This document shows positions 1-64,000 of a stretch of 64,000 nucleotides of DNA, piece after piece; position 1 is the first letter of the stretch; every line of letters begins with the position of its first letter. Source of the DNA: Pseudomonadota bacterium (GTDB taxonomy: Bacteria > Desulfobacterota > Desulfobulbia > Desulfobulbales > Desulfocapsaceae); assembly GCA_018821985.1 (NCBI GenBank), contig JAHJKP010000026.1, positions 1 to 64,000 on the forward strand, in the 5' to 3' direction. Both the position numbers and the translations under genes were made by a program. The notes below the pieces were generated by a model. That model ran no database searches, was not told the DNA's origin, and worked only from the letters and a program-made list of their open reading frames with translations.

Positions 1-68
1 AGATCTTCGGGTTTCTGGTAGTTGTAGTCAGCAAACAGACGATCCAGTAGTTCTTTTTCAATGGCCAT
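1..68 (-). CDS. IS256-family transposase, N-terminus only
   Basis: Reading from an ATG at 68 on the minus strand gives MAIEKELLDRLFADYNYQKP and then EDL before the window ends. This opening (acidic/Leu-rich, xxELLDxLLADYxxPEDL) is typical of mutator-type DDE transposases of the IS256 family, which cut and paste the element. An AGGAG ribosome-binding site sits five bases upstream of the ATG. The catalytic DDE residues are outside the window, so integrity cannot be judged. The family call rests on about 22 residues plus the terminal-repeat-like sequence beside it. Confidence 0.65.
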   Translation of the reverse strand, partial: MAIEKELLDRLFADYNYQKPED

Positions 69-140
69 ATGAGCTCCTTTTAGAGGGTGGGGCTTGACGT
101 ACCCCTGATTGGCCATTTACACAAACTATTTTACACCCTC
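1..140 (-). mobile_element. End of an IS256-family insertion sequence (partial, runs off left edge)
   Basis: The left edge holds the 5' end of a transposase gene on the minus strand followed by about 70 bases of non-coding IS end. Bases 111-140, read on the minus strand, begin GAGGGTGTAAAATAG and continue with TTTGTGTAAATGGCC, which resembles the terminal repeats of many IS256-family elements. I place the outer boundary near 140, where this block stops and a different sequence begins. The other end and the target duplication lie outside the window, so the boundary is an inference. Confidence 0.6.
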
Positions 141-158
141 TGGCCGCAATGCTATAAT
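130..158 (+). promoter_or_regulatory. Putative hybrid sigma-70 promoter: -35 in IS end, -10 in host DNA
   Basis: TTTACA (130-135) is followed by exactly 17 bases and a perfect TATAAT (153-158). The -35 hexamer lies inside the IS terminal repeat, the -10 just outside it. It points at the histidine kinase whose chosen start is at 189. Outward-facing -35 boxes in IS256-type ends are an established phenomenon; activity here is inferred. Confidence 0.55.
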
Positions 159-188
159 GCAAAAAACCCCATATTCAAGTATGTGGAG

Positions 189-1703
189 ATGAAATCAAAA
201 GGCATTAAATCGCATATTACGATCATGCTTGCATGCCTCTTGGCTATTGGCATGCTACTGATATGTATTGTTATTTCTACATTCTGGCAACGCAGCTTAA
301 TGCGTACAGAGATGGAAAAGGCGAGCTCAATCTTATCAACTGCGGCAAACATTATCCAAGAAACACCTGATGAAAATGATTTTTTGTCGCAAGGCGTTCT
401 AGCTCACCTCCCAAATGATCTGACCGCCTCCTGTATCATGCTTTCCATCAATAATATTGTCACCAGAATCCCTGAGAAATGTGGACCAGAAGGCTCTGCA
501 CTGCAAGAAAAAGTTAAACAGGTTATCAATGCAGGAGTATCAAGCTCAAAAACAATCGACGTCCCCCCCAATCTTCCTTTTTTTAACCGCCAACTGCTAA
601 TAACTGCAGTACCTTTACGTCAGCATGGTGTTCAAGGCGGTATAGGGGCCGTAATTTCTCTACAATCCGTGTATGATCAGGTCAGTCAGGGGCGCCACAT
701 TGCCTATATCTATCTATTCGTTAATACTATCATTCTCACGACCATTGGCCTCTTTCGCTTTATTCACGTTGTGGTTCGTCCCATTGAACATCTGGTTACA
801 CTAACGGACACCTACCAGAGCGATAACAACAGCCCTTTTCTTTCTGATCAAGAGGGAAATGAATTTGGACAGCTTTCCATTTCCCTGAACAGAATGCTGC
901 ATCGTATTGACAATGACAGGCAGAAACTGCGCGAGACTGTGGTATCCCTTGAAAAAGCAAACGAGCAGTTGCTTGCCACCCAGCAAAAAATGGTACAGAC
1001 TGAAAAGATGGCGGCAATCGGCAGACTGGCAGCTGGTCTTGCCCATGAAATTGGCAACCCCATAGGGATTGTACAGGGTTATTTAGAGTTATTGGGTCAC
1101 TCTGGTTTATCAAAAGAGGAACAACAACAATTTTCCAGTCGTTCCATGCAGGAATTGGAGCGCATCAATCGCCTGATCCACCAACTCCTCAATTTTTCCA
1201 GGGCCAGAACCGATGATTCTGAAAATACGGAAATCCATCCATTACTCCAAGAACTTATTGACATGCTGCAGGCCCAGAAAAAATTGGCAGGACTTGAGTT
1301 TCAGTTGCATCTTGATGCGGAGTGTGATCGGGCAGCAGCCGATAGTGAGAGTTTACATCAAGTCTTTCTCAACTGTCTGCTTAATGCAATTGATGCAATC
1401 AATGAATACAATGTTCCACATAAGGGGAAAATAGGCCTATCCACTATCAACACCTCCAATGACACGGGCAAACCTTTCATTCAGATCACGATAGAGGATA
1501 ACGGAGTCGGGATCAAAGACACAGACAAGGACAGCCTGTTTGACCCGTTCTTCACCACCAAAGAACCAGGAAAAGGAACAGGTCTTGGCCTTTCTGTATC
1601 CTATGCGCTTATTGAGGGCCTTGGCGGCCAGATGTGGATAACAGGTAAAGAGGGTCAGGGCGCCAAGGTATTCATGCTTCTCCCATTATTGGAGAACCGT
1701 TGA
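189..1703 (+). CDS. Membrane sensor histidine kinase (NtrB/ZraS-like)
   Basis: Two-component sensor kinase predicted to phosphorylate the adjacent sigma-54 activator. With the start at ATG 189 it has 504 residues: a membrane segment near residues 8-32, an extracytoplasmic sensor region, a second membrane segment around 170-195, a HAMP linker (VVRPIEHL), a coiled coil, a HisKA box with His286 in LAHEIGNP, and a HATPase domain with [16 protein letters not shown] and TGLGLSV motifs. A longer reading from GTG 87 is possible, but those extra 34 residues are encoded inside the IS end and upstream of the putative -10, so I reject them. The ATG has GGAG directly beside it, so the exact start is uncertain. 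The ligand is unknown. The regulator gene starts 43 bases downstream. Confidence 0.9.
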
Positions 1704-1746
1704 ACCAATTGATTGACACTCTTTCAGAACTCGTATTTTCGATATA

Positions 1747-3129
1747 ATGGAACAGAACAGGACATTACTCATCGTCGATGACGAAGAAAACATGCGTCAC
1801 ATGCTGCAAGCCATGGTCAATCGCCATGGGTATAGTGTAGAAACTGCCGTTGATGGCCAGGACGCCCTGAACAAAATCGCCAAAAAACACTACGATTTTA
1901 TCCTCTGTGATATCAGAATGCCCAACATGGACGGCATTGCTTTTCTTCTAGAAGCCGGAACCAAGATCCAGACATCTACGGTTATCATGATGTCAGCGTA
2001 CGGCACCATAGATATGGCCATGGAAGCAATTAAAGCTGGGGCCTATGATTTTATTTCAAAACCCTTCAAAAGCGACGAGGTTCTGCTCACCCTGAAAAAA
2101 GCAGAAGAAAGAGAGAGCCTGAAACAGGAGAATCGCCTGCTGAGAAAGCAGATACAGGAGTTCAAGGCAGGTGATGGTTTTGATAAGATGGTGGCCAGCA
2201 GCAAGTCCATGCATTCCCTGTTTACTCTGGCCAGAAAAGTTGCTCCTTACAATACGACCGTCCTGATTATCGGTGAGTCCGGTACCGGCAAAGAGCTGGT
2301 AGCCAGAGGTATCTACGCATCATCACCGAGAAACGAGCAGCCCTTTATTGCCATAAACTGCGGCAGTATCCCTGAAAATTTACTGGAGAGTGAGTTTTTC
2401 GGATATGTAAAGGGTGCGTTTACCGGGGCAGATAAAACCCGGAAAGGTCTCCTTTCCGAGGCAGACGGAGGAACGCTTTTTCTCGATGAGATAGGTGAGC
2501 TCCCCTTAGACATGCAGGTAAAGCTCCTTCGGGTCCTACAGGAGGGAGAGATAAAACCTGTTGGTGCCAATAAAACTGAACAGATCGATGTTCGGATCCT
2601 GGCCGCAACTGCCAGAAATCTGGATGATGAGGTGCGACTGGGGACCTTCCGGGAAGATCTATTTTACCGCCTCAATGTATTGAGCATACACATCCCCCCC
2701 TTAAGAGAGAGACCTGAAGACATTCCCCTTTTATGCAATCACTTTATTAAAAAATTCAATATAACTCTCGGAACGAGTATTACCTCAATAACAGCTGAGG
2801 CCATGGAAAAGCTCCTGACTCATACCTGGCCGGGAAATGTACGAGAGTTGGAAAATATTATTCAAAGAGGAATTGTCCTGGCAGAGGATCAAACCATCGG
2901 TCTGGACCAATTGCCGCCACATCTTGTTCAAACAACTCCCGCAGAATGTTTTGAACAATTCTTAACAGGATTTTCCCTGAAAAAGGCGCAAAAAATAATG
3001 GAAGAAAAAATAATCGCCAAGGCCTTGAAAGAAACAGGGGGTAATCGTTTACAGGCCTCAAAATTATTAGAGCTCAGCTACCCTTCCCTGCTGAGCAAAA
3101 TCAAGGAGTACAGGATTGTTATTGAGTAA
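1747..3129 (+). CDS. Sigma-54-dependent response regulator (NtrC family)
   Basis: 460-residue transcription activator with the classic three-domain layout. The receiver domain (about 5-120) has Asp55 in CDIRMPN as the phosphorylation site. The AAA+ domain (about 145-375) has Walker A GESGTGKE and the sigma-54-contacting GAFTGA loop. The C-terminal Fis-type helix-turn-helix reads GGNRLQASKLLELSYPSLL. It should hydrolyse ATP to open sigma-54 promoters when phosphorylated by the kinase encoded just upstream. All key motifs are intact. The target regulon cannot be seen; no obvious sigma-54 promoter was found next to the pair. Confidence 0.95.
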   Translation: MEQNRTLLIVDDEENMRHMLQAMVNRHGYSVETAVDGQDALNKIAKKHYDFILCDIRMPNMDGIAFLLEAGTKIQTSTVIMMSAYGTIDMAMEAIKAGAYDFISKPFKSDEVLLTLKKAEERESLKQENRLLRKQIQEFKAGDGFDKMVASSKSMHSLFTLARKVAPYNTTVLIIGESGTGKELVARGIYASSPRNEQPFIAINCGSIPENLLESEFFGYVKGAFTGADKTRKGLLSEADGGTLFLDEIGELPLDMQVKLLRVLQEGEIKPVGANKTEQIDVRILAATARNLDDEVRLGTFREDLFYRLNVLSIHIPPLRERPEDIPLLCNHFIKKFNITLGTSITSITAEAMEKLLTHTWPGNVRELENIIQRGIVLAEDQTIGLDQLPPHLVQTTPAECFEQFLTGFSLKKAQKIMEEKIIAKALKETGGNRLQASKLLELSYPSLLSKIKEYRIVIE

Positions 3130-3268
3130 TTTCTTTTTTGAGACCGACAAATCGTGCCACAACAAAAGAATCCCAGCAAGTCTAAGCAGTTACAACTTAA
3201 TAACTATAACATTTTGATATCGTAAACGACATAAGGGACCGGTCGTTCTTCATCCATCCATGGCCTGC

Positions 3269-3307
3269 GTAACGAAATAATCAAAAGTGTAATAGTTATT
3301 TCGTTAC
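3269..3307. terminator. Palindrome between convergent genes, possible bidirectional terminator
   Basis: A perfect 12-base inverted repeat (GTAACGAAATAA at 3269-3280 and TTATTTCGTTAC at 3296-3307) with a 15-base loop lies between the plus-strand regulator gene and the end of minus-strand fabZ. There is no long T-run, so termination is only suggested by position; a protein-binding palindrome is the alternative. Confidence 0.4.
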
Positions 3308-3312
3308 AACCC

Positions 3313-3765
3313 CTAACCAAACGATGCCATCAATTCGGCCTCGGCTACAAGTTTTTCATCCACATAGGCCCGAGCTGCCATCTGCCAGATTCCCCGCCGC
3401 CGCTTCAGGAGCTCCAGCTTGAAATGAATCTGATCCCCCGGGGTAACCGGCTGCCGGAAACGGGCCTTGTCAATACCCACAAAATAGAGCACCTTATTAC
3501 CGATATTCTCCGGCTCGGAATAAAAAGCTAATATCCCGCCGACCTGGGCCATGCCCTCCAGAATCAGGACACCTGGCATGACGGGTCTTCCCGGGAAATG
3601 ACCCTGAAAAAATGGCTCGTTAATGGTGACGTTCTTCAACCCGACGATATCCTTCTCCGGCGTTATCGCCAAGATCCGATCCACCAGTATAAAAGGGTAG
3701 CGATGGGGCAGGAGCCTTAATATCTCCAGAATATCTATTTTCTCAGGAACGACTGTTTCAGACAT
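3313..3765 (-). CDS. fabZ: 3-hydroxyacyl-ACP dehydratase FabZ
   Basis: Cytoplasmic hot-dog-fold dehydratase that converts 3-hydroxyacyl-ACP to trans-2-enoyl-ACP in fatty acid synthesis and balances supply of 3-hydroxyacyl chains for lipid A. About 150 residues, normal for the family. The conserved core [13 protein letters not shown], then [23 protein letters not shown] is intact, with catalytic His in GHFPG and Glu in LEGMAQ. I chose the ATG of MSETVV at 3765 because AAAGGAGA lies about eight bases upstream; the longer reading starts inside that ribosome-binding site. It follows lpxD, whose stop overlaps its upstream region, so both are probably one transcript. Confidence 0.96.
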
Positions 3766-3779
3766 GATCATCTCTCCTT

Positions 3780-4844
3780 TCAAACTTGCTTTTCTTGAAC
3801 ATCTTGCGCATCTTGCAACGCAGCAATCTCTTTACGCATGCGCCGCAACTCGCTCACTATTTCCGGCAATCGCCCCAGAGCGGCAACCACCCTGGCAAAT
3901 TTTCTCATGGGCATGGCAGGGGTACCAGCAATCACCGCCCCCTTAGGCTGATTATTATGAATTCCAGCCTGAGCCGCCACCATCACCCCATCCTCCAGAT
4001 GAATATGACCGGAGAGCCCGGCCTGACCGCCAAGCACCACATTACGTCCCAGGCTTGTTGAACCGGCAATGCCCACCTGGGCCACGATCAGACAATTTTC
4101 ACCGACCACCACATTATGGGCCACCTGAACCAGATTGTCAATTTTGGTTCCGCTCTTAATCCAGGTCACACCAAAGGTGGCCCGATCAATACAGGTGTTA
4201 GCTCCGATCTCTACATCATCATCAATCTGCACGATTCCCACCTGCGGCCGTTTCACATGATACCCCCTGCTATCCGTAGCATACCCGTAGCCATCACTGC
4301 CGATTACCGCTCCGGGATGAATGGTCACCCGACAGCCAATCCTGCAGCCACGACCCACCGTCACATTAGCCAGGATTTGGGTATCATCGCCAATCTGCAC
4401 ATCATCACCAATCACCACGCCCGATTCAATGGTCACTCGCTGACCAAGACGCACCCTGTCGCCTATCACTGCAAGGGGGGCAATGGAGATCTGATCCGGA
4501 ACGACCGTCTGAGCGCCCACATGGGATTTTGCATGCACCCCTGCGGCCTGAAAAGGGGCCTTTAGCAGAAAGGTATGTATGAGAGCTGCGGCCAGATAAG
4601 GATCACGCACCCGGATAATGGGCATATCTGCTGTCTCAATGGCCATGGGCACGATTACTGCCGCGGCACCACTATTCAGCAGAGACGCCGCATCCTTTGC
4701 CTGCGCCAGGAAGCTGATTGCCCCAACGCCAGCCATCTCTAGGGCGTCAAGATCATGGATCTGCACATCTCCATCACCTACCAGTTCCCCCTCAACCAAC
4801 TGCGCCAACTGCCGTAAAGCAACACTCTTCACCATCCTCCCCAT
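3780..4844 (-). CDS. lpxD: UDP-3-O-acylglucosamine N-acyltransferase LpxD
   Basis: Adds the second 3-hydroxyacyl chain, from acyl-ACP, to UDP-3-O-acylglucosamine in lipid A synthesis. About 354 residues: an N-terminal LpxD domain opening [19 protein letters not shown], a left-handed beta-helix of hexapeptide repeats, the catalytic His in [13 protein letters not shown], and a C-terminal helix. Several starts are possible. ATG 4844 has GGAG six bases upstream. ATG 4871 overlaps the preceding stop as ATGA and would allow translational coupling. Homologues begin near [10 protein letters not shown], so I prefer 4844. The gene sits between the namZ-like gene and fabZ in an envelope-precursor operon. 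Neither lpxA nor lpxB is in this window. Confidence 0.95.
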
Positions 4845-4867
4845 CCTTTTCTCCACCCTGTTATCCT

Positions 4868-6067
4868 TCATAATTCTGTTTGCAATGCGAGAGATTCTTC
4901 CGGATAAAGAAAATATTTCTTCCGCACCGACTGGAACTCCTGCAACCTTTCCTGCCATCCTGCCTCAATCTCACTTATTGGCAGACCGTCCTCAAGCTCC
5001 TGACGTACCTTCTGATCCCCGAGGATCAGATCCATGGGTAGTCGTTCATATTCATATTCATAGGGCGGCTCTTTATATGAAAAATCTCGGGAATACAATT
5101 GCATAACTACCTGCAAAAGGGCCAGAGAAGTCCGGTAAGGCATAAATATATGGGCGTCGGTCACATGGAGTTGAAAGCCGACACAGGCTTTACCTGCCCA
5201 CTTGCCGGAAGTTGGTTCAAAGACCAGCGGCCTCAAAAAGCAGCCTGGCAGTTCTGTCTGTTCCAGAGTCTTCAATATCGGTTCATGCTCCCAGAAGGGA
5301 GCCCCTACCAGCTCAAAAGGCAAGGTGGTACCCCGCCCCTCCGAGACATTGGTCCCCTCCCAGATCACCTGCCCCGGATAGACCAGGGCCGTTTCCGGCG
5401 TCGGCATATTGGGAGAGGGAAAGACCCAGGGGAACCCGGTATCCCTGAAAAGCATAGAGCGTTTCCACCCCTGCATGGGAACCACTTGCAGATCGGCACC
5501 CAGACCAAACTCCTGATTCAGCATCAAGGCCAGTTCAGCAAAGGTCAGACCATGGCGCATGGGCAGGGGATACAGCCCGACAAAAGATGTGCACTCCTGA
5601 TCCAGGATATTACCCTCAACCGCTATGCCGCCCACGGGATTGGGACGATCAAGAACCACAACCTTCTTTCCGAACTCAGCAGCGGCCTCCAGACAATAGG
5701 CCATGGTATAGAGAAAGGTATAAACTCTGGTTCCCACATCCACCAGGTCAATGAGCAGAACGTCCAGATGATCAAACATGGCCCTCGACGGCCTGCGGCT
5801 CTCCCCATAGAGGCTGAAAAGCGGCAAGCCGGTCAAGCGGTCAATCTCATGACCAGACTCGATCATATTGTCCTGCTTCTCACAGAAAAATCCATGTTGA
5901 GGAGAAAAGAGACAGGTCAACCGGGAACCGTATCTCTGTTGAAGGAGGACTCGTGCATGCACAAGATTACGGTCAGTTGATGCCTGGTTGGAAAGAAGCC
6001 CCAGCCGCTTTCCGTCCAGACTTGCAGGCAAGCTGGTCAGGAGATTTTCCAGTCCGATTGTAAGCAT
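4868..6067 (-). CDS. DUF1343 / NamZ-like exo-beta-N-acetylmuramidase
   Basis: 399-residue protein of the DUF1343 family, now linked (NamZ, glycoside hydrolase family 171) to exo-cleavage of N-acetylmuramic acid from peptidoglycan fragments. Recognisable blocks include GLLSNQAS near the N-terminus, [39 protein letters not shown] and [17 protein letters not shown]. No signal peptide or lipobox is visible at the N-terminus, so the protein looks cytoplasmic, unlike the secreted Bacillus enzyme. It lies 13 bases after glmS and overlaps or nearly touches lpxD, which suggests a link to amino-sugar recycling. The substrate is inferred from the family only. Confidence 0.85.
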
Positions 6068-6080
6068 AAAGAAAGGCCCT

Positions 6081-7925
6081 TTACTCGACAGTTACACTTT
6101 TCGCCAGATTCCGTGGCTGATCCACGTCACAGCCGCGTCTGGTGGCAATCTCATAGGCAAGAAGCTGGGCCGGAATGGTATACAGAATGGGGTTCATCTC
6201 CTCATGCACTTGGGGCAGGTAGATGACATCTTCGCTGATAGCCTGCAGATGGCTGTCACCTTCAGTTCCCAACAAAATCAGACGCCCGGCCCGGGCCTTG
6301 ATTTCCTCCACATTGGAGATTGACTTCTGATACACCGCATCCTGGGGGACAAGGGCCAGTATGGGCATCTCTTTGTCAATCAGGGCAATAGGCCCATGCT
6401 TGAGCTCGCCCGAGGCATAGCCTTCCGCATGGATATAGGATATCTCCTTCAACTTCAATGCGCCTTCCAGGGCAATGGGGAAATTCAAGCCACGACCGAT
6501 AAAGAGAAAATCGCGACAGTCATAATAGCTGTCCACAAGCTCCCTGATCTCTTCCTGCAAGCGGGGCAGTTCCGCTTCAATGACGGCTGCAATGCCAATA
6601 AGGGCCTGCCCCAGCTCCCTGCTCTTTTCCGCAGTAATGGTCTTTTTCTGCTCTCCTAAATAGAGGGTAAAGAGAAAAAGGGCCGCCAGTTGCGAAATAA
6701 AGGCCTTGGTGGAGGCCACTCCGATCTCAGGTCCGGCATGGGTATAAACCGTCCCATCCGCCTCACGGGTCATAGTGGAGCCGACCACATTACAGATGGT
6801 GATAATCTTTGATCCCAATGTTTTGGCCAGACGGATCCCTGCCAGGGTATCGGCTGTTTCACCGGACTGGGAAATGGCCACAGTGAGTACCCGTTCATTG
6901 ATCAAAAGTTTACGATAGCGAAACTCAGAGGCAATATCAACCTCCACTGGAATCTGAGCCCAGCGTTCAATCCAGTACTTGGCCACCAGGGCCGCATGCC
7001 AGGATGTTCCGCAGGCAACAAGAAAGATCCGGTCGATTTTCTGCAGATCTTCGGCGTCCAGATGAATCTCCGGCAGTTCAATCGCGCCAGTTTCCAGATT
7101 AATCCGGCCACTGACCGTATTAATAATGGCCTGGGGCTGCTCAAAGATCTCCTTAAGCATGAAATGACGATAGCCACCCTTCTCCGCCATGGCAGCGGTC
7201 CACTCAATAGTTTTGATTTCCTTGCTGATTTCTTTCCCTGTCTCCAAAGAATAAAAAGTCCGTCCGGCAGTAGTCAGCACTGCCATCTCAAGATCCTCAA
7301 GGAAAATAACCTGCTTGGTAAAGGGGAGGAAAGCCGGAATGTCCGAGGCCAGAAAAGAGCCATTTTCATCATCAACGCCAAGGACCAGCGGGCTATGATT
7401 GCGGACGGCAATCAGGGTGTCGGGCTTGCCGGTCCACAGAACTGCCAGGGCATACGAACCTTCCACCCGCTCAAGGGCCTTGCGTACCGCAGCTATCAGA
7501 TCATCACCGGCCAGATACTCTTCAATAATATGGGCCAGTACCTCTGTGTCGGTCTCTGAACTGAAACGATGGCCCTTGGCCAGAAGCTCCTCGCGCAGAG
7601 AATGATAATTTTCAATAATCCCATTGTGTACAACCACCAGATTTCCACTGCAATCAGTGTGAGGATGGGCGTTTTCAGTGGTCGGAGCGCCATGTGTCGC
7701 CCAGCGGGTATGACCAAGACCAATATGGGATGGGGCCACAATGGCTTCATCGATAATCGCTTCCAGGCTGGAGAGCTTGCCAGCAGCCCGATATTTAACC
7801 AACCGTCCGTCCTGTAGATAGACAATCCCCGCTGAGTCATACCCTCGATATTCAAGGCGTCGCAAGCCCTCAAGCACCACAGGAACAACCCGCCTCGCCC
7901 CGACATAGCCAACAATTCCGCACAT
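6081..7925 (-). CDS. glmS: Glutamine--fructose-6-phosphate aminotransferase GlmS
   Basis: Makes glucosamine-6-phosphate from fructose-6-phosphate and glutamine, the first step to UDP-GlcNAc for peptidoglycan and lipopolysaccharide. 614 residues, the usual length. It begins MCGIVGYVG, with Cys2 as the glutaminase nucleophile, followed by RRLEYRGYDSAG and GLGHTRWATHG of the Ntn amidotransferase domain. Two SIS domains follow (VACGTSWHAAL, AISQSGETADT, STKAFISQ), and it ends DQPRNLAKSVTVE as expected. It is first in the operon glmS-namZ-lpxD-fabZ. No glmS ribozyme was recognised upstream. Confidence 0.98.
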   Translation of the reverse strand: MCGIVGYVGARRVVPVVLEGLRRLEYRGYDSAGIVYLQDGRLVKYRAAGKLSSLEAIIDEAIVAPSHIGLGHTRWATHGAPTTENAHPHTDCSGNLVVVHNGIIENYHSLREELLAKGHRFSSETDTEVLAHIIEEYLAGDDLIAAVRKALERVEGSYALAVLWTGKPDTLIAVRNHSPLVLGVDDENGSFLASDIPAFLPFTKQVIFLEDLEMAVLTTAGRTFYSLETGKEISKEIKTIEWTAAMAEKGGYRHFMLKEIFEQPQAIINTVSGRINLETGAIELPEIHLDAEDLQKIDRIFLVACGTSWHAALVAKYWIERWAQIPVEVDIASEFRYRKLLINERVLTVAISQSGETADTLAGIRLAKTLGSKIITICNVVGSTMTREADGTVYTHAGPEIGVASTKAFISQLAALFLFTLYLGEQKKTITAEKSRELGQALIGIAAVIEAELPRLQEEIRELVDSYYDCRDFLFIGRGLNFPIALEGALKLKEISYIHAEGYASGELKHGPIALIDKEMPILALVPQDAVYQKSISNVEEIKARAGRLILLGTEGDSHLQAISEDVIYLPQVHEEMNPILYTIPAQLLAYEIATRRGCDVDQPRNLAKSVTVE

Positions 7926-8290
7926 AATTTACTCCATAATGTTATGGAAGAAGAATACCTTAAAAGTCAGGATGTTCATTTCCTGGGCAAGGCCTACGAA
8001 AAAGCTTGCCGCAGTCGCGCCGTAGAACACGCCCATCAAATCGCACCTAGCTGATATTACAGAAATAAGACTTTTCAAATACCGCAGAGATGAAGTGAAA
8101 AGACAATTTTAAAAAGTATAGATAAACTGTTCGCAACAATACGATAATATACCGATTTTACTATTCAGATTAACATGACATTTTTCATTAATGCGAGTTT
8201 TTTCTTTTAATAGCAACACAAAACAAGTATTTTTAGTTAATGTATTATAGACAGCCATTTTCACATAACTAAAACACCAAGTGAATCATC
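7926..8290. other. Divergent intergenic region between glmS and pyrE
   Basis: 365 bases that must hold the promoters for glmS (minus) and pyrE (plus). The part from about 8055 is AT-rich, as expected for promoters, but I could not assign -35/-10 boxes confidently. The glmS-proximal part (about 7930-8054) is richer in GC and open on both strands: a 36-codon plus-strand reading from ATG 7944 (MEEEYLKSQDVHFLGKAYEK) and a 35-codon minus-strand reading ending three bases before glmS. Neither has a clear ribosome-binding site or a family I know. It may be a leader peptide or a gene remnant. Confidence 0.4.
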
Positions 8291-8842
8291 ATGAATGACC
8301 GACAACGACTCAAAGAAATACTCCTTGAAAAATCATATCGCCAGGGCTCTTTTACCCTGACCTCCGGCAAGACTTCAGACTTTTATATTGACGGCAAGCA
8401 GACCACCTTGTCGGCTGAAGGTGCCTACCTCTGCGGTAAACTGATCCTGGAGCTCATCCTGAAACAAGATGAACCCATTCAGGCGGTAGGCGGCATGACC
8501 CTCGGCGCGGATCCACTGGTCACGGCTGTCTCCCTGGTCAGCTTTCTTGAGAAAAATCCTATTCCTGCCTTTATTGTCCGCAAGGAAGCCAAGGGTCACG
8601 GCACCGGAAATTACATTGAGGGACTGAAAAATATGCCGGCAGGATGTCGGGTCGCCCTCATCGAAGATGTGGTAACCACCGGCGGCACCCTGCTGCAGGT
8701 CATCGAACGGGTCGAGGCTCAAGGATTTAAAGTGGGTGTGGTCATTACTGTAGTTGAACGGCAGGAAGGGGGCGTCAAGACCTTAGCTGATGCGGGCTAC
8801 ACCCTTAAATCCATCTTCACCAAGGAGGAGCTGCTCAGCTAG
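8291..8842 (+). CDS. pyrE: Orotate phosphoribosyltransferase PyrE
   Basis: Transfers the phosphoribosyl group from PRPP to orotate, giving OMP in pyrimidine synthesis. 183 residues. Visible motifs: FTLTSGKTSDFYIDGKQ near the N-terminus, the flexible-loop block IVRKEAKGHGTG, and the PRPP-binding signature VALIEDVVTTGGTLLQ. The gene starts a plus-strand group with a small dual-CXXC protein gene beginning five bases after its stop. Length and motifs are normal. Confidence 0.96.
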   Translation: MNDRQRLKEILLEKSYRQGSFTLTSGKTSDFYIDGKQTTLSAEGAYLCGKLILELILKQDEPIQAVGGMTLGADPLVTAVSLVSFLEKNPIPAFIVRKEAKGHGTGNYIEGLKNMPAGCRVALIEDVVTTGGTLLQVIERVEAQGFKVGVVITVVERQEGGVKTLADAGYTLKSIFTKEELLS

Positions 8843-8847
8843 ACCTT

Positions 8848-9018
8848 ATGCAATGCCGGGAATGTAACAATAAACTTGAAGTCCTGCGTGCATGCAGACG
8901 AATACGACTGCGTTGCACAGGATGTAAACGGGAATACCAGATCCACGAAGTGGCCAGTGATCTTGACCCGGAAACAGAAAAACTATTGGAGAACTACACC
9001 ACCATTATCTATGATTAA
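8848..9018 (+). CDS. Small dual-CXXC motif protein (56 aa)
   Basis: A 56-residue protein with two cysteine pairs, CREC at residues 3-6 and CTGC at 23-26, plus a lone Cys16. It ends in an acidic stretch, SDLDPETEKLLENYTTIIYD. This matches the pattern I know as the dual CXXC motif small (seleno)protein family of Desulfobacterota, in which some members carry selenocysteine at one of the cysteines. Here all are ordinary Cys codons. The four paired cysteines suggest a metal-binding or redox ribbon. It begins five bases after the pyrE stop, which implies co-transcription. The function is unknown. Confidence 0.8.
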   Translation: MQCRECNNKLEVLRACRRIRLRCTGCKREYQIHEVASDLDPETEKLLENYTTIIYD

Positions 9019-9138
9019 TCAGCGATAATGGTGGTGGCCTTGACAACCTGTCCGCTGACACATACCATTCTTTCATGAAAAAAATCTTTCTTTAAGAAGA
9101 AAGAAAATATATCTGCAGCTGAACTTAGCGATATTGAT

Positions 9139-9678
9139 ATGATATCAGAAAACATACAAAGAGTTTTTGTCAAACCAGACGATACGGCAACCATCAGCTG
9201 CCCTAAATGCCAGCTCGCCAAAACAGTTGAGGTTGGTAAATTCCGCACGACCAGACACACTATAACAGCGCGTTGCACCTGCGGTCACTCTTTCCCCGTC
9301 AGCCTTGACTTTCGCAAATGCTACCGGAAAGAAACCGCCTTACCTGGGACATATGAAACACGGGCTTCAAAAGTTGCCGACAAGCACGGTAAGAAGACCA
9401 AACTGACAGGCACCTATAGCATGCAGGCGCCTGCTTTTGGAGATGGTCATATGCTGATTACCAACCTATCTTGTGGTGGCCTGCAATTCACAACCTCTGG
9501 CAACCATTCAATAGAGGTTGGCCAAAAGGCACAAATCAGCTTCACGCTCGATGACCGGAAGAAGAGTAACATCAAGAAAAACATCATCGTTCAATCGGTT
9601 GCCGGCAATATTATAGGCTGCCGATTTGCCGACAATGAAACCCTTGAACAAGGTCTCCGTTTTTATCTCTTCCCCTGA
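9139..9678 (+). CDS. PilZ-domain protein with N-terminal zinc-ribbon-like segment
   Basis: 179-residue predicted cytoplasmic c-di-GMP-binding protein. The first 60 residues contain CPKC (21-24) and CTCG (47-50), a likely zinc ribbon. The C-terminal part resembles PilZ: a basic CYRKE stretch in the position of the RxxxR loop, then NLSCGGLQF matching the D/NxSxxG motif, and a closing beta strand IIGCRFAD. The RxxxR motif is not perfect, so ligand binding is less certain than the fold. No signal peptide. It is convergent with hflX, with only seven bases between the genes. Its target is unknown. Confidence 0.75.
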   Translation: MISENIQRVFVKPDDTATISCPKCQLAKTVEVGKFRTTRHTITARCTCGHSFPVSLDFRKCYRKETALPGTYETRASKVADKHGKKTKLTGTYSMQAPAFGDGHMLITNLSCGGLQFTTSGNHSIEVGQKAQISFTLDDRKKSNIKKNIIVQSVAGNIIGCRFADNETLEQGLRFYLFP

Positions 9679-9685
9679 ACCAGCC

Positions 9686-11317
9686 TTATCTCAGAATCTT
9701 CCCCATCAACTGTTCGGCCCGTTCCAGAAAAGGGGTAAATGTCCTGGCGTCGAGAGCGCTGATTACCACCCCTTCCCGTTTGGCCTCAGCCAGGAGCTGT
9801 TCGCCTACTCCCTCCTGATCAATCTTGTTAAAGACTTTGAGACAGGGGATATCCTCAAGATCCAGTTCTCGCAGCAGATCCTCCACCACCTGCATCTGCT
9901 CCCGGAATGAGGGATTGGACAGGTCAATGACATGAACCAGAAGATCCGCCTCCTGCAATTCCTCAAGTGTGGCCGCAAAGGCCTGCAACAAGTCAGCGGG
10001 CAGATGGCGGATAAACCCCACCGTATCGGTGACCACCACCTCCATATCATGGGGAAAGCGCAACCTGCGGCTGGTTGGATCAAGGGTGGCAAAAAGTTTG
10101 TCTTCGGCTGTGATATCACTGTTGGTCAGGGTGTTGAGCAGCGTTGACTTGCCGGCATTGGTATAACCGACCAATGAGAGTACCGGCAGTTCCTTCTTCC
10201 GACGCCTCCCCCGTCGACGGTATCGCTCTTTTCCAACCTGTTCCAGCTCTTTGGCCAGTCGGGCTAGCCGATCATCAATACGCCGCCGATGGGTCTCAAG
10301 CTTGGTCTCGCCAGGCCCTCTGGTACCGATCCCACCACTCAAACGGGAAAGCGCGTCATCACGCGTTGAAAGACGGGGTAACATATATTTCAACTGCGCC
10401 ATCTCCACCTGCAACCGCCCCTCACGACTCAAGGCCCGATGGGCAAAGATATCGAGGATCAACTGGGTACGGTCGATCACCCGCATTTCGGTATAATCGG
10501 TGATCGACCGGATCTGGGAAGGATTTAATTCCTGATTGAATATGAACAGGTTGGCATCGAGCTGCAGGGCTCGAATCATGATCTCAGCCAGCTTCCCTTT
10601 CCCTATAATCAAGCGGTGATTTACCTTCCTGCTCCTCTGGAGCACGGTATCAAGGACCAGGATATTATCGGAACGGGTCAGTTCGGCAAGTTCGGCAAGA
10701 GACTCCTCGGCACGCTGTTGAGACTCGGTGCTCACACTGACCAGAATCGCCCGATCCTGGCCCTTATCGACAGCGGTCGTGGTTTGCTGACGGGCAAACT
10801 CGCTTTCAAGGGAAGCAATGAAATCGGCAAAGGAATCCGTCTGACCAGCCGGATGTACCGGTGCAAGAAAGGCCCAGTTTTTTCCTTCTGAGGCCACCGG
10901 TAGAAGATGGGCGGAGTAGAGACGCTCCGGCAGCCCGTCCGTGGTGATTTTCAAGACAGAGAGAAGATCGAGACGTAGAAAGAGAAGATCCATCAGATCT
11001 TCATCACTGATCTCCTCTCCTGCCAGATGGGTATGAATCAGACGCAGCCCTTTCAAGCGGCCACCGGCAGTACGAACCGATCCCAACCTGGGGATCATGA
11101 TTCCCTTGAAATCACCAACCACGATCTGTTCCACCTTGCCTGAACGGTGGACTAAAATCCCGACCTGCCGGTTCATCTCAAAAGAAAGCTGACACAAGGC
11201 CTTGGCCATCTCCGGCGAGATGATCTGTTCCCTGGCCACCCGCTTATTGACCAGCCGCTCAAGGGCGACCAGCTGATTTTTTTTTAGACCGCTGGTATTG
11301 CCGCTGACTTTAGCGAT
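9686..11317 (-). CDS. hflX: GTPase HflX, probable non-AUG (ATC) start
   Basis: Ribosome-associated GTPase that splits stalled or stressed ribosomes. The G domain is complete: G1 GYTNAGKSTLLN, G3 DTVGF, G4 NKID; the glycine-rich linker GGIGTRGPGETKLE is also present. The first conventional start in frame is GTG 11239 (517 residues). Twenty-six further codons upstream stay open and read AKVSGNTSGLKKNQLVALE, which matches the GNTxGLKxxQL opening that many delta-type HflX proteins have. No ATG, GTG or TTG lies in that extension, but ATC at 11317 sits eight bases after a perfect GGAGG (11330-11326). I therefore extend the gene to 11317; the fallback start is 11239. Confidence 0.9.
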   Translation of the reverse strand: MAKVSGNTSGLKKNQLVALERLVNKRVAREQIISPEMAKALCQLSFEMNRQVGILVHRSGKVEQIVVGDFKGIMIPRLGSVRTAGGRLKGLRLIHTHLAGEEISDEDLMDLLFLRLDLLSVLKITTDGLPERLYSAHLLPVASEGKNWAFLAPVHPAGQTDSFADFIASLESEFARQQTTTAVDKGQDRAILVSVSTESQQRAEESLAELAELTRSDNILVLDTVLQRSRKVNHRLIIGKGKLAEIMIRALQLDANLFIFNQELNPSQIRSITDYTEMRVIDRTQLILDIFAHRALSREGRLQVEMAQLKYMLPRLSTRDDALSRLSGGIGTRGPGETKLETHRRRIDDRLARLAKELEQVGKERYRRRGRRRKKELPVLSLVGYTNAGKSTLLNTLTNSDITAEDKLFATLDPTSRRLRFPHDMEVVVTDTVGFIRHLPADLLQAFAATLEELQEADLLVHVIDLSNPSFREQMQVVEDLLRELDLEDIPCLKVFNKIDQEGVGEQLLAEAKREGVVISALDARTFTPFLERAEQLMGKILR

Positions 11318-11376
11318 AGTTGTTCCCTCCGAGATAATACTTTTTTATCCGCCACGGCATCACAATCATCTAAAAC

Positions 11377-11503
11377 GATGGCTAAGCGCAAAGGCCCAAA
11401 GACGAGGCGTACTAATCCTGAGGAATGAGGCGTACAATAAAGTACGCCGCAGTGACGAAGGATACAGAGTAACGCATTATTTGGGCCTTTGCGCGACGCC
11501 ATC
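11377..11503. repeat. Long imperfect palindrome, MITE-like or structured RNA element
   Basis: Two complementary arms, 11377-11400 and 11480-11503, share the 15-base core GCGCAAAGGCCCAAA / TTTGGGCCTTTGCGC plus GATGGC / GCCATC at the outer ends, separated by short mismatches. Inside is a second hairpin, GGCGTAC (11429-11435) with GTACGCC (11442-11448); a further GGCGTAC lies at 11406-11412. The block lies between hflX and the aminotransferase gene and overlaps the latter's stop by two bases. It has no coding potential I accept. The design fits a small non-autonomous element or a structured RNA. No second copy was noticed in this window. Confidence 0.7.
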
Positions 11504-12806
11504 AGCTTTTCAGATACTGGGTAATGGAACTGGCAATAGTCTGAAAGATCTTGATAAACTTCTCCTCGTCACGTTCCAGCAAGGTGATGCGAAAGCCTTG
11601 GAGTTCCGTGGCAAATGAGGTCAACGGCACCACGCAGACCCCGGTTGCACCAAGCAGGTAATAGACAAAACGTTTATCCACAGAGGCACCAGGAACTGCA
11701 ACCAGCGATTCGACCAGCTTGCGGATCTCGTTATTTTCAATGGGTAAAGTCTGCCGGTGATTCAGGATTCCTTCTTCAAAGCAGACACTCATGTAAAAGG
11801 CGCCGTTAGGACGATTGACCAGCACCCCCTTGACGTCCTTCAGGCTCTCATAAGCGATATTTGAAAACTTTTCATAACGACGAATCCTCTCTTCCAGGTA
11901 GCCCTGATAGGCGGGATGGGTCACTACTTTGGGATAAACCACCTGGGGCAAGGTCGTAGAACAGACCTCGACCATCTTGGCATTGAGGATGGACTGGATA
12001 TACTTGGCGAACATGGGGTCCTTGTCGCCATTATAAACCTCTATCCAGCCGCAGCGCGAACCGGGCCAAGGCATCTCCTTGGAGATGCCACGCATGGCAA
12101 TGGCCGGGACGTCCCCAATCACATCAGAAAGTGACGGTGTGGAGGTGCCATTATAGACGATATGGTGATAGACCTCGTCACAGATAATAAACAGATCGTA
12201 ACGATGCGCTATCTCGACAATAGCCTCAAGGATCTGCCGGGGATAGACCGCGCCTGTCGGGTTATCAGGGTTAATAATGAGGATGCCGGCCACTGCCGGA
12301 TTATACTTGACACTTTTCTCCAGATCATCGAGATCAGGATACCAGTGATGATTCGGGTCAAGGATGTAGGTCAGCGGCTTGTCGCCGGCGTGTGCTGCCT
12401 CGGCAGAAGAATGCGTAGTATAACTTGGGGTCGGCACCAGTACCCGGGCCGTACTTCTCAAGAAGCCGAATATCTTGGCAATGGCATCGCCAAGACCATT
12501 AAAAAAGATGATATCCTCAGGATCAATCTGGACTCCGCCCCGTTTATTGGTTTCGGCAGCAATAAACTCACGGGTGGACAACACACCCTTGGTAGGACAA
12601 TAGCCATAGGTCATGTTATCCATCACTGCCTCAGAGACGATCTCCTTCATCCACAGGGGAATCTGTTCGCCCTTGGCAATGGGATCACCAATATTCTCCC
12701 AATTGGTGGTCAACCCCAGTTTCTGCAACTTCATCCCGACATTGACGATATTCCTGATCTCGTATGTCAGCTCTCCGGCACCTTTGTGCACTATATCTGT
12801 TCTCAT
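11502..12806 (-). CDS. Pyridoxal-phosphate aminotransferase, class I/II
   Basis: 434-residue fold-type I aminotransferase. Visible motifs are the NPDNPTGAVYP block, ICDEVYHHIVYNG for the PLP-ring Asp/Tyr region, the Schiff-base lysine in GISKEMPWPGSRCGW, and a C-terminal arginine region near GFRITLLE. The substrate is not evident; the family includes alanine and aspartate aminotransferase-like enzymes. I start at ATG 12806 (MRTDIVHKG) because CAGGAG lies nine bases upstream; the longer open frame has no comparable site. It is followed by the structured repeat and hflX on the same strand. Confidence 0.88.
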   Translation of the reverse strand: MRTDIVHKGAGELTYEIRNIVNVGMKLQKLGLTTNWENIGDPIAKGEQIPLWMKEIVSEAVMDNMTYGYCPTKGVLSTREFIAAETNKRGGVQIDPEDIIFFNGLGDAIAKIFGFLRSTARVLVPTPSYTTHSSAEAAHAGDKPLTYILDPNHHWYPDLDDLEKSVKYNPAVAGILIINPDNPTGAVYPRQILEAIVEIAHRYDLFIICDEVYHHIVYNGTSTPSLSDVIGDVPAIAMRGISKEMPWPGSRCGWIEVYNGDKDPMFAKYIQSILNAKMVEVCSTTLPQVVYPKVVTHPAYQGYLEERIRRYEKFSNIAYESLKDVKGVLVNRPNGAFYMSVCFEEGILNHRQTLPIENNEIRKLVESLVAVPGASVDKRFVYYLLGATGVCVVPLTSFATELQGFRITLLERDEEKFIKIFQTIASSITQYLKS

Positions 12807-12877
12807 TGAACAAAACTCCTGAATAAAAATTAACGCATGACCAATTGTACTTGGGACCAAGTTAAAAAACTTACCAC

Positions 12878-14239
12878 TTAAAACTTAAAATTCAAATCAT
12901 ATCTTTGCAATTTATTCTGTAGAGTCTTTCTGGTAATGCCAAGACGCCTGGAGGCTTCACTCTTGTTGCCACCGGTTTCCTCCAGGGTCTGAAGAATCAG
13001 AACCTTCTCTGCTTCCTGCAATGAAGAGGGAGCGGTAATTTCCCCTTCCTGCTTTTGAATGGGCAAAGGAAGACTTTTTTCACTGAGTTGCTCACCGCGC
13101 ATGAGGATCACCCCACGTTCAATGGCATTTTCAAGTTCCCGCACATTGCCGGGCCAGCCATAACTGACAAGTAACTCCATACACCTGGGGGTCACCGACT
13201 CCACTGTCCGGCGATTTTTCTCGGCAAACTTGCGTACGAAATAATCAACCAGTAAGGGGATATCTCCCCTTCGCTCCCGCAGGGGCGGAACAGCCAGCGT
13301 CACCACATTCAAACGATAATAGAGATCCTCCCGGAAGTTCCCTGCCTTCACCTCAGAGGCCAGATCACGATTGGTGGCCGCCAGAATCCGCACGTCCACC
13401 TTGAGGGTTTCCTCACCGCCCACCCTTTGCAGTTCATGTTCCTGAAGGACCCGCAGCAACTTGACCTGCATGGCCTGGGTCGTCTCGCCTATCTCATCGA
13501 GAAAGAGCGTACCCCTATCCGCCTGAACAAATTTCCCCTCCCGCCGCCGATCAGCCCCGGTAAAGGCCCCCTTTTCATGGCCAAAAAGTTCGGACTCCAG
13601 CAGGGTGTCGGCCAAGGCCGCACAGTTAACCTTGACAAAAGGCCCGTCATGCCGCTCACTGTTTTCATGCAATGCCGCCGCTACCAGTTCCTTACCCGTT
13701 CCTGACTCGCCTGTGATCAAAACTGTAGCCTCTGTGGTCGCCACATAAGAGATCATTTCCAGCAGTTCCTGCATGGGAAGAGAATTTCCGACAATAGAAC
13801 TGCGCAAGGGATGCCCTTTGTTCTCACCGGCCTGCACCTGTTGCCGTTTTTCTTCCACCTGATGATGATCCAGAGCTCGGGTCAGGGTTAAACGAAGACG
13901 ATCAAAATTAAGGGGTTTGGTCAGATAATCATGGGCTCCTTTTTTTATCGCCTCAACGGCATCATCCACTGAAGAATAGGCGGTCATGATCACCACCGGC
14001 AAGGCTGGTTTCAAGGCATGGATCCGGGTAAAGGCCTCCATCCCATCCATTCTGGCCATACGAACATCCATGAGCACGGCATCAAAGTCGGACTTTTCCA
14101 CGGCTTCAACTGCGGTGCGGCCATCATCGGCCTCCACGCATTTCCAACCCCATTCCCGGAACATGGAACAGAGCATATAGCGATGCACCTGTTCATCATC
14201 CACCACCAGAATTGTTACCTGTTTACCTTCCTTGCCCAC
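12878..14239 (-). CDS. Sigma-54-dependent response regulator (AtoC/ZraR-like)
   Basis: 453-residue NtrC-family activator. The receiver domain has Asp58 in [11 protein letters not shown]. The AAA+ domain carries GESGTGKE and EKGAFTGA. The Fis-type helix-turn-helix reads [19 protein letters not shown]. The start is GTG 14239 with GGGAG upstream. No kinase gene is adjacent; the gene lies 30 bases after the flavodoxin-like reductase gene on the same strand, so it may be an orphan regulator or one paired with a distant kinase. It is intact and clearly distinct in sequence from the regulator at 1747-3129. Confidence 0.94.
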
Positions 14240-14269
14240 TCCTGCTCCCTTCTCACCAGTTTCTTGTTA

Positions 14270-14845
14270 TTATTTCTCTAGCTTTTTCAGCAGCCAGGCC
14301 ATATTCTGCCCCAGAACACGCATGGTCTGCATTCCTTCCTCATCCTTGGCCACTTCTTCTTTTTCACGCCCCATCCCGATATTCCAATAATTGGATCCAA
14401 CCACAATCATCTGGCCAATGAGAAAAAAATGATTCATGGAATCAAAGACATGAATGGCACCTGCCCGTCTAGCGGCAACAACAGCAGCGCCAAGTTTCCT
14501 TTTAAAAAGATCACCGTTGGCCCGGCTGACCATACCGCAACGATCCATTAATGCTTTCATTTCCGGGGAGACATCGGCAAAGTAGGTAGGTGAGCCAAGG
14601 AGAATAGCATCTGCCCCTTTCATCTTATCAAGACAATCATTGATGCAATCCTTCTTTACAGCACAATAGCCATCCTTATTCTTGAAACACTCATAACAGG
14701 CAATACAGCCACGAACCTCCTGACCGGCAAGCTGTACAAGCTCCGTCTCAACACCTACATCCTCAAGCTCAGCAAGAACAGTTTTGAGCAGAAGCGCAGT
14801 ATTCCCATCTTTCCTGGCGCTGCCACTGAATGCCACAACTTTCAT
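14270..14845 (-). CDS. Flavodoxin-fold NAD(P)H-dependent reductase / iron-sulfur flavoprotein-like
   Basis: 191-residue flavodoxin-fold protein. FMN-binding features are the N-terminal VVAFSGSARKDGNT loop and LLGSPTYFADVSPEMKALMDR. A cysteine cluster, CIACYECFKNKDGYCAVKKDC, resembles the compact motif of iron-sulfur flavoproteins that bind a [4Fe-4S] cluster. These proteins transfer electrons or reduce small substrates in anaerobes; the physiological partner cannot be read from sequence. It lies between tamB and the sigma-54 regulator on the minus strand. No signal peptide is seen. Confidence 0.88.
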   Translation of the reverse strand: MKVVAFSGSARKDGNTALLLKTVLAELEDVGVETELVQLAGQEVRGCIACYECFKNKDGYCAVKKDCINDCLDKMKGADAILLGSPTYFADVSPEMKALMDRCGMVSRANGDLFKRKLGAAVVAARRAGAIHVFDSMNHFFLIGQMIVVGSNYWNIGMGREKEEVAKDEEGMQTMRVLGQNMAWLLKKLEK

Positions 14846-14863
14846 AATATCCTCCTCTCATTT

Positions 14864-17800
14864 TTACTTTTCTATAGACCAGAGCAAGTCAGCTCCGGTC
14901 TTCTCGGCGCCAACCTCTGTCTCAACAGAAAACCCCTTCCATAAATCATACCTGGCCCTGAATAAACTGGCGGCGTTAAACGGATCATACCCATAACTAA
15001 TATACAGATCCTCAAAGACCTCCTTGCCTATCATCACCGACACATCGGAAGAGCTTTCACCACCTTCCACATAAATATCATCGAGCCCAAACTGATTTTG
15101 CAAGCGCGATGTTATATTACTCACAAACGACCCACCCTCCTCAAAGCCAATACCTGTGGCCACTGCTCCCACGATGGAACCCATCGGGCTGCCGGTTCCC
15201 GAAACAGATCGACCAGCCAGCAGTTCGGTCAGGATCTGACTCTCAGCCATGGGAGGATCAGAAAAAAGTTTCAGTTCCATGTCATTCACTGTTCCAGAAA
15301 CTATAACCCCCACCGTCTTTTTTTTGGTTTTTTTCTGAGCCAGAACATCAATACCCGGATTATCCAGAGGACCACCCGTAAAGAAAAATCGGCCCCTGGA
15401 GATATCCAAGGGGTGATTTTTAAGAACAAAGGTGCCTTCGTGCAAGGTAAGGCTCCCTTTCCCGGTCAGAGGGAGACCGGGGGCATCACTTACCGTTACC
15501 CCTCCCTGAAGCCGCCCTTTCAGGCCAAAAGTATCAATATTGACATCCTGTCCCAGCTCAATGATTACCGAGACGACCAGAGGTGGATCCATCTTTTTAT
15601 CCGCTTCACTCCCATCCATCAGGATGACATCACGAGAGGCGGTTACAGAACCGTCAAACTTGTTGATGTTTATAACGGCATGGGGCACCAGCGCCTTCCC
15701 GTTTACACGCATCACCCCTTCACGTAATACGAATTGCAGATCAGGATCAATGACGATTTCATAGTCAGTAAGGTGCGCCACCTCAAAGTCCTTGCCCATA
15801 GCAATGGCATCGACCTGCCATCCTGCCTGCTCGTCCCGTGTAATATCGCCGACAATTTTTATTTTACCTGGGCCGGAAACACTATCGAGAACCAAATGCA
15901 TTCCTTCTCCCTTCACCATAACCGAGAGGAGCAAATCTTCAAGGGTGATACCCGTTACCGGAATAAAGACCTTCCCCTTTGTCTGCCGTAACTCCCCTTT
16001 CAGACGAGGGTTCCCCACCCGGCCTTCCACCGCAAAAGTCCCCTTCATCGAGCCGGTCGGTTTCACGGTATAATTTGACAAAGCCGCGATCGGAGAAAGG
16101 TCCTTGGCGTCCAGAGCAATCTCCCCTTGAATCGGTAATTCTTTCCATGCAGAAGAGAAATCACCAAATTGACCAATATTGACCGTTGCATCAATGGTGC
16201 TCCCATCCTGAAAACGGGTTTTTGCGATACTCATTAATGTAGAATCAACAAGCTTCAGATCAAGGAAAGTATCAGTCCAACGCAAAAGTTGTTCCCTGCC
16301 ATCTTCATCCGGGACGGAAATTTGTAGTTCCGGCACTGAAAAACGTGCCGCTCCCGCCGTCATCCGCGCCCCAGTTCCTTTTGTTCGCACAGAAGCGGCA
16401 AGTGTTCCTTTAACAGGAAGGGAGACCAAATTCCATTGATATAACAGCTCACCGGCAAAGGACTCAAGGTCGGCATTTAACTGCCACTGCTGTGAGGATT
16501 GCCAGCCACCCTGCAGACAGATACTCGTCTCCCCCTGCTCAAGACAAACAGGGGCCAGATCGACCAGTTCTCCATTAATCCTTAGTGGTGAGGGGTTCCG
16601 CAACTTCCAGTCACCGTAAGGATCCAGACGTAAAAGAAGGTCACGGATTTCACCCTGCCACGACTGTGCAGCCAACCCGCCTGCCATCAAGATATCCATA
16701 TCACCCGCAGGCCCTGACATCTTTGCCTGCAGCTGATGACGGGCCATAGTTCCACTCAGCTCTACAGACAGAGAGTCAAGATCCATTTCTGAATGCAGTC
16801 CTTTCCCCGCAAGCTTCACATCCACCTCACCTTGCGGGCTGAACGTCCCCTGCCCTGTTCCAGTGAGGGTTTGCAATACATTATCCTGATAAGAAATATG
16901 GTCTGCATCAACTTCAAAGGAAAACTCCGGAACATCTCGACTGCCCTGAACAGTCCCCTGAAAATGCGCTTTTCCTCCTGCCTCCGGCAACAGATTCCCC
17001 AGGTTCTCCGAATCAAAATGAACGCGAAGATCCAGCGGGTTGATCGCTCCTCCGACACTGTGCTGCCCAGGAACTGCACCCACCGTTCCGGTCACGCCCA
17101 ACACTGATTCGCCGCTCCGCAGCAGCAGTTCCTGCACCTGAATCACATCCCCATCCACAGTCACCGAACCGCTGCCAGCAAGTGGATACCCGAGAAGGTC
17201 ACCGTCAAGGGCCAGAAGCTGCGTCTCACTGTTGAATTCATCACCCTGCAACCGGCCCGTCGTCTTGATCCTGCTGTTGATACGCCCTTTCCAATCGGGG
17301 AAATAAGGTTCGGGATCAATATCCTTTCCCTCAAGTTCCACCTGCCAGCGCACACCATCCTGCCAGCCAACCGTTCCCTTTGCAGCCAACTGACCTTCCG
17401 GTAACCGAGCAACAAGCGACGACACCTGCAGCTCGGAAAAATTCCCAGAGAATTCCGTATGGACCTCCGCCTGAGGAAACTGCGCCCAAGCCGCTTCCAG
17501 TTGCACTGTCCCCTGATACCTATCCGCTGTACCCTCTGCCTTAACATCAACAGATGCAAGCGCAAGTTCAGGCCAGTCCGGGTTGAGATCCATCAATTTA
17601 ACCTGAGAAAGGGTGGTATCCAACTGCCATCTCACCTCACCAAAAAGATCGGAACATGTTAGATTCACCCTGTTCTGCACAGGGGTCTGGATATCAATCT
17701 CGGCCGTCAGCTGATCCATCAAGTCTCCACGGATCACAAAATCAGCCGCAAAGGGTTTGGAGTTCTTCTCTTCCATGCTCCCCCCTCCCTGCAGATCCAG

Positions 17801-18379
17801 GGGCCAATTACCACCAAGCACAACGTCCCCCTGCGCATGCACGGAACCCCCAGGGATACTGATTTCAAACTTTTTCAAAGTAACGTGAGCTTTATCGGCA
17901 GCAAGTTCAAGACTGACCCTCTCAACACGTGGCAGTTCCATGCCGGAGATACCGTGAATAAATACATCTTCCAGCTCAAAGGTAGTGAGGGCAACCCCCA
18001 AGGGCAGCAGGATATCAGGCAGGACAAAAGAAGGATTACTCTGCCCTTGTCCTTCCTCCTTTATCTGCACATCAACACCTTTTCCATGAAACGTGACAAT
18101 CCGCACTGTCCCATGGAAAATGGCCAGGGGCTGCCACTGCACCTCAATTTTCTGGCAATGCAGATCAACCGCGGCTGTTTTCACCCGCAATCCATTCAAC
18201 TGCCACGTATCAAACAACCGTCCTTGAACATATTCAATGGCCAGCACCCCGTCGGAGAACTTCACAGCATTTTTTGCCAATTGGCGGAGACCATTTTCCG
18301 TCAACCCCAGGAAGGCCAAAGCCGCCAGGACGATCAGTGCGGGAAGGAAGAGAAGACTGACAACGCGCCACCGTTTCAC
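14864..18379 (-). CDS. tamB: Translocation and assembly module subunit TamB
   Basis: 1171-residue inner-membrane-anchored periplasmic protein. It has an N-terminal signal anchor (VVSLLFLPALIVLAALAFLGL), then a long beta-rich, AsmA-like body (GGSMEEKN, GKGLHSEMDL, GEIALDAKDLSP) and the conserved C-terminal TamB domain (GKGSLTLHEGTFVL, DISRGRFFFTGGPLDNPGID, SRLQNQFGLDDIYVEGG, GLYISYGYDP-like DLYISYGYDPF). TamB-type proteins form hydrophobic grooves bridging the two membranes and act in outer-membrane protein insertion and phospholipid transport. Its start overlaps the tamA stop by four bases, indicating coupled translation. It is full length with no break. Confidence 0.93.
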   Translation of the reverse strand: MKRWRVVSLLFLPALIVLAALAFLGLTENGLRQLAKNAVKFSDGVLAIEYVQGRLFDTWQLNGLRVKTAAVDLHCQKIEVQWQPLAIFHGTVRIVTFHGKGVDVQIKEEGQGQSNPSFVLPDILLPLGVALTTFELEDVFIHGISGMELPRVERVSLELAADKAHVTLKKFEISIPGGSVHAQGDVVLGGNWPLDLQGGGSMEEKNSKPFAADFVIRGDLMDQLTAEIDIQTPVQNRVNLTCSDLFGEVRWQLDTTLSQVKLMDLNPDWPELALASVDVKAEGTADRYQGTVQLEAAWAQFPQAEVHTEFSGNFSELQVSSLVARLPEGQLAAKGTVGWQDGVRWQVELEGKDIDPEPYFPDWKGRINSRIKTTGRLQGDEFNSETQLLALDGDLLGYPLAGSGSVTVDGDVIQVQELLLRSGESVLGVTGTVGAVPGQHSVGGAINPLDLRVHFDSENLGNLLPEAGGKAHFQGTVQGSRDVPEFSFEVDADHISYQDNVLQTLTGTGQGTFSPQGEVDVKLAGKGLHSEMDLDSLSVELSGTMARHQLQAKMSGPAGDMDILMAGGLAAQSWQGEIRDLLLRLDPYGDWKLRNPSPLRINGELVDLAPVCLEQGETSICLQGGWQSSQQWQLNADLESFAGELLYQWNLVSLPVKGTLAASVRTKGTGARMTAGAARFSVPELQISVPDEDGREQLLRWTDTFLDLKLVDSTLMSIAKTRFQDGSTIDATVNIGQFGDFSSAWKELPIQGEIALDAKDLSPIAALSNYTVKPTGSMKGTFAVEGRVGNPRLKGELRQTKGKVFIPVTGITLEDLLLSVMVKGEGMHLVLDSVSGPGKIKIVGDITRDEQAGWQVDAIAMGKDFEVAHLTDYEIVIDPDLQFVLREGVMRVNGKALVPHAVININKFDGSVTASRDVILMDGSEADKKMDPPLVVSVIIELGQDVNIDTFGLKGRLQGGVTVSDAPGLPLTGKGSLTLHEGTFVLKNHPLDISRGRFFFTGGPLDNPGIDVLAQKKTKKKTVGVIVSGTVNDMELKLFSDPPMAESQILTELLAGRSVSGTGSPMGSIVGAVATGIGFEEGGSFVSNITSRLQNQFGLDDIYVEGGESSSDVSVMIGKEVFEDLYISYGYDPFNAASLFRARYDLWKGFSVETEVGAEKTGADLLWSIEK

Positions 18380-20109
18380 AGATCTGCCCCCACATTGAGA
18401 TGAATACGGTAAGAAAATTCTTCTTCCATCAAGGGAGTAGCTACATCCAGGCGTATCTGGCCAAATGGCAGGGTAATCCGCCCCCCGATACCCACACTGT
18501 TCTTCAAATCGACATTTATGCTGTCCATGGCCTGCCCTGTATCATAAAAAGCGGCAACACTCCACATCTCATCTATCTTCCGCTCCACTTCCATACTGCC
18601 AACCACCAGATAACGACCGCCAACCACTGTTCCAGAGGAATCAATGGGGCCGATACTTTTATAATCATAGCCACGGACACTCTGATCACCACCCGCATAG
18701 AATCGCAGGGACGGGGGAAGGTCATTAATGGAGTCTACAACGGTACCGCCCAGGGTAAAACGACCGATCAACCGCCACTTGTCAAAGAGTGACATAATCC
18801 CCTTGACTCCGGCCTGAGCCTGCACAAAGGTGGCATCCGAAAGCATACTTTTTTCAGTACCTTTTACATCTACGGAAAAACGCCAACCATCTTCGGTATT
18901 AATCCTGTTTTGCGCAACAACTACACTCCAGCCAGCCCCTGGCAGCAGGAGAAAACTGGAGCCGCTGGTTACCCCCACGTCATAAGTTTCATCCCGGGCC
19001 TCAAGGGTTACCCCATACTGATAGACCGGCCCGGAATGGCTGACAGCCGCAGCCACAGAAAGCAGATCTGTTTGCGTGCCATCCCATTTCTCACTGGCCC
19101 AACTCCCTGCATACTTCAAGGCATCATATCTTGGATCAGCCACAGGAATTTCATAGGAGGCAGAAACCGTACTGATTTTTTCAGAAAGCTGCAGCGAACT
19201 GTGCACCTTATGCCCACTGGCATTGAAAAGGCGATTTTTCCACTCCATTTTCCCCCGGATTCCAGTATCCGTGCCATAACCAAGACCAAAGCTATAACGA
19301 TTACGCAAGGCGGGGGTAAGCGTCAGGGCAATAGGAACGTGAAACTCACTGAGGTTGTCAAGTTCTGGTTCTACTGTCACCCCGCTGAAAAAACCCGTTT
19401 CATAAAGAATTGACTGTAATCGGGTGATTGCACGAAGGGAATAAGGCTCACCTTCCTTATAGGGAAGATAGCGTGACAGGAGTTTCTGATTAATGATATT
19501 TTGGGAGGAATGGGTCTTGCCAAAGAGAAACCGATGGCCGGTATTCAGGAGCAGATCAATGTCAGCCTGATGGGTTGCTCGATGCACCCTGATCTCATTT
19601 TTTGCAAATCCGGCCTCGATAAAACCGTTCCTGATGGCCCATTGCAAAATCTTTTTCTTGCCTTCCTCATATTGCAAGTGTTTGAGAATTGCGCCGTCCT
19701 TCAGGGGAAACTGCTGTTCCAGATCAGCAAAAAGGGACAATCCGCTGCCAGGGCCGGTGACCCCCACGACAACAGAGTGCACCCGTACCGGCTCACCGGG
19801 GGTGATAATATAGGAGGCATGCCAGATGCCCTCGCTCTCAATCAGTGCGCTTTCAATCCGGGAAGAATAATAGCCCAGTGGTTCCAGGGCCGACTTGATG
19901 TCAGCAGGTGCCTTCCGATGCAGACGACGCATCTCTCCAACACTCAGCCGTGGGCTTTCCCGCTGCTGATAGATCCTGAGCTGGGCCAGGATATTGGCAG
20001 ACATCTCCTGATCCACGTTGCTGACCTTGACATCGAGAACCACTGCCCCGCGTGCCGCGTCTGGCATCAGCATCAACAAGAGAAAAAAGAGGATGGGCAG
20101 AAGACGCAT
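18376..20109 (-). CDS. tamA: Outer-membrane assembly protein TamA (BamA/Omp85 superfamily)
   Basis: 577-residue Omp85-family barrel. It has a signal peptide (LLPILFFLLLMLMPDAARG), about three POTRA domains in residues 25-250 (EPLGYYSSRIESALI, GEPVRVHSVVVGVTG, LPYKEGEPYSLRAITRLQ), and a C-terminal 16-stranded barrel domain containing LRFYAGGDQSVRGYDY, the conserved lid-lock VRGY/F motif. It ends with an aromatic-poor strand IHLNVGADL. With TamB it forms the TAM complex for outer-membrane protein biogenesis. The pair forms one transcript; the 215 bases upstream separate it from divergent rlmD. Confidence 0.93.
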   Translation of the reverse strand: MRLLPILFFLLLMLMPDAARGAVVLDVKVSNVDQEMSANILAQLRIYQQRESPRLSVGEMRRLHRKAPADIKSALEPLGYYSSRIESALIESEGIWHASYIITPGEPVRVHSVVVGVTGPGSGLSLFADLEQQFPLKDGAILKHLQYEEGKKKILQWAIRNGFIEAGFAKNEIRVHRATHQADIDLLLNTGHRFLFGKTHSSQNIINQKLLSRYLPYKEGEPYSLRAITRLQSILYETGFFSGVTVEPELDNLSEFHVPIALTLTPALRNRYSFGLGYGTDTGIRGKMEWKNRLFNASGHKVHSSLQLSEKISTVSASYEIPVADPRYDALKYAGSWASEKWDGTQTDLLSVAAAVSHSGPVYQYGVTLEARDETYDVGVTSGSSFLLLPGAGWSVVVAQNRINTEDGWRFSVDVKGTEKSMLSDATFVQAQAGVKGIMSLFDKWRLIGRFTLGGTVVDSINDLPPSLRFYAGGDQSVRGYDYKSIGPIDSSGTVVGGRYLVVGSMEVERKIDEMWSVAAFYDTGQAMDSINVDLKNSVGIGGRITLPFGQIRLDVATPLMEEEFSYRIHLNVGADL

Positions 20110-20324
20110 CTAAGAATAGCCAGACAATTGTTTTATGGATGAAGTTTCATCAGAGAAGGACTATAAAAGTAGTCACTATCCGCTTTCCAGCTCAAAATCA
20201 GCCAAACGTGCCACCCAAAAAGGCTGATAGCTGATAACCATTTGCAGGATACTCTTTTATAGGTACCTTGTAAAATCAAGATCATTTAAAATACCATCTC
20301 AACAACCCGTACGTCATTGAAAAA

Positions 20325-21665
20325 ATGAGTAACTCCCCTCTGGTGATTGAAAAAATAGTCAATGGCGGATATGGCCTGGCCCGCCGGGAGAATGGACAAT
20401 TCGTCCTACTCCGGCACGTCCTGCCGGGCGAAACCGTCACGGCCAGAATTCTGGCGGAGAAAAAGGGATTTGCCGAGGCGGCTCTCAGCAAAATTATTGA
20501 GGCCTCCCCCCATCGCATTTCTCCACCATGCCCAAAATATGGCACCTGCGGCGGCTGCGACCTTCAGCACTGCGACTCTGAGCAGCAGCTCCAGATCAAA
20601 AAAGAGATTATTTCCGACCTGCTTGAGCGTGCTCCCCAGAACGCCCTGCAACACGCTGTTCCGCTGCTGGCTGACCCCATTGCCTCCCCCCAGCCCTTCG
20701 GATACCGCCAACGCATCCGGCTGCAGATAGACGAGAACCAGCAACCGGGCTTTCGCCGCTACCATTCCCATCAATGCGTCCCGATCACCGAATGCCTGCT
20801 GGCCCGACCGGAGCTGAACAGCGTCCTGCAGCAACTTCAGGCCTACCCCCTATTTCATAAGATACTGGCCACCACCACCGAACTGGAACTGCTGCTCAAC
20901 CCCGCAAGCTCAAGGGTAGTCTGCCTCTTCCACCTCGCCCGCAAACCGCGGCCGACCGACATGAAACAGGCGGAAGCACTGATGGAGACCTTACCCTTGG
21001 TGGAAAAGGTTCTCTTTCACGGCCAGGACTTCCTGCCCTGCGGGCCGAGCTCTGGCGACAAGAGTGACGGCGACAACAACGAATTACAGTTTCTACTCCC
21101 CCCCTTTCCCGGCCATACCGACAAATCAATCTCACTCACTTTGGAAGCCGGCGGCTTCTGTCAGGTCAATCTGGAACAAAATATCCAACTTATCCAGACG
21201 GTGCTTGATTGCTGCCAGGCCGACAGGCAAGCCACCGTTCTCGACCTCTTCTGCGGCATGGGCAATTTTTCCATCCCTCTGGCCATGCAATCAACATCTC
21301 TTCTTGGCATCGAAGGTCAGGGATCAGCGATCCGCTCTGCCCGTAAAAACAGTAAGCGAGCAGGTCTCACCAACACCCTCTTTGAGAAAAGCCCCATCCA
21401 TGAGCGCTGCCAGACACTGGTAACAGAAGGCCGGAGCTTTGACTGCGTGGTCATCGACCCACCCAGGCAAGGCGCTCCAGGTCTCGCGCGACAACTGGCA
21501 ACGCTTACCCGTAAACGCTTGGTCTATATCTCCTGCGACCCCGCCACCCTGTGCCGGGACCTGGGCGAGTTGATCCACTCCGGCTTCGCCATCATAAAGC
21601 TCCAGCCCGTGGATATGTTCCCCCAGACCCATCATATCGAAACCGTAGTTTTACTTGCCAAGTAA
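20325..21665 (+). CDS. rlmD: 23S rRNA (uracil-C5)-methyltransferase, RlmD/TrmA family
   Basis: 446-residue SAM-dependent RNA methyltransferase. It opens with a TRAM domain (VIEKIVNGGYGLAR, LPGETVTARI). An iron-sulfur cysteine cluster follows, CPKYGTCGGC near residues 67-76, with a fourth Cys expected further on. The Rossmann domain has VLDLFCGMGNFSIPLA for SAM binding, VIDPPRQGA, and the catalytic Cys in YISCDPATLCRDL. RlmD methylates U1939 of 23S rRNA; RlmC and TrmA relatives modify other sites, so the exact base is inferred. Divergent from tamA. Confidence 0.9.
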   Translation: MSNSPLVIEKIVNGGYGLARRENGQFVLLRHVLPGETVTARILAEKKGFAEAALSKIIEASPHRISPPCPKYGTCGGCDLQHCDSEQQLQIKKEIISDLLERAPQNALQHAVPLLADPIASPQPFGYRQRIRLQIDENQQPGFRRYHSHQCVPITECLLARPELNSVLQQLQAYPLFHKILATTTELELLLNPASSRVVCLFHLARKPRPTDMKQAEALMETLPLVEKVLFHGQDFLPCGPSSGDKSDGDNNELQFLLPPFPGHTDKSISLTLEAGGFCQVNLEQNIQLIQTVLDCCQADRQATVLDLFCGMGNFSIPLAMQSTSLLGIEGQGSAIRSARKNSKRAGLTNTLFEKSPIHERCQTLVTEGRSFDCVVIDPPRQGAPGLARQLATLTRKRLVYISCDPATLCRDLGELIHSGFAIIKLQPVDMFPQTHHIETVVLLAK

Positions 21666-21783
21666 CTAAATTTTCACCCCCCCAAAAAAAAAAAATTGAA
21701 CCTCGGATAAATCTGTGACAAGATTTTAACAAATATTAAAAGGGATAAAATAAAGTATTGAGAATTTACAATCAGGAGGAGTT

Positions 21784-23175
21784 ATGAAAAGGAGTATCGC
21801 AAGTATCAGTTTGTTCTTCATTGTGCTGTTTTTTGCTTCGTCTGTTTTTACCGTTCACGGTGAACAGGGGGCAAACATTGTGCTTCACCAAACCGGCATA
21901 CAGGTATCCGGCGGAGCAGGGGCTACATATCTCCTTCTTCGCATCGTGGCCCCCGACGGGAGGGTGGTCTGTGATATGAGCAGTGATGGCGGATCGCTGA
22001 ACTGGAGCACCTCGGGAAATCTGCCTGATGGCCGTTATTCCTATGAAGTCCGTCAGGGATACACACCTAAAAGAAAGCGCGCTGAAGACACAGCCGGCGG
22101 CAGCGGGGAAGAAGCAGCTCCGGTGTGGAACGGTTCCGGAGGTTTTCTGCTGAAAGGAGGGCTCATTGTTCCCCAGGTGGAAGGGGAAACAGGGGCGATC
22201 GAAAGGATATCCTCGGGAGTAACAACTCTGCTGACAGAAGTGGGGCATTTCCTGGTGACTCCGGTCTATGCGGATGTTCTCCACTACGATGATGTCATCA
22301 TTACCGGCAGCGAATGTGTGGGATTTGATTGTATTGATGGGGAGGCCTTTGGATATGACACAATGAAACTCAAGGAAAATAACCTGCAGATTTTTTTTGA
22401 CGATACCTCCTTAGATCCTTTTCCAAGCAATGACTGGCGAATCCGGACCAATGATACGACTTCGGGAGGCCTTTCCTATTTTACAATCGAAGACAGCACC
22501 GCTGGCCGCCGGCCCTTTACCATTGAAGCCGGTGCGCCGGCAAACTCACTCTATGTGGAGGATTATGGCAGGATTGGCCTGGGGACCTCTGTTCCCTACG
22601 TTGAATTGCATATTGTAGACGGAGACACTCCGACCGTTCGCCTCGACCAGGACGGCTCCTCGGGCTGGACTGCGCAATCCTGGGATATAGCGGGGAATGA
22701 AACCAATTTCTTTGTTCGGGATGTCACCAATGGCAGCAAACTGTCGTTTCGTATACAACCTAATACCCCCTCCAATACCTTATGCCTTAAAAATTCAGGA
22801 AATGTCGGCATTGGTACCTGGAGTCCTACCCACACTCTGGATGTAGTCGGCAATGCCCTGATTACCGGCAATCTGGAATTAGGCAGCAGCCGTTCTCTGA
22901 AAAGCAACATCCGTTCTCTGGATGCGGCAGATGCCTCCAAAACTCTGGCCGCGTTACAGCCTGTCCGCTTTTATTACAAAACATCCCCTGACGAAGAATC
23001 TTTAGGGTTCATCGCCGAGGATGTCCCGGACCTGGTCGCCACCAAGGACAGAAAAACTATCAGCACCATGGATGTAGTCGCAGTGCTCACCAAGGTGGTT
23101 CAAGATCAACAGGCAACCATCGCCAGGTTGGAACAGTCGGTAGCAAAACTGGAAAAGCAGGTAGCTAACCGGTAA
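21784..23175 (+). CDS. Secreted fibre-like protein with C-terminal S74 intramolecular chaperone domain
   Basis: 463 residues. It starts MKRSIASISLFFIVLFFASSVFTVHG, a clear signal peptide, after a strong AGGAGG site. The middle is Gly/Asp/Thr-rich and repeats a phrase in two copies (RIGLGTSVPYVELHIVDGDTP and NVGIGTWSPTHTLDVVGN, the latter the common trimeric-fibre phrase). The last ~100 residues contain SRSLKSNIRSLDAADA, FYYKTSPDEESLGFIAEDVP and a terminal coiled coil (QDQQATIARLEQSVAKLEK), matching the peptidase S74/endosialidase chaperone domain that folds trimeric fibres and then cuts itself off. Phage tail spikes use this domain, but here a signal peptide and lone setting suggest a cell-surface protein. 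The precise role is unknown. Confidence 0.82.
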   Translation: MKRSIASISLFFIVLFFASSVFTVHGEQGANIVLHQTGIQVSGGAGATYLLLRIVAPDGRVVCDMSSDGGSLNWSTSGNLPDGRYSYEVRQGYTPKRKRAEDTAGGSGEEAAPVWNGSGGFLLKGGLIVPQVEGETGAIERISSGVTTLLTEVGHFLVTPVYADVLHYDDVIITGSECVGFDCIDGEAFGYDTMKLKENNLQIFFDDTSLDPFPSNDWRIRTNDTTSGGLSYFTIEDSTAGRRPFTIEAGAPANSLYVEDYGRIGLGTSVPYVELHIVDGDTPTVRLDQDGSSGWTAQSWDIAGNETNFFVRDVTNGSKLSFRIQPNTPSNTLCLKNSGNVGIGTWSPTHTLDVVGNALITGNLELGSSRSLKSNIRSLDAADASKTLAALQPVRFYYKTSPDEESLGFIAEDVPDLVATKDRKTISTMDVVAVLTKVVQDQQATIARLEQSVAKLEKQVANR

Positions 23176-23198
23176 TATCCATAAACAATGGAGGGAAG

Positions 23199-23531
23199 AT
23201 GTTTTCTCGATCTCTTCTGACAGCAATAGGGGTATGCGGATTCTCTCTCCTGTTCCATCCTCTCAGCACACAGGGTGGAGAACTGATCATCCATGACGGA
23301 GGAGCGGTGACCGTTAGCACTGGCTCGACCCTGCTTTTGAATTGTAATAATCTTACCATTGAAAACAATGGAACATTCATCCTCAACGGAGGAGCGATAG
23401 AGAGGCGTGGCAAGCTTCTCCTCGAGAGCGGTGGCCTATATACAATCATATCCGGCACGGTGGACAAATGTGCAAAATCGTTTTATGTGATTCCCAGCCC
23501 CGACGGCAAACAAGCAGTTATTTGCCTATAG
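23199..23531 (+). CDS. Small secreted protein, predicted beta-helical, unknown function
   Basis: 110 residues with a signal peptide (FSRSLLTAIGVCGFSLLF) and cleavage probably near STQG. The mature part alternates short hydrophobic and Asn/Gly turns (GAVTVSTGSTLLLNCNNLTI, then NNGTFILNGGAIERRGKLLL), a pattern typical of right-handed beta-helix or beta-roll rungs. Two cysteines remain near the C-terminus (DKCAK and VICL). It starts 23 bases after the S74 fibre-like gene with GGAGGGAAG before its ATG, so the two are probably co-transcribed and may act together at the surface. I recognise no named family. Confidence 0.7.
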   Translation: MFSRSLLTAIGVCGFSLLFHPLSTQGGELIIHDGGAVTVSTGSTLLLNCNNLTIENNGTFILNGGAIERRGKLLLESGGLYTIISGTVDKCAKSFYVIPSPDGKQAVICL

Positions 23532-23833
23532 AGAAAGAGTTTAACCGATCTTGCCCTATTTTTATGGACAGGCAGCGAAACCCCATTTTTCCCCATTCAA
23601 CTAACATCGCCGGGACTTGAAAGCAATTATTGAAGGACGCCTTCTGCGGATGTAATAAATTTAGTTGCGTAAACACGGGGGACAAGCCAAGATAATTTAC
23701 TGAGAACATAGGTAATATTTACAAAAAAGGCACCAGCTCGTGAGCCTTTTCGGCCAACTGCCTGAATTCTCCTGTGCCATGAAATTGGAAATACGAAATG
23801 GGCATGGGCGGGCAGGGCTAGTGACGAAATGCG
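23532..23833. other. Intergenic region between convergent genes
   Basis: About 300 bases after the small secreted protein gene and before the end of the cytochrome gene. The only structure I can support is the terminator hairpin at 23723-23750. No coding sequence is convincing on either strand. Confidence 0.5.
23723..23750 (-). terminator. Probable intrinsic terminator of the multiheme cytochrome gene
   Basis: On the minus strand AAAAGGC pairs with GCCTTTTTT around a short loop, followed by TGT; the T-run is at 23728-23723. It lies about 80 bases after the cytochrome stop. The stem is short (7 pairs, mostly A-T beyond GGC), so strength is uncertain. Confidence 0.5.
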
Positions 23834-24787
23834 TCAGTCCTGTTTTTCTACCCTGGGAAAGAGATGGGGAAAATAAAATGTTTTATACTTGTCCACCAGC
23901 CCCTTCAGGTCAATGTTAACCAGATGATCGGCCTTTTTCTCGTCAAAGCCGAGTTTTTCAAAATCCATGATCCCTTCTGTGGCGTGGCATCCATTACAGG
24001 CAACACTGACCTCCTTTTTAGCCACATCTTTATGGAAATCATCGAGTTCTTTTTTCCTGGCACTTGCCCCCATTTTATCCTGAACCTTTAAAAACAACAG
24101 GGCGTTGCTGGCATCCTGGATATTGATGAGCGACTCTTTCTTCCCCTTGCGGGTTTGGTATACAGAAATTCTTGAAATAACATTTTTTCCCTGCACAGCC
24201 TGATCGGGATGGGGCTTGAAGTAAGAGCCGAAAGCTTCACCGACAAACTCAATGTTATCTGAGGTGATCCATTCATAGCTCAGCTCGCTGAATTTTTTGT
24301 TATTGATATGACATGTTTCGCAGAACATAAAGCCGGTGTGCATGTTCAGGAATGCCCTCACCAAATTGTTGCTGTGATGTGGGTAGAGAGAGTGACAGAT
24401 GCGGCACGACGAATGGTCATTTGAATTGCGGATGTAAGATTGTTCACGGCTGTGCAGTGATTTGAAATCATAATTTTCAATCATCTTCTTGTCTTTTGGG
24501 GAGACATGACATTTACTGTAGCATTCAACACGGGTTTCATCAGTGTGTGGCACCTTGCTTACTTGTACATGGCATTGGCGACAGGCTACGTTCCGGTGAG
24601 CCGACTGGGCGTACTTCCCTTCATCAATGTGAAGGACTTTCAACGTATCCCCTTTTTCTATTCGAACCAAGCCAGGATACTGGTGACAAGTAAGACATCC
24701 TTCGCTGTCACGGCCATAAGCCCCCGGGGCTATCGTGCAAAATACAACGAAAAACACAGTCAGTGTGAGTGGCAGTTTTCTGTTCAT
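23834..24787 (-). CDS. Periplasmic multiheme c-type cytochrome (six heme sites, one CX3CH)
   Basis: 317 residues with a signal peptide (LPLTLTVFFVVFCTIAPGAYG). Heme-attachment motifs are CLTCH (31), CRQCH (69), CRICH (128), CETCH (156) and CNGCH (264), plus CYSKCH at 89-94, which has three residues between the cysteines (CX3CH). There are many additional His residues for distal ligation. The arrangement resembles the NapC/NrfH and cytochrome c3/c7-like multiheme families loosely; I cannot place it in one. It probably shuttles electrons in the periplasm of a respiring anaerobe. No reductase gene is adjacent. It stands alone on the minus strand. Confidence 0.88.
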   Translation of the reverse strand: MNRKLPLTLTVFFVVFCTIAPGAYGRDSEGCLTCHQYPGLVRIEKGDTLKVLHIDEGKYAQSAHRNVACRQCHVQVSKVPHTDETRVECYSKCHVSPKDKKMIENYDFKSLHSREQSYIRNSNDHSSCRICHSLYPHHSNNLVRAFLNMHTGFMFCETCHINNKKFSELSYEWITSDNIEFVGEAFGSYFKPHPDQAVQGKNVISRISVYQTRKGKKESLINIQDASNALLFLKVQDKMGASARKKELDDFHKDVAKKEVSVACNGCHATEGIMDFEKLGFDEKKADHLVNIDLKGLVDKYKTFYFPHLFPRVEKQD

Positions 24788-25238
24788 TTTAGGCGAGGCT
24801 CCAAAATGATAATAAGAATTTGCTTTCTTAGGATGAGATCAAGAAAAGCGCCCCCTCCGTCATTACCACGTTAATATTCAATCATACATTATTTTTCAGC
24901 TTAATTTCAAGCCAACTCCATGTCTTTTACGTCTTCTCGAAAAGAGAGGGAAGATGATTTCGCACCTCGGTCACCACCGGCTGATGATGACAATTATCGC
25001 GCCCTCAGGGATTGGTATAGTGAAGCTGAAATTGGGCAACGCTGGTCTGGATTTTAGTTTTCGGATTATTTAACAGCATTATAATGATATCAGTCATAAA
25101 ACTATGCTGCTGCTGTTGGTGCGCTTGGCGCTGAAGGACAATCTGTCAGCAGGTCTTGAGACCTGACAGGAGATTTCCTGGCCGGAATAAGTGCTTTTTA
25201 GCGAGTGGGGTTGAGAGCTTGTGCCGTTTTTGCCGCTG
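24788..25238. other. Intergenic region upstream of the cytochrome gene
   Basis: Expected to contain the cytochrome promoter on the minus strand; no clear boxes were assigned. A 45-codon plus-strand reading (ATG 24920 to stop 25057, beginning MSFTSSRKEREDDFAPRSPP) has a plausible hydrophilic composition but no ribosome-binding site and no known family, so I do not call it a gene. Confidence 0.4.
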
Positions 25239-25385
25239 TCAGGCTTCTGATTCCGGGGCATTATCCTTCTTTTTTCGGGATAAGCGCTTATATATCCACC
25301 TGATTCCCTCGTAGACCAGGCTTAGAATCACAAAGGTCGTAGTGCCGAAAAAAACCCAGGCAAGGCTGTTGGCCGATTCATCCAT
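25239..25385 (-). CDS. Small single-pass membrane protein (48 aa)
   Basis: 48-residue reading from ATG 25385 with a strong GAGGAG site eight bases upstream. One transmembrane helix (LAWVFFGTTTFVILSLVYEGI) is followed by a basic stretch (RWIYKRLSRKKK) and an acidic tail, so by the positive-inside rule the C-terminus faces the cytoplasm. Such tiny proteins often accompany respiratory complexes, but the cytochrome gene lies about 450 bases downstream, so a link is speculative. The sequence resembles no named family I can recall. The ribosome-binding site and typical topology make it likely real. Confidence 0.6.
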   Translation of the reverse strand: MDESANSLAWVFFGTTTFVILSLVYEGIRWIYKRLSRKKKDNAPESEA

Positions 25386-26047
25386 TTTCAATACTCCTCA
25401 AATTCGAAAACAAATCTGCCCTCAACAAGAACGAGCCCTTGCCCGGATGCCGTAGCAGGTAAGGGATTTTTTACTTTTTTTCTTGGTCTTTCTCAACAAA
25501 AAAAAAACGGTAAGGCAAGAACAAAGAACAACGGGCCAAGAATCTCTAACCATTTGAAAGTATAAATAATTATTGTTAAAAAATCAAAATGGACTCAGGC
25601 TACGCTAAATGTAAGGCGATACTGGGGCTTAAAACGTGAGTTTCAGGATGTTATTTTTGGATTACAGTTAGTTAGCATGGCCTCCACCAAAGAACAATTC
25701 CCTGGAAGCGATAGATGCCGCAGGGGAAACAGTCTCCCCGGACTCTATTCAGTACCCCCTTGAGGGGTGTAAGAATCTAAACTTACGTGCCTCCTGCGTT
25801 CTTTAGCCCCCCATCTCACCACTGCGACGCCCTTGCCTGTGGCTAGTAATTTATGATAAGTTTTTACTTAACAGAGGGACTCTTACAGGGGACTTGAGCC
25901 CTATCAATTCACTTCCATGCCGGGCGTACACCATCAACTCCAGCGGACAGGTTACAGTACGGTGTTCCAAACCATGTCCGGTGGCCTGCCCCATATTTTG
26001 GGCGTTCACCAGCAATAGTCACGTTTCAATCACCATATGGAGGTAGT
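25386..26047. other. Long non-coding stretch with hairpins, origin unclear
   Basis: About 660 bases without a supported gene. The left part contains A-tracts (near 25500) and a weak hairpin CCCTTGCC/GGTAAGGG before a T-run (about 25428-25470). The part from about 25670 is richer in GC and has small hairpins: GGGGA/TCTCCCC near 25716-25733 and CCCCTTGAGGGG near 25756-25767. From about 25850 to 26020 both strands stay open (minus strand reads CPLELMVYARHGSELIGLKS), which suggests either a conserved non-coding element or a gene remnant. I cannot identify it. It ends at the ribosome-binding site of the M15 peptidase gene. Confidence 0.4.
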
Positions 26048-26650
26048 ATGAAAATTGAAGAGATTATTTCCGCAGTTCAGCGCAGCTTGGGTGTTAAGGT
26101 TGATGGACGTCCGGGACCGGAAACATGGGGTGCCATATACGAACGCATCGTTGGTCCAACAACAAATGGAACCCCCGTTGCTTCAGACATCGCCCTGGTT
26201 GATTCGCGAAGTGAGAAAGTAATTTCAACTCTACTGCCGGAGGTCCAGCCAATAGCACGTGCACTTGTTCAGAAGGCAGCGCTTGGCGGGATCAGAATAA
26301 AGATTATTAGCGGATTTCGCACCTACGCAGAGCAAAACAAACTCTATGCCCAAGGACGAACCGCGCCAGGTAATATTGTTACGAATGCCAGAGCTGGCTA
26401 TTCAAATCACAATTTTGGGATAGCCTTCAACATCGGTATTTTTGAAGGAAAAACTTATCTTGCTGAATCAGAGAAATATAAAGCTGTCGGGGCAATAGGC
26501 ATGGATCTCGGATTGGAGTGGGGCGGAAATTGGAAGACCATTGTCGACCAACCTCACTTTCAACTTCGCCCGGCTTGGGCTATGGAAATGACAGGGAAGA
26601 AAATGCTCGCTGAACTCAGAGGTCGAGTTGATGACGGACGCCCCGTATAG
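26048..26650 (+). CDS. M15-family peptidase (endolysin-like) with Asn at a zinc-ligand position
   Basis: 200 residues. An N-terminal peptidoglycan-binding-like segment (VQRSLGVKVDGRPGPETWGA) is followed by an M15/VanY-type L-alanyl-D-glutamate or DD-peptidase domain. Conserved: SGFRTYAEQ, His121 in SNHNFGIAF, Asp167 and His170 in DQPHFQ. The residue seven after His121, which is the zinc-binding Asp in VanX/T5-endolysin-type enzymes, is Asn128 (codon AAC). No signal peptide, as in phage endolysins. GGAGG precedes the ATG. The lack of phage neighbours, with unassigned DNA on the left and an AT-rich gene on the right, suggests acquired DNA. Activity is uncertain because of Asn128. Confidence 0.85.
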   Translation: MKIEEIISAVQRSLGVKVDGRPGPETWGAIYERIVGPTTNGTPVASDIALVDSRSEKVISTLLPEVQPIARALVQKAALGGIRIKIISGFRTYAEQNKLYAQGRTAPGNIVTNARAGYSNHNFGIAFNIGIFEGKTYLAESEKYKAVGAIGMDLGLEWGGNWKTIVDQPHFQLRPAWAMEMTGKKMLAELRGRVDDGRPV

Positions 26651-26715
26651 GCATAATGTTTCCGCTTAGGTTGCACATGTCCGGTAATTAAGCACGTTAG
26701 ACGACGGAGAATATT

Positions 26716-27252
26716 ATGCAAGTAAAACGCCTACCACAACTCTCGACAATTTCGATCCTCTTTTTCACTTTGGGTCTGCTGTGTACCAATTCTAAAATTC
26801 TAGCATTAGAAACAGATGACACCAACCGCTGTAGCGCCATTACGCTTGAAAATGCCGCTACAATTTTGGTTGTTTCTCCTAATGATCTTCAAAAAAACCG
26901 CCACGACGTTATGGTTTCTCCTGATGATATCCAGAAAAAAATATATAACAGAACCCCATATATTTGTACCATCAGGTCAAAATCAAATTTTCTGAAATTT
27001 ATCACCTATGTCACCTATGTGTACAACGACACGGGGCAAGCACGTATAGAATTTAACAAGATGCAAAAAGGTTTCGAATCCATCTCCAAAGTGGATCTTA
27101 TACCAGATATCGGTAATGAGACTTTTTGGGCAGGCGACAATCGATTTCAACGAATGGTTTCCATAAAGGGCAATGTTGTAATTGATGTTTTAAGCCCAAA
27201 AGATTTTAAGCTTCAAACACAAGTCATTCGTCTGTTATGGGAAAATTTTTAA
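26716..27252 (+). CDS. AT-rich predicted secreted protein, unknown function
   Basis: 178 residues with a probable signal peptide (LSTISILFFTLGLLCTNS, cleavage near ILA). The mature part has two Cys (NRCSAI and YICTI), an internal near-repeat (VVSPNDLQKN / MVSPDDIQKK) and no recognised domain. Base composition is clearly more AT-rich than neighbouring housekeeping genes and codon use differs, suggesting horizontal acquisition together with the M15 peptidase gene 65 bases upstream. Its start is supported by GACGGAG upstream of the ATG. I cannot assign a function. Confidence 0.65.
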   Translation: MQVKRLPQLSTISILFFTLGLLCTNSKILALETDDTNRCSAITLENAATILVVSPNDLQKNRHDVMVSPDDIQKKIYNRTPYICTIRSKSNFLKFITYVTYVYNDTGQARIEFNKMQKGFESISKVDLIPDIGNETFWAGDNRFQRMVSIKGNVVIDVLSPKDFKLQTQVIRLLWENF

Positions 27253-27547
27253 TACAGAATTAGACATCTTATTCTAACATCAACTGGAAGAGAGCAAGAA
27301 AAGCATCTACCTCAGATTTGCTTGTGGAACGTCCATATTAATGAGGTACGACCAAAATCAAACATGGCCACATAAAGGTGGATAATATCAATAGATTACT
27401 CGAGTAATAAAAATATACTTCAGAATATAATGGTATCCGTTTAGCGTTATATTTTCAGCAGACAGAGATTTTTTTCTTCACTCTCCTCTCCCCCGCCAAA
27501 ACTCCTTCCCGGCACACCAATACCTTTGAAATTTATACATACACGGC

Positions 27548-28690
27548 TTAATCCAAGGTACGGTGATAGCGGGTGAGACCGATGAAGAGAGCAACGACCA
27601 GAAAGACACCGATAGGCCAGAGATTGGGCAAAATCTGCAAGAAACCGTTACCTTTGAGGACAATGCCCCGGACAATGCGCAGGTAATGGGTCAGTGGCAG
27701 CATCTCGCCGATGCGCTGGGCCCAGAGAGGCATGCCACGGAAAGGAAACATGAAGCCTGAGAGCAGGATCGAAGGCAGAAAGAAGAAAAATGCCATCTGC
27801 ACCGCCTGCAGCTGATTACGGGCCAAGGTGGAAAATGTCAGGCCGACGCCGAGATTGGCAGCGATAAACAAGAGCGAGACAACAAGCAGCAGAGCCAGAT
27901 TGCCCATCATCGGTACATGAAAAAGAAAGCGGCCGGCAAGCAGAATGACCCCCATCTGCACATAGCCGACAATAACATAAGGAACGATTTTACCAAACAT
28001 CACCTCCATGGGTTTGACCGGGGTGGAAAGCAGGTTCTCCATGGTGCCGCGTTCCCGTTCCCTGGTAATGGCAAGAGCGGTAATGATAACCAGGGTCATG
28101 GTCAGGACGACACCCATCAGGCCGGGCACAATATTATACTTGGCGATGCCCTCGGGATTAAAACGGGCATGAACAATCATATTCAGGGGGGGTGCGTTGC
28201 GGCGTAAATGACGAAGGGGACCTTCAAGGTCGCGGGTCAGCGCAGCTTCAGCAAGCAAGCGGAAAGCCGCCAGGGCGTTGCTGGTGGCCGAGGGATCAGT
28301 GGCATCAGCGGTGAGCAGCAGAGCTGGACGCTCCCCACGCACCAAGCGGCGGGAAAATCCTTCTGGAATAGTGACTACAAACTGCACATCCCCTTCCTCG
28401 ATAAGCAGATCGGCTTCAGCTTCACTGGCAACGGTCCTGATGATCTGAAAATAGCCGCTATTACGCATGGCGGTAATAATGGAACGGGAAAAAACTGAGT
28501 GGTCGGCTGCCAGAATCACAGTGGGCAGGTGCTTGGGGTCTGAATTAATGGCAAAGCCGAAGACGATCATCTGCATGATAGGAATAGCGATCATCATCGC
28601 AAAGGTAATTCTGTCTCTCCGCATCTGCACAAATTCCTTGCCTATGATGGCACCGAATCGCCGCAGGGAAAAAATATCACCCAGCCTCAT
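27548..28690 (-). CDS. ABC-2 type transporter permease
   Basis: 380-residue ABC-2 permease. One N-terminal membrane helix (ITFAMMIAIPIMQMIVFGFAI) is followed by a large extracytoplasmic domain (about residues 45-180) and then five C-terminal helices (VLTMTLVIITALAITRERE, LALLLVVSLLFIAANLGVG, PSILLSGFMFPF). The ERERGTMENLLSTPV motif is diagnostic of the family. I start at ATG 28690 (MRLGDIFSLRR), two bases from the ATPase stop; the longer open frame overlaps the ATPase gene. With the ATPase and lipoprotein adaptor it should form an exporter of the YbhFSR/drug-efflux type, probably as a homodimer since only one permease gene is present. Confidence 0.92.
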   Translation of the reverse strand: MRLGDIFSLRRFGAIIGKEFVQMRRDRITFAMMIAIPIMQMIVFGFAINSDPKHLPTVILAADHSVFSRSIITAMRNSGYFQIIRTVASEAEADLLIEEGDVQFVVTIPEGFSRRLVRGERPALLLTADATDPSATSNALAAFRLLAEAALTRDLEGPLRHLRRNAPPLNMIVHARFNPEGIAKYNIVPGLMGVVLTMTLVIITALAITRERERGTMENLLSTPVKPMEVMFGKIVPYVIVGYVQMGVILLAGRFLFHVPMMGNLALLLVVSLLFIAANLGVGLTFSTLARNQLQAVQMAFFFFLPSILLSGFMFPFRGMPLWAQRIGEMLPLTHYLRIVRGIVLKGNGFLQILPNLWPIGVFLVVALFIGLTRYHRTLD

Positions 28691-28691
28691 C

Positions 28692-29612
28692 TCATTGCAC
28701 CTCACGGTCCTGCATGAGGCTGATAAAGACCTCTTCAAGATTGGCATTTGTTTTCTGCCAATGGAAGTCCTTATCCATAAAAGGATGCAGCCCCTGTTCC
28801 AGCTTTTCGGCATCGTGGCCGCTGACATGCAAGGTGTTGCCGAAAGGCACCACCTGCTCCACACCCTCAATGGCCTTGAGCCTTGCAGCCAGCAGATGCA
28901 CATTGTCACCCGACACCAGCCAGCTCGTCAGACCAGCTGTGGCAATGACTTCATCAGCGGTTCCCGCCGTCAGTAGATTGCCGTAAGAGAGATAGGCAAG
29001 ACGATGGCACCGCTCTGCTTCATCCATATAATGGGTGCTGATCAGAGAAGTAACCCCCTGCTCGGACAGCCTGTAGATATCATCCCAGAAGTCCCGACGG
29101 GCCTTGGGATCAACGCCGGCGGTCGGCTCATCAAGGAGCAGAAGACGAGGCTGATGGAGCAGACAGGCGGTAAGGGCCAAGCGCTGTTTCCAACCGCCTG
29201 AGAGGGTACCGGCAAGCTGATTAGCGAAACGGGCAAGCCCCATACGCTCGATGCTGTCATGAACCAATGATTTCAGATTTTGCAGGCCGTAAATCCTTCC
29301 CATGAAGCTCAGGTTTTCGAGGACGCTGAGATCCTCGTAAAGACTAAATCGCTGGGACATATAGCCGACGAGTGGCTTGATTTTCTCCGCCTCCTTTTGA
29401 ATATCAAAACCCAGACAGACACCGCTGCCGGAATCAGGCCGCAGCAGGCCGCAGAGCATACGGATAAACGTGGTCTTGCCGCTGCCGTTCGGACCGAGAA
29501 AACCATAGATTTCTCCGGGGCTGACCCGTAATGAGAGTTTGTTGACTACGGTTTTGCCATTAAAAGACTTGGTAATATCCTGGACGTCGATGACCGGCGT
29601 CTCCTCAGCCAT
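28692..29612 (-). CDS. ABC transporter ATP-binding protein
   Basis: 306-residue ATPase of an ABC-2 exporter. Walker A GPNGSGKTT, Q-loop YMSQRFSLYEDLSV, signature LSGGWKQRLAL, Walker B LLLLDEPTAGVDP and the H-loop STHYMDEAERC are all intact. A C-terminal extension of about 80 residues is typical of CcmA/YbhF-type ATPases. The ATG at 29612 (MAEETPVIDVQD) overlaps the end of the adaptor gene by eight bases and is preferred over an upstream start inside that gene. It is the middle gene of a three-gene operon. Confidence 0.94.
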   Translation of the reverse strand: MAEETPVIDVQDITKSFNGKTVVNKLSLRVSPGEIYGFLGPNGSGKTTFIRMLCGLLRPDSGSGVCLGFDIQKEAEKIKPLVGYMSQRFSLYEDLSVLENLSFMGRIYGLQNLKSLVHDSIERMGLARFANQLAGTLSGGWKQRLALTACLLHQPRLLLLDEPTAGVDPKARRDFWDDIYRLSEQGVTSLISTHYMDEAERCHRLAYLSYGNLLTAGTADEVIATAGLTSWLVSGDNVHLLAARLKAIEGVEQVVPFGNTLHVSGHDAEKLEQGLHPFMDKDFHWQKTNANLEEVFISLMQDREVQ

Positions 29613-30639
29613 GGGATACTTCCAGCCTGACATCAACCGGCTGGCCTGGATGCAGCTCAACTGCCTGATCCGGTGCAATTTGTGCTTCAATCATAAACAC
29701 CAGTTTGGTGCGGGCGTCCCGGCTGTAAATAACCGGCGGCGTGTATTCGGCCTGAGGTGAGATATAAGAGATAGTCCCCTGGTAGTTTCTTGCCGCCCCG
29801 TCAAAGGCAACCGATATCTGCCGGCCCGCTGCCAGAGAACCGACCACGGTTTCCGGTACAAAAAAACGAACCTTGATATTGCCCGGCGGCAGAATACTCA
29901 CCACCGGATATCCGGCCGGTACAAATTCCCCTGCCACATAAAAGGTGTCAAAAACATACCCGGCCTCAGGCGCCTTTTGGATTTTCTGTTCCACCCGCCA
30001 GCGGGCCTGCTCCAACCGGTCACCGGCAGCCTTGACATCAGCCCGGGCAGCCAGAATTTCATCGGCACGGGCGCCCAATCCGGCGGTCTTAACTTCGGCA
30101 GTCAACTGGGCTGCCACAGCCTGACTGCTCTCCATTTCCTTGCGTGCCCGGTCAAGTTCTTCCCGCGAAATGGTGTTTTCCTGAAAGAGTTTTTCCCGGC
30201 GCTTAAATTCCCGACTGGCCAGATTAACAGCGGCTTCCGCCTGGGCCAATCTGGCCTTGACCGAAGCAATTTCACTGGGCCGCAACCCTTTACCAAGATC
30301 AGCCAGCTTGTTTTCAGCACGCTGCACGGCCTGCTCCGCCTCAGACAACACCGCCGCTTCACTTTGATGTTCCAGAGTAAACAGGGAAACACCGGCGGCA
30401 ACAGTCGCTCCGCGGCTGACAGACAAGATCTTGAGCTGCCCTGCCAGAGGCGAAGAAATCAACTGATACTCTCCTTCGACATATCCCTGATAGCTATCCT
30501 GAAGATCAGTCGTACACCCGGCCACAACAAACAGAACACAAAACAGCATCCCTGACCATGCCTGGAACAGGTTGTAGCATTGAGCTTTACGGGGACATGG
30601 AGCGGGACGTCCTGCATCATCCATATTGACGTTATTCAT
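29605..30639 (-). CDS. HlyD/MFP-family periplasmic adaptor, probable lipoprotein
   Basis: 344-residue membrane-fusion-type adaptor. A hydrophobic leader (MLFCVLFVVAGC) ends in the lipobox VAGC, so Cys is probably lipidated. A biotinyl-lipoyl half-motif (SSPLAGQLKILSVSRGATVAAG) and a long alpha-helical hairpin (about residues 95-215, heptad-rich: EAEQAVQRAENKLADLGKGL) are followed by the second lipoyl half (APEAGYVFDTFYVAGEFV) and a beta-barrel. It should link the ABC-2 pump to an outer-membrane channel, perhaps TolC-like, not encoded here. First gene of the three-gene export operon. The charged 25-residue stretch before the leader may mean a later start. Confidence 0.88.
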   Translation of the reverse strand: MNNVNMDDAGRPAPCPRKAQCYNLFQAWSGMLFCVLFVVAGCTTDLQDSYQGYVEGEYQLISSPLAGQLKILSVSRGATVAAGVSLFTLEHQSEAAVLSEAEQAVQRAENKLADLGKGLRPSEIASVKARLAQAEAAVNLASREFKRREKLFQENTISREELDRARKEMESSQAVAAQLTAEVKTAGLGARADEILAARADVKAAGDRLEQARWRVEQKIQKAPEAGYVFDTFYVAGEFVPAGYPVVSILPPGNIKVRFFVPETVVGSLAAGRQISVAFDGAARNYQGTISYISPQAEYTPPVIYSRDARTKLVFMIEAQIAPDQAVELHPGQPVDVRLEVSHG

Positions 30640-31003
30640 TATTCACCATAAGCGGGGAAGTAACTTAATAAGTTCTGCCATGCCTTATGAAAATCTCAGT
30701 GTATTCTTTTACACAGGTTGCATCTCGGCAATGGCTTACTAGCGTGCCTTTTAACATAATGAAAACAGAGAGCATATTTCAGAACGGTGTCCGTTCCTCA
30801 ACCACCATTAAGAAAGTATAAAGAAAAAAAGATAGGGATATCAATATAATTATGCAAAAGCAGATAATATGATGGGATCAGGCCTGTTTCAAAAGCACCG
30901 GCCCTCTCTTGCCTCAAACGGTACCATCCTATAGTAGGAATCTCAACAAACCGACCTTGTCCTCTGAATTCCTCTTCCATGTTGGATTCTGTGCAATAAC
31001 GTA
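30640..31003. other. Intergenic region upstream of the export operon
   Basis: Should hold the promoter of the minus-strand adaptor-ATPase-permease operon; no confident boxes. A minus-strand reading of about 60 codons (ATG 30980 to 30798, beginning MEEEFRGQGRFVEIPTIGWY) follows directly after thpR, but its amino-acid make-up is ordinary for chance sequence and it has no good ribosome-binding site, so I leave it uncalled. Confidence 0.4.
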
Positions 31004-31555
31004 TCAATTCCTTGACGGCAGGATCAAAGAGCAGGTGGACTCGACTTGGTGAATAGCTCGATCACTGGTCAGAACACTGGAATAGAGGTGAAACGCATCC
31101 ACCCTGAATTCGGAACTCACAAAGGACATATTAGCGGCCAGATAACGGTCAACCTTGGCGACCGGTGTATCCCGGAGGCGAGCAAGAGTCACATGCGGGA
31201 AAAATTTTCTCCCTTCCGGCTCCAGGCCCAGACGAACAAGGACCGACTCCACCCTGTCTCGCAGGAGAACAATGGAATCAACGGGCTCAACGCCCGCCCA
31301 CAGGACATGCGGCTGCCTGCGAGGCGGGAAAAAACCGAGTCCAGCAAGCCGCATGGTAAAAGCAAAGCTCTTTATATCGGCAAGCTCCTCCCTTATATCC
31401 TGGAAAAGTCCATCATCCACCTCACCGATAAAACGCAAAGTGAGATGAATCTGCTCATCATTCACCCAGCGCGCACCGGGCAAACCGGAACAGATCCCTG
31501 CCAGTTCCCGTTTTACAGCCTGCGGCAAATCAATAGCCACAAAAAGCCTATGCAT
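31004..31555 (-). CDS. thpR: RNA 2',3'-cyclic phosphodiesterase ThpR
   Basis: About 183 residues of the 2H phosphoesterase (LigT-like) family, which hydrolyses RNA 2',3'-cyclic phosphate ends. Both catalytic HxTx motifs are present: HLTL in the N-terminal half (residues 37-40) and HVTL in FFPHVTLARL in the second half. It opens MHRLFVAIDLP as usual. I chose ATG 31555 because GGAGG lies seven bases upstream, rather than the GTG two codons earlier. It stands alone on the minus strand. Confidence 0.93.
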   Translation of the reverse strand: MHRLFVAIDLPQAVKRELAGICSGLPGARWVNDEQIHLTLRFIGEVDDGLFQDIREELADIKSFAFTMRLAGLGFFPPRRQPHVLWAGVEPVDSIVLLRDRVESVLVRLGLEPEGRKFFPHVTLARLRDTPVAKVDRYLAANMSFVSSEFRVDAFHLYSSVLTSDRAIHQVESTCSLILPSRN

Positions 31556-32045
31556 GGTCACACCTCCAACCGAAGTCCCTTATTGCTACAAAATTAGACC
31601 ATCGCAGGATAAAAAAACCATTGCGTAAACGTACTTCTCTTGTCATCGATGGCCAAATTCCTGTACCAATGCCTCTCTCGTGCTGACCAACAAAAACAAT
31701 CTTCACTGTCGATCAGAAGATAGCATACTCACTATAATCAAAATGAGCCCCCCATAACAAGAGAACAAGCTAAAAAAATCAGCACCTTCCTTGACACAAT
31801 TGAGACAAAAGTGATAGACCTCTCAAATAAACAGTACATGATCGGGAACAGATCGGGAACATTTTGTGTTGAGAATAAACAGCCCTACCCTTGGTGTCCT
31901 TATGCACCATAACAACATCCCCCGATAATCTTCCTGACTGAAATCATGCAGATGGCAAATACAACCGCTTGAATTCAAAAAAAGTATTTTTTCCATTCTG
32001 CCTGAAAGCTCCTACCATCTTTTACCCTCAGAAACAGTAAGAAAA
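31556..32045. other. Divergent intergenic region between thpR and a PilZ gene
   Basis: 490 bases with no supported gene. A TTGACA box occurs near 31790 with only a weak -10 candidate downstream. An 11-base tandem duplication, GATCGGGAACA twice at 31840-31861, lies nearby and could be an operator or chance slippage. The region probably drives the PilZ gene starting at 32046. Confidence 0.4.
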
Positions 32046-32921
32046 ATGACCCGTGCCTTCACGTCAGAAACAGATACTACTGAGTTTATGAAAGATTATA
32101 ACATCATCACCGATGCCAATCGTATCCAGCGCCACCTCCAGACCGCCCTACTGGAAGAGGAAGTCGTGGAAGTGCAGATGCAGGACCGCTCCCGCACCTT
32201 TTTCAGCCATATGGTTGATGAACTGCCACCTCTGGAGGAATTCACGGAAGAAGACGGCTCCGTCATTCTGCAGGAACCTGAATACCAGGAGGGGTCCTAC
32301 CTGCAGCGACGGGAGTTGCTGCTCATTGCGCCCATGGAACCGGTCAATGGCAACGGACTCATCCGGCGCAGCCAACAGGTCTTCTTCCGCTTTCCTATTG
32401 GCACCAATTCACTGGAATGCACGAGCCGATTCCTGGCAATCCAGACCGTCCGTGGCAACCCATTCATCGCCCTGGAATTTCCCACATCCTGCCAGGAACT
32501 GACTCAGCGACGCTACTACCGGAGCAAACTGCTGATAGAAAATTTATCCAAGGTCATCGTGCACCTGCCCGACAAGGAAGTCGCCATCTGCTCCTTACTG
32601 GACATCGGGGTCAACGGTCTGGCCTTCGAGAACCCATGGCCGCCGCCCCGTCTCTCCCTCGGTATGCACGTCAGTATCCAGCTCGAAATACCCGATTTTC
32701 CCAGCTACCGTCTGTCCGGTGTGGTACGCACCCTTATCAACTGCCGCAAGAAGAAGGACTGCCACGCCGTCAGTTGCCGCTGCGGCATCCAGTTCAGCGT
32801 AGAGGACATACAAGTGGCAAATCAGCCGGAAAGGGCTGTGGCCGCCATCCAGCGGGGCCACCTGCGCATACTGAGGGAACGAGCCGACGAGGCAGGCATA
32901 GAGCTGATGCTGCCGCTATGA
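32046..32921 (+). CDS. PilZ-domain protein with YcgR-like N-terminal domain
   Basis: 291 residues, predicted cytoplasmic c-di-GMP receptor. The N-terminal half (to about 150) resembles the PilZN/YcgR domain (EVQMQDRSRTFFSHMVDELP, QQVFFRFPIGTNS). The C-terminal PilZ domain starts with QRRYYRSK, giving the RxxxR arginines, and has DIGVNGLAF in place of the usual D/NxSxxG, with Gly instead of Ser. YcgR-type proteins brake flagella or control surface behaviour. It heads a plus-strand signalling block with two GGDEF proteins. The start is uncertain because no strong ribosome-binding site is seen; ATG 32088 is an alternative. Confidence 0.8.
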   Translation: MTRAFTSETDTTEFMKDYNIITDANRIQRHLQTALLEEEVVEVQMQDRSRTFFSHMVDELPPLEEFTEEDGSVILQEPEYQEGSYLQRRELLLIAPMEPVNGNGLIRRSQQVFFRFPIGTNSLECTSRFLAIQTVRGNPFIALEFPTSCQELTQRRYYRSKLLIENLSKVIVHLPDKEVAICSLLDIGVNGLAFENPWPPPRLSLGMHVSIQLEIPDFPSYRLSGVVRTLINCRKKKDCHAVSCRCGIQFSVEDIQVANQPERAVAAIQRGHLRILRERADEAGIELMLPL

Positions 32922-33196
32922 ACAACGACACCCCTTGTGTCCCTTGACTTCAGCAAATCTTTCCACTAGGAAAAAACAGAGCGTCATTCATAATATTTTT
33001 CTTCAACGGGAGAGGATAGATTTCCCTCAACCTTTGAGCGGCAATGTTTTCTCCTGACCCCGCCCCTTATAACTTTTTTGCCTCGCTTCAATTTGAGAAA
33101 CTGCGGCAGTTGAACAATTCATCTTACCAACCTGTCAATCTCATTTGACGTTAGTCCCCTCACTCTTGAAGAAAAACTGCCCCAAGGCGGCCAGAC

Positions 33197-33661
33197 ATGA
33201 AAAACACAGACCATACGCTTATTGAGCAGCTTAAAATTTCCAAACGTGAAATAGAACGTCGGAAAGAATATTTTGGCCTGACCCAGACAGAAAGCCAAAC
33301 GCTTATCTCACTCAAAGAGCTTATCAGTGATCATATAGAGGAAATCGTCGAAGAATTTTACACGAAAATCACCCCTTTCGATGAGATGGATCGCGTTATT
33401 GGGGATGCAGAAACGCTCCGGCGGCTCAAGAATTATCAACGCACGTACATATTGAGCCTTTTCGATGGTCAATACGATGAAGATTATGTCCACTCCAGAC
33501 TGCGAGTGGGAGTCGTCCATAAGCGCATAGGGGTAGAACCTAAATTCTATGTATCTGCGGTCTACAACTTAAGTTCAATATTACGCAACATCATGATATC
33601 ACAAAACAAGAATAATTGGACATCATGTAAGTCAAGCCTAGCGGCGCAATTGAGAAAATAA
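33197..33661 (+). CDS. Protoglobin-type heme sensor domain, 5' part of a frameshifted globin-GGDEF gene
   Basis: 154 residues matching the sensor globin of globin-coupled regulators: ERRKEYFGLTQTESQTL, IEEIVEEFYTKI, RLKNYQRTYILSLFDGQYDEDYVHSRLRVG, with VVHKRIGVEPKFYVSAVYNL carrying the proximal heme His (in VGVVHKRIGV). It binds heme and senses O2 or redox state. The frame ends at TAA 33659-33661. The conserved linker to the output domain is found in another frame just before the next gene, so this and 33664-34308 probably descend from one gene. If the break is real, a heme domain without output would be made. Confidence 0.8.
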   Translation: MKNTDHTLIEQLKISKREIERRKEYFGLTQTESQTLISLKELISDHIEEIVEEFYTKITPFDEMDRVIGDAETLRRLKNYQRTYILSLFDGQYDEDYVHSRLRVGVVHKRIGVEPKFYVSAVYNLSSILRNIMISQNKNNWTSCKSSLAAQLRK

Positions 33662-33663
33662 TC

Positions 33664-34308
33664 ATGTTCGATCTCTCTTTCACCTTTGACACCTATATCC
33701 ATAGTATCATGGACGAGGTCAGGAGGAGCAAGGAAGAACTGGAGAGCTATACGGAATCTCTCGAAGAAGTGATCTCGGAACGGACAAAATTATTAAGGGA
33801 ACAGGCGCGTCTTGACGGACTGACCAACTTATTAAATCAACACTCATTTTATAGCGAATTGAAAAAGGAGCTGTTACGAGGTCAGAGGAGAAATCACTCC
33901 ACGGTTTTGATATACTTTGACCTGGATAATTTTAAAAAATTAAATGATTCCCAGGGGCATAAACGTGGCGATGAGATACTTGTTGCCGTGGCCAATGCCA
34001 TGCAAAGTACCATTAGAGAGAGTGAAATTGCAGCCAGGTACGGCGGAGATGAATTTTGTGTGATATTGCCGGAAAGCTCCATACAGGCAGCGGAGCAACT
34101 GTGCCAGAGGTTATGTGAGGCGATTAAGAAATCAACTGAAGGATCTGGTATTTCATGCAGCATGGGGATCGCCATATCCACAGCAGAGAACCATTATGAT
34201 GCGAATTTACTGGTCAAAAAAGCTGACAAGGCAATGTATGCAGCAAAAAAAGAACCAGGATTTACAATAAAGGTAGCAGATGAACATATGGAGATACCCT
34301 CCCCATAA
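33664..34308 (+). CDS. GGDEF diguanylate cyclase domain, 3' part of the split globin-coupled gene
   Basis: 214 residues. The start FDLSFTFDTYIHSIMDEVRR is the helix that normally continues the globin domain, followed by a coiled coil (SKEELESYTESLEEVISERT) and a complete GGDEF domain: DGLTNLLNQHSF, DLDNFKKLNDSQGH and RYGGDEF. The product makes c-di-GMP from two GTP. The inhibitory-site motif RxxD is degenerate (RESE). The frame stays open upstream to 33631 and reads AIEKII before MFDLSF, in continuity with the globin. ATG 33664 lies two bases after the globin stop, so coupled translation as two chains cannot be excluded. No ribosome-binding site better than GAGAAAA is seen. Confidence 0.82.
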   Translation: MFDLSFTFDTYIHSIMDEVRRSKEELESYTESLEEVISERTKLLREQARLDGLTNLLNQHSFYSELKKELLRGQRRNHSTVLIYFDLDNFKKLNDSQGHKRGDEILVAVANAMQSTIRESEIAARYGGDEFCVILPESSIQAAEQLCQRLCEAIKKSTEGSGISCSMGIAISTAENHYDANLLVKKADKAMYAAKKEPGFTIKVADEHMEIPSP

Positions 34309-34339
34309 TTCAAAAGAACAGAGAGAGAGAGAGCAGAAA

Positions 34340-35671
34340 ATGAATGGCAAAACCATCTTGATCGTGGATGACAGCTCCACCATGCGGCGAATTATCACCA
34401 GAGAGCTGGAAGAGGCTGGTTATACGGTTCTGGCCGCGGAAAACGGTATGGAAGCCCTGGTCATGATCGAATGGATGGACAAGAATCCCGACCTCATCAC
34501 TCTCGATATCGACATGCCGGTGATGAACGGGTTCGAGGTCTGTGAACGCCTCCTCGAAAAACAGAAACAGAGGGGAGACAAGCAACAGACCAGAATCCCC
34601 ATTGTCTTTGTCTCAGCCAACGACACCCTGGAGAACCGACGGCGCGGTTTCCAGCTCGAGGTCACCGACTTCATCTCCAAACCGTTCAAGCAAAACGACA
34701 TCGTCAAGATGGTCAATAAGATCCTTTTTCCCCAGGAGCAGTTCCCCGGAATGACCGCTCTGGTCATTGACGATTCCTTCTCAGTCCGACGGATCATCTC
34801 CATGATCCTGAGACGCATCGGCATCACGGTGCTCAACGCCGCCAACGGTCTGGAGGGGCTCAAGACCATTGAAAATTTTCCCGGCACCCTGGATCTGATC
34901 ATCACCGACTACATGATGCCGGAGATGCGTGGAGATGAATTCTGCAAACTCATCCGTCAGAATCCGATTCTGGATCAAGTACCGCTTTTTGTGGTCAGCG
35001 CCTTTGACGATTTGGATCTGCTCCTTTCCCTCTTCAAGTCAGGGGCCACCGACTACCTGCACAAGCCCTTTATCGAGGAGGAGCTGCTGGCGAGGGTTGA
35101 GATCCACCTTCGGGCCAGGCAATATATCAACCAGGTGGAGAAACTGAACAAAAAGCTTGCACATCTGGCCAGCCGGGACGGTCTCACCACTCTTTACAAC
35201 CGCCGCTACTTTCAGGAGGCCCTTGACCGGGAATTCACCTCGGCAATTCGCCACCACCTTGAGCTTTCCTGCATCCTTATTGACCTTGATTTCTTCAAAA
35301 AGATCAACGACAGTTGCGGACACGCCTTCGGTGATCTGGTCTTGCAGGAATTCGCCACCATCCTTTCCACAAGATCCAGAGAATCAGATATCTGCGCACG
35401 TTACGGGGGAGAGGAATTTATCGTCCTTCTCCCCCACACCAATCTGGAATCCGCACTCCTCTTTGCTGAGGAGATCCGTTCCTCGTTGGAATTGCATGTG
35501 TTCAAGGACACGGAACACCGCCGCCAGATCTCCTGCAGCATCGGAGTCGCCTCCCTCCAGGACCATACTCCGATCAATGAAGACAAGCTGGTCAATATGG
35601 CCGACAAGGCCCTCTACGATGCGAAGAAACTTGGCAGAAACCAGGTCCGGCGCTACTCAGCAGAAAAATAA
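34340..35671 (+). CDS. PleD-like response regulator: REC-REC-GGDEF diguanylate cyclase
   Basis: 443 residues. REC1 (5-125) has Asp56 in LDIDMPVMNG. REC2 (138-255) has Asp190 in ITDYMMPEM. After a short coiled coil comes a GGDEF domain (DGLTTLYNRRYF, DLDFFKKINDSCGH, RYGGEEF). The inhibitory site RESD lies five residues before GGEEF, so product feedback is expected. Both receiver domains keep the phospho-acceptor and the switch Lys, unlike PleD, where the second is degenerate. I start at ATG 34340 (MNGKTILIVDD). The gene follows the split globin-GGDEF gene by 31 bases, so it likely shares a transcript. The cognate kinase is not adjacent. Confidence 0.94.
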   Translation: MNGKTILIVDDSSTMRRIITRELEEAGYTVLAAENGMEALVMIEWMDKNPDLITLDIDMPVMNGFEVCERLLEKQKQRGDKQQTRIPIVFVSANDTLENRRRGFQLEVTDFISKPFKQNDIVKMVNKILFPQEQFPGMTALVIDDSFSVRRIISMILRRIGITVLNAANGLEGLKTIENFPGTLDLIITDYMMPEMRGDEFCKLIRQNPILDQVPLFVVSAFDDLDLLLSLFKSGATDYLHKPFIEEELLARVEIHLRARQYINQVEKLNKKLAHLASRDGLTTLYNRRYFQEALDREFTSAIRHHLELSCILIDLDFFKKINDSCGHAFGDLVLQEFATILSTRSRESDICARYGGEEFIVLLPHTNLESALLFAEEIRSSLELHVFKDTEHRRQISCSIGVASLQDHTPINEDKLVNMADKALYDAKKLGRNQVRRYSAEK

Positions 35672-36107
35672 GGACGATATCATCCACAGCTTTTATCAAC
35701 AAGAAGACAAAATTTTCCATCAACCTTCCGCCCTAGCTCTTCCGCCAATATTTTTTTCTTGCCCTACCCTCGTATTTTTTTGGTATCGTTCCCATCAATC
35801 CGACATGGAAACGCCTTGCACGTAAGCTCTATCCTTTCATTGTCGTCAATATCTGACTGTGTCATTGTTCCTTGGAGAATGAACGGAAAGAATTGACAGA
35901 AAGAGCGTTTCTCGGTAAACCATAGGCTCTCTTTTCTCTCTTCAATTTCTTGTAACAACCATGTCGGATAACCGGCATGCTGAAGGATAAAAAAAGCATT
36001 CCGCTTTCAGCCCCGGAGAGAGGCAGCCTTCAACCATTCGACACGTTCATGGCCGAGACAAAGCCCGACTGTCAGAATTACAGCTTGCTCTTTTCATATA
36101 AAATACC
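35672..36107. other. Intergenic region before the methionine synthase-like gene
   Basis: About 435 bases, AT-rich in its first half. A short hairpin, CATGTCGG/CCGGCATG around ATAA with one mismatch, lies at about 35961-35980, followed by an A-run. I see no supported gene; the region presumably contains the promoter for the gene at 36108. Confidence 0.4.
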
Positions 36108-37214
36108 ATGACCACAACACAACAAACCCCTTTTCGCGCCAATGGCCTGCCTCTACTCATTGGCAGTCTGCCAGTCAATGATCCACAGGTCGCCATTAAA
36201 GAATGGATCCTGACAGCCACCCCGGAAATCCCTATCTGGCCGCAGTTACCCACCAATCCCTATGAGCACATGTTGCACCAGTTTGCTGAAGGGTTGCCGG
36301 GTGTGGTGGAAGAGTCTGTTGCAACAGTGGAAAGCCGCATCTTCTACGATACGGAGGCCGCCGGTTTTGAAGAGGCGCAACTCGCCTTTTACGAGGAATA
36401 CCTGCAGACGACCGAAGATCCAGAGCTCCTGCTGACCTCACGTTTTGCCGTAAGCCGCCAGCGGGCTCAGGGAATCTACACCCTGACTGATGCCGTCGGC
36501 GATTTCTCCTGCCCCACAGCCCTTAAAGGACAGATCACCGGCCCCTTTACCATGCTCACCGGGGTCCAAGACAAAGAAGACCGGATCGGGTATTACAATC
36601 CCACCATCCGTGATATCGTGGTCAAAGGACTGGCCATGAAGGCCGCCTGGCAGGCATTGTTTCTGCAAAGGCAATCCCGTTTGCCGGTCCTGATCTTCAT
36701 CGACGAACCTGCACTTGCGGGACTTGGATCATCGGCCTTTATCTCGATTGGTGCCGAAGACATCAGAGAAGACATCAATGAGGTCTGCACCGCCATCCAC
36801 TCTGTGGGTGCCTTGGCCGGGGTACATGTCTGCGCCAACACCGAATGGGACCTCCTGCTCAGCTCGGAAATCGACATCCTGAGCTTTGACGCCTACGGAT
36901 ATTTTGACCGTTTGGTACTCCTAAAAGAGCAGCTTCACGCCTATCTGGATCAAGGGAAAATTTTGGCCTGGGGTATTGTGCCCACTTCTGATCATGAGGC
37001 CATTGAAAAAGAGAGCTGCGAAACACTGGTCAAACTGTGGGAAGAGCAGGCAGAGCAGCTGATACGACCTGGCCGCAACCTGGCCTCCATTCTGAGCCAG
37101 ACCCTCATTACTCCCAGCTGTGGCACCGGTTCTCTGCCACCTGTATTGGCCAGAAAAGTGCTGGATCTGACCAGGGACATCTCAAGAACACTCAAAGAAA
37201 AGTATCAGGTTTAG
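36108..37214 (+). CDS. MetE C-terminal-like (core) methionine synthase/methyltransferase
   Basis: 368 residues of the UROD/MetE-like TIM-barrel superfamily. The zinc-site pattern of cobalamin-independent methionine synthase is kept: HVC in GVHVCANTEWDLL (His-x-Cys) and a late Cys in LITPSCGTGSLPP. LKGQITGPFTM and FIDEPALAGLG are also typical. The N-terminal half of classical MetE, which helps bind folate, is missing. Short core-MetE proteins of anaerobes are known to take methyl groups from corrinoid proteins, so this is probably a folate-independent methionine synthase or a related methyltransferase. The methyl donor is inferred. lysS follows 70 bases downstream. Confidence 0.75.
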   Translation: MTTTQQTPFRANGLPLLIGSLPVNDPQVAIKEWILTATPEIPIWPQLPTNPYEHMLHQFAEGLPGVVEESVATVESRIFYDTEAAGFEEAQLAFYEEYLQTTEDPELLLTSRFAVSRQRAQGIYTLTDAVGDFSCPTALKGQITGPFTMLTGVQDKEDRIGYYNPTIRDIVVKGLAMKAAWQALFLQRQSRLPVLIFIDEPALAGLGSSAFISIGAEDIREDINEVCTAIHSVGALAGVHVCANTEWDLLLSSEIDILSFDAYGYFDRLVLLKEQLHAYLDQGKILAWGIVPTSDHEAIEKESCETLVKLWEEQAEQLIRPGRNLASILSQTLITPSCGTGSLPPVLARKVLDLTRDISRTLKEKYQV

Positions 37215-37215
37215 C

Positions 37216-37270
37216 GCCAAGGTACTACTTACTATTACTTACTATTCCTTACAACTCACTACTTACAACC
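37216..37270 (+). repeat. Short degenerate direct repeats (ACTTACTATT-like) before lysS
   Basis: Between the methionine synthase-like gene and lysS the sequence repeats TACTTACTATT twice and then CTTACAACTCAC/CTTACAACCC. It is low-complexity, without hairpins, in a 70-base gap. It may be slippage sequence or simple spacer; no function is claimed. Confidence 0.4.
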
Positions 37271-37284
37271 CTACGCCATTAATC

Positions 37285-38841
37285 ATGAGTCAAGAAAATC
37301 AAGTATTGAAACAACGACGGGAAAAAGCAGAGGCCCTGGCCGCGCTTGGCATTAATATATTCAGCAACAGCTTCAAGCCGGCAAACCGGATCAAGGAGCT
37401 GCTACCCAAGGGCGAACACTTGGCAGCGGAGTCCTTTGATGAAACCAAATTCACCTATTCCATTGCCGGACGGATCATGTCCATGCGCAAGTTCGGCAAG
37501 GCGGCCTTCTGCCATCTGGCCGACGCCTCTGGACAGATTCAGATCTATGTCAAGAAGGACACCGTAGGAGAAGAGCAGTTTGCCGCCTTCAAAAAATGGG
37601 ACATCGGCGACATCGTGGGCATTGAAGGAAAACTGTTCAAGACCCAGACCGATGAGCTCTCGGTCATGGCCGACAAGCTGGTCATGATCACCAAATCACT
37701 GCGGCCCCTGCCCGAGAAATGGCACGGTCTGACCAATGTGGAGACCCGCTACCGTCAGCGCTATGTAGACCTGATTGTCACCCCTGAAAGCCGGGCTATC
37801 TTCCGTAAACGCGTTGAAATAATTCGCCTGATCAGGGAATTCCTGGGCAACCGCGGGTTCATGGAAGTGGAGACACCGATGATGCAGCCAATCCCCGGCG
37901 GTGCCACTGCCAAACCGTTCAAGACCCATCATAATGCCCTCGGCATGGATCTCTACCTGCGCATTGCCCCGGAACTCTACCTGAAACGACTGCTGGTGGG
38001 CGGCTTTGAAAGGGTCTTTGAGATCAACCGCAACTTTCGCAATGAGGGTCTGTCCACCCGGCATAACCCGGAATTCACCATGTTGGAATTTTATCAGGCC
38101 TATGCCACCTTTCACGACATGATGGACATCACCGAAGAACTGGTTTCCTGGCTGTCGCAAGAGGTAAACGACACTATGGAGATCGATTACCAAGGAACCA
38201 AGGTCAATCTGACCCCGCCCTGGAGGCGTCTCACCATGAATGAGGCCCTGACCGAGATCGGCGGCATTGCCTCAGAGGTCGTGGAAGATGATGAGCAGGT
38301 CCTGACCCTGGCCAGGAGCACAAAAGGGGTTAAACTTGAACCGCTGGCCGGCCCAGGCAAGGCCAGGACCGCCCTCTTTGAACTGCTGGTTGAAGAAAAG
38401 CTCATCGATCCCACCTTTATCACCTCCTATCCCATCGAGGTGTCGCCTCTGGCCCGGAGAAATGAAGAGAATCCCACAGTAACCGACCGTTTTGAGCTCT
38501 TCATCACCGGTCGCGAGATCGCCAATGCCTTCAGTGAGTTAAGTGACCCCATTGACCAGCGCCAGCGCCTGGAACAGCAGATTGCGGAAAAAGGTGACGA
38601 CGAGGAAATTCACTCCGAGATGGATGAGGATTTTGTCCGGGCCCTTGAATTCGGGATGCCCTCCGCCGCAGGTCAGGGTATAGGTATTGACCGTTTGATC
38701 ATGCTGCTCACCAACTCCGCCTCCATCCGTGACGTCATCCTCTTTCCCCACATGAAGCCTGAATCAGATGATAACGGACAAAAAGCACAGGGAAAACAGC
38801 AGAAAGAGCAAGGCGGCACGTGCAAAAAATGCAAAGAATAA
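37285..38841 (+). CDS. lysS: Lysyl-tRNA synthetase, class II
   Basis: 518 residues; charges tRNA-Lys with lysine. An OB-fold anticodon-binding domain (IAGRIMSMRKFGKAAFCHLADA) is followed by the class II catalytic core: motif 1 around VETPMMQPIPGGA, motif 2 NRNFRNEGLSTRHNPEFTM, and motif 3 GIGIDRLIMLLT. It ends with a hydrophilic extension of about 28 residues that is rich in Lys/Gln and closes with CKKCKE, an unusual CxxC tail that could bind metal or simply be unconserved. Its start ATG 37285 follows an AT-rich gap. It is upstream of lolCD on the same strand. Confidence 0.97.
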   Translation: MSQENQVLKQRREKAEALAALGINIFSNSFKPANRIKELLPKGEHLAAESFDETKFTYSIAGRIMSMRKFGKAAFCHLADASGQIQIYVKKDTVGEEQFAAFKKWDIGDIVGIEGKLFKTQTDELSVMADKLVMITKSLRPLPEKWHGLTNVETRYRQRYVDLIVTPESRAIFRKRVEIIRLIREFLGNRGFMEVETPMMQPIPGGATAKPFKTHHNALGMDLYLRIAPELYLKRLLVGGFERVFEINRNFRNEGLSTRHNPEFTMLEFYQAYATFHDMMDITEELVSWLSQEVNDTMEIDYQGTKVNLTPPWRRLTMNEALTEIGGIASEVVEDDEQVLTLARSTKGVKLEPLAGPGKARTALFELLVEEKLIDPTFITSYPIEVSPLARRNEENPTVTDRFELFITGREIANAFSELSDPIDQRQRLEQQIAEKGDDEEIHSEMDEDFVRALEFGMPSAAGQGIGIDRLIMLLTNSASIRDVILFPHMKPESDDNGQKAQGKQQKEQGGTCKKCKE

Positions 38842-38886
38842 GATCAACATCGTCTATCCCCTGCCAGCTGATATCCGTCCCCTGAT

Positions 38887-40125
38887 ATGTACGAATGGTT
38901 TATCAGCTTCCGCTATCTGCGGGCCAGGCATAAGCAGCGATTCATCTCGCTGATCTCGCTGATTTCCGTAGCCGGCATCACTGTCGGGGTCATGGCCCTG
39001 ATCGTGGTACTGGCCGTCTATTCTGGGTTCACTGATGGATTGCGTGACCAGATCCTGGGCATCAATTCCCATATCATTGTCCAGCATCCCGGCGGTTCCA
39101 TTGACAATTACCGAGAAACACGCAAGCAGATCCTCACCGTGGACGGGGTCACCGGAGCCACCCCCTATCTCTACACCCAGACCCTCTTAAGCGGGGCCAC
39201 AGGTGGCAGCGGTGTCATCCTCAGGGGCATTGACCCTGAGACGGCCAAAGGAGTTATCAAGCTTGGCAAACAGATGATTCGCGGCTCCATCCATGACCTG
39301 GAGCAGGATGCAGCCAGCCGGATTCCACCTATCATCCTCGGCAAGAATCTGGCGGACGAACTCCACGTCACGGTCAATGACAAGGTGCGCCTCATCTCCT
39401 CTTCAGGGCCCCTTACCCCCATGGGCGTGATCCCCAAAATCAAGACCTGCAGGGTATCCGGCATCTTTGAATCGGGGATGTATGAATATGACTCAAGCCT
39501 CGCCTATATGACCCTGACCGACGTCCAGGCCTTTCTGGGAAGCGGTGACGTGGTTCACGGGATTGAGGTTTCGGTTAAGGAAAATGCGCTGAATCAGGCT
39601 GACCAGGTGGCCCGCAAAATCACCGACGAGCTAGCTTCCACAAGTGATTCCATCTTCATTGCCAAGGACTGGATGTCCATGAACCGGAACCTCTTTGCCG
39701 CCTTCAAGCTGGAGAAGATCGGCATGTTCATCTGCCTGACCCTGATCATCTTAGTGGCGGCCCTGAACATCATCAGCGCCCTGATCATGGTGGTGATGGA
39801 GAAGGAAAAGGATATTGCCATTCTCAAATCGATGGGGGCCACCTCCCGCTCCATCATGAAGATCTTCTTCTTTCAGGGGCTGGTCATCGCCTTTTCCGGT
39901 ACCATTCTCGGTGTCACAGGGGGCTTAGGCCTTTGCGAGCTCCTCTCCCGCTACAAATTCATCGAATTGCCCTCTAATGTCTATCCCATGAGCACCCTGC
40001 CGATCAAGGTGCTGCCCATGGATGTGACCATTGTTGCTATCGCCGCCATCATCATCACCCTGGCCGCCACCATCTACCCCTCCTGGAAGGCCTCTCAGGT
40101 CCACCCCGGCGAGGTTCTGTCATGA
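38887..40125 (+). CDS. lolC: Lipoprotein-releasing system permease LolC/LolE
   Basis: 412-residue FtsX-type permease that extracts outer-membrane lipoproteins from the inner membrane for transfer to LolA. It begins YEWFISFRYLRARHKQRFIS, then VAGITVGVMALIVVLAVYSGF as the first membrane helix. A large periplasmic domain (about 45-270) follows, then three C-terminal helices (MFICLTLIILVAALNIISAL, GLVIAFSGTILGVTGGLGL, VTIVAIAAIIITLAATIYPSW). The stop overlaps lolD by four bases (ATGA). Only one permease gene is present, so a LolF-like homodimer is likely, but LolC and LolE cannot be told apart here. Confidence 0.93.
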   Translation: MYEWFISFRYLRARHKQRFISLISLISVAGITVGVMALIVVLAVYSGFTDGLRDQILGINSHIIVQHPGGSIDNYRETRKQILTVDGVTGATPYLYTQTLLSGATGGSGVILRGIDPETAKGVIKLGKQMIRGSIHDLEQDAASRIPPIILGKNLADELHVTVNDKVRLISSSGPLTPMGVIPKIKTCRVSGIFESGMYEYDSSLAYMTLTDVQAFLGSGDVVHGIEVSVKENALNQADQVARKITDELASTSDSIFIAKDWMSMNRNLFAAFKLEKIGMFICLTLIILVAALNIISALIMVVMEKEKDIAILKSMGATSRSIMKIFFFQGLVIAFSGTILGVTGGLGLCELLSRYKFIELPSNVYPMSTLPIKVLPMDVTIVAIAAIIITLAATIYPSWKASQVHPGEVLS

Positions 40126-40805
40126 CCCTGCAACCACTGTTTGCCGCCCGGGAACTCCGCAAAAATTATGGAGAAGGACCAAGCGCCATTGAAATCCTGA
40201 AAGGGGTGAATCTGGAGACCCGCAGCGGCGAGATGACGGCCATTGTCGGCGCCTCAGGTTCCGGCAAGACCACCCTGCTCAGGATCCTGGGTACCCTTGA
40301 TACCCCCACCAGCGGCGAGCTCTTTTTCAAAGGCGAGAACCTGACTCAAAAGAAAGATGCGGAACTTGCTGAATATCGGAACCGTGCAGTTGGTTTTATC
40401 TTCCAGTTCCATCACCTGCTCCCTGAGTTCACCGCCCTTGAGAATGTGATGATGCCCGGTCTCATTGCCGGAAAGAAAAGAGCCGAAATGATTGAACCAG
40501 CCACGACTCTCCTGGCCGAGGTAGAACTCAGCCACCGGACGCACCATAAAGTAGGAGAACTCTCGGGAGGAGAGCAGCAGCGCACCGCCCTGGCCCGAGC
40601 CCTGATCATGAAACCGGCCCTGCTCTTTGCCGACGAACCCACCGGCAATCTGGACAGCCGCTCCGGCGATATCGTCTTTGAATTATTGCAGAGACTTTGT
40701 AGTGAACTGGCCCTGGCAACCGTCATGGTCACCCACAACATGGCCCTGGCTGACCGCATGGATCGCTGCCTCACCCTCAAAGACGGCGTACTGTTGCAGG
40801 AATAG
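40122..40805 (+). CDS. lolD: Lipoprotein-releasing ABC transporter ATPase LolD
   Basis: 227-residue ATPase energising lipoprotein release. Walker A GASGSGKTT, Q-loop FQFHHLLPEFTALENVMMP, signature LSGGEQQRTALARAL, Walker B ALLFADEPTGNLD and the H-loop VTHNMALA are intact; the FQFHHLLPEF block is characteristic of LolD rather than other MacB-type ATPases. Its start overlaps the permease stop, implying translational coupling. Lysyl-tRNA synthetase upstream is a common neighbour of lol genes. Confidence 0.95.
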   Translation: MTLQPLFAARELRKNYGEGPSAIEILKGVNLETRSGEMTAIVGASGSGKTTLLRILGTLDTPTSGELFFKGENLTQKKDAELAEYRNRAVGFIFQFHHLLPEFTALENVMMPGLIAGKKRAEMIEPATTLLAEVELSHRTHHKVGELSGGEQQRTALARALIMKPALLFADEPTGNLDSRSGDIVFELLQRLCSELALATVMVTHNMALADRMDRCLTLKDGVLLQE

Positions 40806-41126
40806 CGGCAACAGATATCTTGAAATAAATCGCCAAGAGTTCAAACGCCCGACAGAAACAATCATTAGCCGACATTCTCTCTCCTCTCCCGTTCCCACAA
40901 GTGAATAGACTGAAGAGTATTGGCAGGATCTTGACTATCAAATGTCCAAATAAAGTTCCCTGAAATGATGTCATCTTTCTGCATATCACTCGCTGAAAAT
41001 AATATTGAGAAACTGAATAATACTTGTTCCGTGAAAATGGTAATCTGGGCGGAGCAAGATAGGCTTGAAGAGAAAAAATGTACCCCTCTACACCACTTTA
41101 ACCATTTTTCAATGGAGGAAAATTGT
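40806..41126. other. Intergenic region after lolD
   Basis: 320 bases, AT-rich from about 40950. It should hold the promoter for the secreted protein gene at 41127. The open frame of that gene continues upstream, but without support. No hairpin terminator after lolD was recognised. Confidence 0.4.
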
Positions 41127-41912
41127 ATGGTAAGATTAAAACGATCCCGATATGCATGGTTTCTTCTGTTCCTTTTTTTCCTCCCCGCATCGGCTACAGC
41201 CGGCCCGACAGTTCTTTTTGACCAAAGCCATGGGCAGCGTTTTCTGATTGCCAAGAATGGCCCTCTGGATCTTTCTCAATTTGCATCTCTCTTTAGCAAT
41301 GAAAGCGCGACACTCATTGTATCCGACAAACAACTGACGACAGACTCTCTTTCTGATATTGACATCCTGATAATTTCAGGCCCATTTCTTCCGATCACAG
41401 AACCCGAGATTAATGCCATCGCCCAGTTTATTGATCAGGGGGGCAGGTTGGCCATCATGGCCCATATTTCATCACCTCTGACAGCGCTTTTACAGCGACT
41501 GGAAGTATCAATTTCTTCAGCACCCATCTATGAACAGCAAAACATCCTGAACAATAACGGCCGTGATTTTATGGTAAATCGTCTGGATGACCACCCTTTG
41601 ACTCAAGACCTCGACGGTTTCATGGTTTATGGTTGTTGGGCCTTGATGGGTCGAGGTAAAAACATGCAGGCAATTGCCAGTACCAGTCAGGACGCCTGGG
41701 TAGACTTAAACAACAATGGCATTCTCAATGAAAAGGATGCGAAGCAAGCATTCTCACTTATTGTCGTTGGAAAGTTAGGCCAAGGGTCATTTGCTGTTTT
41801 TGGTGATGACGCAATTTTCCAGAATCAATTTCTCACTGGAGGTAATCTTCTCCTCGCACGCAATCTTGCCCGCTGGTTTTGTCCTTCCGGTCCATCGCCA
41901 ACGTTATTTTGA
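41127..41912 (+). CDS. Secreted DUF4350/GATase-like protein
   Basis: About 261 residues. The start ATG 41127 follows GGAGG by eight bases; the open frame extends upstream but is not needed. The N-terminus KRSRYAWFLLFLFFLPASATAG is a signal peptide. The mature part has an alpha/beta layout: FDQSHGQRFLI, then DIDILIISGPFLPIT, QGGRLAIMAHIS, and a late FGDDAIFQNQFL. It resembles the class I glutamine amidotransferase-like fold of DUF4350-type proteins, without an obvious catalytic Cys. A periplasmic sugar or peptide-binding role is possible, but the function is unknown. It stands alone. Confidence 0.7.
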   Translation: MVRLKRSRYAWFLLFLFFLPASATAGPTVLFDQSHGQRFLIAKNGPLDLSQFASLFSNESATLIVSDKQLTTDSLSDIDILIISGPFLPITEPEINAIAQFIDQGGRLAIMAHISSPLTALLQRLEVSISSAPIYEQQNILNNNGRDFMVNRLDDHPLTQDLDGFMVYGCWALMGRGKNMQAIASTSQDAWVDLNNNGILNEKDAKQAFSLIVVGKLGQGSFAVFGDDAIFQNQFLTGGNLLLARNLARWFCPSGPSPTLF

Positions 41913-41920
41913 GACAAAAA

Positions 41921-41948
41921 AAATAAGCACCTTTGGTGCAGATGATTA
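41921..41948. terminator. Hairpin after the secreted DUF4350-like gene
   Basis: GCACC (41927-41931) pairs with GGTGC (41935-41939) around TTT, with an A-run on the left and a weaker T-rich stretch on the right. It fits a small bidirectional terminator 15 bases after the stop. The stem is short. Confidence 0.45.
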
Positions 41949-42190
41949 TTTTTCAGCTTATCCAACGAAAGCGTACTTCAAAATTGGAACGCCAGGGAAC
42001 ATCCATGACAAATAACGTCAAGAGGAAAACGGAGATTTCCCTTCCGGCTGATGCACTTTGTTGCTTCTCATGTCCCTAATTTTCATTTTCTCCTCTCCCG
42101 TTCACCCAGATAAAGAGAGTGAGGAGTTTTGGATAGATATTAACTCTGGTAGTCCATGAGTTACGGGCAACGGTCATCCATGCAGGGACG

Positions 42191-42363
42191 GGCATTTTGA
42201 TATAGGAGTACTTCTAGGACGGCCTTGTTCAGATCAGTCACTTGGCGGATCGATTTGTCAAGAACCGGGCTGAGAGAGTGAGGTCTGCCAGCAGGTGAAA
42301 GTTCGAATCATTGAGGTAGATGAGCTGCGAGGGAGAATTTCACTGTCGCTGCGTGATCTGTAG
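42191..42363 (+). pseudogene. Decayed C-terminal S1-domain fragment of Tex
   Basis: Translation in shifting frames gives GHFDIGV, then DGLVQISHLADRFVKN followed by RAERVRS, then QVKVRIIEVDELRGRISLSL followed by RDL and a stop at 42361-42363. Joined, these read like the C-terminal S1 RNA-binding domain of the transcription accessory protein Tex (GAFVDIGV..DGLVHISxLADRFVKDP..VKVxVxEVDxxRxRISLSL). Two frame changes are needed, one near 42210-42218 and one near 42289-42296, and nothing of the remaining several hundred residues is present. It is therefore a remnant, not a gene. Either a tex gene was lost here or a partial copy was left by a rearrangement. Confidence 0.75.
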
Positions 42364-42396
42364 AGCATGCGCGGCGGGTCATAGCAGAGGCAGAAC

Positions 42397-42597
42397 ATGG
42401 CAAAAACACTGATCACCATCGGCATTATTCTCGTCATCCTTGGCCTTTGCTGGCCATTGTTACAAAAATTGAATCTGGGCCGGCTGCCAGGTGATTTTGT
42501 CTTCAAGTCTGGGAACTTTAAGTTTTACTTTCCCCTGACCACGTGCATTGTCATTTCCGTGGTGCTGTCGATACTGTTCTGGATTTGCAAGAAATGA
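42397..42597 (+). CDS. DUF2905-family small membrane protein
   Basis: 66 residues with two hydrophobic helices (LITIGIILVILGLCWPLL and FPLTTCIVISVVLSILFWIC) joined by the loop KLNLGRLPGDFVFKSGNFKF. The loop motif LGRLPGDF and the two-helix layout are the hallmark of DUF2905. Function is unknown; the family is widespread in bacteria. The gene begins 33 bases after the Tex remnant, a plausible original neighbour. Confidence 0.85.
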   Translation: MAKTLITIGIILVILGLCWPLLQKLNLGRLPGDFVFKSGNFKFYFPLTTCIVISVVLSILFWICKK

Positions 42598-42889
42598 CCT
42601 TTTCTGTCCTAACCCATAGCGAGAGAGCAGATTGTTATCTTCTAAATCTATTATGCATCGCCTGATTTCAGCAGCACAATTTACGGGCAACTCAATCTAC
42701 TGCTTGTAGCCGAATGGATTCAAGAAGGTTAAGTCACCTTGTATTACTCGAAGTTGAATCTTGCCAAGGGACTTCTTTCTCTGTTGAAATTCTGTTTGAG
42801 TAAAAATCCATATATCTTAACCTTTAGAAAGAAACCGTGGATGTCCCCGATTACCCCCAGCTCGAATAAATCTCCTCTTCGAGTTCCTG

Positions 42890-43981
42890 TTATCCCATCC
42901 ACCCCTTGAGGGTTATCTTCTTTTCTGCAAAAATATTCAGGCACGCTTTGACAACGTCGGCATCATAAAGGATATCTTTGTTATTGGAAATTTCCTCGAG
43001 GGCCAAGTCAATGCCAGGGGCTGGCCGGTACGGACGGTGCGAAGACATGGCTTCCACAACATCAGCCACAGCTATAATTCGTGCCTCTAAAAGAATATCT
43101 TCGCCCGGCAATCCAACAGGGTAGCCTTTGCCATTCATCCTTTCATGGTGCTGATACACGATTTCTGCAATGGGCCAGGGAAAGGAAATATCCTTGAGAA
43201 TATCAAATCCAACCTGGGGATGGACATGAATCAACTCCCTTTCTATATTAGTCAGCCTTCCTGGTCTGTTTAAGATCTCCGCAGGGACATATATTTTACC
43301 CAGGTCATGAATTGCCCCGGCCAGGCGAATTCCTTCTGTCTGATCAGGAGAAAGATTCATCTCTTTGGCAATAGCGCAAGACAGTTCAGCGACTCGGGTT
43401 TGATGACCCGCAGTATAAGGATCCCTTGTTTCAACAGTGAGTGCAATGGCAGAAATAGTCCCTTCCAGGGCTTCTTTCAGTTGGAATTCTTTTTGCTTGA
43501 TTTTCCGAGTTCTTTGTTCGACCTTCTTTTCAAGGTTCTTGTTGAGTTCAATCAGTTCCTCATTTTGTCTTTTTGTGAGTTCTGTAAGCCTGTTATTTTC
43601 TACTATCAAAAAGTGTTGTTTGATCGCCTCGTTGATTGCTGATTTTAAGTCATCATCCCCACATGGCTTCCTGATAAAATGAAATATTTTACCTTTGTTA
43701 ATCGCTGATAATACTGAGTCGATTTCAGCATCACCAGATAACATCATTCTGACAGTATTGGGATATTGAATCCGTACTTTTTCCAGAAATTCTGAACCAG
43801 TCATCACCGGCATCCGCTGATCTGCGACAACCACGGCAACCTCTCTTGTGGCCATTCCTGCCAAGGCTTTTAGCGGATCCTCGAATGTTGCAACCTGGTA
43901 GTGTTCATGCCTGGTGATCCGGAGAATAGCTTGAAGGATGTTTGGCTCATCATCAATGAAAAAAACAATCGGTCTTGTCAT
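42890..43981 (-). CDS. Response regulator with HD-GYP domain (c-di-GMP phosphodiesterase)
   Basis: 363-residue RpfG-like protein. The receiver domain (5-120) has Asp54 in VADQRMPVMTG. A long coiled coil (about 125-180, NRLTELTKRQNEELIELNKN) links to an HD-GYP domain with all key motifs: RDPYTAGHQTRVAELS, GAIHDLGKI (HD), HVHPQVGFDIL, and HHERMNGKGYP with the signature GYP. The domain hydrolyses c-di-GMP to GMP, opposing the GGDEF proteins in the window. It is a lone minus-strand gene with no adjacent kinase. The C-terminus is a little longer than the minimal domain. Confidence 0.95.
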   Translation of the reverse strand: MTRPIVFFIDDEPNILQAILRITRHEHYQVATFEDPLKALAGMATREVAVVVADQRMPVMTGSEFLEKVRIQYPNTVRMMLSGDAEIDSVLSAINKGKIFHFIRKPCGDDDLKSAINEAIKQHFLIVENNRLTELTKRQNEELIELNKNLEKKVEQRTRKIKQKEFQLKEALEGTISAIALTVETRDPYTAGHQTRVAELSCAIAKEMNLSPDQTEGIRLAGAIHDLGKIYVPAEILNRPGRLTNIERELIHVHPQVGFDILKDISFPWPIAEIVYQHHERMNGKGYPVGLPGEDILLEARIIAVADVVEAMSSHRPYRPAPGIDLALEEISNNKDILYDADVVKACLNIFAEKKITLKGWMG

Positions 43982-44604
43982 ATCAAGAAGCGGGGCGGTC
44001 CCCGCACTCCTCTTTCAATTAACTGATTATGGCTTTATAATGGAACTCGGCAGCAAGCATTATTCCAATAATATTTGACTCTGGTTACAGAGTACAGGGT
44101 TAAGATTTAAAAATCAATTTTAACCAATTTGGTACTGGTCATATTAATACCTTACTTCTGTTTCCTCTAAATTTTGGCCCATATTCTATGGGATGCCAAT
44201 CTGCTCGCTCGGAGTGAAATTCTGTCAGGAAGAAACTCTTCTTTCTACTTAACTACCATTTCTTTGACCTTGCCACTGGCATCTTTTTAATTCTTTCCCC
44301 AAAATTCCTATTAAAAATATTTCACCTGTGATTGAATGAATCAACATTCGTTTTTATGACGATGAGGGGAATTAGGAACTATGACTAAGATTGAAGAGAC
44401 AAACGATAAATAAGGTTTTCAAAACTTCAAACGAACGCATAACAATGCTACTGCACCTGACCGCAAGGACATCGGCGGCGATACGCGGCAACTTTTTCAG
44501 TGAGGCAGTGAGTTGCGGGGTTGCTGTCATACTTGCCACCAGGCAATCTAGACGGTTACCCGGCAGGAACTTTTTTTACTCTCACTTTGCAGGAGGACTG
44601 TCCC
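43982..44604. other. Intergenic region between divergent signalling genes
   Basis: 620 bases between the HD-GYP regulator (minus) and the PAS kinase (plus). It is AT-rich to about 44350. A ten-codon reading from ATG 44381 (MTKIEETNDK) follows GGGGAATTAGGAACT and could be a leader peptide. An open frame of 74 codons (44391-44615) overlaps the kinase start, but its composition is not protein-like. No further gene was seen. Confidence 0.4.
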
Positions 44605-46101
44605 TTGTCATTTAAGTCGTTTCCCGAGACTGATAGCGCCGAAGAAGAACAGAGCAGGCTTGCCGAACTGCAGCTGGCCAGGTTCTCGTTGGAAAATGCC
44701 GGTGACACTATTTTCTGGATAGGTAGGGATGCCCGTCTGTTCTACGTCAACCAGGCCGCCTGCCGTTCGCTTGGCTACAGTCGTAAAGAGCTGCTGTCCA
44801 TGACGGTCCATGATATCGATGCCCTGCTCCCTCCGGAAAAATGGCTGGATCACTGGCAGCAGATGAAGTTGATCGGGGGGCGGACTATCGAGAGCGTCCA
44901 TCGGTCCAAGGACGGTAAGACCTTCCCGGTGGAGATCAGCGTCAACTATCTTGAATTCGAGGGCACCGAATTCCATTGCTCCATTGTGCGCGATATTTCA
45001 GACCGCAAAAAAGCTGAGACGCAACTGAGGGAAAGCGAGGAGCGCTTTCAGCTCACCCTGGATGCTACCTCTGACGGCATGTGGGACCGCGATCTGGTGA
45101 ACGACACCGTTTACTACGGTACCAACTGGGCATCCTCACTGGGCTATGACAAGGAGGACCTAAAGGCAAACCGGATCAACTGGCCGGAACTTCTCCATCC
45201 TGATGACCGTGAGCAGGCCATAGCCGCGGTTAATGCGCATTTAGAGGGAAGAACTCCGGTATATGGAGCCGAGTTTCGGTTGCTGTGTAAAAACGGTGTC
45301 TGGCTGTGGATTCAGGCTAGAGGAAAGGTGGTGAGTTGGGATGAGCAGGGCCTGCCGGTGCGCTTTGTCGGCACCCATACTGACATAACGGACCGCAAGT
45401 CGGCCGAGGAAGAACTGAATATGAGATCGGAAGAGATCAAGATGTTCGCCTATTCCGTGGCACACGATCTGAAAAGCCCGGCTGTATCCCTCCACGGTCT
45501 TGCCGACCGTCTACGGAAAAAGGGCCGCGAATTCAGCGAAGACAAATGTGATCTCTACTACAGCCGCCTGCTTGGCTCGGCTGAGCAGATTGTCGCCCTG
45601 GTGGATAAGATCAATATCTTTATCGCTGCCAAGGAGCAACTGCTCTGTTTGGAGAATGTTTCCCTGGCTGAGGTTTTGCAGTTGATCCGGGAAGAATTCA
45701 ACACCCGGCTTGAACTCGGTGGCATCCGCCTGCAGGTGCCACCAAGGCCGCCGTTTCTGCAGGCGGATCGACTGGCCATGGTCAGGGTCTTGCGTAACCT
45801 GATTGACAACGCCATCAAGTATGGCGGCGACAAACTCAGCGAAATTACGATTTCTTGCCGGGAGGACGAAACCACTCACTTCGTTTCGGTGCGGGACGAC
45901 GGTGTTGGCCTGAGAAAAGAAGAGTCGAGAGGTCTGTTCGGTGCCTTTAAGAGAAAGAAGACCTCCTTCGGCATTTGTGGCACCGGCCTGGGGCTAGCCA
46001 TTGTCAAGGAGATCATCGAGCAGCACGGCGGCGAGGTCTGGACCGAACACGACTCCAGGTCGGGGATTGCTTTCTGTTTTTCCGTCCCGAAGGCTTTCTG
46101 A
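44605..46101 (+). CDS. PAS-PAS sensor histidine kinase (cytoplasmic)
   Basis: 498 residues with a TTG start at 44605, chosen because AGGAGG sits exactly eight bases upstream; an earlier TTG (44521) has no such site. Two PAS domains follow (LENAGDTIFWIGRDARLFYV; LDATSDGMWDRDLVNDTVYY with a PAC block WIQARGKVVSWDE). The HisKA region has His in YSVAHDLKSPAVSLHGL, and the HATPase has NLIDNAIKYGG, RDDGVGL and CGTGLGLAIV. No transmembrane segment is seen, so it senses a cytoplasmic signal. It has no receiver partner next to it. The ATPase lid and N box are intact, so activity is expected. Confidence 0.93.
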   Translation: MSFKSFPETDSAEEEQSRLAELQLARFSLENAGDTIFWIGRDARLFYVNQAACRSLGYSRKELLSMTVHDIDALLPPEKWLDHWQQMKLIGGRTIESVHRSKDGKTFPVEISVNYLEFEGTEFHCSIVRDISDRKKAETQLRESEERFQLTLDATSDGMWDRDLVNDTVYYGTNWASSLGYDKEDLKANRINWPELLHPDDREQAIAAVNAHLEGRTPVYGAEFRLLCKNGVWLWIQARGKVVSWDEQGLPVRFVGTHTDITDRKSAEEELNMRSEEIKMFAYSVAHDLKSPAVSLHGLADRLRKKGREFSEDKCDLYYSRLLGSAEQIVALVDKINIFIAAKEQLLCLENVSLAEVLQLIREEFNTRLELGGIRLQVPPRPPFLQADRLAMVRVLRNLIDNAIKYGGDKLSEITISCREDETTHFVSVRDDGVGLRKEESRGLFGAFKRKKTSFGICGTGLGLAIVKEIIEQHGGEVWTEHDSRSGIAFCFSVPKAF

Positions 46102-46446
46102 GGTACCTTGAATCAAGGGGGCTTTAAAATCGAGATCGGACCACGCTAACTGGCCAAAATTATAAGATTTCGCTTGTGAAAATGGCTCGTTTCTGGCCCT
46201 ATCACGCTGTGGTGGGGTCACGACAGGCATTTGTCAGATCACGTCTAAACTTCTACAATTCAGCAGAGCAGAAAGGGGCGTTGTCGTTCCCAAAATAGTT
46301 CGGTGGCTGACGGGTGATGTGAACGCTAATATTGCCACACCGAACATCTGATTTTATCCAACTGCCCTCGGGTCCCCCTTACTACTGAGTATACGTAACA
46401 AAATAAAAACCGAAGATATGGTATAGCCCAGAATAGTTGAAAATCT
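46102..46446. other. Intergenic region between convergent genes
   Basis: 345 bases after the PAS kinase gene and before the end of the PRPP synthetase-like gene. It contains an 8-base inverted repeat, GTTCGGTG (46298-46305) and CACCGAAC (46338-46345), 32 bases apart, with a nearly matching GGC/GCC next to the arms. No gene was recognised. The repeat could be a remnant of a mobile element or a recombination site. Confidence 0.45.
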
Positions 46447-47373
46447 TTATCTGGACAGTCCTGATTTGATCTTCAGATGTCTTCTGAAGATATCGGCTAG
46501 CAGCGGGGCCACCGAATAGACATCAAGTAAGTCATCACTCCGGACCCCGGGAACGCTATCAGAACCAATGACCCTGGAGATGGGACTGCTCTTAAAACGT
46601 TCGCGGGCATTCCCCGCCATAACCAGATGGGTGGCCATGACCGCCACCTGCACAGCACCAGCCTCCAGGCAACGCTGGGCTGTCTGGATGATGGAGCCAC
46701 CGGTGCGGATCATGTCATCACAGACAATAACCGTCTTCCCCTTGACCACACTGGAAATCTGGCCAATAATGGTCTTGTCGGTATCGTAACGATCCTTGTC
46801 GGCCGCAGTATGCGGACAGCCCAGCAAACTGGCCAACCTGGCGATCCTCTTGGAAAATCCATAGTCAGGAGAGACCAGGACATAATCGGTCAGGCCGCTG
46901 GAGCTGATTTTCTGTATTACCAATTCGTCGGTCCACACATGTTCAGTCCGGATCTCGCCGGCATGGGCATGGAGCACCGCCTCGGAGTGCAGATCGACAA
47001 AGGCCACAAAATTGGGCCTGGCCCTGAAGATCTGCCGGGTTCTGGTCACCCCTTTCGGGATCTCATAGGAGTTTGGTTTGGCCCGCTCCATGGTGGAATA
47101 GCCCAGATAGGGAATGGCCACATTGATGGTGGCGGCATTCCAGTATCTGCCCCCCTGGATCAGATCCAGCAGCTCCTGATGCGAGCTATCCGTATGGGTG
47201 GCACCAATGATAATCAGATTCATCCCTGCCACATCTGCAGGAAAGGCATGATAGGTTTCGCCATCGGCAAAACGCTTGCGGATCATCTCGGAGAAGGGCA
47301 GCCCCAACTCCGCCGCCACCTTCCGGCCCAGCTCCGTTGAGGCCTCATTGGCCACCACCATACATTCCTGCAT
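46447..47373 (-). CDS. Ribose-phosphate pyrophosphokinase-like protein (divergent PRPP synthetase)
   Basis: 308 residues of PRPP synthetase fold. The PRPP loop reads VIVCDDMIRTGGSIIQTA, against the canonical VVDDMIDTGGT. The ADGETYHAF block replaces the usual SDGEIxV, and the ATP-site loop GYSTMERAKPNSYE replaces the canonical GYARQDR-type loop. The regulatory flexible loop also differs. So it is a PRPP synthetase-like enzyme but not the canonical housekeeping type; another copy elsewhere in the genome is likely. It lies seven bases after leuB on the minus strand and is probably co-transcribed. Activity is inferred. Confidence 0.8.
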   Translation of the reverse strand: MQECMVVANEASTELGRKVAAELGLPFSEMIRKRFADGETYHAFPADVAGMNLIIIGATHTDSSHQELLDLIQGGRYWNAATINVAIPYLGYSTMERAKPNSYEIPKGVTRTRQIFRARPNFVAFVDLHSEAVLHAHAGEIRTEHVWTDELVIQKISSSGLTDYVLVSPDYGFSKRIARLASLLGCPHTAADKDRYDTDKTIIGQISSVVKGKTVIVCDDMIRTGGSIIQTAQRCLEAGAVQVAVMATHLVMAGNARERFKSSPISRVIGSDSVPGVRSDDLLDVYSVAPLLADIFRRHLKIKSGLSR

Positions 47374-47380
47374 CAGTATC

Positions 47381-48565
<1,185 letters not shown>

Positions 48566-48720
48566 TTATCAACTGAAATCCATTCTCTTCCAGCAGCCTC
48601 ATCTTGTCTTAATCATTATTTTTCATAAAACCATTGACTTTTTCGCCTCAATAAAGGAATAGCACTGGGAATTATTCCCTCAATAAAAAAAACTCCATCA
48701 GCAGGCTCTGCCCAAGATTC

Positions 48721-49953
48721 ATGAACATCAAGAAGAACACCCTTTTTATCAGCCTCCTGTGGACGCTGCTCATTGCCGCCTCCTGTACCTGGAATTACAC
48801 ACAAGCACAGAAAGCCCAAGAGCAACTTGCTCTGCAGACGGCAAGAAGTATTTTTAACCATATTATCATCACCCGCCGCTGGAATGCCCAGCACGGGGGC
48901 GTATATGTCCCGGTCACCAAAACAACTATCCCGAATCCTTATCTAGAGGTGCCCATGCGGGAGATTCAAATCAACGACTCCCTGACCCTGACCAAGATAA
49001 ATCCGGCCTTCATGACCAGACAGATTGCAGAAGCTGCCAGGGCCCAGGCAGGTATACAGTTTCACATCACCAGTCTCCACCCCCTTCGTCCAGAAAACAA
49101 GGCCACGGAACAAGAAGAGGTTCTTTTGAAAGAATTTGAAAAAGGCGTCAAGGAGGCGGGACTTTTCATTGAACATGATAAAAAAACGTCATTCTTTTAC
49201 ATGGCCCCTCTCAAAACAGAAAAGGCCTGCCTGCCATGCCATGAAAAACAGGGATATAAAGAAGGTGACATACGGGGGGGGATCAGTGTGACCCTGCCCT
49301 TTACGCAAGACAACTCCTTGGGTTCTCTCCTCCTGGCCCATATAGGCATAGCACTAACGGGCCTGTTTGGCATCTTTATTGCCGGGCTTCGTTTAGACCG
49401 GGCCTATTCGATCATCCAAAGACAGGCCGCCTTTGATTCCCTGACCGGGATTTCCAATCGTCACCGCTTCTCGGAACTTATCGTAACAGAATTCGAACGT
49501 AGCAACAGAGTGAAAGGGCCACTCTCCGTCATCATGTGCGACATAGATCACTTCAAGAGATACAATGACACCTACGGCCATACCAGTGGCGACAAATGCC
49601 TGCGACAAGTTGCCCAAGAGATCAAAAAGTCACTAACCCGACCCGGGGACTTCTGCGCCCGATACGGAGGGGAAGAATTCGTGGTCATCCTGCCAGATAC
49701 TTCCCACAAGGGAGCCTTACATGTTGCCGAAAAAATCCGGCTGAATATCATCAAGCTCCAGATTCTCCATGAGAAGTCACCTCCTTTATCAGTCGTCAGT
49801 CTCAGCCTGGGAGTGGCAACATCCACAGACCAGCCCCTGATTTCCCATGAAGACCTCCTCAAAAATGCTGACTCGGCCCTCTATCAAGCCAAGGCAAATG
49901 GCCGCAACCGGTTGGAATCGTACAGCAATATGGAAAACAACCCAAAGTCATAA
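48721..49953 (+). CDS. Heme c-binding DUF3365 (Tll0287-like) sensor with GGDEF domain
   Basis: 410 residues. An N-terminal membrane anchor (LFISLLWTLLIAASCTWNY) precedes a periplasmic DUF3365 sensor of about 175 residues. It contains RRWNAQHGGVYVPV and NPYLEVPMREI, typical of the family, and CLPCHEKQGYKEGDIRGGIS with the CXXCH heme-c site. A second helix (LLLAHIGIALTGLFGIFIAGL) leads to a cytoplasmic GGDEF domain (DSLTGISNRHRF, RYGGEEF) with inhibitory site RPGD. It should couple periplasmic redox state or a heme ligand such as O2 or NO to c-di-GMP synthesis. The coupling is inferred from domain architecture. Stands alone on the plus strand. Confidence 0.92.
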   Translation: MNIKKNTLFISLLWTLLIAASCTWNYTQAQKAQEQLALQTARSIFNHIIITRRWNAQHGGVYVPVTKTTIPNPYLEVPMREIQINDSLTLTKINPAFMTRQIAEAARAQAGIQFHITSLHPLRPENKATEQEEVLLKEFEKGVKEAGLFIEHDKKTSFFYMAPLKTEKACLPCHEKQGYKEGDIRGGISVTLPFTQDNSLGSLLLAHIGIALTGLFGIFIAGLRLDRAYSIIQRQAAFDSLTGISNRHRFSELIVTEFERSNRVKGPLSVIMCDIDHFKRYNDTYGHTSGDKCLRQVAQEIKKSLTRPGDFCARYGGEEFVVILPDTSHKGALHVAEKIRLNIIKLQILHEKSPPLSVVSLSLGVATSTDQPLISHEDLLKNADSALYQAKANGRNRLESYSNMENNPKS

Positions 49954-50289
49954 GGACAGAATAGGATCTGGTCCAGTAACGGCCATACGCCTCATTATCC
50001 GGTTTCCAGCTGCTGTTTTCCCCAACCAGCAATTCAGCCATCCCCCCAGAGTTAGGTCATATTTTTTGTCCTGACATTAAAAAAATCCAGATCAATAGTA
50101 GCTCAATATTGATCAGCTAACGACAGATAATAGTCTGGAGCTTCAGAGAATATGAAATTCCTGTTTGCAAAATTGGTTTGACAGAACAATAGAAAATGAA
50201 GATATATAGAAACATACTTTGATTGAAATTAAGTATACATCCAACAATATTTTCTTTTACATGAACCACCTGCAGCGGAAGGTAACAAG
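49954..50289. other. Intergenic region with the putative promoter of the YXW-type gene
   Basis: 336 bases. From about 50075 it is AT-rich and holds the promoter candidate at 50178-50208. No other feature was recognised. Confidence 0.45.
50178..50208 (+). promoter_or_regulatory. Putative sigma-70 promoter for the secreted basic protein gene
   Basis: A perfect TTGACA (50178-50183) is followed after 19 bases by TATATA (50203-50208). The long spacer weakens the call. The gene starts at 50290, giving a 5' leader of about 75 bases. Confidence 0.4.
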
Positions 50290-50841
50290 ATGATAAAAAA
50301 ATATTTCATGATACACTTCATGCTCACGGCACTGGCAATCCCCCTGGCACTGTGCATAGCACCCGAGAGTCATGCCGGAGATATCGGAGTCAACATTCAT
50401 TTTGGGGTCCCCCTTCCACTAGTCATTGCCCCGCGACCTGTTTATCGCCGACCAGTGCCGATCTTCTACTTCAACGAAAGCCCAGAGTTTATCTACTCGC
50501 CGTTCCTGAGCTTTTCTGTGGCAATTGGCTCGCCCTACGATCTCTTCTACGACAACAACGCTTACTACATCTTCCACCAGGGTTACTGGCACAGATCCTC
50601 CCACCTTGATGGTCCATGGCGCATTGTCGACTACCGTTCTCTACCGCCGGCATTTCACCGACACAAAATTGAACAGATCAGAAGGTATCGTGACAGAGAA
50701 TATGATGTCTATCGCCAGCATCGGCGAGATTCTCCAGACAAACGGTATTCTCCCCGCTACAACAGAGACTACAGAGAGAGAAATCACAGAGATTATCGGG
50801 AAGAGAGAAGGCCTCGTGAACACGGGAGACACCACCACTGA
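50290..50841 (+). CDS. Secreted Tyr/Arg/His-rich protein with YYxxxxGxW..GPW motif
   Basis: 183 residues. Signal peptide (FMLTALAIPLALCIAPESHAG). The middle holds NNAYYIFHQGYWHRSSHLDGPWRIVD, a motif seen in small secreted proteins of unknown role; the C-terminal 60 residues are strongly basic and aromatic (YRDREYDVYRQHRRD, YRERNHRDYREERRPREHG, ending HHH). Basic, disordered tails like this could bind polyanions or metals. GGAAGG lies about nine bases upstream of the ATG. It lies just upstream of the rsmG end (convergent). I recognise the motif but no function. Confidence 0.75.
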   Translation: MIKKYFMIHFMLTALAIPLALCIAPESHAGDIGVNIHFGVPLPLVIAPRPVYRRPVPIFYFNESPEFIYSPFLSFSVAIGSPYDLFYDNNAYYIFHQGYWHRSSHLDGPWRIVDYRSLPPAFHRHKIEQIRRYRDREYDVYRQHRRDSPDKRYSPRYNRDYRERNHRDYREERRPREHGRHHH

Positions 50842-50880
50842 TCAGCAGAAGCAGGAGCGATCAGCACAAATCTTCTAACA

Positions 50881-51549
50881 TCACCTGGCAAAAGTCAGTA
50901 AAACGCGTCTGGCGTGAGAGTTAGGAAGTTCCCGTTCAAGGGTCGAGGTATGGTGGAGCAAAATGGCAGGAGAGAGTTTCTGCATGGCCTGTAACTCCTC
51001 CTGCCATCTCGGCCCTTTCATGCAGATCACCGTTGTCCCCTCACCGCACAAACGACTGACCATCCTTAAGAATTCACCGATATCGGTGACCGCCCGACTG
51101 GTGATATGGGTAAAGAGAGCATTGGACGGCAGAAGGATCTCGTCCTCCACCCGGCCGGCCAGCGCCTCCACCCCGCTGAGCTTCAATGTCCTGATTATAT
51201 GACGGAGAAAGGACACCCGTTTCAGGCGAGGTTCCAGCAGGGTCACGGTCAGATCAGGCCGAGCCGCTTTGCAGACAAGTCCGGGAAAACCCGCCCCGCT
51301 TCCCACATCCAGCAGATGAAGAGCGGGACCATCCAGGAGGGGGAGCAGGGTCAGAGAATCCAGGAAATGGTTCTCCAGGATCTCCGCCTCCCCAGTTCCT
51401 TTGGCTATCAGATTGATCTTCCTGCTCCAGCGCGTAAGTTCAGTGAAATAAAGAAACAACCGCTCCACCGCCTCAGCATCCAGCCCAATACCCAGAGCAG
51501 TGCAGCCCTGCTGCAGCTGTTCCCGAAAATCAAACGCTTTTACTGTCAC
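50881..51549 (-). CDS. rsmG: 16S rRNA (guanine527-N7)-methyltransferase RsmG
   Basis: About 222 residues; methylates G527 of 16S rRNA using SAM. Motif I LLDVGSGAGFPGL is intact, along with NLIAKGTGEAEILENHFLDSL, RVSFLRHIIRTL, HITSRAVTDI and CMKGPRWQEEL. The GTG at 51549 is chosen: it follows AAGGG in the hisD end and matches the expected family length, while the longer frame overlaps hisD. It is the last gene of a minus-strand run, eight bases after hisD. Mutations in this gene are known to cause low-level streptomycin resistance in other bacteria. Confidence 0.93.
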   Translation of the reverse strand: MTVKAFDFREQLQQGCTALGIGLDAEAVERLFLYFTELTRWSRKINLIAKGTGEAEILENHFLDSLTLLPLLDGPALHLLDVGSGAGFPGLVCKAARPDLTVTLLEPRLKRVSFLRHIIRTLKLSGVEALAGRVEDEILLPSNALFTHITSRAVTDIGEFLRMVSRLCGEGTTVICMKGPRWQEELQAMQKLSPAILLHHTSTLERELPNSHARRVLLTFAR

Positions 51550-51556
51550 CTTTGCT

Positions 51557-52870
51557 CTACCCTTTTCCCTGCAAGCGCTCTGTGACAGAGGCGGCATGGG
51601 CGGTCAGACCTTCGAGGGTGGCCAGCAGCCGGATATGGTCCGCATCTTCTGCCAGGGCCTGCTCCGAATAACTGATGATGGAGCTCTTCTTCAGAAAGGT
51701 CTCAACGCCCAGGGCTGAAGAGAAACGGGCCGTCCCCATGGTGGGCAGGACATGGTTGGGACCGGCCAGATAGTCACCCGCGGCCTCCGGGGTATGATGA
51801 CCCAGAAAGATGGCCCCGGCGTGCCGGATCTGCGGCAGCATAGCCCAAGGATCGCTGATCATCAGCTCCAGGTGTTCAACGGCAATATCATTGGCCAGCT
51901 CTATGGCCGCATCCAGACTATCGGCAATGAGGATCACCCCGCGATCATCCAGGGATTTGCGGGCAATCTCCTGCCGCGACAGCTTTGCCAGCTGCCGTTC
52001 CAGTTCAATCAGGATCTCGCCGGCCAGCGCCTCTTCCGTGGTCACCACCATGGCCAGGGCCATGGGATCATGTTCCGCCTGGGCCAGCATATCCGCCGCC
52101 ACATGATTCGCCCTGGCACTCGCATCGGCCACAATCAGCACCTCAGAAGGTCCGGCAATCATGTCAATACGCACCCGGCCGGATACCTGTGCCTTGGCCT
52201 CGGTGACAAACTGGTTTCCCGGCCCGACAATGACATCAACCGCCGGAATGGTCTCGGTACCATAGGCCAGGGCCGCAATCCCCCAGGCCGATCCCGCCTT
52301 GAAGATCTCGGTAATCCCGATCTCCTGGGCCGCCACCAGAAGGTGCGGACTGATTTTACCCTCACGATTGGGCGGAGTAAGCATTATCCTCCGGCCGACC
52401 CCGGCAATCCCTGCCGGGATGCCGTTCATCAGCACCGAGGAGACCAAGGGCGTCGAGCCACCCTGACCTCCAGGCACATAGAGTCCTGCCGCATCCACAG
52501 GGCGGACTAGTCGGCCGACAATGGTCCCATTCTCCCTGGTCTGCATCCATGAGTCTTCCATCTCCCGTTCATGAAAGCTCTGCACCCGTTCAATGGCCAG
52601 GGCCAGGGTCTCAAGAAAGGGTTCATCCACCAGATCATAGGCCTCAAGCATCTCGGCCAGGGAGACCTGCATACCCTTAAGTTCAAGATCCGGCGCGTCA
52701 AATTTTCTGGTATATTCCAGTACTGCCGCATCACCTTGCTGCCGCACTGCGGCCAGGATCTCGGCGACTACGGCCCGACAGGAATCATCCGCGGGCTGAA
52801 AACGATGAAGAAGGGAGGCAACAACCCGCTCTCCTTCCTCGGTATTGATTTTCACTGGTTTGATAGACAT
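51557..52870 (-). CDS. hisD: Histidinol dehydrogenase HisD
   Basis: Catalyses the last two oxidations of histidine synthesis, histidinol to histidine with two NAD+. 437 residues from ATG 52870 (MSIKPVKI); a GTG three codons earlier is possible. Characteristic blocks: [63 protein letters not shown] (zinc/substrate Glu-His) and [34 protein letters not shown]. All are intact. It lies after ubiE on the minus strand; hisB is several genes upstream, so his genes are scattered. Confidence 0.97.
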
Positions 52871-52996
52871 GATCTCCACTTCCCCTCAAATTATTTTCAA
52901 AATCAGGTCGTTTCCCTCAAGGGAGCAACAACCGCATTACGATTACTCTGCAGCGACCTTCGCAGGTGGATAGTCTGCACTCTTTGAGACTGCCAG

Positions 52997-53713
52997 CTAA
53001 AGACCTGACGACTGTCCAGCTGCTGCGCCCTTCTTCCTTCCCCAGTGAATCCCGATGGTTCCCAGCATGAAGCGTTGATAGCCGACAGCCTCGAACCCGG
53101 CTTGAGCAAAGAGAGCAGCCAGGGCATCAGCGCTGTAAAACCCCATGGTCGAACCCGTCAGATAGGCGTAAGCGGCCTCATCCTTGGCAATCAATCGACC
53201 CAAAAAGGGGATGCCGAAACGGAAATAGAACCGGACAAAGGGATAGAAAAGGTTTTTCCGCGGCGGTGTGGTATCCAGACAGACCACCCGGCCGCCCGGC
53301 TTCAAGACCCGATGCACCTCTTTGAGCACTGCCAGGGCATCATCGACATTTCTCAGGAGATAGCCAAAGGTCACCGACTCAAAACTACTATCCGCATAGG
53401 GCAGGAAATTAGCATCACAGGCCTGCCAGTCAATGTCGAGCGTAGCAAACCTCTTCCCGGCCTCCTTCAGCATATTCTGGGAAAAATCAGCACCGAGCAC
53501 CCGACATTGAGGATAGGTCCTCCGGGTCAGAGCGGCAATATCGCCGGTGCCGGTGGCCAGATCCAGTGCCCAGCCCGACCCGGGATTCTGCGCCCTCCTG
53601 ACTACAAAACGCCGCCAGCGCTGATCCTGCCCCATGGTCATCACCCGGTTCATCAGGTCATACGACCCGGCAATGGCATCAAACATTCGTTGCACACCAG
53701 GCCCCTTACTCAC
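52997..53713 (-). CDS. ubiE: Demethylmenaquinone methyltransferase UbiE/MenG
   Basis: 238 residues; SAM-dependent C-methylation that completes menaquinone (or ubiquinone) synthesis. Blocks: VQRMFDAIAGSYDLMNRVMTMGQDQRWR, ALDLATGTGDIAAL as motif I, VLGADFSQNMLKEA, and the family signature VTFGYLLRNVDDALAVLKEVHRVLKPGG. In an anaerobic respirer the product is most likely menaquinone, the electron carrier that would serve membrane-bound reductases. It has an 18-residue alanine/glycine-rich tail. It lies 60 bases after the GxxExxY gene. Confidence 0.93.
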   Translation of the reverse strand: MSKGPGVQRMFDAIAGSYDLMNRVMTMGQDQRWRRFVVRRAQNPGSGWALDLATGTGDIAALTRRTYPQCRVLGADFSQNMLKEAGKRFATLDIDWQACDANFLPYADSSFESVTFGYLLRNVDDALAVLKEVHRVLKPGGRVVCLDTTPPRKNLFYPFVRFYFRFGIPFLGRLIAKDEAAYAYLTGSTMGFYSADALAALFAQAGFEAVGYQRFMLGTIGIHWGRKKGAAAGQSSGL

Positions 53714-53747
53714 AATATCACTCTCTTCCTCTAATTTTAATAATCTT

Positions 53748-53768
53748 GAACCACAGATTCACACAGAT
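53748..53768. repeat. Left arm of the inverted repeat flanking the GxxExxY gene
   Basis: GAACCACAGAT plus TCACACAGAT. It matches, in reverse complement with two differences, the sequence at 54136-54156. The repeat has the CCACAGAT..ACACAGAT pattern often found next to GxxExxY genes. Confidence 0.7.
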
Positions 53769-53773
53769 ACTTT

Positions 53774-54130
53774 TCATAAAACCACTCGATCCCAATGCAG
53801 TTTGGCATATTTAAAATTGAGGACCAAACCAACACGCAGGCCAGTAATTTTCAAATAATTCAAAATTTGCCCTTTTTCATGATAAATGATGCAGTCTACT
53901 GTTTTCGTATCTACCACAACCTGATCAAAGACGATTAAATCTGGGATATATTCGCCAACCTTTACAGATTTATACAAGACATTAAAACGAGGCTGTTGCT
54001 TAAAAGGAATACCACGTAAACCAAATTCAACAACTAACGCATTTTCATACGGCTTTTCCAGCAAACCATGACCAAGCGTATTCAAGATTTCCATTGCACA
54101 CCCAAGAATCTGATGAGTTTCTTCCTTCAA
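53774..54130 (-). CDS. GxxExxY protein (PD-(D/E)XK-like fold)
   Basis: 118 residues. The name-giving motif is GLLEKPYENAL (Gly-x-x-Glu-x-x-Tyr) near residues 23-29. The core YIPDLIVFDQVVVDTKTVD has the beta-strand layout of PD-(D/E)XK nucleases, but the catalytic Glu-Lys pair is altered (DTK). It starts with TTG 54130 and an ATG alternative lies at 54094. The gene is bracketed by a 21-base inverted repeat (53748-53768 and 54136-54156), the right arm ending six bases upstream of the start. Such genes are common, are found next to similar repeats in many bacteria, and have no proven function. It interrupts the asnS-ubiE run. Confidence 0.85.
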   Translation of the reverse strand: MKEETHQILGCAMEILNTLGHGLLEKPYENALVVEFGLRGIPFKQQPRFNVLYKSVKVGEYIPDLIVFDQVVVDTKTVDCIIYHEKGQILNYLKITGLRVGLVLNFKYAKLHWDRVVL

Positions 54131-54135
54131 AAGAA

Positions 54136-54156
54136 ATCTGTGTCCATCTGTGGTTC
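54136..54156. repeat. Right arm of the inverted repeat flanking the GxxExxY gene
   Basis: ATCTGTGTCCATCTGTGGTTC, the inverted, slightly diverged partner of 53748-53768. The two arms delimit a 409-base unit containing only the GxxExxY gene. Confidence 0.7.
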
Positions 54157-54165
54157 CTTAGATGT

Positions 54166-55533
54166 TTAACAGGGTGCAAAACCGGGGGTGCGCGGAAAGG
54201 GAATAACCTCCCTGATATTGGCCATGCCGGTGACAAACTGCACCAGCCGCTCAAACCCCAGGCCGAAACCGGAGTGAGGAACCGTACCGTAGCGCCGGAG
54301 ATCAAGATACCATTCATAGCCACTGGGTTCAATTCCCGCCTCCTGCATCCGGGCCAGAAGGACATCATATCGCTCCTCGCGCTGACTGCCGCCAATGATC
54401 TCTCCAATCCCCGGAACCAGGATATCCATGGCCGCCACTGTCCGTCCGTCGTCGCTGACCCGCATATAAAAGGGTTTGATGGCGGCTGGATAATCGGTGA
54501 CAATCAGCGGTCGCTGATAAACCGTCTCCGTCAGATAGCGTTCATGCTCTGACTGCAGGTCAATCCCCCACTGCACCGGATAGGTAAAAGTCTGCCCCGA
54601 CTGCAGGAGTTGCTTCACCGCCTGGGTATAGGTGATATGGGCAAAGTCGTGATCGACCACCTGCTGGAGCTTGGCCAGCAGCCCCTTGGCAATAAAGCGG
54701 TCAAAAAGGGCCAGATCCTCGCCACATTCGGCCAATACCAGACGCAGAAGATATTTCAACATCTCTTCCGCCACCTCTCTATTCCCCTGCAGATCACAAA
54801 AGGCCATCTCCGGTTCCACCATCCAGAACTCGGCCAAATGCCGGCTGGTATTGGAGTTTTCCGCCCTGAAGGTGGGGCCAAAGGTATAGACATTGCCCAG
54901 GGCCTGGGCATAGACCTCTGCCTGCAGCTGGCCGCTCACGGTCAGACCGGCAGGACGGCCGAAAAAGTCGTTGCCGGCTTCCGCACCAGAAGCTGCAGGG
55001 GCAGTGGTCACCTGAAACATCTCGCCTGCACCCTCACAGTCACTGGTGGTGATGATGGGAGTATGCACCTGGATAAAGCCCCGCTCCTGAAAAAAGGTAT
55101 GCACCCCATAGGAGAGCCGGGAACGAACCCTGGCCACTGCCCCCAAGGCATTGGTACGGGGCCGCAGCTGACTGATATTGCGCAGAAACTCAAAGGAATG
55201 ATGCTTCTTCTGCAGGGGATAGGACTCCGAATCGGCCCAGCCCAGAACCTGCACCTCAATGGCCCGCAGCTCCACCGCCTGGCCCTTGGCCGGTGAATCC
55301 TGGAGAATGCCGTTTATAAGCACGCTGCAGCCGGCACTGAGCCTTTTGACCTCATCCCCGTAATTGGCCAGGGTCTGATCGGCAATCACCTGGATATTGG
55401 CAAGACACGAGCCATCATTCACCTCAACAAAAGAAAAGCCGCTGGCATCCCGCCTTGTCCTCACCCAGCCCGCAATCTGCAACTCTTCTCCTGCCTGCGG
55501 GAGAGCAAGGATATTCGCAATACGTTTTTTCAT
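54166..55533 (-). CDS. asnS: Asparaginyl-tRNA synthetase AsnS
   Basis: 455 residues from ATG 55533 (MKKRIANIL); a TTG six codons earlier is possible. Charges tRNA-Asn directly. An N-terminal OB-fold ([22 protein letters not shown]) is followed by the class II core: motif 1 [32 protein letters not shown], motif 2 [25 protein letters not shown], motif 3 [23 protein letters not shown] distinguishes AsnRS from AspRS. Ends RTPGFAPC. It is followed 36 bases later by the GxxExxY gene. Confidence 0.97.
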
Positions 55534-55598
55534 AAAATCAACTCTTGTCAAATGAGAGAGGGAAGTGCCCAGAAATCAGAAAAATAAACCCATTGTCT

Positions 55599-56534
55599 TC
55601 ATACTCGTGAACGCCACGAGCTGCCAGCTGAACGCTCCGGAGAATAGAGTACCATTTCCCCGTGACCGGGAAGTTCATCCACAGGTTTGCCGGTCAGCCT
55701 GGCAAGATGGGCGCCGACCACCGGACACTTGATGGTCAGAAGAAAGAAGATATCCGCATCGCTCTCGGAAACCGCCTCAGACAAGGTCTCGAAATTCCCC
55801 TGACCTTTGGAAAGAATAAGATTGGCCTGCCGAAAGGCATGCAGAAACTCAGCCGAGCAACTGGCAAGGGGGCTTCCAGGACAAGCCGTCCCATTAGTGA
55901 TAATGCGGGCATAGCGATCAAGACCACAGGCCTGGGCATCAGCAAAAAGGGCGTCATTAATAATAGGCCCTTCCTTGACCACCACCGTCACATCCAGACC
56001 CAGGTCGACAAGACAACGAATAACCAGGAGGTCATAGACGATCTCACCGCAGTTATCGGCCAGGAAGAGAACCCTTGATTTCCTAGGCAATCGGCAGGCC
56101 AGCTCAAACAACTGTCGGCTGGCATCAATGGCCAGAGGAATCGTTCTGGCTTGCGCCAGGGCAGCCCCCACATCAAAACTGCGCATGGCCCCATAGTCAA
56201 TAATATTACCGGCAATGGCCAGATGGAGAGCAGCAATCAAGGGCACCTTACTCTCTGCAACTTCCCGGATGAGCTCAGGAAGGATGGCAAGGGCCTGATC
56301 ATTGGACGCCTTTTTTAGGGCCAGATAGGGATCAGCACAGCCGGTAACCCTGGCAATGGTCGCATACACTGCCACAGAATTCTCAGGCGGGGTCAACGAC
56401 ATCTCCATCTGCGGCAGCAGGGCCGCGACAGCACGGGCCACTTCCAGATGCACCGTCTCATCCGGCGAACTGATCCGCGCCACCCGCAGGGCCTGATCCA
56501 TGAAACAGGCAAGACAATCAACAGAGGTCTTCAT
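55599..56534 (-). CDS. DUF89/ARMT1-like damage-control phosphatase
   Basis: 311 residues of the DUF89 family. It opens MKTSVDCLACFMDQALRVAR with the conserved Cys-x-x-Cys. The metal site has FLADNCGEIVYDLLVI (D-N-x-G-E), then VVVKEGPIINDAL, and a late KGQGNFETLSE with LLTIKCPVVGAHL. DUF89 proteins are metal-dependent phosphatases that dispose of phosphorylated, damaged metabolites such as sugar phosphates; the substrate here is not known. The start overlaps the downstream TtcA-like gene end by four bases (minus strand: the TtcA-like gene precedes it), so both are likely co-translated. Confidence 0.88.
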   Translation of the reverse strand: MKTSVDCLACFMDQALRVARISSPDETVHLEVARAVAALLPQMEMSLTPPENSVAVYATIARVTGCADPYLALKKASNDQALAILPELIREVAESKVPLIAALHLAIAGNIIDYGAMRSFDVGAALAQARTIPLAIDASRQLFELACRLPRKSRVLFLADNCGEIVYDLLVIRCLVDLGLDVTVVVKEGPIINDALFADAQACGLDRYARIITNGTACPGSPLASCSAEFLHAFRQANLILSKGQGNFETLSEAVSESDADIFFLLTIKCPVVGAHLARLTGKPVDELPGHGEMVLYSPERSAGSSWRSRV

Positions 56535-57259
56535 AGCAGGTAGCCTTCCCGGACATTACTCATTGAGGCAAAGATCGAGGACTTCACATCGGGGTCTTGG
56601 TCATAGAGGGTCTGCAACACCATGCGCACATGATCACGCCGCGTGTTCCCAGCCAGAGGACAGAGGTTGTCAACTGGAGCCAGACCAAGGCTCATGGCAA
56701 TCTCCTGCACCTCATGTTTTTCAATATAGGCCAGGGGCCGGATAAGAGCCAGCCTGCCATCAAAAAGGTCCTGTTTCGGCACCATGGTTGAGAGATTACC
56801 ACTATAGAGCATATTCAAAAAAAGTGTTTCAATGAGATCATCCTTGTGATGACCAAAGGCAATCTTGTTACACCCATATTCTTTCGCTAAATCAAAAAGC
56901 TGATGACGACGCTGCCGGGCACAGAGAAAGCAGCTTCGATCCGCCTCATCCAAATCCCTGGCCTGTTCCACCAGTAGGGGGATGCCGAACCGGTCAAGTT
57001 GTTCGCGTATTCCTGCAACCGGATTGGCACCTAAATCTCCAGGTCCCCGAAACCCCATATCAATATGGACGACCCTCAGGGTGTAGCTGATGGGAGCCTT
57101 CTGCAACCACATCTGCAGCAACCAGGCCAGCACCAGACTATCCACCCCACCGGACACGGCCACCAGCACACAATCATCTTGGCTGAGCATGGAATAGGCC
57201 TGCATGGCCTGACCAATGCGCCTGTTTACCTGCCTAGGTAGAATCGTCTCTGATCTCAT
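56531..57259 (-). CDS. TtcA-like tRNA thiolation protein (PP-loop ATPase with cysteine pair)
   Basis: About 242 residues. The PP-loop SGGVDSLVLAW binds ATP, then CFLCARQRRHQLFD gives the Cys-x-x-Cys and NLCPLAGNTRRD a third Cys, the [4Fe-4S]-binding pattern of TtcA, which makes 2-thiocytidine-32 in tRNA. GHHKDDLIETLFLNMLYSG is also typical. ATG 57259 is chosen because the upstream 24 codons of the open frame lie inside the terminator hairpin of the preceding lipoprotein gene. It is somewhat shorter than E. coli TtcA, so a relative with another substrate is possible. Operon with the DUF89 gene. Confidence 0.88.
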   Translation of the reverse strand: MRSETILPRQVNRRIGQAMQAYSMLSQDDCVLVAVSGGVDSLVLAWLLQMWLQKAPISYTLRVVHIDMGFRGPGDLGANPVAGIREQLDRFGIPLLVEQARDLDEADRSCFLCARQRRHQLFDLAKEYGCNKIAFGHHKDDLIETLFLNMLYSGNLSTMVPKQDLFDGRLALIRPLAYIEKHEVQEIAMSLGLAPVDNLCPLAGNTRRDHVRMVLQTLYDQDPDVKSSIFASMSNVREGYLL

Positions 57260-57262
57260 TGC

Positions 57263-57307
57263 AATAAAAAATGCCTGCTGAATTTGCTTCAAGCAAACCA
57301 GCAGGCA
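57263..57307 (-). terminator. Intrinsic terminator of the lipoprotein gene
   Basis: On the minus strand TGCCTGCTG (57307-57299) pairs with CAGCAGGCA (57280-57272), with an inner TTTGCTT/AAGCAAA pairing, and is followed by TTTTTTATT (57271-57263). It sits 34 bases after the lipoprotein stop and just upstream of the TtcA-like start. Confidence 0.88.
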
Positions 57308-57340
57308 ACCATAAAACGGAAATACAATCAACCAGCCTTC

Positions 57341-57988
57341 TTATTTCTGCAGATACGGACAGTCTGCCAGACGTTCCTTTAATCCCTGACGAACCAGCTC
57401 ATCCACTGTAATCCATTTAAAACCCCGGTTTCTAGCCTTACCAAGGGAGAACAGATTGCTGGACAGCGCCTCCTGGGTCTCATCAAAAGATGCCGCCCAG
57501 AGAACCGTACCACTATCCACATGGGTAAGGACCATTTGAAAAGCGGCAGAAGCAGGAGAATTCACCGACAGATCACTTCCATCCCGCTCATGAAAACGGG
57601 TTACCGTGACATCAAGAACCGCGTTGGAATCCAATTTGGCACCAAGGGCCTTCATCTGGGCCAGACGCCCCCCTGCTGCATCAGTGAGCAAGGCGTCCAA
57701 TTGCTTTTCAGTCATAATGTGAACCTTGTCATTTTTCCCCAACTCAGCACTAATCACCCCATCAACAAACCCCGAGACCCTATCAAGGGTTGAACTGCCT
57801 TTACCCAGCGGCCCCAAAGCATTTTTCGTTATCACTGCCGGCATCACCACAATACCTGTGAGGGACTGAAGAGTTACCACTTTGCCTTCTGCCTCATCGC
57901 CTTTTTTCCCTGAACAGGCTGAAAAAAAGAGAGAACAAAAAAGCGCCACAATTAAGATACTGGTTATATTTCTCACAAATGACCTCAT
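57341..57988 (-). CDS. Predicted lipoprotein, unknown function
   Basis: 215 residues from ATG 57988 (MRSFVRN) or six more from ATG 58006. Leader NITSILIVALFCSLFFSAC ends in a lipobox FSAC, so Cys is lipidated. The mature part (VVMPAVITKNALGPLGKGSS, AVLDVTVTRFHERDGSDLSV, GTVLWAASFDETQEALSSNL) has the alternating pattern of CsgG/LPP20-type secretory lipoproteins, but I do not match it to a named family with confidence. It follows hisB by about 30 bases on the same strand and is closed by a strong terminator. Confidence 0.8.
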   Translation of the reverse strand: MRSFVRNITSILIVALFCSLFFSACSGKKGDEAEGKVVTLQSLTGIVVMPAVITKNALGPLGKGSSTLDRVSGFVDGVISAELGKNDKVHIMTEKQLDALLTDAAGGRLAQMKALGAKLDSNAVLDVTVTRFHERDGSDLSVNSPASAAFQMVLTHVDSGTVLWAASFDETQEALSSNLFSLGKARNRGFKWITVDELVRQGLKERLADCPYLQK

Positions 57989-58037
57989 TTTAAATTTACA
58001 GGACATCTCAAATCCCGAACAACCCCAATGACAGATC

Positions 58038-58637
58038 TTACAACATACCTTTTGAAGACAAGGTTCCAGTCACGAAACGATTTACGCCGGTGGCCTGATC
58101 CATTGCCCGAGCCAAGCCCTTGAAAATGGCCTCTAAAATATGGTGACTATTCTCACCATGCAGGAGATCAATATGCAAGGTCACCCCGGCATGTTGAGAA
58201 AATGCCCGCATAAACTCAAGGGCAAGGGCAGTATCAAAGTTCCCCACCTTCTGCTCGGGAAGTGGGGCGACATAGTGCAGAAAAGGTCGATTAGAGACAT
58301 CAACCACAACACGCACCAAGGTCTCATCCATTGGCAGATAGCTAAAGCCATAGCGGTTTATCCCGCTTTTATCTCCCAAGGCCTTGGCAAAGGCTTGCCC
58401 CAGAGAGATTCCTATATCTTCTACTGTATGATGATCATCAATCTCAATATCACCTGTCGCCGTAATTTCAAGATCGAAAAAACCATGGACGGCAAAAAGG
58501 GTCAACATGTGATTGAGGAACGGGACCGAAGTATCTATTTTGGCAATACCCGTGCCGTCAAGCAGCAATGTGAGCTGAATGTCAGTTTCACGGGTAACAC
58601 GCTTCACCCCACCACTGCGCTGTTCAAGTGCTTCCAT
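58038..58637 (-). CDS. hisB: Imidazoleglycerol-phosphate dehydratase HisB
   Basis: 199 residues, the mono-functional form. Dehydrates imidazole-glycerol phosphate in histidine synthesis. The two manganese-binding histidine clusters are present: DIEIDDHHTVEDIGI and HGENSHHILEAIFKGLARA; the substrate loop FLNHMLTLFAVHGFFDLE is also intact. The ATG at 58637 follows AAGGA by six bases. First gene of the minus-strand group that ends at rsmG, with the lipoprotein and terminator interrupting it. Confidence 0.97.
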   Translation of the reverse strand: MEALEQRSGGVKRVTRETDIQLTLLLDGTGIAKIDTSVPFLNHMLTLFAVHGFFDLEITATGDIEIDDHHTVEDIGISLGQAFAKALGDKSGINRYGFSYLPMDETLVRVVVDVSNRPFLHYVAPLPEQKVGNFDTALALEFMRAFSQHAGVTLHIDLLHGENSHHILEAIFKGLARAMDQATGVNRFVTGTLSSKGML

Positions 58638-58849
58638 ACATTATCCTTAAAAAATAAATTCCACTTCAGTGGAAAAAACGAGAACGGCGCATCTTCCGGG
58701 GAACCTTCAAGTCCTTAGTAACCACTGCTTTCAAACTCATGTCTGAACAATTATTTTATTTATATCATATATTCTTTACAGAGGGCCATCTCTTTTTTAT
58801 CTCTTCCTTTTTTTTTAACAAGGCCAATACAAAATATAACTATTTTTTA

Positions 58850-58879
58850 TTGACAAATGAGTCACAGGTTTGTTAAAGT
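58850..58879 (+). promoter_or_regulatory. Putative sigma-70 promoter of tRNA-Gly
   Basis: TTGACA (58850-58855), an 18-base spacer and TAAAGT (58874-58879), in an AT-rich region. Transcription would start near 58886, about 20 bases before the tRNA. Confidence 0.6.
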
Positions 58880-58906
58880 AGCTTCGTTTTACTTTACAGA
58901 TAATGA

Positions 58907-58981
<75 letters not shown>

Positions 58982-58993
58982 TTAAGCGATTCG

Positions 58994-59024
58994 AAAAGGT
59001 TCGACACAGTTCGAACCTTTTTTT
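58994..59024 (+). terminator. Intrinsic terminator after tRNA-Gly
   Basis: AAAAGGTTCGA (58994-59004) pairs with TTCGAACCTTTT (59010-59021) around CACAG, followed by a T-run to 59024. It separates the tRNA from rplM. Confidence 0.85.
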
Positions 59025-59058
59025 ATTCATTGCATTAATCAGCATCTTGAGGAACACC

Positions 59059-59487
59059 ATGAAAACCTATCTGGCTCCGGTCAACGAGATCGAAAAGAAA
59101 TGGTATGTCGTCAATGCCGAAGGCAAGGTTCTTGGCCGCCTGGCATCAGAAATCGCATCCCGGTTGCGTGGAAAACATAAACCAACCTTTTCCACCTTTA
59201 TCGACAACGGCGACTTCATTGTCGTTACCAATGCCGATAAGATTCAACTGACCGGAAAAAAATGGGACGACAAGAAATACTACCGCCACACCGGATACAT
59301 CGGCGGGATTAAAGAACGAAGTGCCAAAAAGTTGATGGAAGTACATCCAACAGATCTCATCATAAAGGCTGTGAAGGGAATGCTTCCAAGAAACAAACTA
59401 GGTGCTCAACAATTGAAGAAACTTAAAGTTTATGTTGGCAACGAGCATCCACATGCAGCTCAGCTGCCTGCTGAATTAAATATTTAA
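59059..59487 (+). CDS. rplM: 50S ribosomal protein L13
   Basis: 142 residues, the standard length. Starts at ATG 59059 (MKTYLAPVNEIEKKWYVVNA) after GAGGAACACC. The conserved LGRLASEIASRLRGKHKPTF, VVTNADKIQLTGKKWDDK, and HPTDLIIKAVKGMLPRNKLGAQQLKKL are present. Binds 23S rRNA early in 50S assembly. An upstream open frame that crosses the tRNA is not coding. Co-transcribed with rpsI 21 bases downstream, the usual pairing. Confidence 0.98.
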   Translation: MKTYLAPVNEIEKKWYVVNAEGKVLGRLASEIASRLRGKHKPTFSTFIDNGDFIVVTNADKIQLTGKKWDDKKYYRHTGYIGGIKERSAKKLMEVHPTDLIIKAVKGMLPRNKLGAQQLKKLKVYVGNEHPHAAQLPAELNI

Positions 59488-59508
59488 CTTTTCGCGGAGA
59501 AAGTAAGC

Positions 59509-59901
59509 ATGGCTCAAAATCGTTTTTATGCCACAGGGAAAAGGAAAACAGCAGTTGCCAGAGTATGGATTACCCCAGGCAGTGGCAAGGTTATTGTGAA
59601 CACCATGAGCGCGGATGATTATTTTGGTGGCACATTCCAGACCTACAAGATCGCAAAACCCTTCCAGGTAACTGATAACGCTGAAGGATATGACGTTATA
59701 GCCACCCTGAAAGGCGGCGGTAAGTCTGCCCAGGTTGAGGCGTTGACCCATGGAATTTCCAGGGCCCTCCTGCATGTTAATCCTGACAACAGATTGCCCC
59801 TGAAAAAATCAGGCCTCTTGACCCGCGATCCTCGTATGAAAGAGCGGAAAAAATATGGTCAGAAAGGCGCACGCGCCAAGTTCCAGTTTTCTAAACGTTA
59901 A
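59509..59901 (+). CDS. rpsI: 30S ribosomal protein S9
   Basis: 130 residues, standard. Opens FYATGKRKTAVARVWI, keeps the GGGKSAQVEALTHGISRALL block, and ends LTRDPRMKERKKYGQKGARAKFQFSKR, whose C-terminal SKR reaches the ribosomal P site. Second gene of the rplM-rpsI operon, closed by the terminator at 59980-60017. Confidence 0.98.
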   Translation: MAQNRFYATGKRKTAVARVWITPGSGKVIVNTMSADDYFGGTFQTYKIAKPFQVTDNAEGYDVIATLKGGGKSAQVEALTHGISRALLHVNPDNRLPLKKSGLLTRDPRMKERKKYGQKGARAKFQFSKR

Positions 59902-59979
59902 TTCCTTTCTTTCTGCCTTGCTTATTCTTTCTTGCTTGAAGCCTGAAGGAAGTTCAACGAAAAAGAAAAAGGGTTTATC

Positions 59980-60017
59980 AAAGGGAATAACAGAAATTCT
60001 GTTATTCCCTTTTTTTA
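59980..60017 (+). terminator. Intrinsic terminator of rplM-rpsI
   Basis: AAAGGGAATAACAG (59980-59993) pairs perfectly with CTGTTATTCCCTTT (59999-60012) around a five-base loop, followed by a T-run. A strong terminator. Confidence 0.94.
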
Positions 60018-60035
60018 TTCTATAAGGTGTCCATC

Positions 60036-61076
60036 ATGTTAAACGTCGCAATCATCGGTGCCTCGGGTTACACAGGTGTTGAACTGGCCAGAATTCTCTG
60101 CAACCACCCAGATGTCAGCCTTACAGCAGCCACTTCACGACAATACGCGGGCCAATCCTTGGCCCAGGTTTTCCCCAACCTTCGTAAAAAAACCAACCTT
60201 ATCTGCGAAAACCTCACCACTGAAGAACTGTGCGCCAGGGCAGATTTCTTTTTCACCGCGGTACCACACAAGACGGCCATGAACATTGTCCCCCATCTCC
60301 TGGCAGCCGGGAAAAAAGTAGTGGATCTTTCAGCAGATTTCAGACTGCGTGATGTTGCCGTTTACGAGGAATGGTATCAGAGACATAGCGCCGCCGACCT
60401 GCTCAAAGAAGCGGTATACGGCCTACCCGAACTGTACCGGGAGCAGATACGCACCAGCAGACTCATCGCCAATCCTGGCTGTTATCCCACCTCAATCATT
60501 CTGGCTCTGGCCCCGCTCTTGAAGGCAGGCGTCATTGATCCACAAACAATTATCGCCGATTCAAAATCAGGGACATCCGGAGCAGGCCGCGCAGCCCAGG
60601 TGGGTTCACTCTTCTGCGAAGTTGCAGATGGCTTCCGCGCCTATAAGGTTGGCGGCACTCATCGTCATACCCCTGAGATTGAACAGGAGATCAATACCTT
60701 CCTGCAAGAACCGGTACGAATTTCATTTACTCCGCACCTGCTACCGATATCCCGTGGAATCTTAAGCACCATCTATGCCCAACTGAAACCAGAAGTTCAA
60801 CAAACCGACATCACCCAATTGTATGAAAAGATGTACTCACAAGAGCCCTTTGTCCGCATCCTGCCAGAAAACACCTTTCCAGCAACTCAGTATGTACGTG
60901 GATCCAACTTCTGTGACATCGGCTTCAAGATCGACACTCGAACCGGTCGAATTATCATCCTGTCTACCATTGACAATATTGTCAAAGGTGCTGCCGGGCA
61001 GGCCGTACAGAACATGAATCTGATGTGCGGCTTTACCGAAACCGCCGGACTTGAGTCTGCGCCATTTTTTCCATAA
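60036..61076 (+). CDS. argC: N-acetyl-gamma-glutamyl-phosphate reductase ArgC
   Basis: 346 residues from ATG 60036 ([21 protein letters not shown]), which follows AAGGTG by six bases; a GTG three codons earlier is the alternative. Reduces N-acetylglutamyl-phosphate with NADPH in arginine synthesis. GASGYTG is the nucleotide loop, the catalytic Cys is in [11 protein letters not shown], and [15 protein letters not shown] carries the substrate/His region. It belongs to the short, type 1 ArgC. truA follows on the same strand. Confidence 0.97.
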
Positions 61077-61140
61077 TAATCCAGACGACGGCCGGGAATG
61101 TCTTTTATTCCCCTCTGTTCAATTGGCATCATACCCTGCC

Positions 61141-61896
61141 ATGCGCAACATAAGACTCACCATCGCCTATGATGGAACCGATTATAGTGGTTGGCAAAGA
61201 CAAAAAAACGGCATCACCATCCAGGGGGAAATTGAACGGTGCCTCCAGATCATAAGCAATAATCCAATCTCTCTGTACGGCGCCGGCAGGACAGATGCGG
61301 GTGTACATGCCAAGGCAATGGTCGCCAATTTCCACACCGAAGCAGCCCTTTCCTGCCCGACCTTCACCAGAGGACTCAATGGCCTGCTCCCCCGCTCCAT
61401 CCGCATCCTGGATAGTTGTGAAGAAAGGCATGACTTTCATGCCCGATTCTCTGCCAAGGCTAAGACATATAGCTACTCCTTGTTTGCCGGGCCAATCCAG
61501 CTCCCCATACAACGCCTCTATTCTGTACATACCCCAGACATCTCACACCCGGAGAGAATCGAACTCTGCCTTGCAAGAATCAGAGGAGCCCACGACTTTG
61601 CAAGTTTTGAGGCATCAGGCTCCCGCGACCTCAAGGCAGCAAGTCGCCGTGGATCAGTTCGCACCATGTTACAAGCAACTTTCACCAAAACCTCTGCAGA
61701 GGAATATCAATTTCAATTCACCGCCGATGGTTTCTTGCGACACATGGTCCGTAATCTGGTGGGCACACTACTGGAGGCAGGAAAAGGCAGGCGCACTGTT
61801 CTGGAATTCGAAGAGACACTCCAGGCCAGAGATAGAAGCACAGCAGGCCCCACCGCACCTGCCCATGGCCTCGTTCTGGAAAAAGTTTTCTACTGA
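61141..61896 (+). CDS. truA: tRNA pseudouridine(38-40) synthase TruA
   Basis: 251 residues. Starts at ATG 61141 (MRNIRLTIAYDGTDYSGWQRQ), where the family usually begins; the longer frame overlaps argC. Converts U38-U40 of the tRNA anticodon arm to pseudouridine. Catalytic Asp lies in GAGRTDAGVHAKA. Other conserved blocks are ARFSAKAKTYSYSLF and QFTADGFLRHMVRNLVGTLLEAGKG. Complete and normal in length. Confidence 0.97.
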   Translation: MRNIRLTIAYDGTDYSGWQRQKNGITIQGEIERCLQIISNNPISLYGAGRTDAGVHAKAMVANFHTEAALSCPTFTRGLNGLLPRSIRILDSCEERHDFHARFSAKAKTYSYSLFAGPIQLPIQRLYSVHTPDISHPERIELCLARIRGAHDFASFEASGSRDLKAASRRGSVRTMLQATFTKTSAEEYQFQFTADGFLRHMVRNLVGTLLEAGKGRRTVLEFEETLQARDRSTAGPTAPAHGLVLEKVFY

Positions 61897-62035
61897 TTGA
61901 TCAATGAACTTTTCCATTTTTTCCTGTTGCCAAAAGGAAATGAAACAGGTACAGGATAAAAAATGAATTTTAAAGATATCCTTAACTGCTTGTACAAACT
62001 TACCCTTCACTATTTTTTTTCAACAGGACCCTAAA

Positions 62036-63247
62036 ATGAACTCTCCAATCATCACCCTGGCAGACAGAGTTATCAATATCAAGCCCTCTCCAACTCTGGC
62101 TGTAAATGCAAAGGCCAAGGCACTGAAGGCTGCAGGTGCTGACATCCTGAACTTCAGCGTCGGTGAACCTGACTTTGACACCCCCCCCCATGTCTGTGAA
62201 GCTGGGAAAAAGGCTATTGATGAAGGATTTACCAGATATACTGCTGTTCCCGGCATGCCCGAATTGCGCGAAGCCATCTGCCAACGCTTGCAGATAGACA
62301 AAGGGCTCTCCTATGTGATGGAGGAGGTCCAGGTCGCTTGCGGCGGGAAGCATGGCCTCTACAACATGTTTCAGGCAGTGATCAATCCCGGAGATGAGGT
62401 TCTCATCCCCACTCCCTACTGGGTTTCTTATCCACCCATGGTACAGTTGGCAGGCGGCACCCCGGTTCTGGTACCTCTTCTGGAACAGGACAATTTTGAT
62501 CTCAACCCGGACATCCTCCATAAATACGCCACCAGCAAAACCCGGGCCATCATTATTAACTCACCCTCCAACCCCACAGGCTCAGTTTTCTCAATCGAAG
62601 CCCTGCAGGCCATTGCCAAAATAGCCATGGAAAACGGCTGGCTGATCATAACCGACGACATCTATGACACCATCACCTATATGGACACAGCGCTTCCTCA
62701 TATCCTGGAGGTGGACGACAGATTAAAGGAGCAGACCCTGATCCTGAACGGAGTCTCGAAATCCTTTGCCATGACAGGATGGCGGATTGGCTGGACTGCC
62801 GGCCCGAAACATATCATAGCGGCCATGAACAAAATCCAGGGTCAATCCACATCCAATCCCTCATCCATTTCCCAGAAAGCCGCACTTGCCGCCGTCACTG
62901 GCCCCCAGGATTTTCCGAAGACCATGCTCAAGGCGTTTCTTCCCAGACGGGACTTTTTTGTTGAAGACCTGCGCTCAATAGAAGGAGTAAGTTGCGTCAA
63001 TCCCAAAGGGGCCTTCTATGTCTTCCCCAATTTTTCCACATATTTTGGGAAAAGATTCAACGGCAAGGCCATTAACAATTCAGTGGATCTGGCCGACTAC
63101 TTCCTCGACGAGGCAAAAGTAGCCTCAGTACCAGGTGCCGCCTTCGGGGCCGACGATTTTGTCCGCTTCTCCTTTGCCACCTCCATGGATATCATCAAAG
63201 ATGGAATGGGAAGAATCAAGAAAGCACTAGCCAGCCTGGAAGGATAA
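62036..63247 (+). CDS. Pyridoxal-phosphate aminotransferase (aspartate-type, class I)
   Basis: 403 residues of the aspartate aminotransferase I-gamma group. The N-terminal LADRVINIKPSPTLAVNAKAKAL and LNFSVGEPDFDTPPHV are typical. NSPSNPTGSVF and ITDDIYDTITYMD bind PLP, the Schiff-base Lys is in NGVSKSFAMTGWRIGW, and VRFSFATS provides the carboxylate-binding Arg. It may act on aspartate or related amino acids. The gene is followed by a bidirectional terminator shared with the LysR gene. Confidence 0.93.
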   Translation: MNSPIITLADRVINIKPSPTLAVNAKAKALKAAGADILNFSVGEPDFDTPPHVCEAGKKAIDEGFTRYTAVPGMPELREAICQRLQIDKGLSYVMEEVQVACGGKHGLYNMFQAVINPGDEVLIPTPYWVSYPPMVQLAGGTPVLVPLLEQDNFDLNPDILHKYATSKTRAIIINSPSNPTGSVFSIEALQAIAKIAMENGWLIITDDIYDTITYMDTALPHILEVDDRLKEQTLILNGVSKSFAMTGWRIGWTAGPKHIIAAMNKIQGQSTSNPSSISQKAALAAVTGPQDFPKTMLKAFLPRRDFFVEDLRSIEGVSCVNPKGAFYVFPNFSTYFGKRFNGKAINNSVDLADYFLDEAKVASVPGAAFGADDFVRFSFATSMDIIKDGMGRIKKALASLEG

Positions 63248-63257
63248 AACGTAGACA

Positions 63258-63300
63258 CAAAAAAACCGGTTGCAGAATAACTACCCTGCAACCGGTTTGT
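63258..63300. terminator. Bidirectional terminator between convergent genes
   Basis: AAACCGGTTGCAG (63263-63275) pairs with CTGCAACCGGTTT (63286-63298) around ten bases. A long T-run follows on the minus strand (63265-63259), and a shorter one (TTTGTT) on the plus strand, so it suits both the aminotransferase and the LysR gene. Confidence 0.9.
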
Positions 63301-63362
63301 TCCCCTTCACCAACAAATCTGTCCAGCTCGCCTTTCTGCCTGCAAGCTCTCCAACCAGCCGA

Positions 63363-64000
63363 TTATTTCTTTAAGCTCAACAACTGTTTACTCAGCAAGG
63401 ATTGTTTTGCCAACAATGACTGGAGCTTCCACGGCGAAGACAGACAGGCCCTGCTGGCGCTACAGGTGGACATCACATCACAGAAGGCGAGAAATTCTGC
63501 CAGGGCATCACTCATCACCTGACCTTTTCGAGAAATTATCTGCAGCTGACGATGCATGTCAACCCCTTCAACCTTCAGGCTTTTCAACCAACCATGTTCC
63601 ACCTCTCGACACACAGTCAACGACGAAAGACAGGCAATACCTACCCCTGATTCAACAGCCCGTTTAATTGCCTCAGGATGCCCCATCTCCATGATCACAG
63701 GAATCTGATCAAGATAAGCCTTCATTTTTTCACGAAAAATAGCAACAGTACCAGACCCCTCTTCCCGCATAATCCAGCGGGTATTTTTAAAATCCGTCTT
63801 CACATCAAAGACTTCATTGCCTGCAAGGGGATCGCTGGGACCTACCAGAATTACAAGTTCATCTTTAAACCACGGACGAATAATAGTATCGAGGGATTTT
63901 ACCGGTCCTTCAACAAAGCCGATATCAGCCTTGCCATCCTGAATAAGAGTTTCAGCATAACGGGTATGATGAACAAGCATGTTAATACCTACATGAGCAT
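63363..64000 (-). CDS. LysR-family transcriptional regulator, C-terminal part (5' end beyond window)
   Basis: At least 212 residues of the effector-binding domain: ADIGFVEGPVKSLDTI, WIMREEGSGTVAIFREKM, PEAIKRAVESGVGIACLSSL are hallmarks of LysR substrate domains (CysB/CbbR-like group). The frame continues upstream (AHVGIN before MLVHHT) to the window edge, so the helix-turn-helix and start are missing. The C-terminus has a Leu/Ser/Lys-rich extension with near repeats (LQSLLAKQSLLSKQLLSLKK) that is unusual for the family. The gene is closed by the terminator at 63258-63300. The effector is unknown. Confidence 0.88.
   Translation of the reverse strand, partial: AHVGINMLVHHTRYAETLIQDGKADIGFVEGPVKSLDTIIRPWFKDELVILVGPSDPLAGNEVFDVKTDFKNTRWIMREEGSGTVAIFREKMKAYLDQIPVIMEMGHPEAIKRAVESGVGIACLSSLTVCREVEHGWLKSLKVEGVDMHRQLQIISRKGQVMSDALAEFLAFCDVMSTCSASRACLSSPWKLQSLLAKQSLLSKQLLSLKK

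Follow-up and report, generated by a model that had tools for sequence, protein, structure and literature searches.

The GxxExxY gene found between asnS and ubiE, together with the inverted ends enclosing it, is probably a minimal mobile element, in which a nuclease would work with cognate terminal arrays in a RAYT/REPIN-like manner while using an unrelated enzyme. More generally, the comparisons presented here suggest that there is a family of tiny mobile elements, so far unrecognised, in which the nuclease would read its own ends. The unit lies in the window, the stretch of 64,000 nucleotides that was analysed, and its features are as follows.

53748–54156, no strand: whole unit, comprising the inverted ends and the GxxExxY gene; 409 bp; missing from 25 other asnS-ubiE gaps
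53748–53768, plus strand: end at the 3' side of the gene, with CACAGAT words at 53752–53758 and 53762–53768
53774–54130, minus strand: predicted GxxExxY nuclease gene; 118 aa, TTG start; core D64, D74, K76 and Q88xxxY92 kept
54116–54118, minus strand: codon for Thr5; residue identity here tracks base 5 of the word (by covariation)
54136–54156, minus strand: end at the 5' side of the gene, with CACAGAT words on the minus strand at 54136–54142 and 54146–54152
54166–55551, minus strand: asnS, flanking gene outside the unit (context)
52997–53713, minus strand: ubiE/menG, flanking gene outside the unit (context)

The original prediction of a GxxExxY gene within a 21-base inverted repeat matching at 19 of 21 positions was confirmed, the two arms (53748–53768 and 54136–54156) being 21 nt each, 19/21 (90%) complementary and separated by 367 nt. 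The proposed asnS-ubiE setting likewise held, with asnS and UbiE/MenG as neighbours and hisD and rsmG farther out, and the PD-(D/E)XK-like nature ascribed to the gene was borne out by matches well above cut-off to the TIGR04256 GxxExxY profile (E 9.8e-38, 129.1 bits against 35) and to the PF13366 PDDEXK_3 profile (E 3e-35, 121.6 bits against 22), by which the gene is a member of TIGR04256/PF13366. Each arm holds two 7-base CACAGAT words, 10 bases apart, and, judged from sequence, these words are its informative part. When the window was searched for the end pattern with up to three mismatches, only the two ends of the unit were found (0.12 matches expected; one of 100 shuffles reached two). 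The other matches in the 3.34-Mb genome to which the window belongs, whose number had been proposed as a check, all carried two or three mismatches, and the GxxExxY gene is single-copy in that genome.

The encoded protein carries the hallmarks of a nuclease. In 62 sequences, D64, K76, Q88 and Y92 were invariant and E/D74 nearly so, and the catalytic residues were also kept in an alignment of 21 proteins, D74 of the window being replaced by E in most others; since the catalytic residues are invariant, nuclease activity is probably kept. Q88xxxY92 is presumably the motif known as QxxxY. The structure model (mean pLDDT 96.2), in which Thr5 falls within the first helix (residues 2–19), had Cas4 SSO0001 (4ic1) as its nearest solved structure, with a Foldseek E of 4e-4 and, in the VIA comparison, a Z of 10.6 over 98 residues with an rmsd of 3.3; only 3 of 997 chains reached Z 8 in the latter comparison, and the remainder carry little weight. 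Further Foldseek neighbours were lambda exonuclease and related PD-(D/E)XK nucleases (3slp, 4r5q), while the best match to the PDB by sequence reached only E 0.83.

To place the ends of the unit among those of its relatives, we used 201 GxxExxY loci from its own phylum, where the gene occurred in 109 of 297 sampled genomes, and from 80 contigs that span many phyla and include archaea. An inverted match between the two ends scoring at least 16 was obtained at 69 of 116 loci (3.5% of permuted pairs) and, in a second set, at 50 of 80 loci (2.9% of permuted pairs), the window's own pair scoring 16.5. Overall, such matches occurred at 119 of 201 GxxExxY genes versus 4 of 587 background placements having a 360-base interior on the same fetched loci, in good agreement with the earlier statement that similar repeats are common beside these genes. 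That the inverted repeat arose by chance next to a nuclease gene inherited vertically like any other could be argued from the single copy of the unit in its own genome; against these counts, the lack of the gene in 25 other gaps and the identity of the words at the two ends described below, all of which already contradict it, such an explanation is scarcely credible.

Where they could be called, the ends proved to be arrays of about three copies of a C[AG]CNNAN word, mostly spaced by 8–10 bases and flanking the gene in inverted order. Under a strict call made for each end independently, 78 of the 201 loci carried arrays at both ends, 69 at one and 54 at neither (at least one end in 147), and the window's element, having two words per end, falls among the 54; the call was passed falsely by 0 of 201 shuffled flanks and 14 of 1174 background flanks. 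From one element to the next the word varies, and within an element both ends share it, with identity in 65 of the 78 independently called loci (permuted mean 4.5, maximum 13, 2000 permutations), and the spacing pair was identical in 67 of 78 (permuted mean 15.3, maximum 28). At the 67 loci of equal spacing, the two ends agreed at 721 of 804 variable word positions (90%) versus 136 of 276 spacer positions (49%). The words agree between ends and the spacers much less, which argues for a binding site under selection and not merely a recent copy of one end onto the other; both the matched end arrays and the selection on their words are strongly supported by these counts. The same property bears on an RNA-level intervening element of the 23S rRNA IVS kind, whose ends would pair in the transcript and whose gene would be a passenger. 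Such an element would also have inverted ends around one small gene, and the unit is close in size to the Coxiella IVS of 428 nt; the unit, however, sits in intergenic DNA instead of rRNA, and words with free spacers fit a protein-DNA reading better than stem pairing, making this explanation very improbable.

Several loci departed from the common arrangement. In the archaeal loci L254 and L242 the word was longer (type CACAAGATT/CACGAGATT), with apparently one extra base per unit. At L139 and L105 (in genomes G287 and G061), each side of the gene bore a complete gene-less inverted array pair and not a single array, and at L326 (G336, contig C124) word arrays stood in tandem at 5291–5523 and 7915–8239, in a unit of about 100 bp and in one orientation.

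The letters of the word followed the protein. When the words were mapped onto a protein tree with 100 members (96 inner branches, 44 of them unresolved), position 7 of the word required 14 changes, whereas 300 label shuffles gave 46.8 (minimum 39); the whole word required 50 versus 80.6 (minimum 74), and every variable position fewer than any of the 300 shuffles. The mapped words were those of a joint call favouring agreement of both ends, the independent call being the one used for the end-identity counts above. What these label shuffles measure is phylogenetic signal, not causation, and since they leave relatedness in, we sought residues switching together with a base. The pair formed by the Thr5 column and base 5 ranked first when columns were screened against four word positions, so the fair tests are those on held-out and fresh loci. 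Thr at this column went with G at base 5 in 33 of 34 loci of the discovery set, 17 of 18 of the remaining loci and 14 of 14 fresh loci (31 of 32 held-out plus fresh), the archaeal locus L254 being the only Thr exception among the held-out loci. Non-Thr residues went with A in 59 of 65, 24 of 29 and 7 of 12 loci, respectively, and with G in 16 rows over the three sets; the counts were compared by Fisher tests. From the discovery and held-out sets, one base-5 C row each, the gap row L012 and the loci whose ends differ at base 5 were dropped, and from the fresh set the gap rows L316 and L396 (counts with them, 14/0/6/8) and L402, a Thr locus whose call was not of word form.

The association was also examined in paired comparisons. 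With eight independent pairs drawn from supported branches of the tree, the base changed in the same way in 5.6 and in the opposite way in 0.0 on average over 200 pairings, a few of which contain one opposite pair, with a median p of 0.03. Where one genome or contig bore two words, 10 pairs went the same way, three showed no difference and none went the opposite way, these pairs sharing members and the loci having been assigned to genomes by hand. By eye, the close relatives of the window conform to this: the window itself combines Thr with CACAGAT, as does L028, the G025 copy, and L011, whose protein is 72% identical, combines Val with CACGAAT. Thr at this column is thus close to sufficient for G at base 5, non-Thr going only mostly with A. 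Covariation of the protein with the word is strongly supported, and it in turn supports recognition of the word by the nuclease; that the ends are word arrays covarying with the protein goes beyond what had been noted for this unit. Codes linking residues to positions 2, 4 and 7 of the word were also considered and not retained; the signal at position 7 was strong and lay on the deepest clade split, with two to three independent pairs among the rows listed.

We also compared orthologous sites. Among 30 asnS loci fetched, ubiE was the next gene in 26, the window's own included, and only the window's gap contained the gene. From the asnS stop to ubiE this gap measures 455 bases, 21 of the 26 gaps being 19–108 bases long, and in the congener G015 a solo end occupied the same place with 20 of 22 positions matching (by eye). 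The search for empty sites that had been proposed for this gap therefore yielded 25 gaps without the gene and one solo end. GxxExxY genes occurred anywhere in 10 of the 58 genomes searched as relatives (own included), and similar ends with up to two mismatches in 6 of 11 genomes searched, namely its own, G015, G025, G027, G043 and G050. Presence at the same locus in all relatives with no similar repeat elsewhere had been named in advance as speaking against a mobile unit, and the gene in 1 of 26 gaps and the ends in 6 of 11 genomes are the reverse of that picture. The intergenic flanks in the window resembled those of G015 (by eye), and both flanking genes were closer to those of G002, G006 and G012.

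The asnS-ubiE gap held other inserts in G002 (L041), G011 (L054) and G036 (L059). By eye, G002 and G036 contained a related palindromic element, which in G002 spans about 144 bp and is bordered by TTTA on each side, and G011 contained another element, whose inverted ends measure about 28 bases. This gap resembles an insertion hotspot.

A second site (L189), in another genus of the phylum, gave a similar picture, both of its flanks being found in 8 of 13 congeners: a full-length element was present in G261, G353 and G191 (the G191 gene containing a stop), a partial element in G351 and a solo end beside a run of N in G216, and the site was empty in G350, G281 and G342. Patchy presence at orthologous sites is strongly supported by the two loci. 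At both, the flanks of the empty sites were too diverged for base-exact junctions to be obtained. A scan of 73 elements for target duplication (offsets 0–6, lengths 2–6) gave none that was convincing, a 2-base flank match at offset 0 being seen in 12% of the elements versus 3.5%. Taken with the inverted repeats at 119 of 201 loci, the gene's occurrence in 1 of 26 gaps supports the initial reading as a possible minimal mobile unit, and we infer movement of such elements from their presence and absence and from the dispersal described below.

Arrays also occurred apart from the gene. A genome was classed as own-word by the elements fetched, not by every GxxExxY gene that it contains, and, on this basis, CACGAAG arrays numbered 2, 4, 8, 31, 3 and 21 in six own-word genomes (element ends included), while 38 of 49 other genomes had none, the most among the others being found in G163 (25) and G025 (15). 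CGCAAAG arrays numbered 5, 5, 0, 17, 11, 3, 0, 11 and 25 in nine own-word genomes, the two zeros being G130 and G096; among 46 other genomes, 27 had none and 19 had some, with the most in G320 (73) and G348 (36). Dispersed inverted pairs of the own word were seen in G338, G336, G216 and G261, and not in the window's genome, G130 or G096; gene-less pairs of the own word in several genomes are thus strongly supported. The arrays clustered near the gene in G338, where 14 of 19 arrays outside the element lay on the element's 139-kb contig, in G336, where 28 of 31 lay on two element-bearing contigs, and in G346, where 9 of 11 lay on one contig; those of G216 and G261 were spread over several contigs. 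The gene-less arrays examined sat between ordinary genes such as those for glycosyltransferases, a sigma-54 regulator and a histidine kinase. For seven gene-less pairs of G338, the arrays were 88% alike and the centres 34% (31% when shuffled), and in the gene-less pairs of G346 the arrays were 85% identical with unrelated DNA between them. Of the G338 pairs, three give near-perfect hairpins when folded as single strands (z -10.6 to -15.1), a G261 pair folding more weakly, and in genus g138 many pairs stood in the opposite orientation, with their outer tips inward. When the G338 region was compared with 30 relatives, the matches listed outside G338 were of 64–85% to parts only, none spanning a gene-less pair, and at the pair on contig C80 of G261 ten relatives had 19–188 bases versus about 506 in G261, where the gap also holds another dispersed repeat; like the comparisons at the asnS-ubiE gap and L189, these two do not separate an inserted from a pre-existing pair centre. 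At G261 C80, a dispersed repeat of about 190 bp (L352:778–1000) recurred in many copies across genus g138 and was apparently distinct from the word arrays. In G124, three GxxExxY genes lay within 3.2 kb of contig C32 (L355), two neighbours sharing 103 of 114 aa and similar flanks, which is consistent with local duplication.

These distributions bear on two further explanations. In the first, the element would be of a homing type: solo arrays and gene-less pairs would be empty targets, cut by the nuclease and repaired from a gene-bearing copy so that the gene is inserted. The solo array at the same place in G015, the excess of gene-less arrays over genes in several genomes and the lack of an evident target duplication all fit such a process, as does the asnS-ubiE region itself, since an intergenic segment like that of G015 (by eye) between genes nearer to G002, G006 and G012 is what narrow co-conversion would give. 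The centres and outer flanks of the gene-less pairs, however, are mutually unrelated, which leaves no evident homologous arms outside the arrays, and solo ends can also arise by deletion, as in G216; we regard homing as unlikely, if worth keeping in mind. In the second, the arrays would be operators or binding sites spread by another agent, such as replication slippage or another transposase, and the nuclease would serve a host role such as defence and bind the arrays for regulation. Here G348 is instructive, having 36 CGCAAAG arrays and no GxxExxY match. Its array pairs first looked like strong cases of dispersal by the enzyme, a candidate that was rejected because most sit in a larger repeat: a dispersed family of up to about 260 bp (L294–L306) carries the word-array palindrome inside, and most of the 14 fetched stretches share 115–260 bases. 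Being embedded in this larger dispersed repeat, the arrays of G348 can be spread by another agent. That agent would nevertheless leave aside the inverted standing of called arrays on both sides of the gene, the covariation of the specificity letters with the protein and the patchy presence of elements at orthologous sites, and as a general account it appears quite improbable.

We therefore return to the minimal mobile element as the preferred reading, which may be pictured as follows. The element would consist of a 118-aa nuclease of the Cas4/lambda-exonuclease fold and an inverted array of its word at each end, the word being CACAGAT in the window and present twice per end, where three copies are usual at called arrays. 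The nuclease would read the word partly through helix 1, Thr5 pairing with G at base 5, as covariation supports, and would act on array-bounded DNA, be it its own gene or a gene-less pair able to fold into a hairpin, as the distribution of arrays supports. By binding the arrays and cutting at or near them, we infer, it would spread the array-bounded DNA, perhaps by way of a hairpin single strand or a double-strand break, so that copies or insertions of this DNA would appear at new positions between genes, with no evident target duplication and, in some genomes, near the parent gene. The wider proposition is held more tentatively, as somewhat less likely than not: GxxExxY genes may be the enzymes of widespread minimal autonomous elements of a few hundred bp in bacteria and archaea, whose Cas4-like nuclease moves DNA bounded by word arrays under a residue-to-base code (Thr5-G5) that switches the word with the enzyme by lineage.

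Carriage by phages or plasmids was considered and is unsupported: no match was found in 50,697 phage records, two pattern scans of IMG/VR gave at least three distinct loci, and the seven plasmid records were all below 60% identity. In the literature searched, which excludes subscription papers and preprints, we found no description of word arrays or mobility for TIGR04256/PF13366 and no paper on PDDEXK_3; the array strings gave only unrelated matches and the combined terms nothing relevant by title and abstract. We know of no case in which a nuclease of the PD-(D/E)XK class moves DNA alone. A family present in 109 of 297 genomes sampled from the phylum and named by motif alone would gain a substrate and a likely function, its elements would, if movement is confirmed, rank with the smallest mobile elements that are self-contained, and the CACAGAG-, CGCAAAG- and CACGAAG-type arrays of these genomes would be accounted for. 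The natural covariation of protein and word would furthermore serve as a ready-made code of specificity in small nucleases that read sequence.

Compared with known systems, the unit resembles insertion sequences and MITEs in its inverted ends, its gene-bearing and gene-less forms and its empty sites. Of the features classical for an insertion sequence, it has terminal inverted repeats around one gene and lacks an evident target-site duplication, which some true transposons also lack. It differs from insertion sequences and MITEs in having no DDE, HUH, Ser or Tyr transposase and in that the gene-less forms of G338 and G346 share their ends only and not their centres; near-identical copies numbered one in the window's genome, and in G124 the two neighbouring copies noted above. 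Integron cassettes (attC) likewise have conserved folded ends around unrelated contents and cluster locally, as the arrays do, but the arrays described here stand between ordinary genes. With the Cas4/RecB/lambda exonuclease group (4ic1, 3slp, 4r5q), the protein shares its predicted fold and the D...D/E-x-K and QxxxY motifs; in contrast to that group, its neighbours are asnS, ubiE, hisD and rsmG and its gene is tied to a terminal word of its own, and with only 118 aa it would not be expected to contain the iron-sulphur domain of Cas4. A parallel in outline is with RAYT (TnpA-REP), which published descriptions (PMC3116915, PMC8266576) present as a small nuclease/transposase-type gene adjoining short REP/REPIN repeats, the REPINs being dispersed, hairpin-folding inverted pairs with a less conserved spacer, the repeats clustering near the gene, and gene and repeat being proposed to co-evolve. 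One small gene by short repeats is common to both, as are, in some of the genomes compared here, dispersed pairs that fold as hairpins and clusters near the gene; a co-evolution of repeat and protein is proposed for both. By comparison with RAYT, the enzyme here is a PD-(D/E)XK protein of predicted Cas4-like fold and not an HUH/Y1 Tyr enzyme of the IS200/IS605 type, the repeat is a tandem C[AG]CNNAN array with free spacers and not a GTAG/CGTC-tagged palindrome, the gene can sit inside the inverted pair, and the arrays number at most tens per genome. Since the HUH tyrosine transposase is missing, the unit is not a RAYT/REPIN system, though it may work like one.
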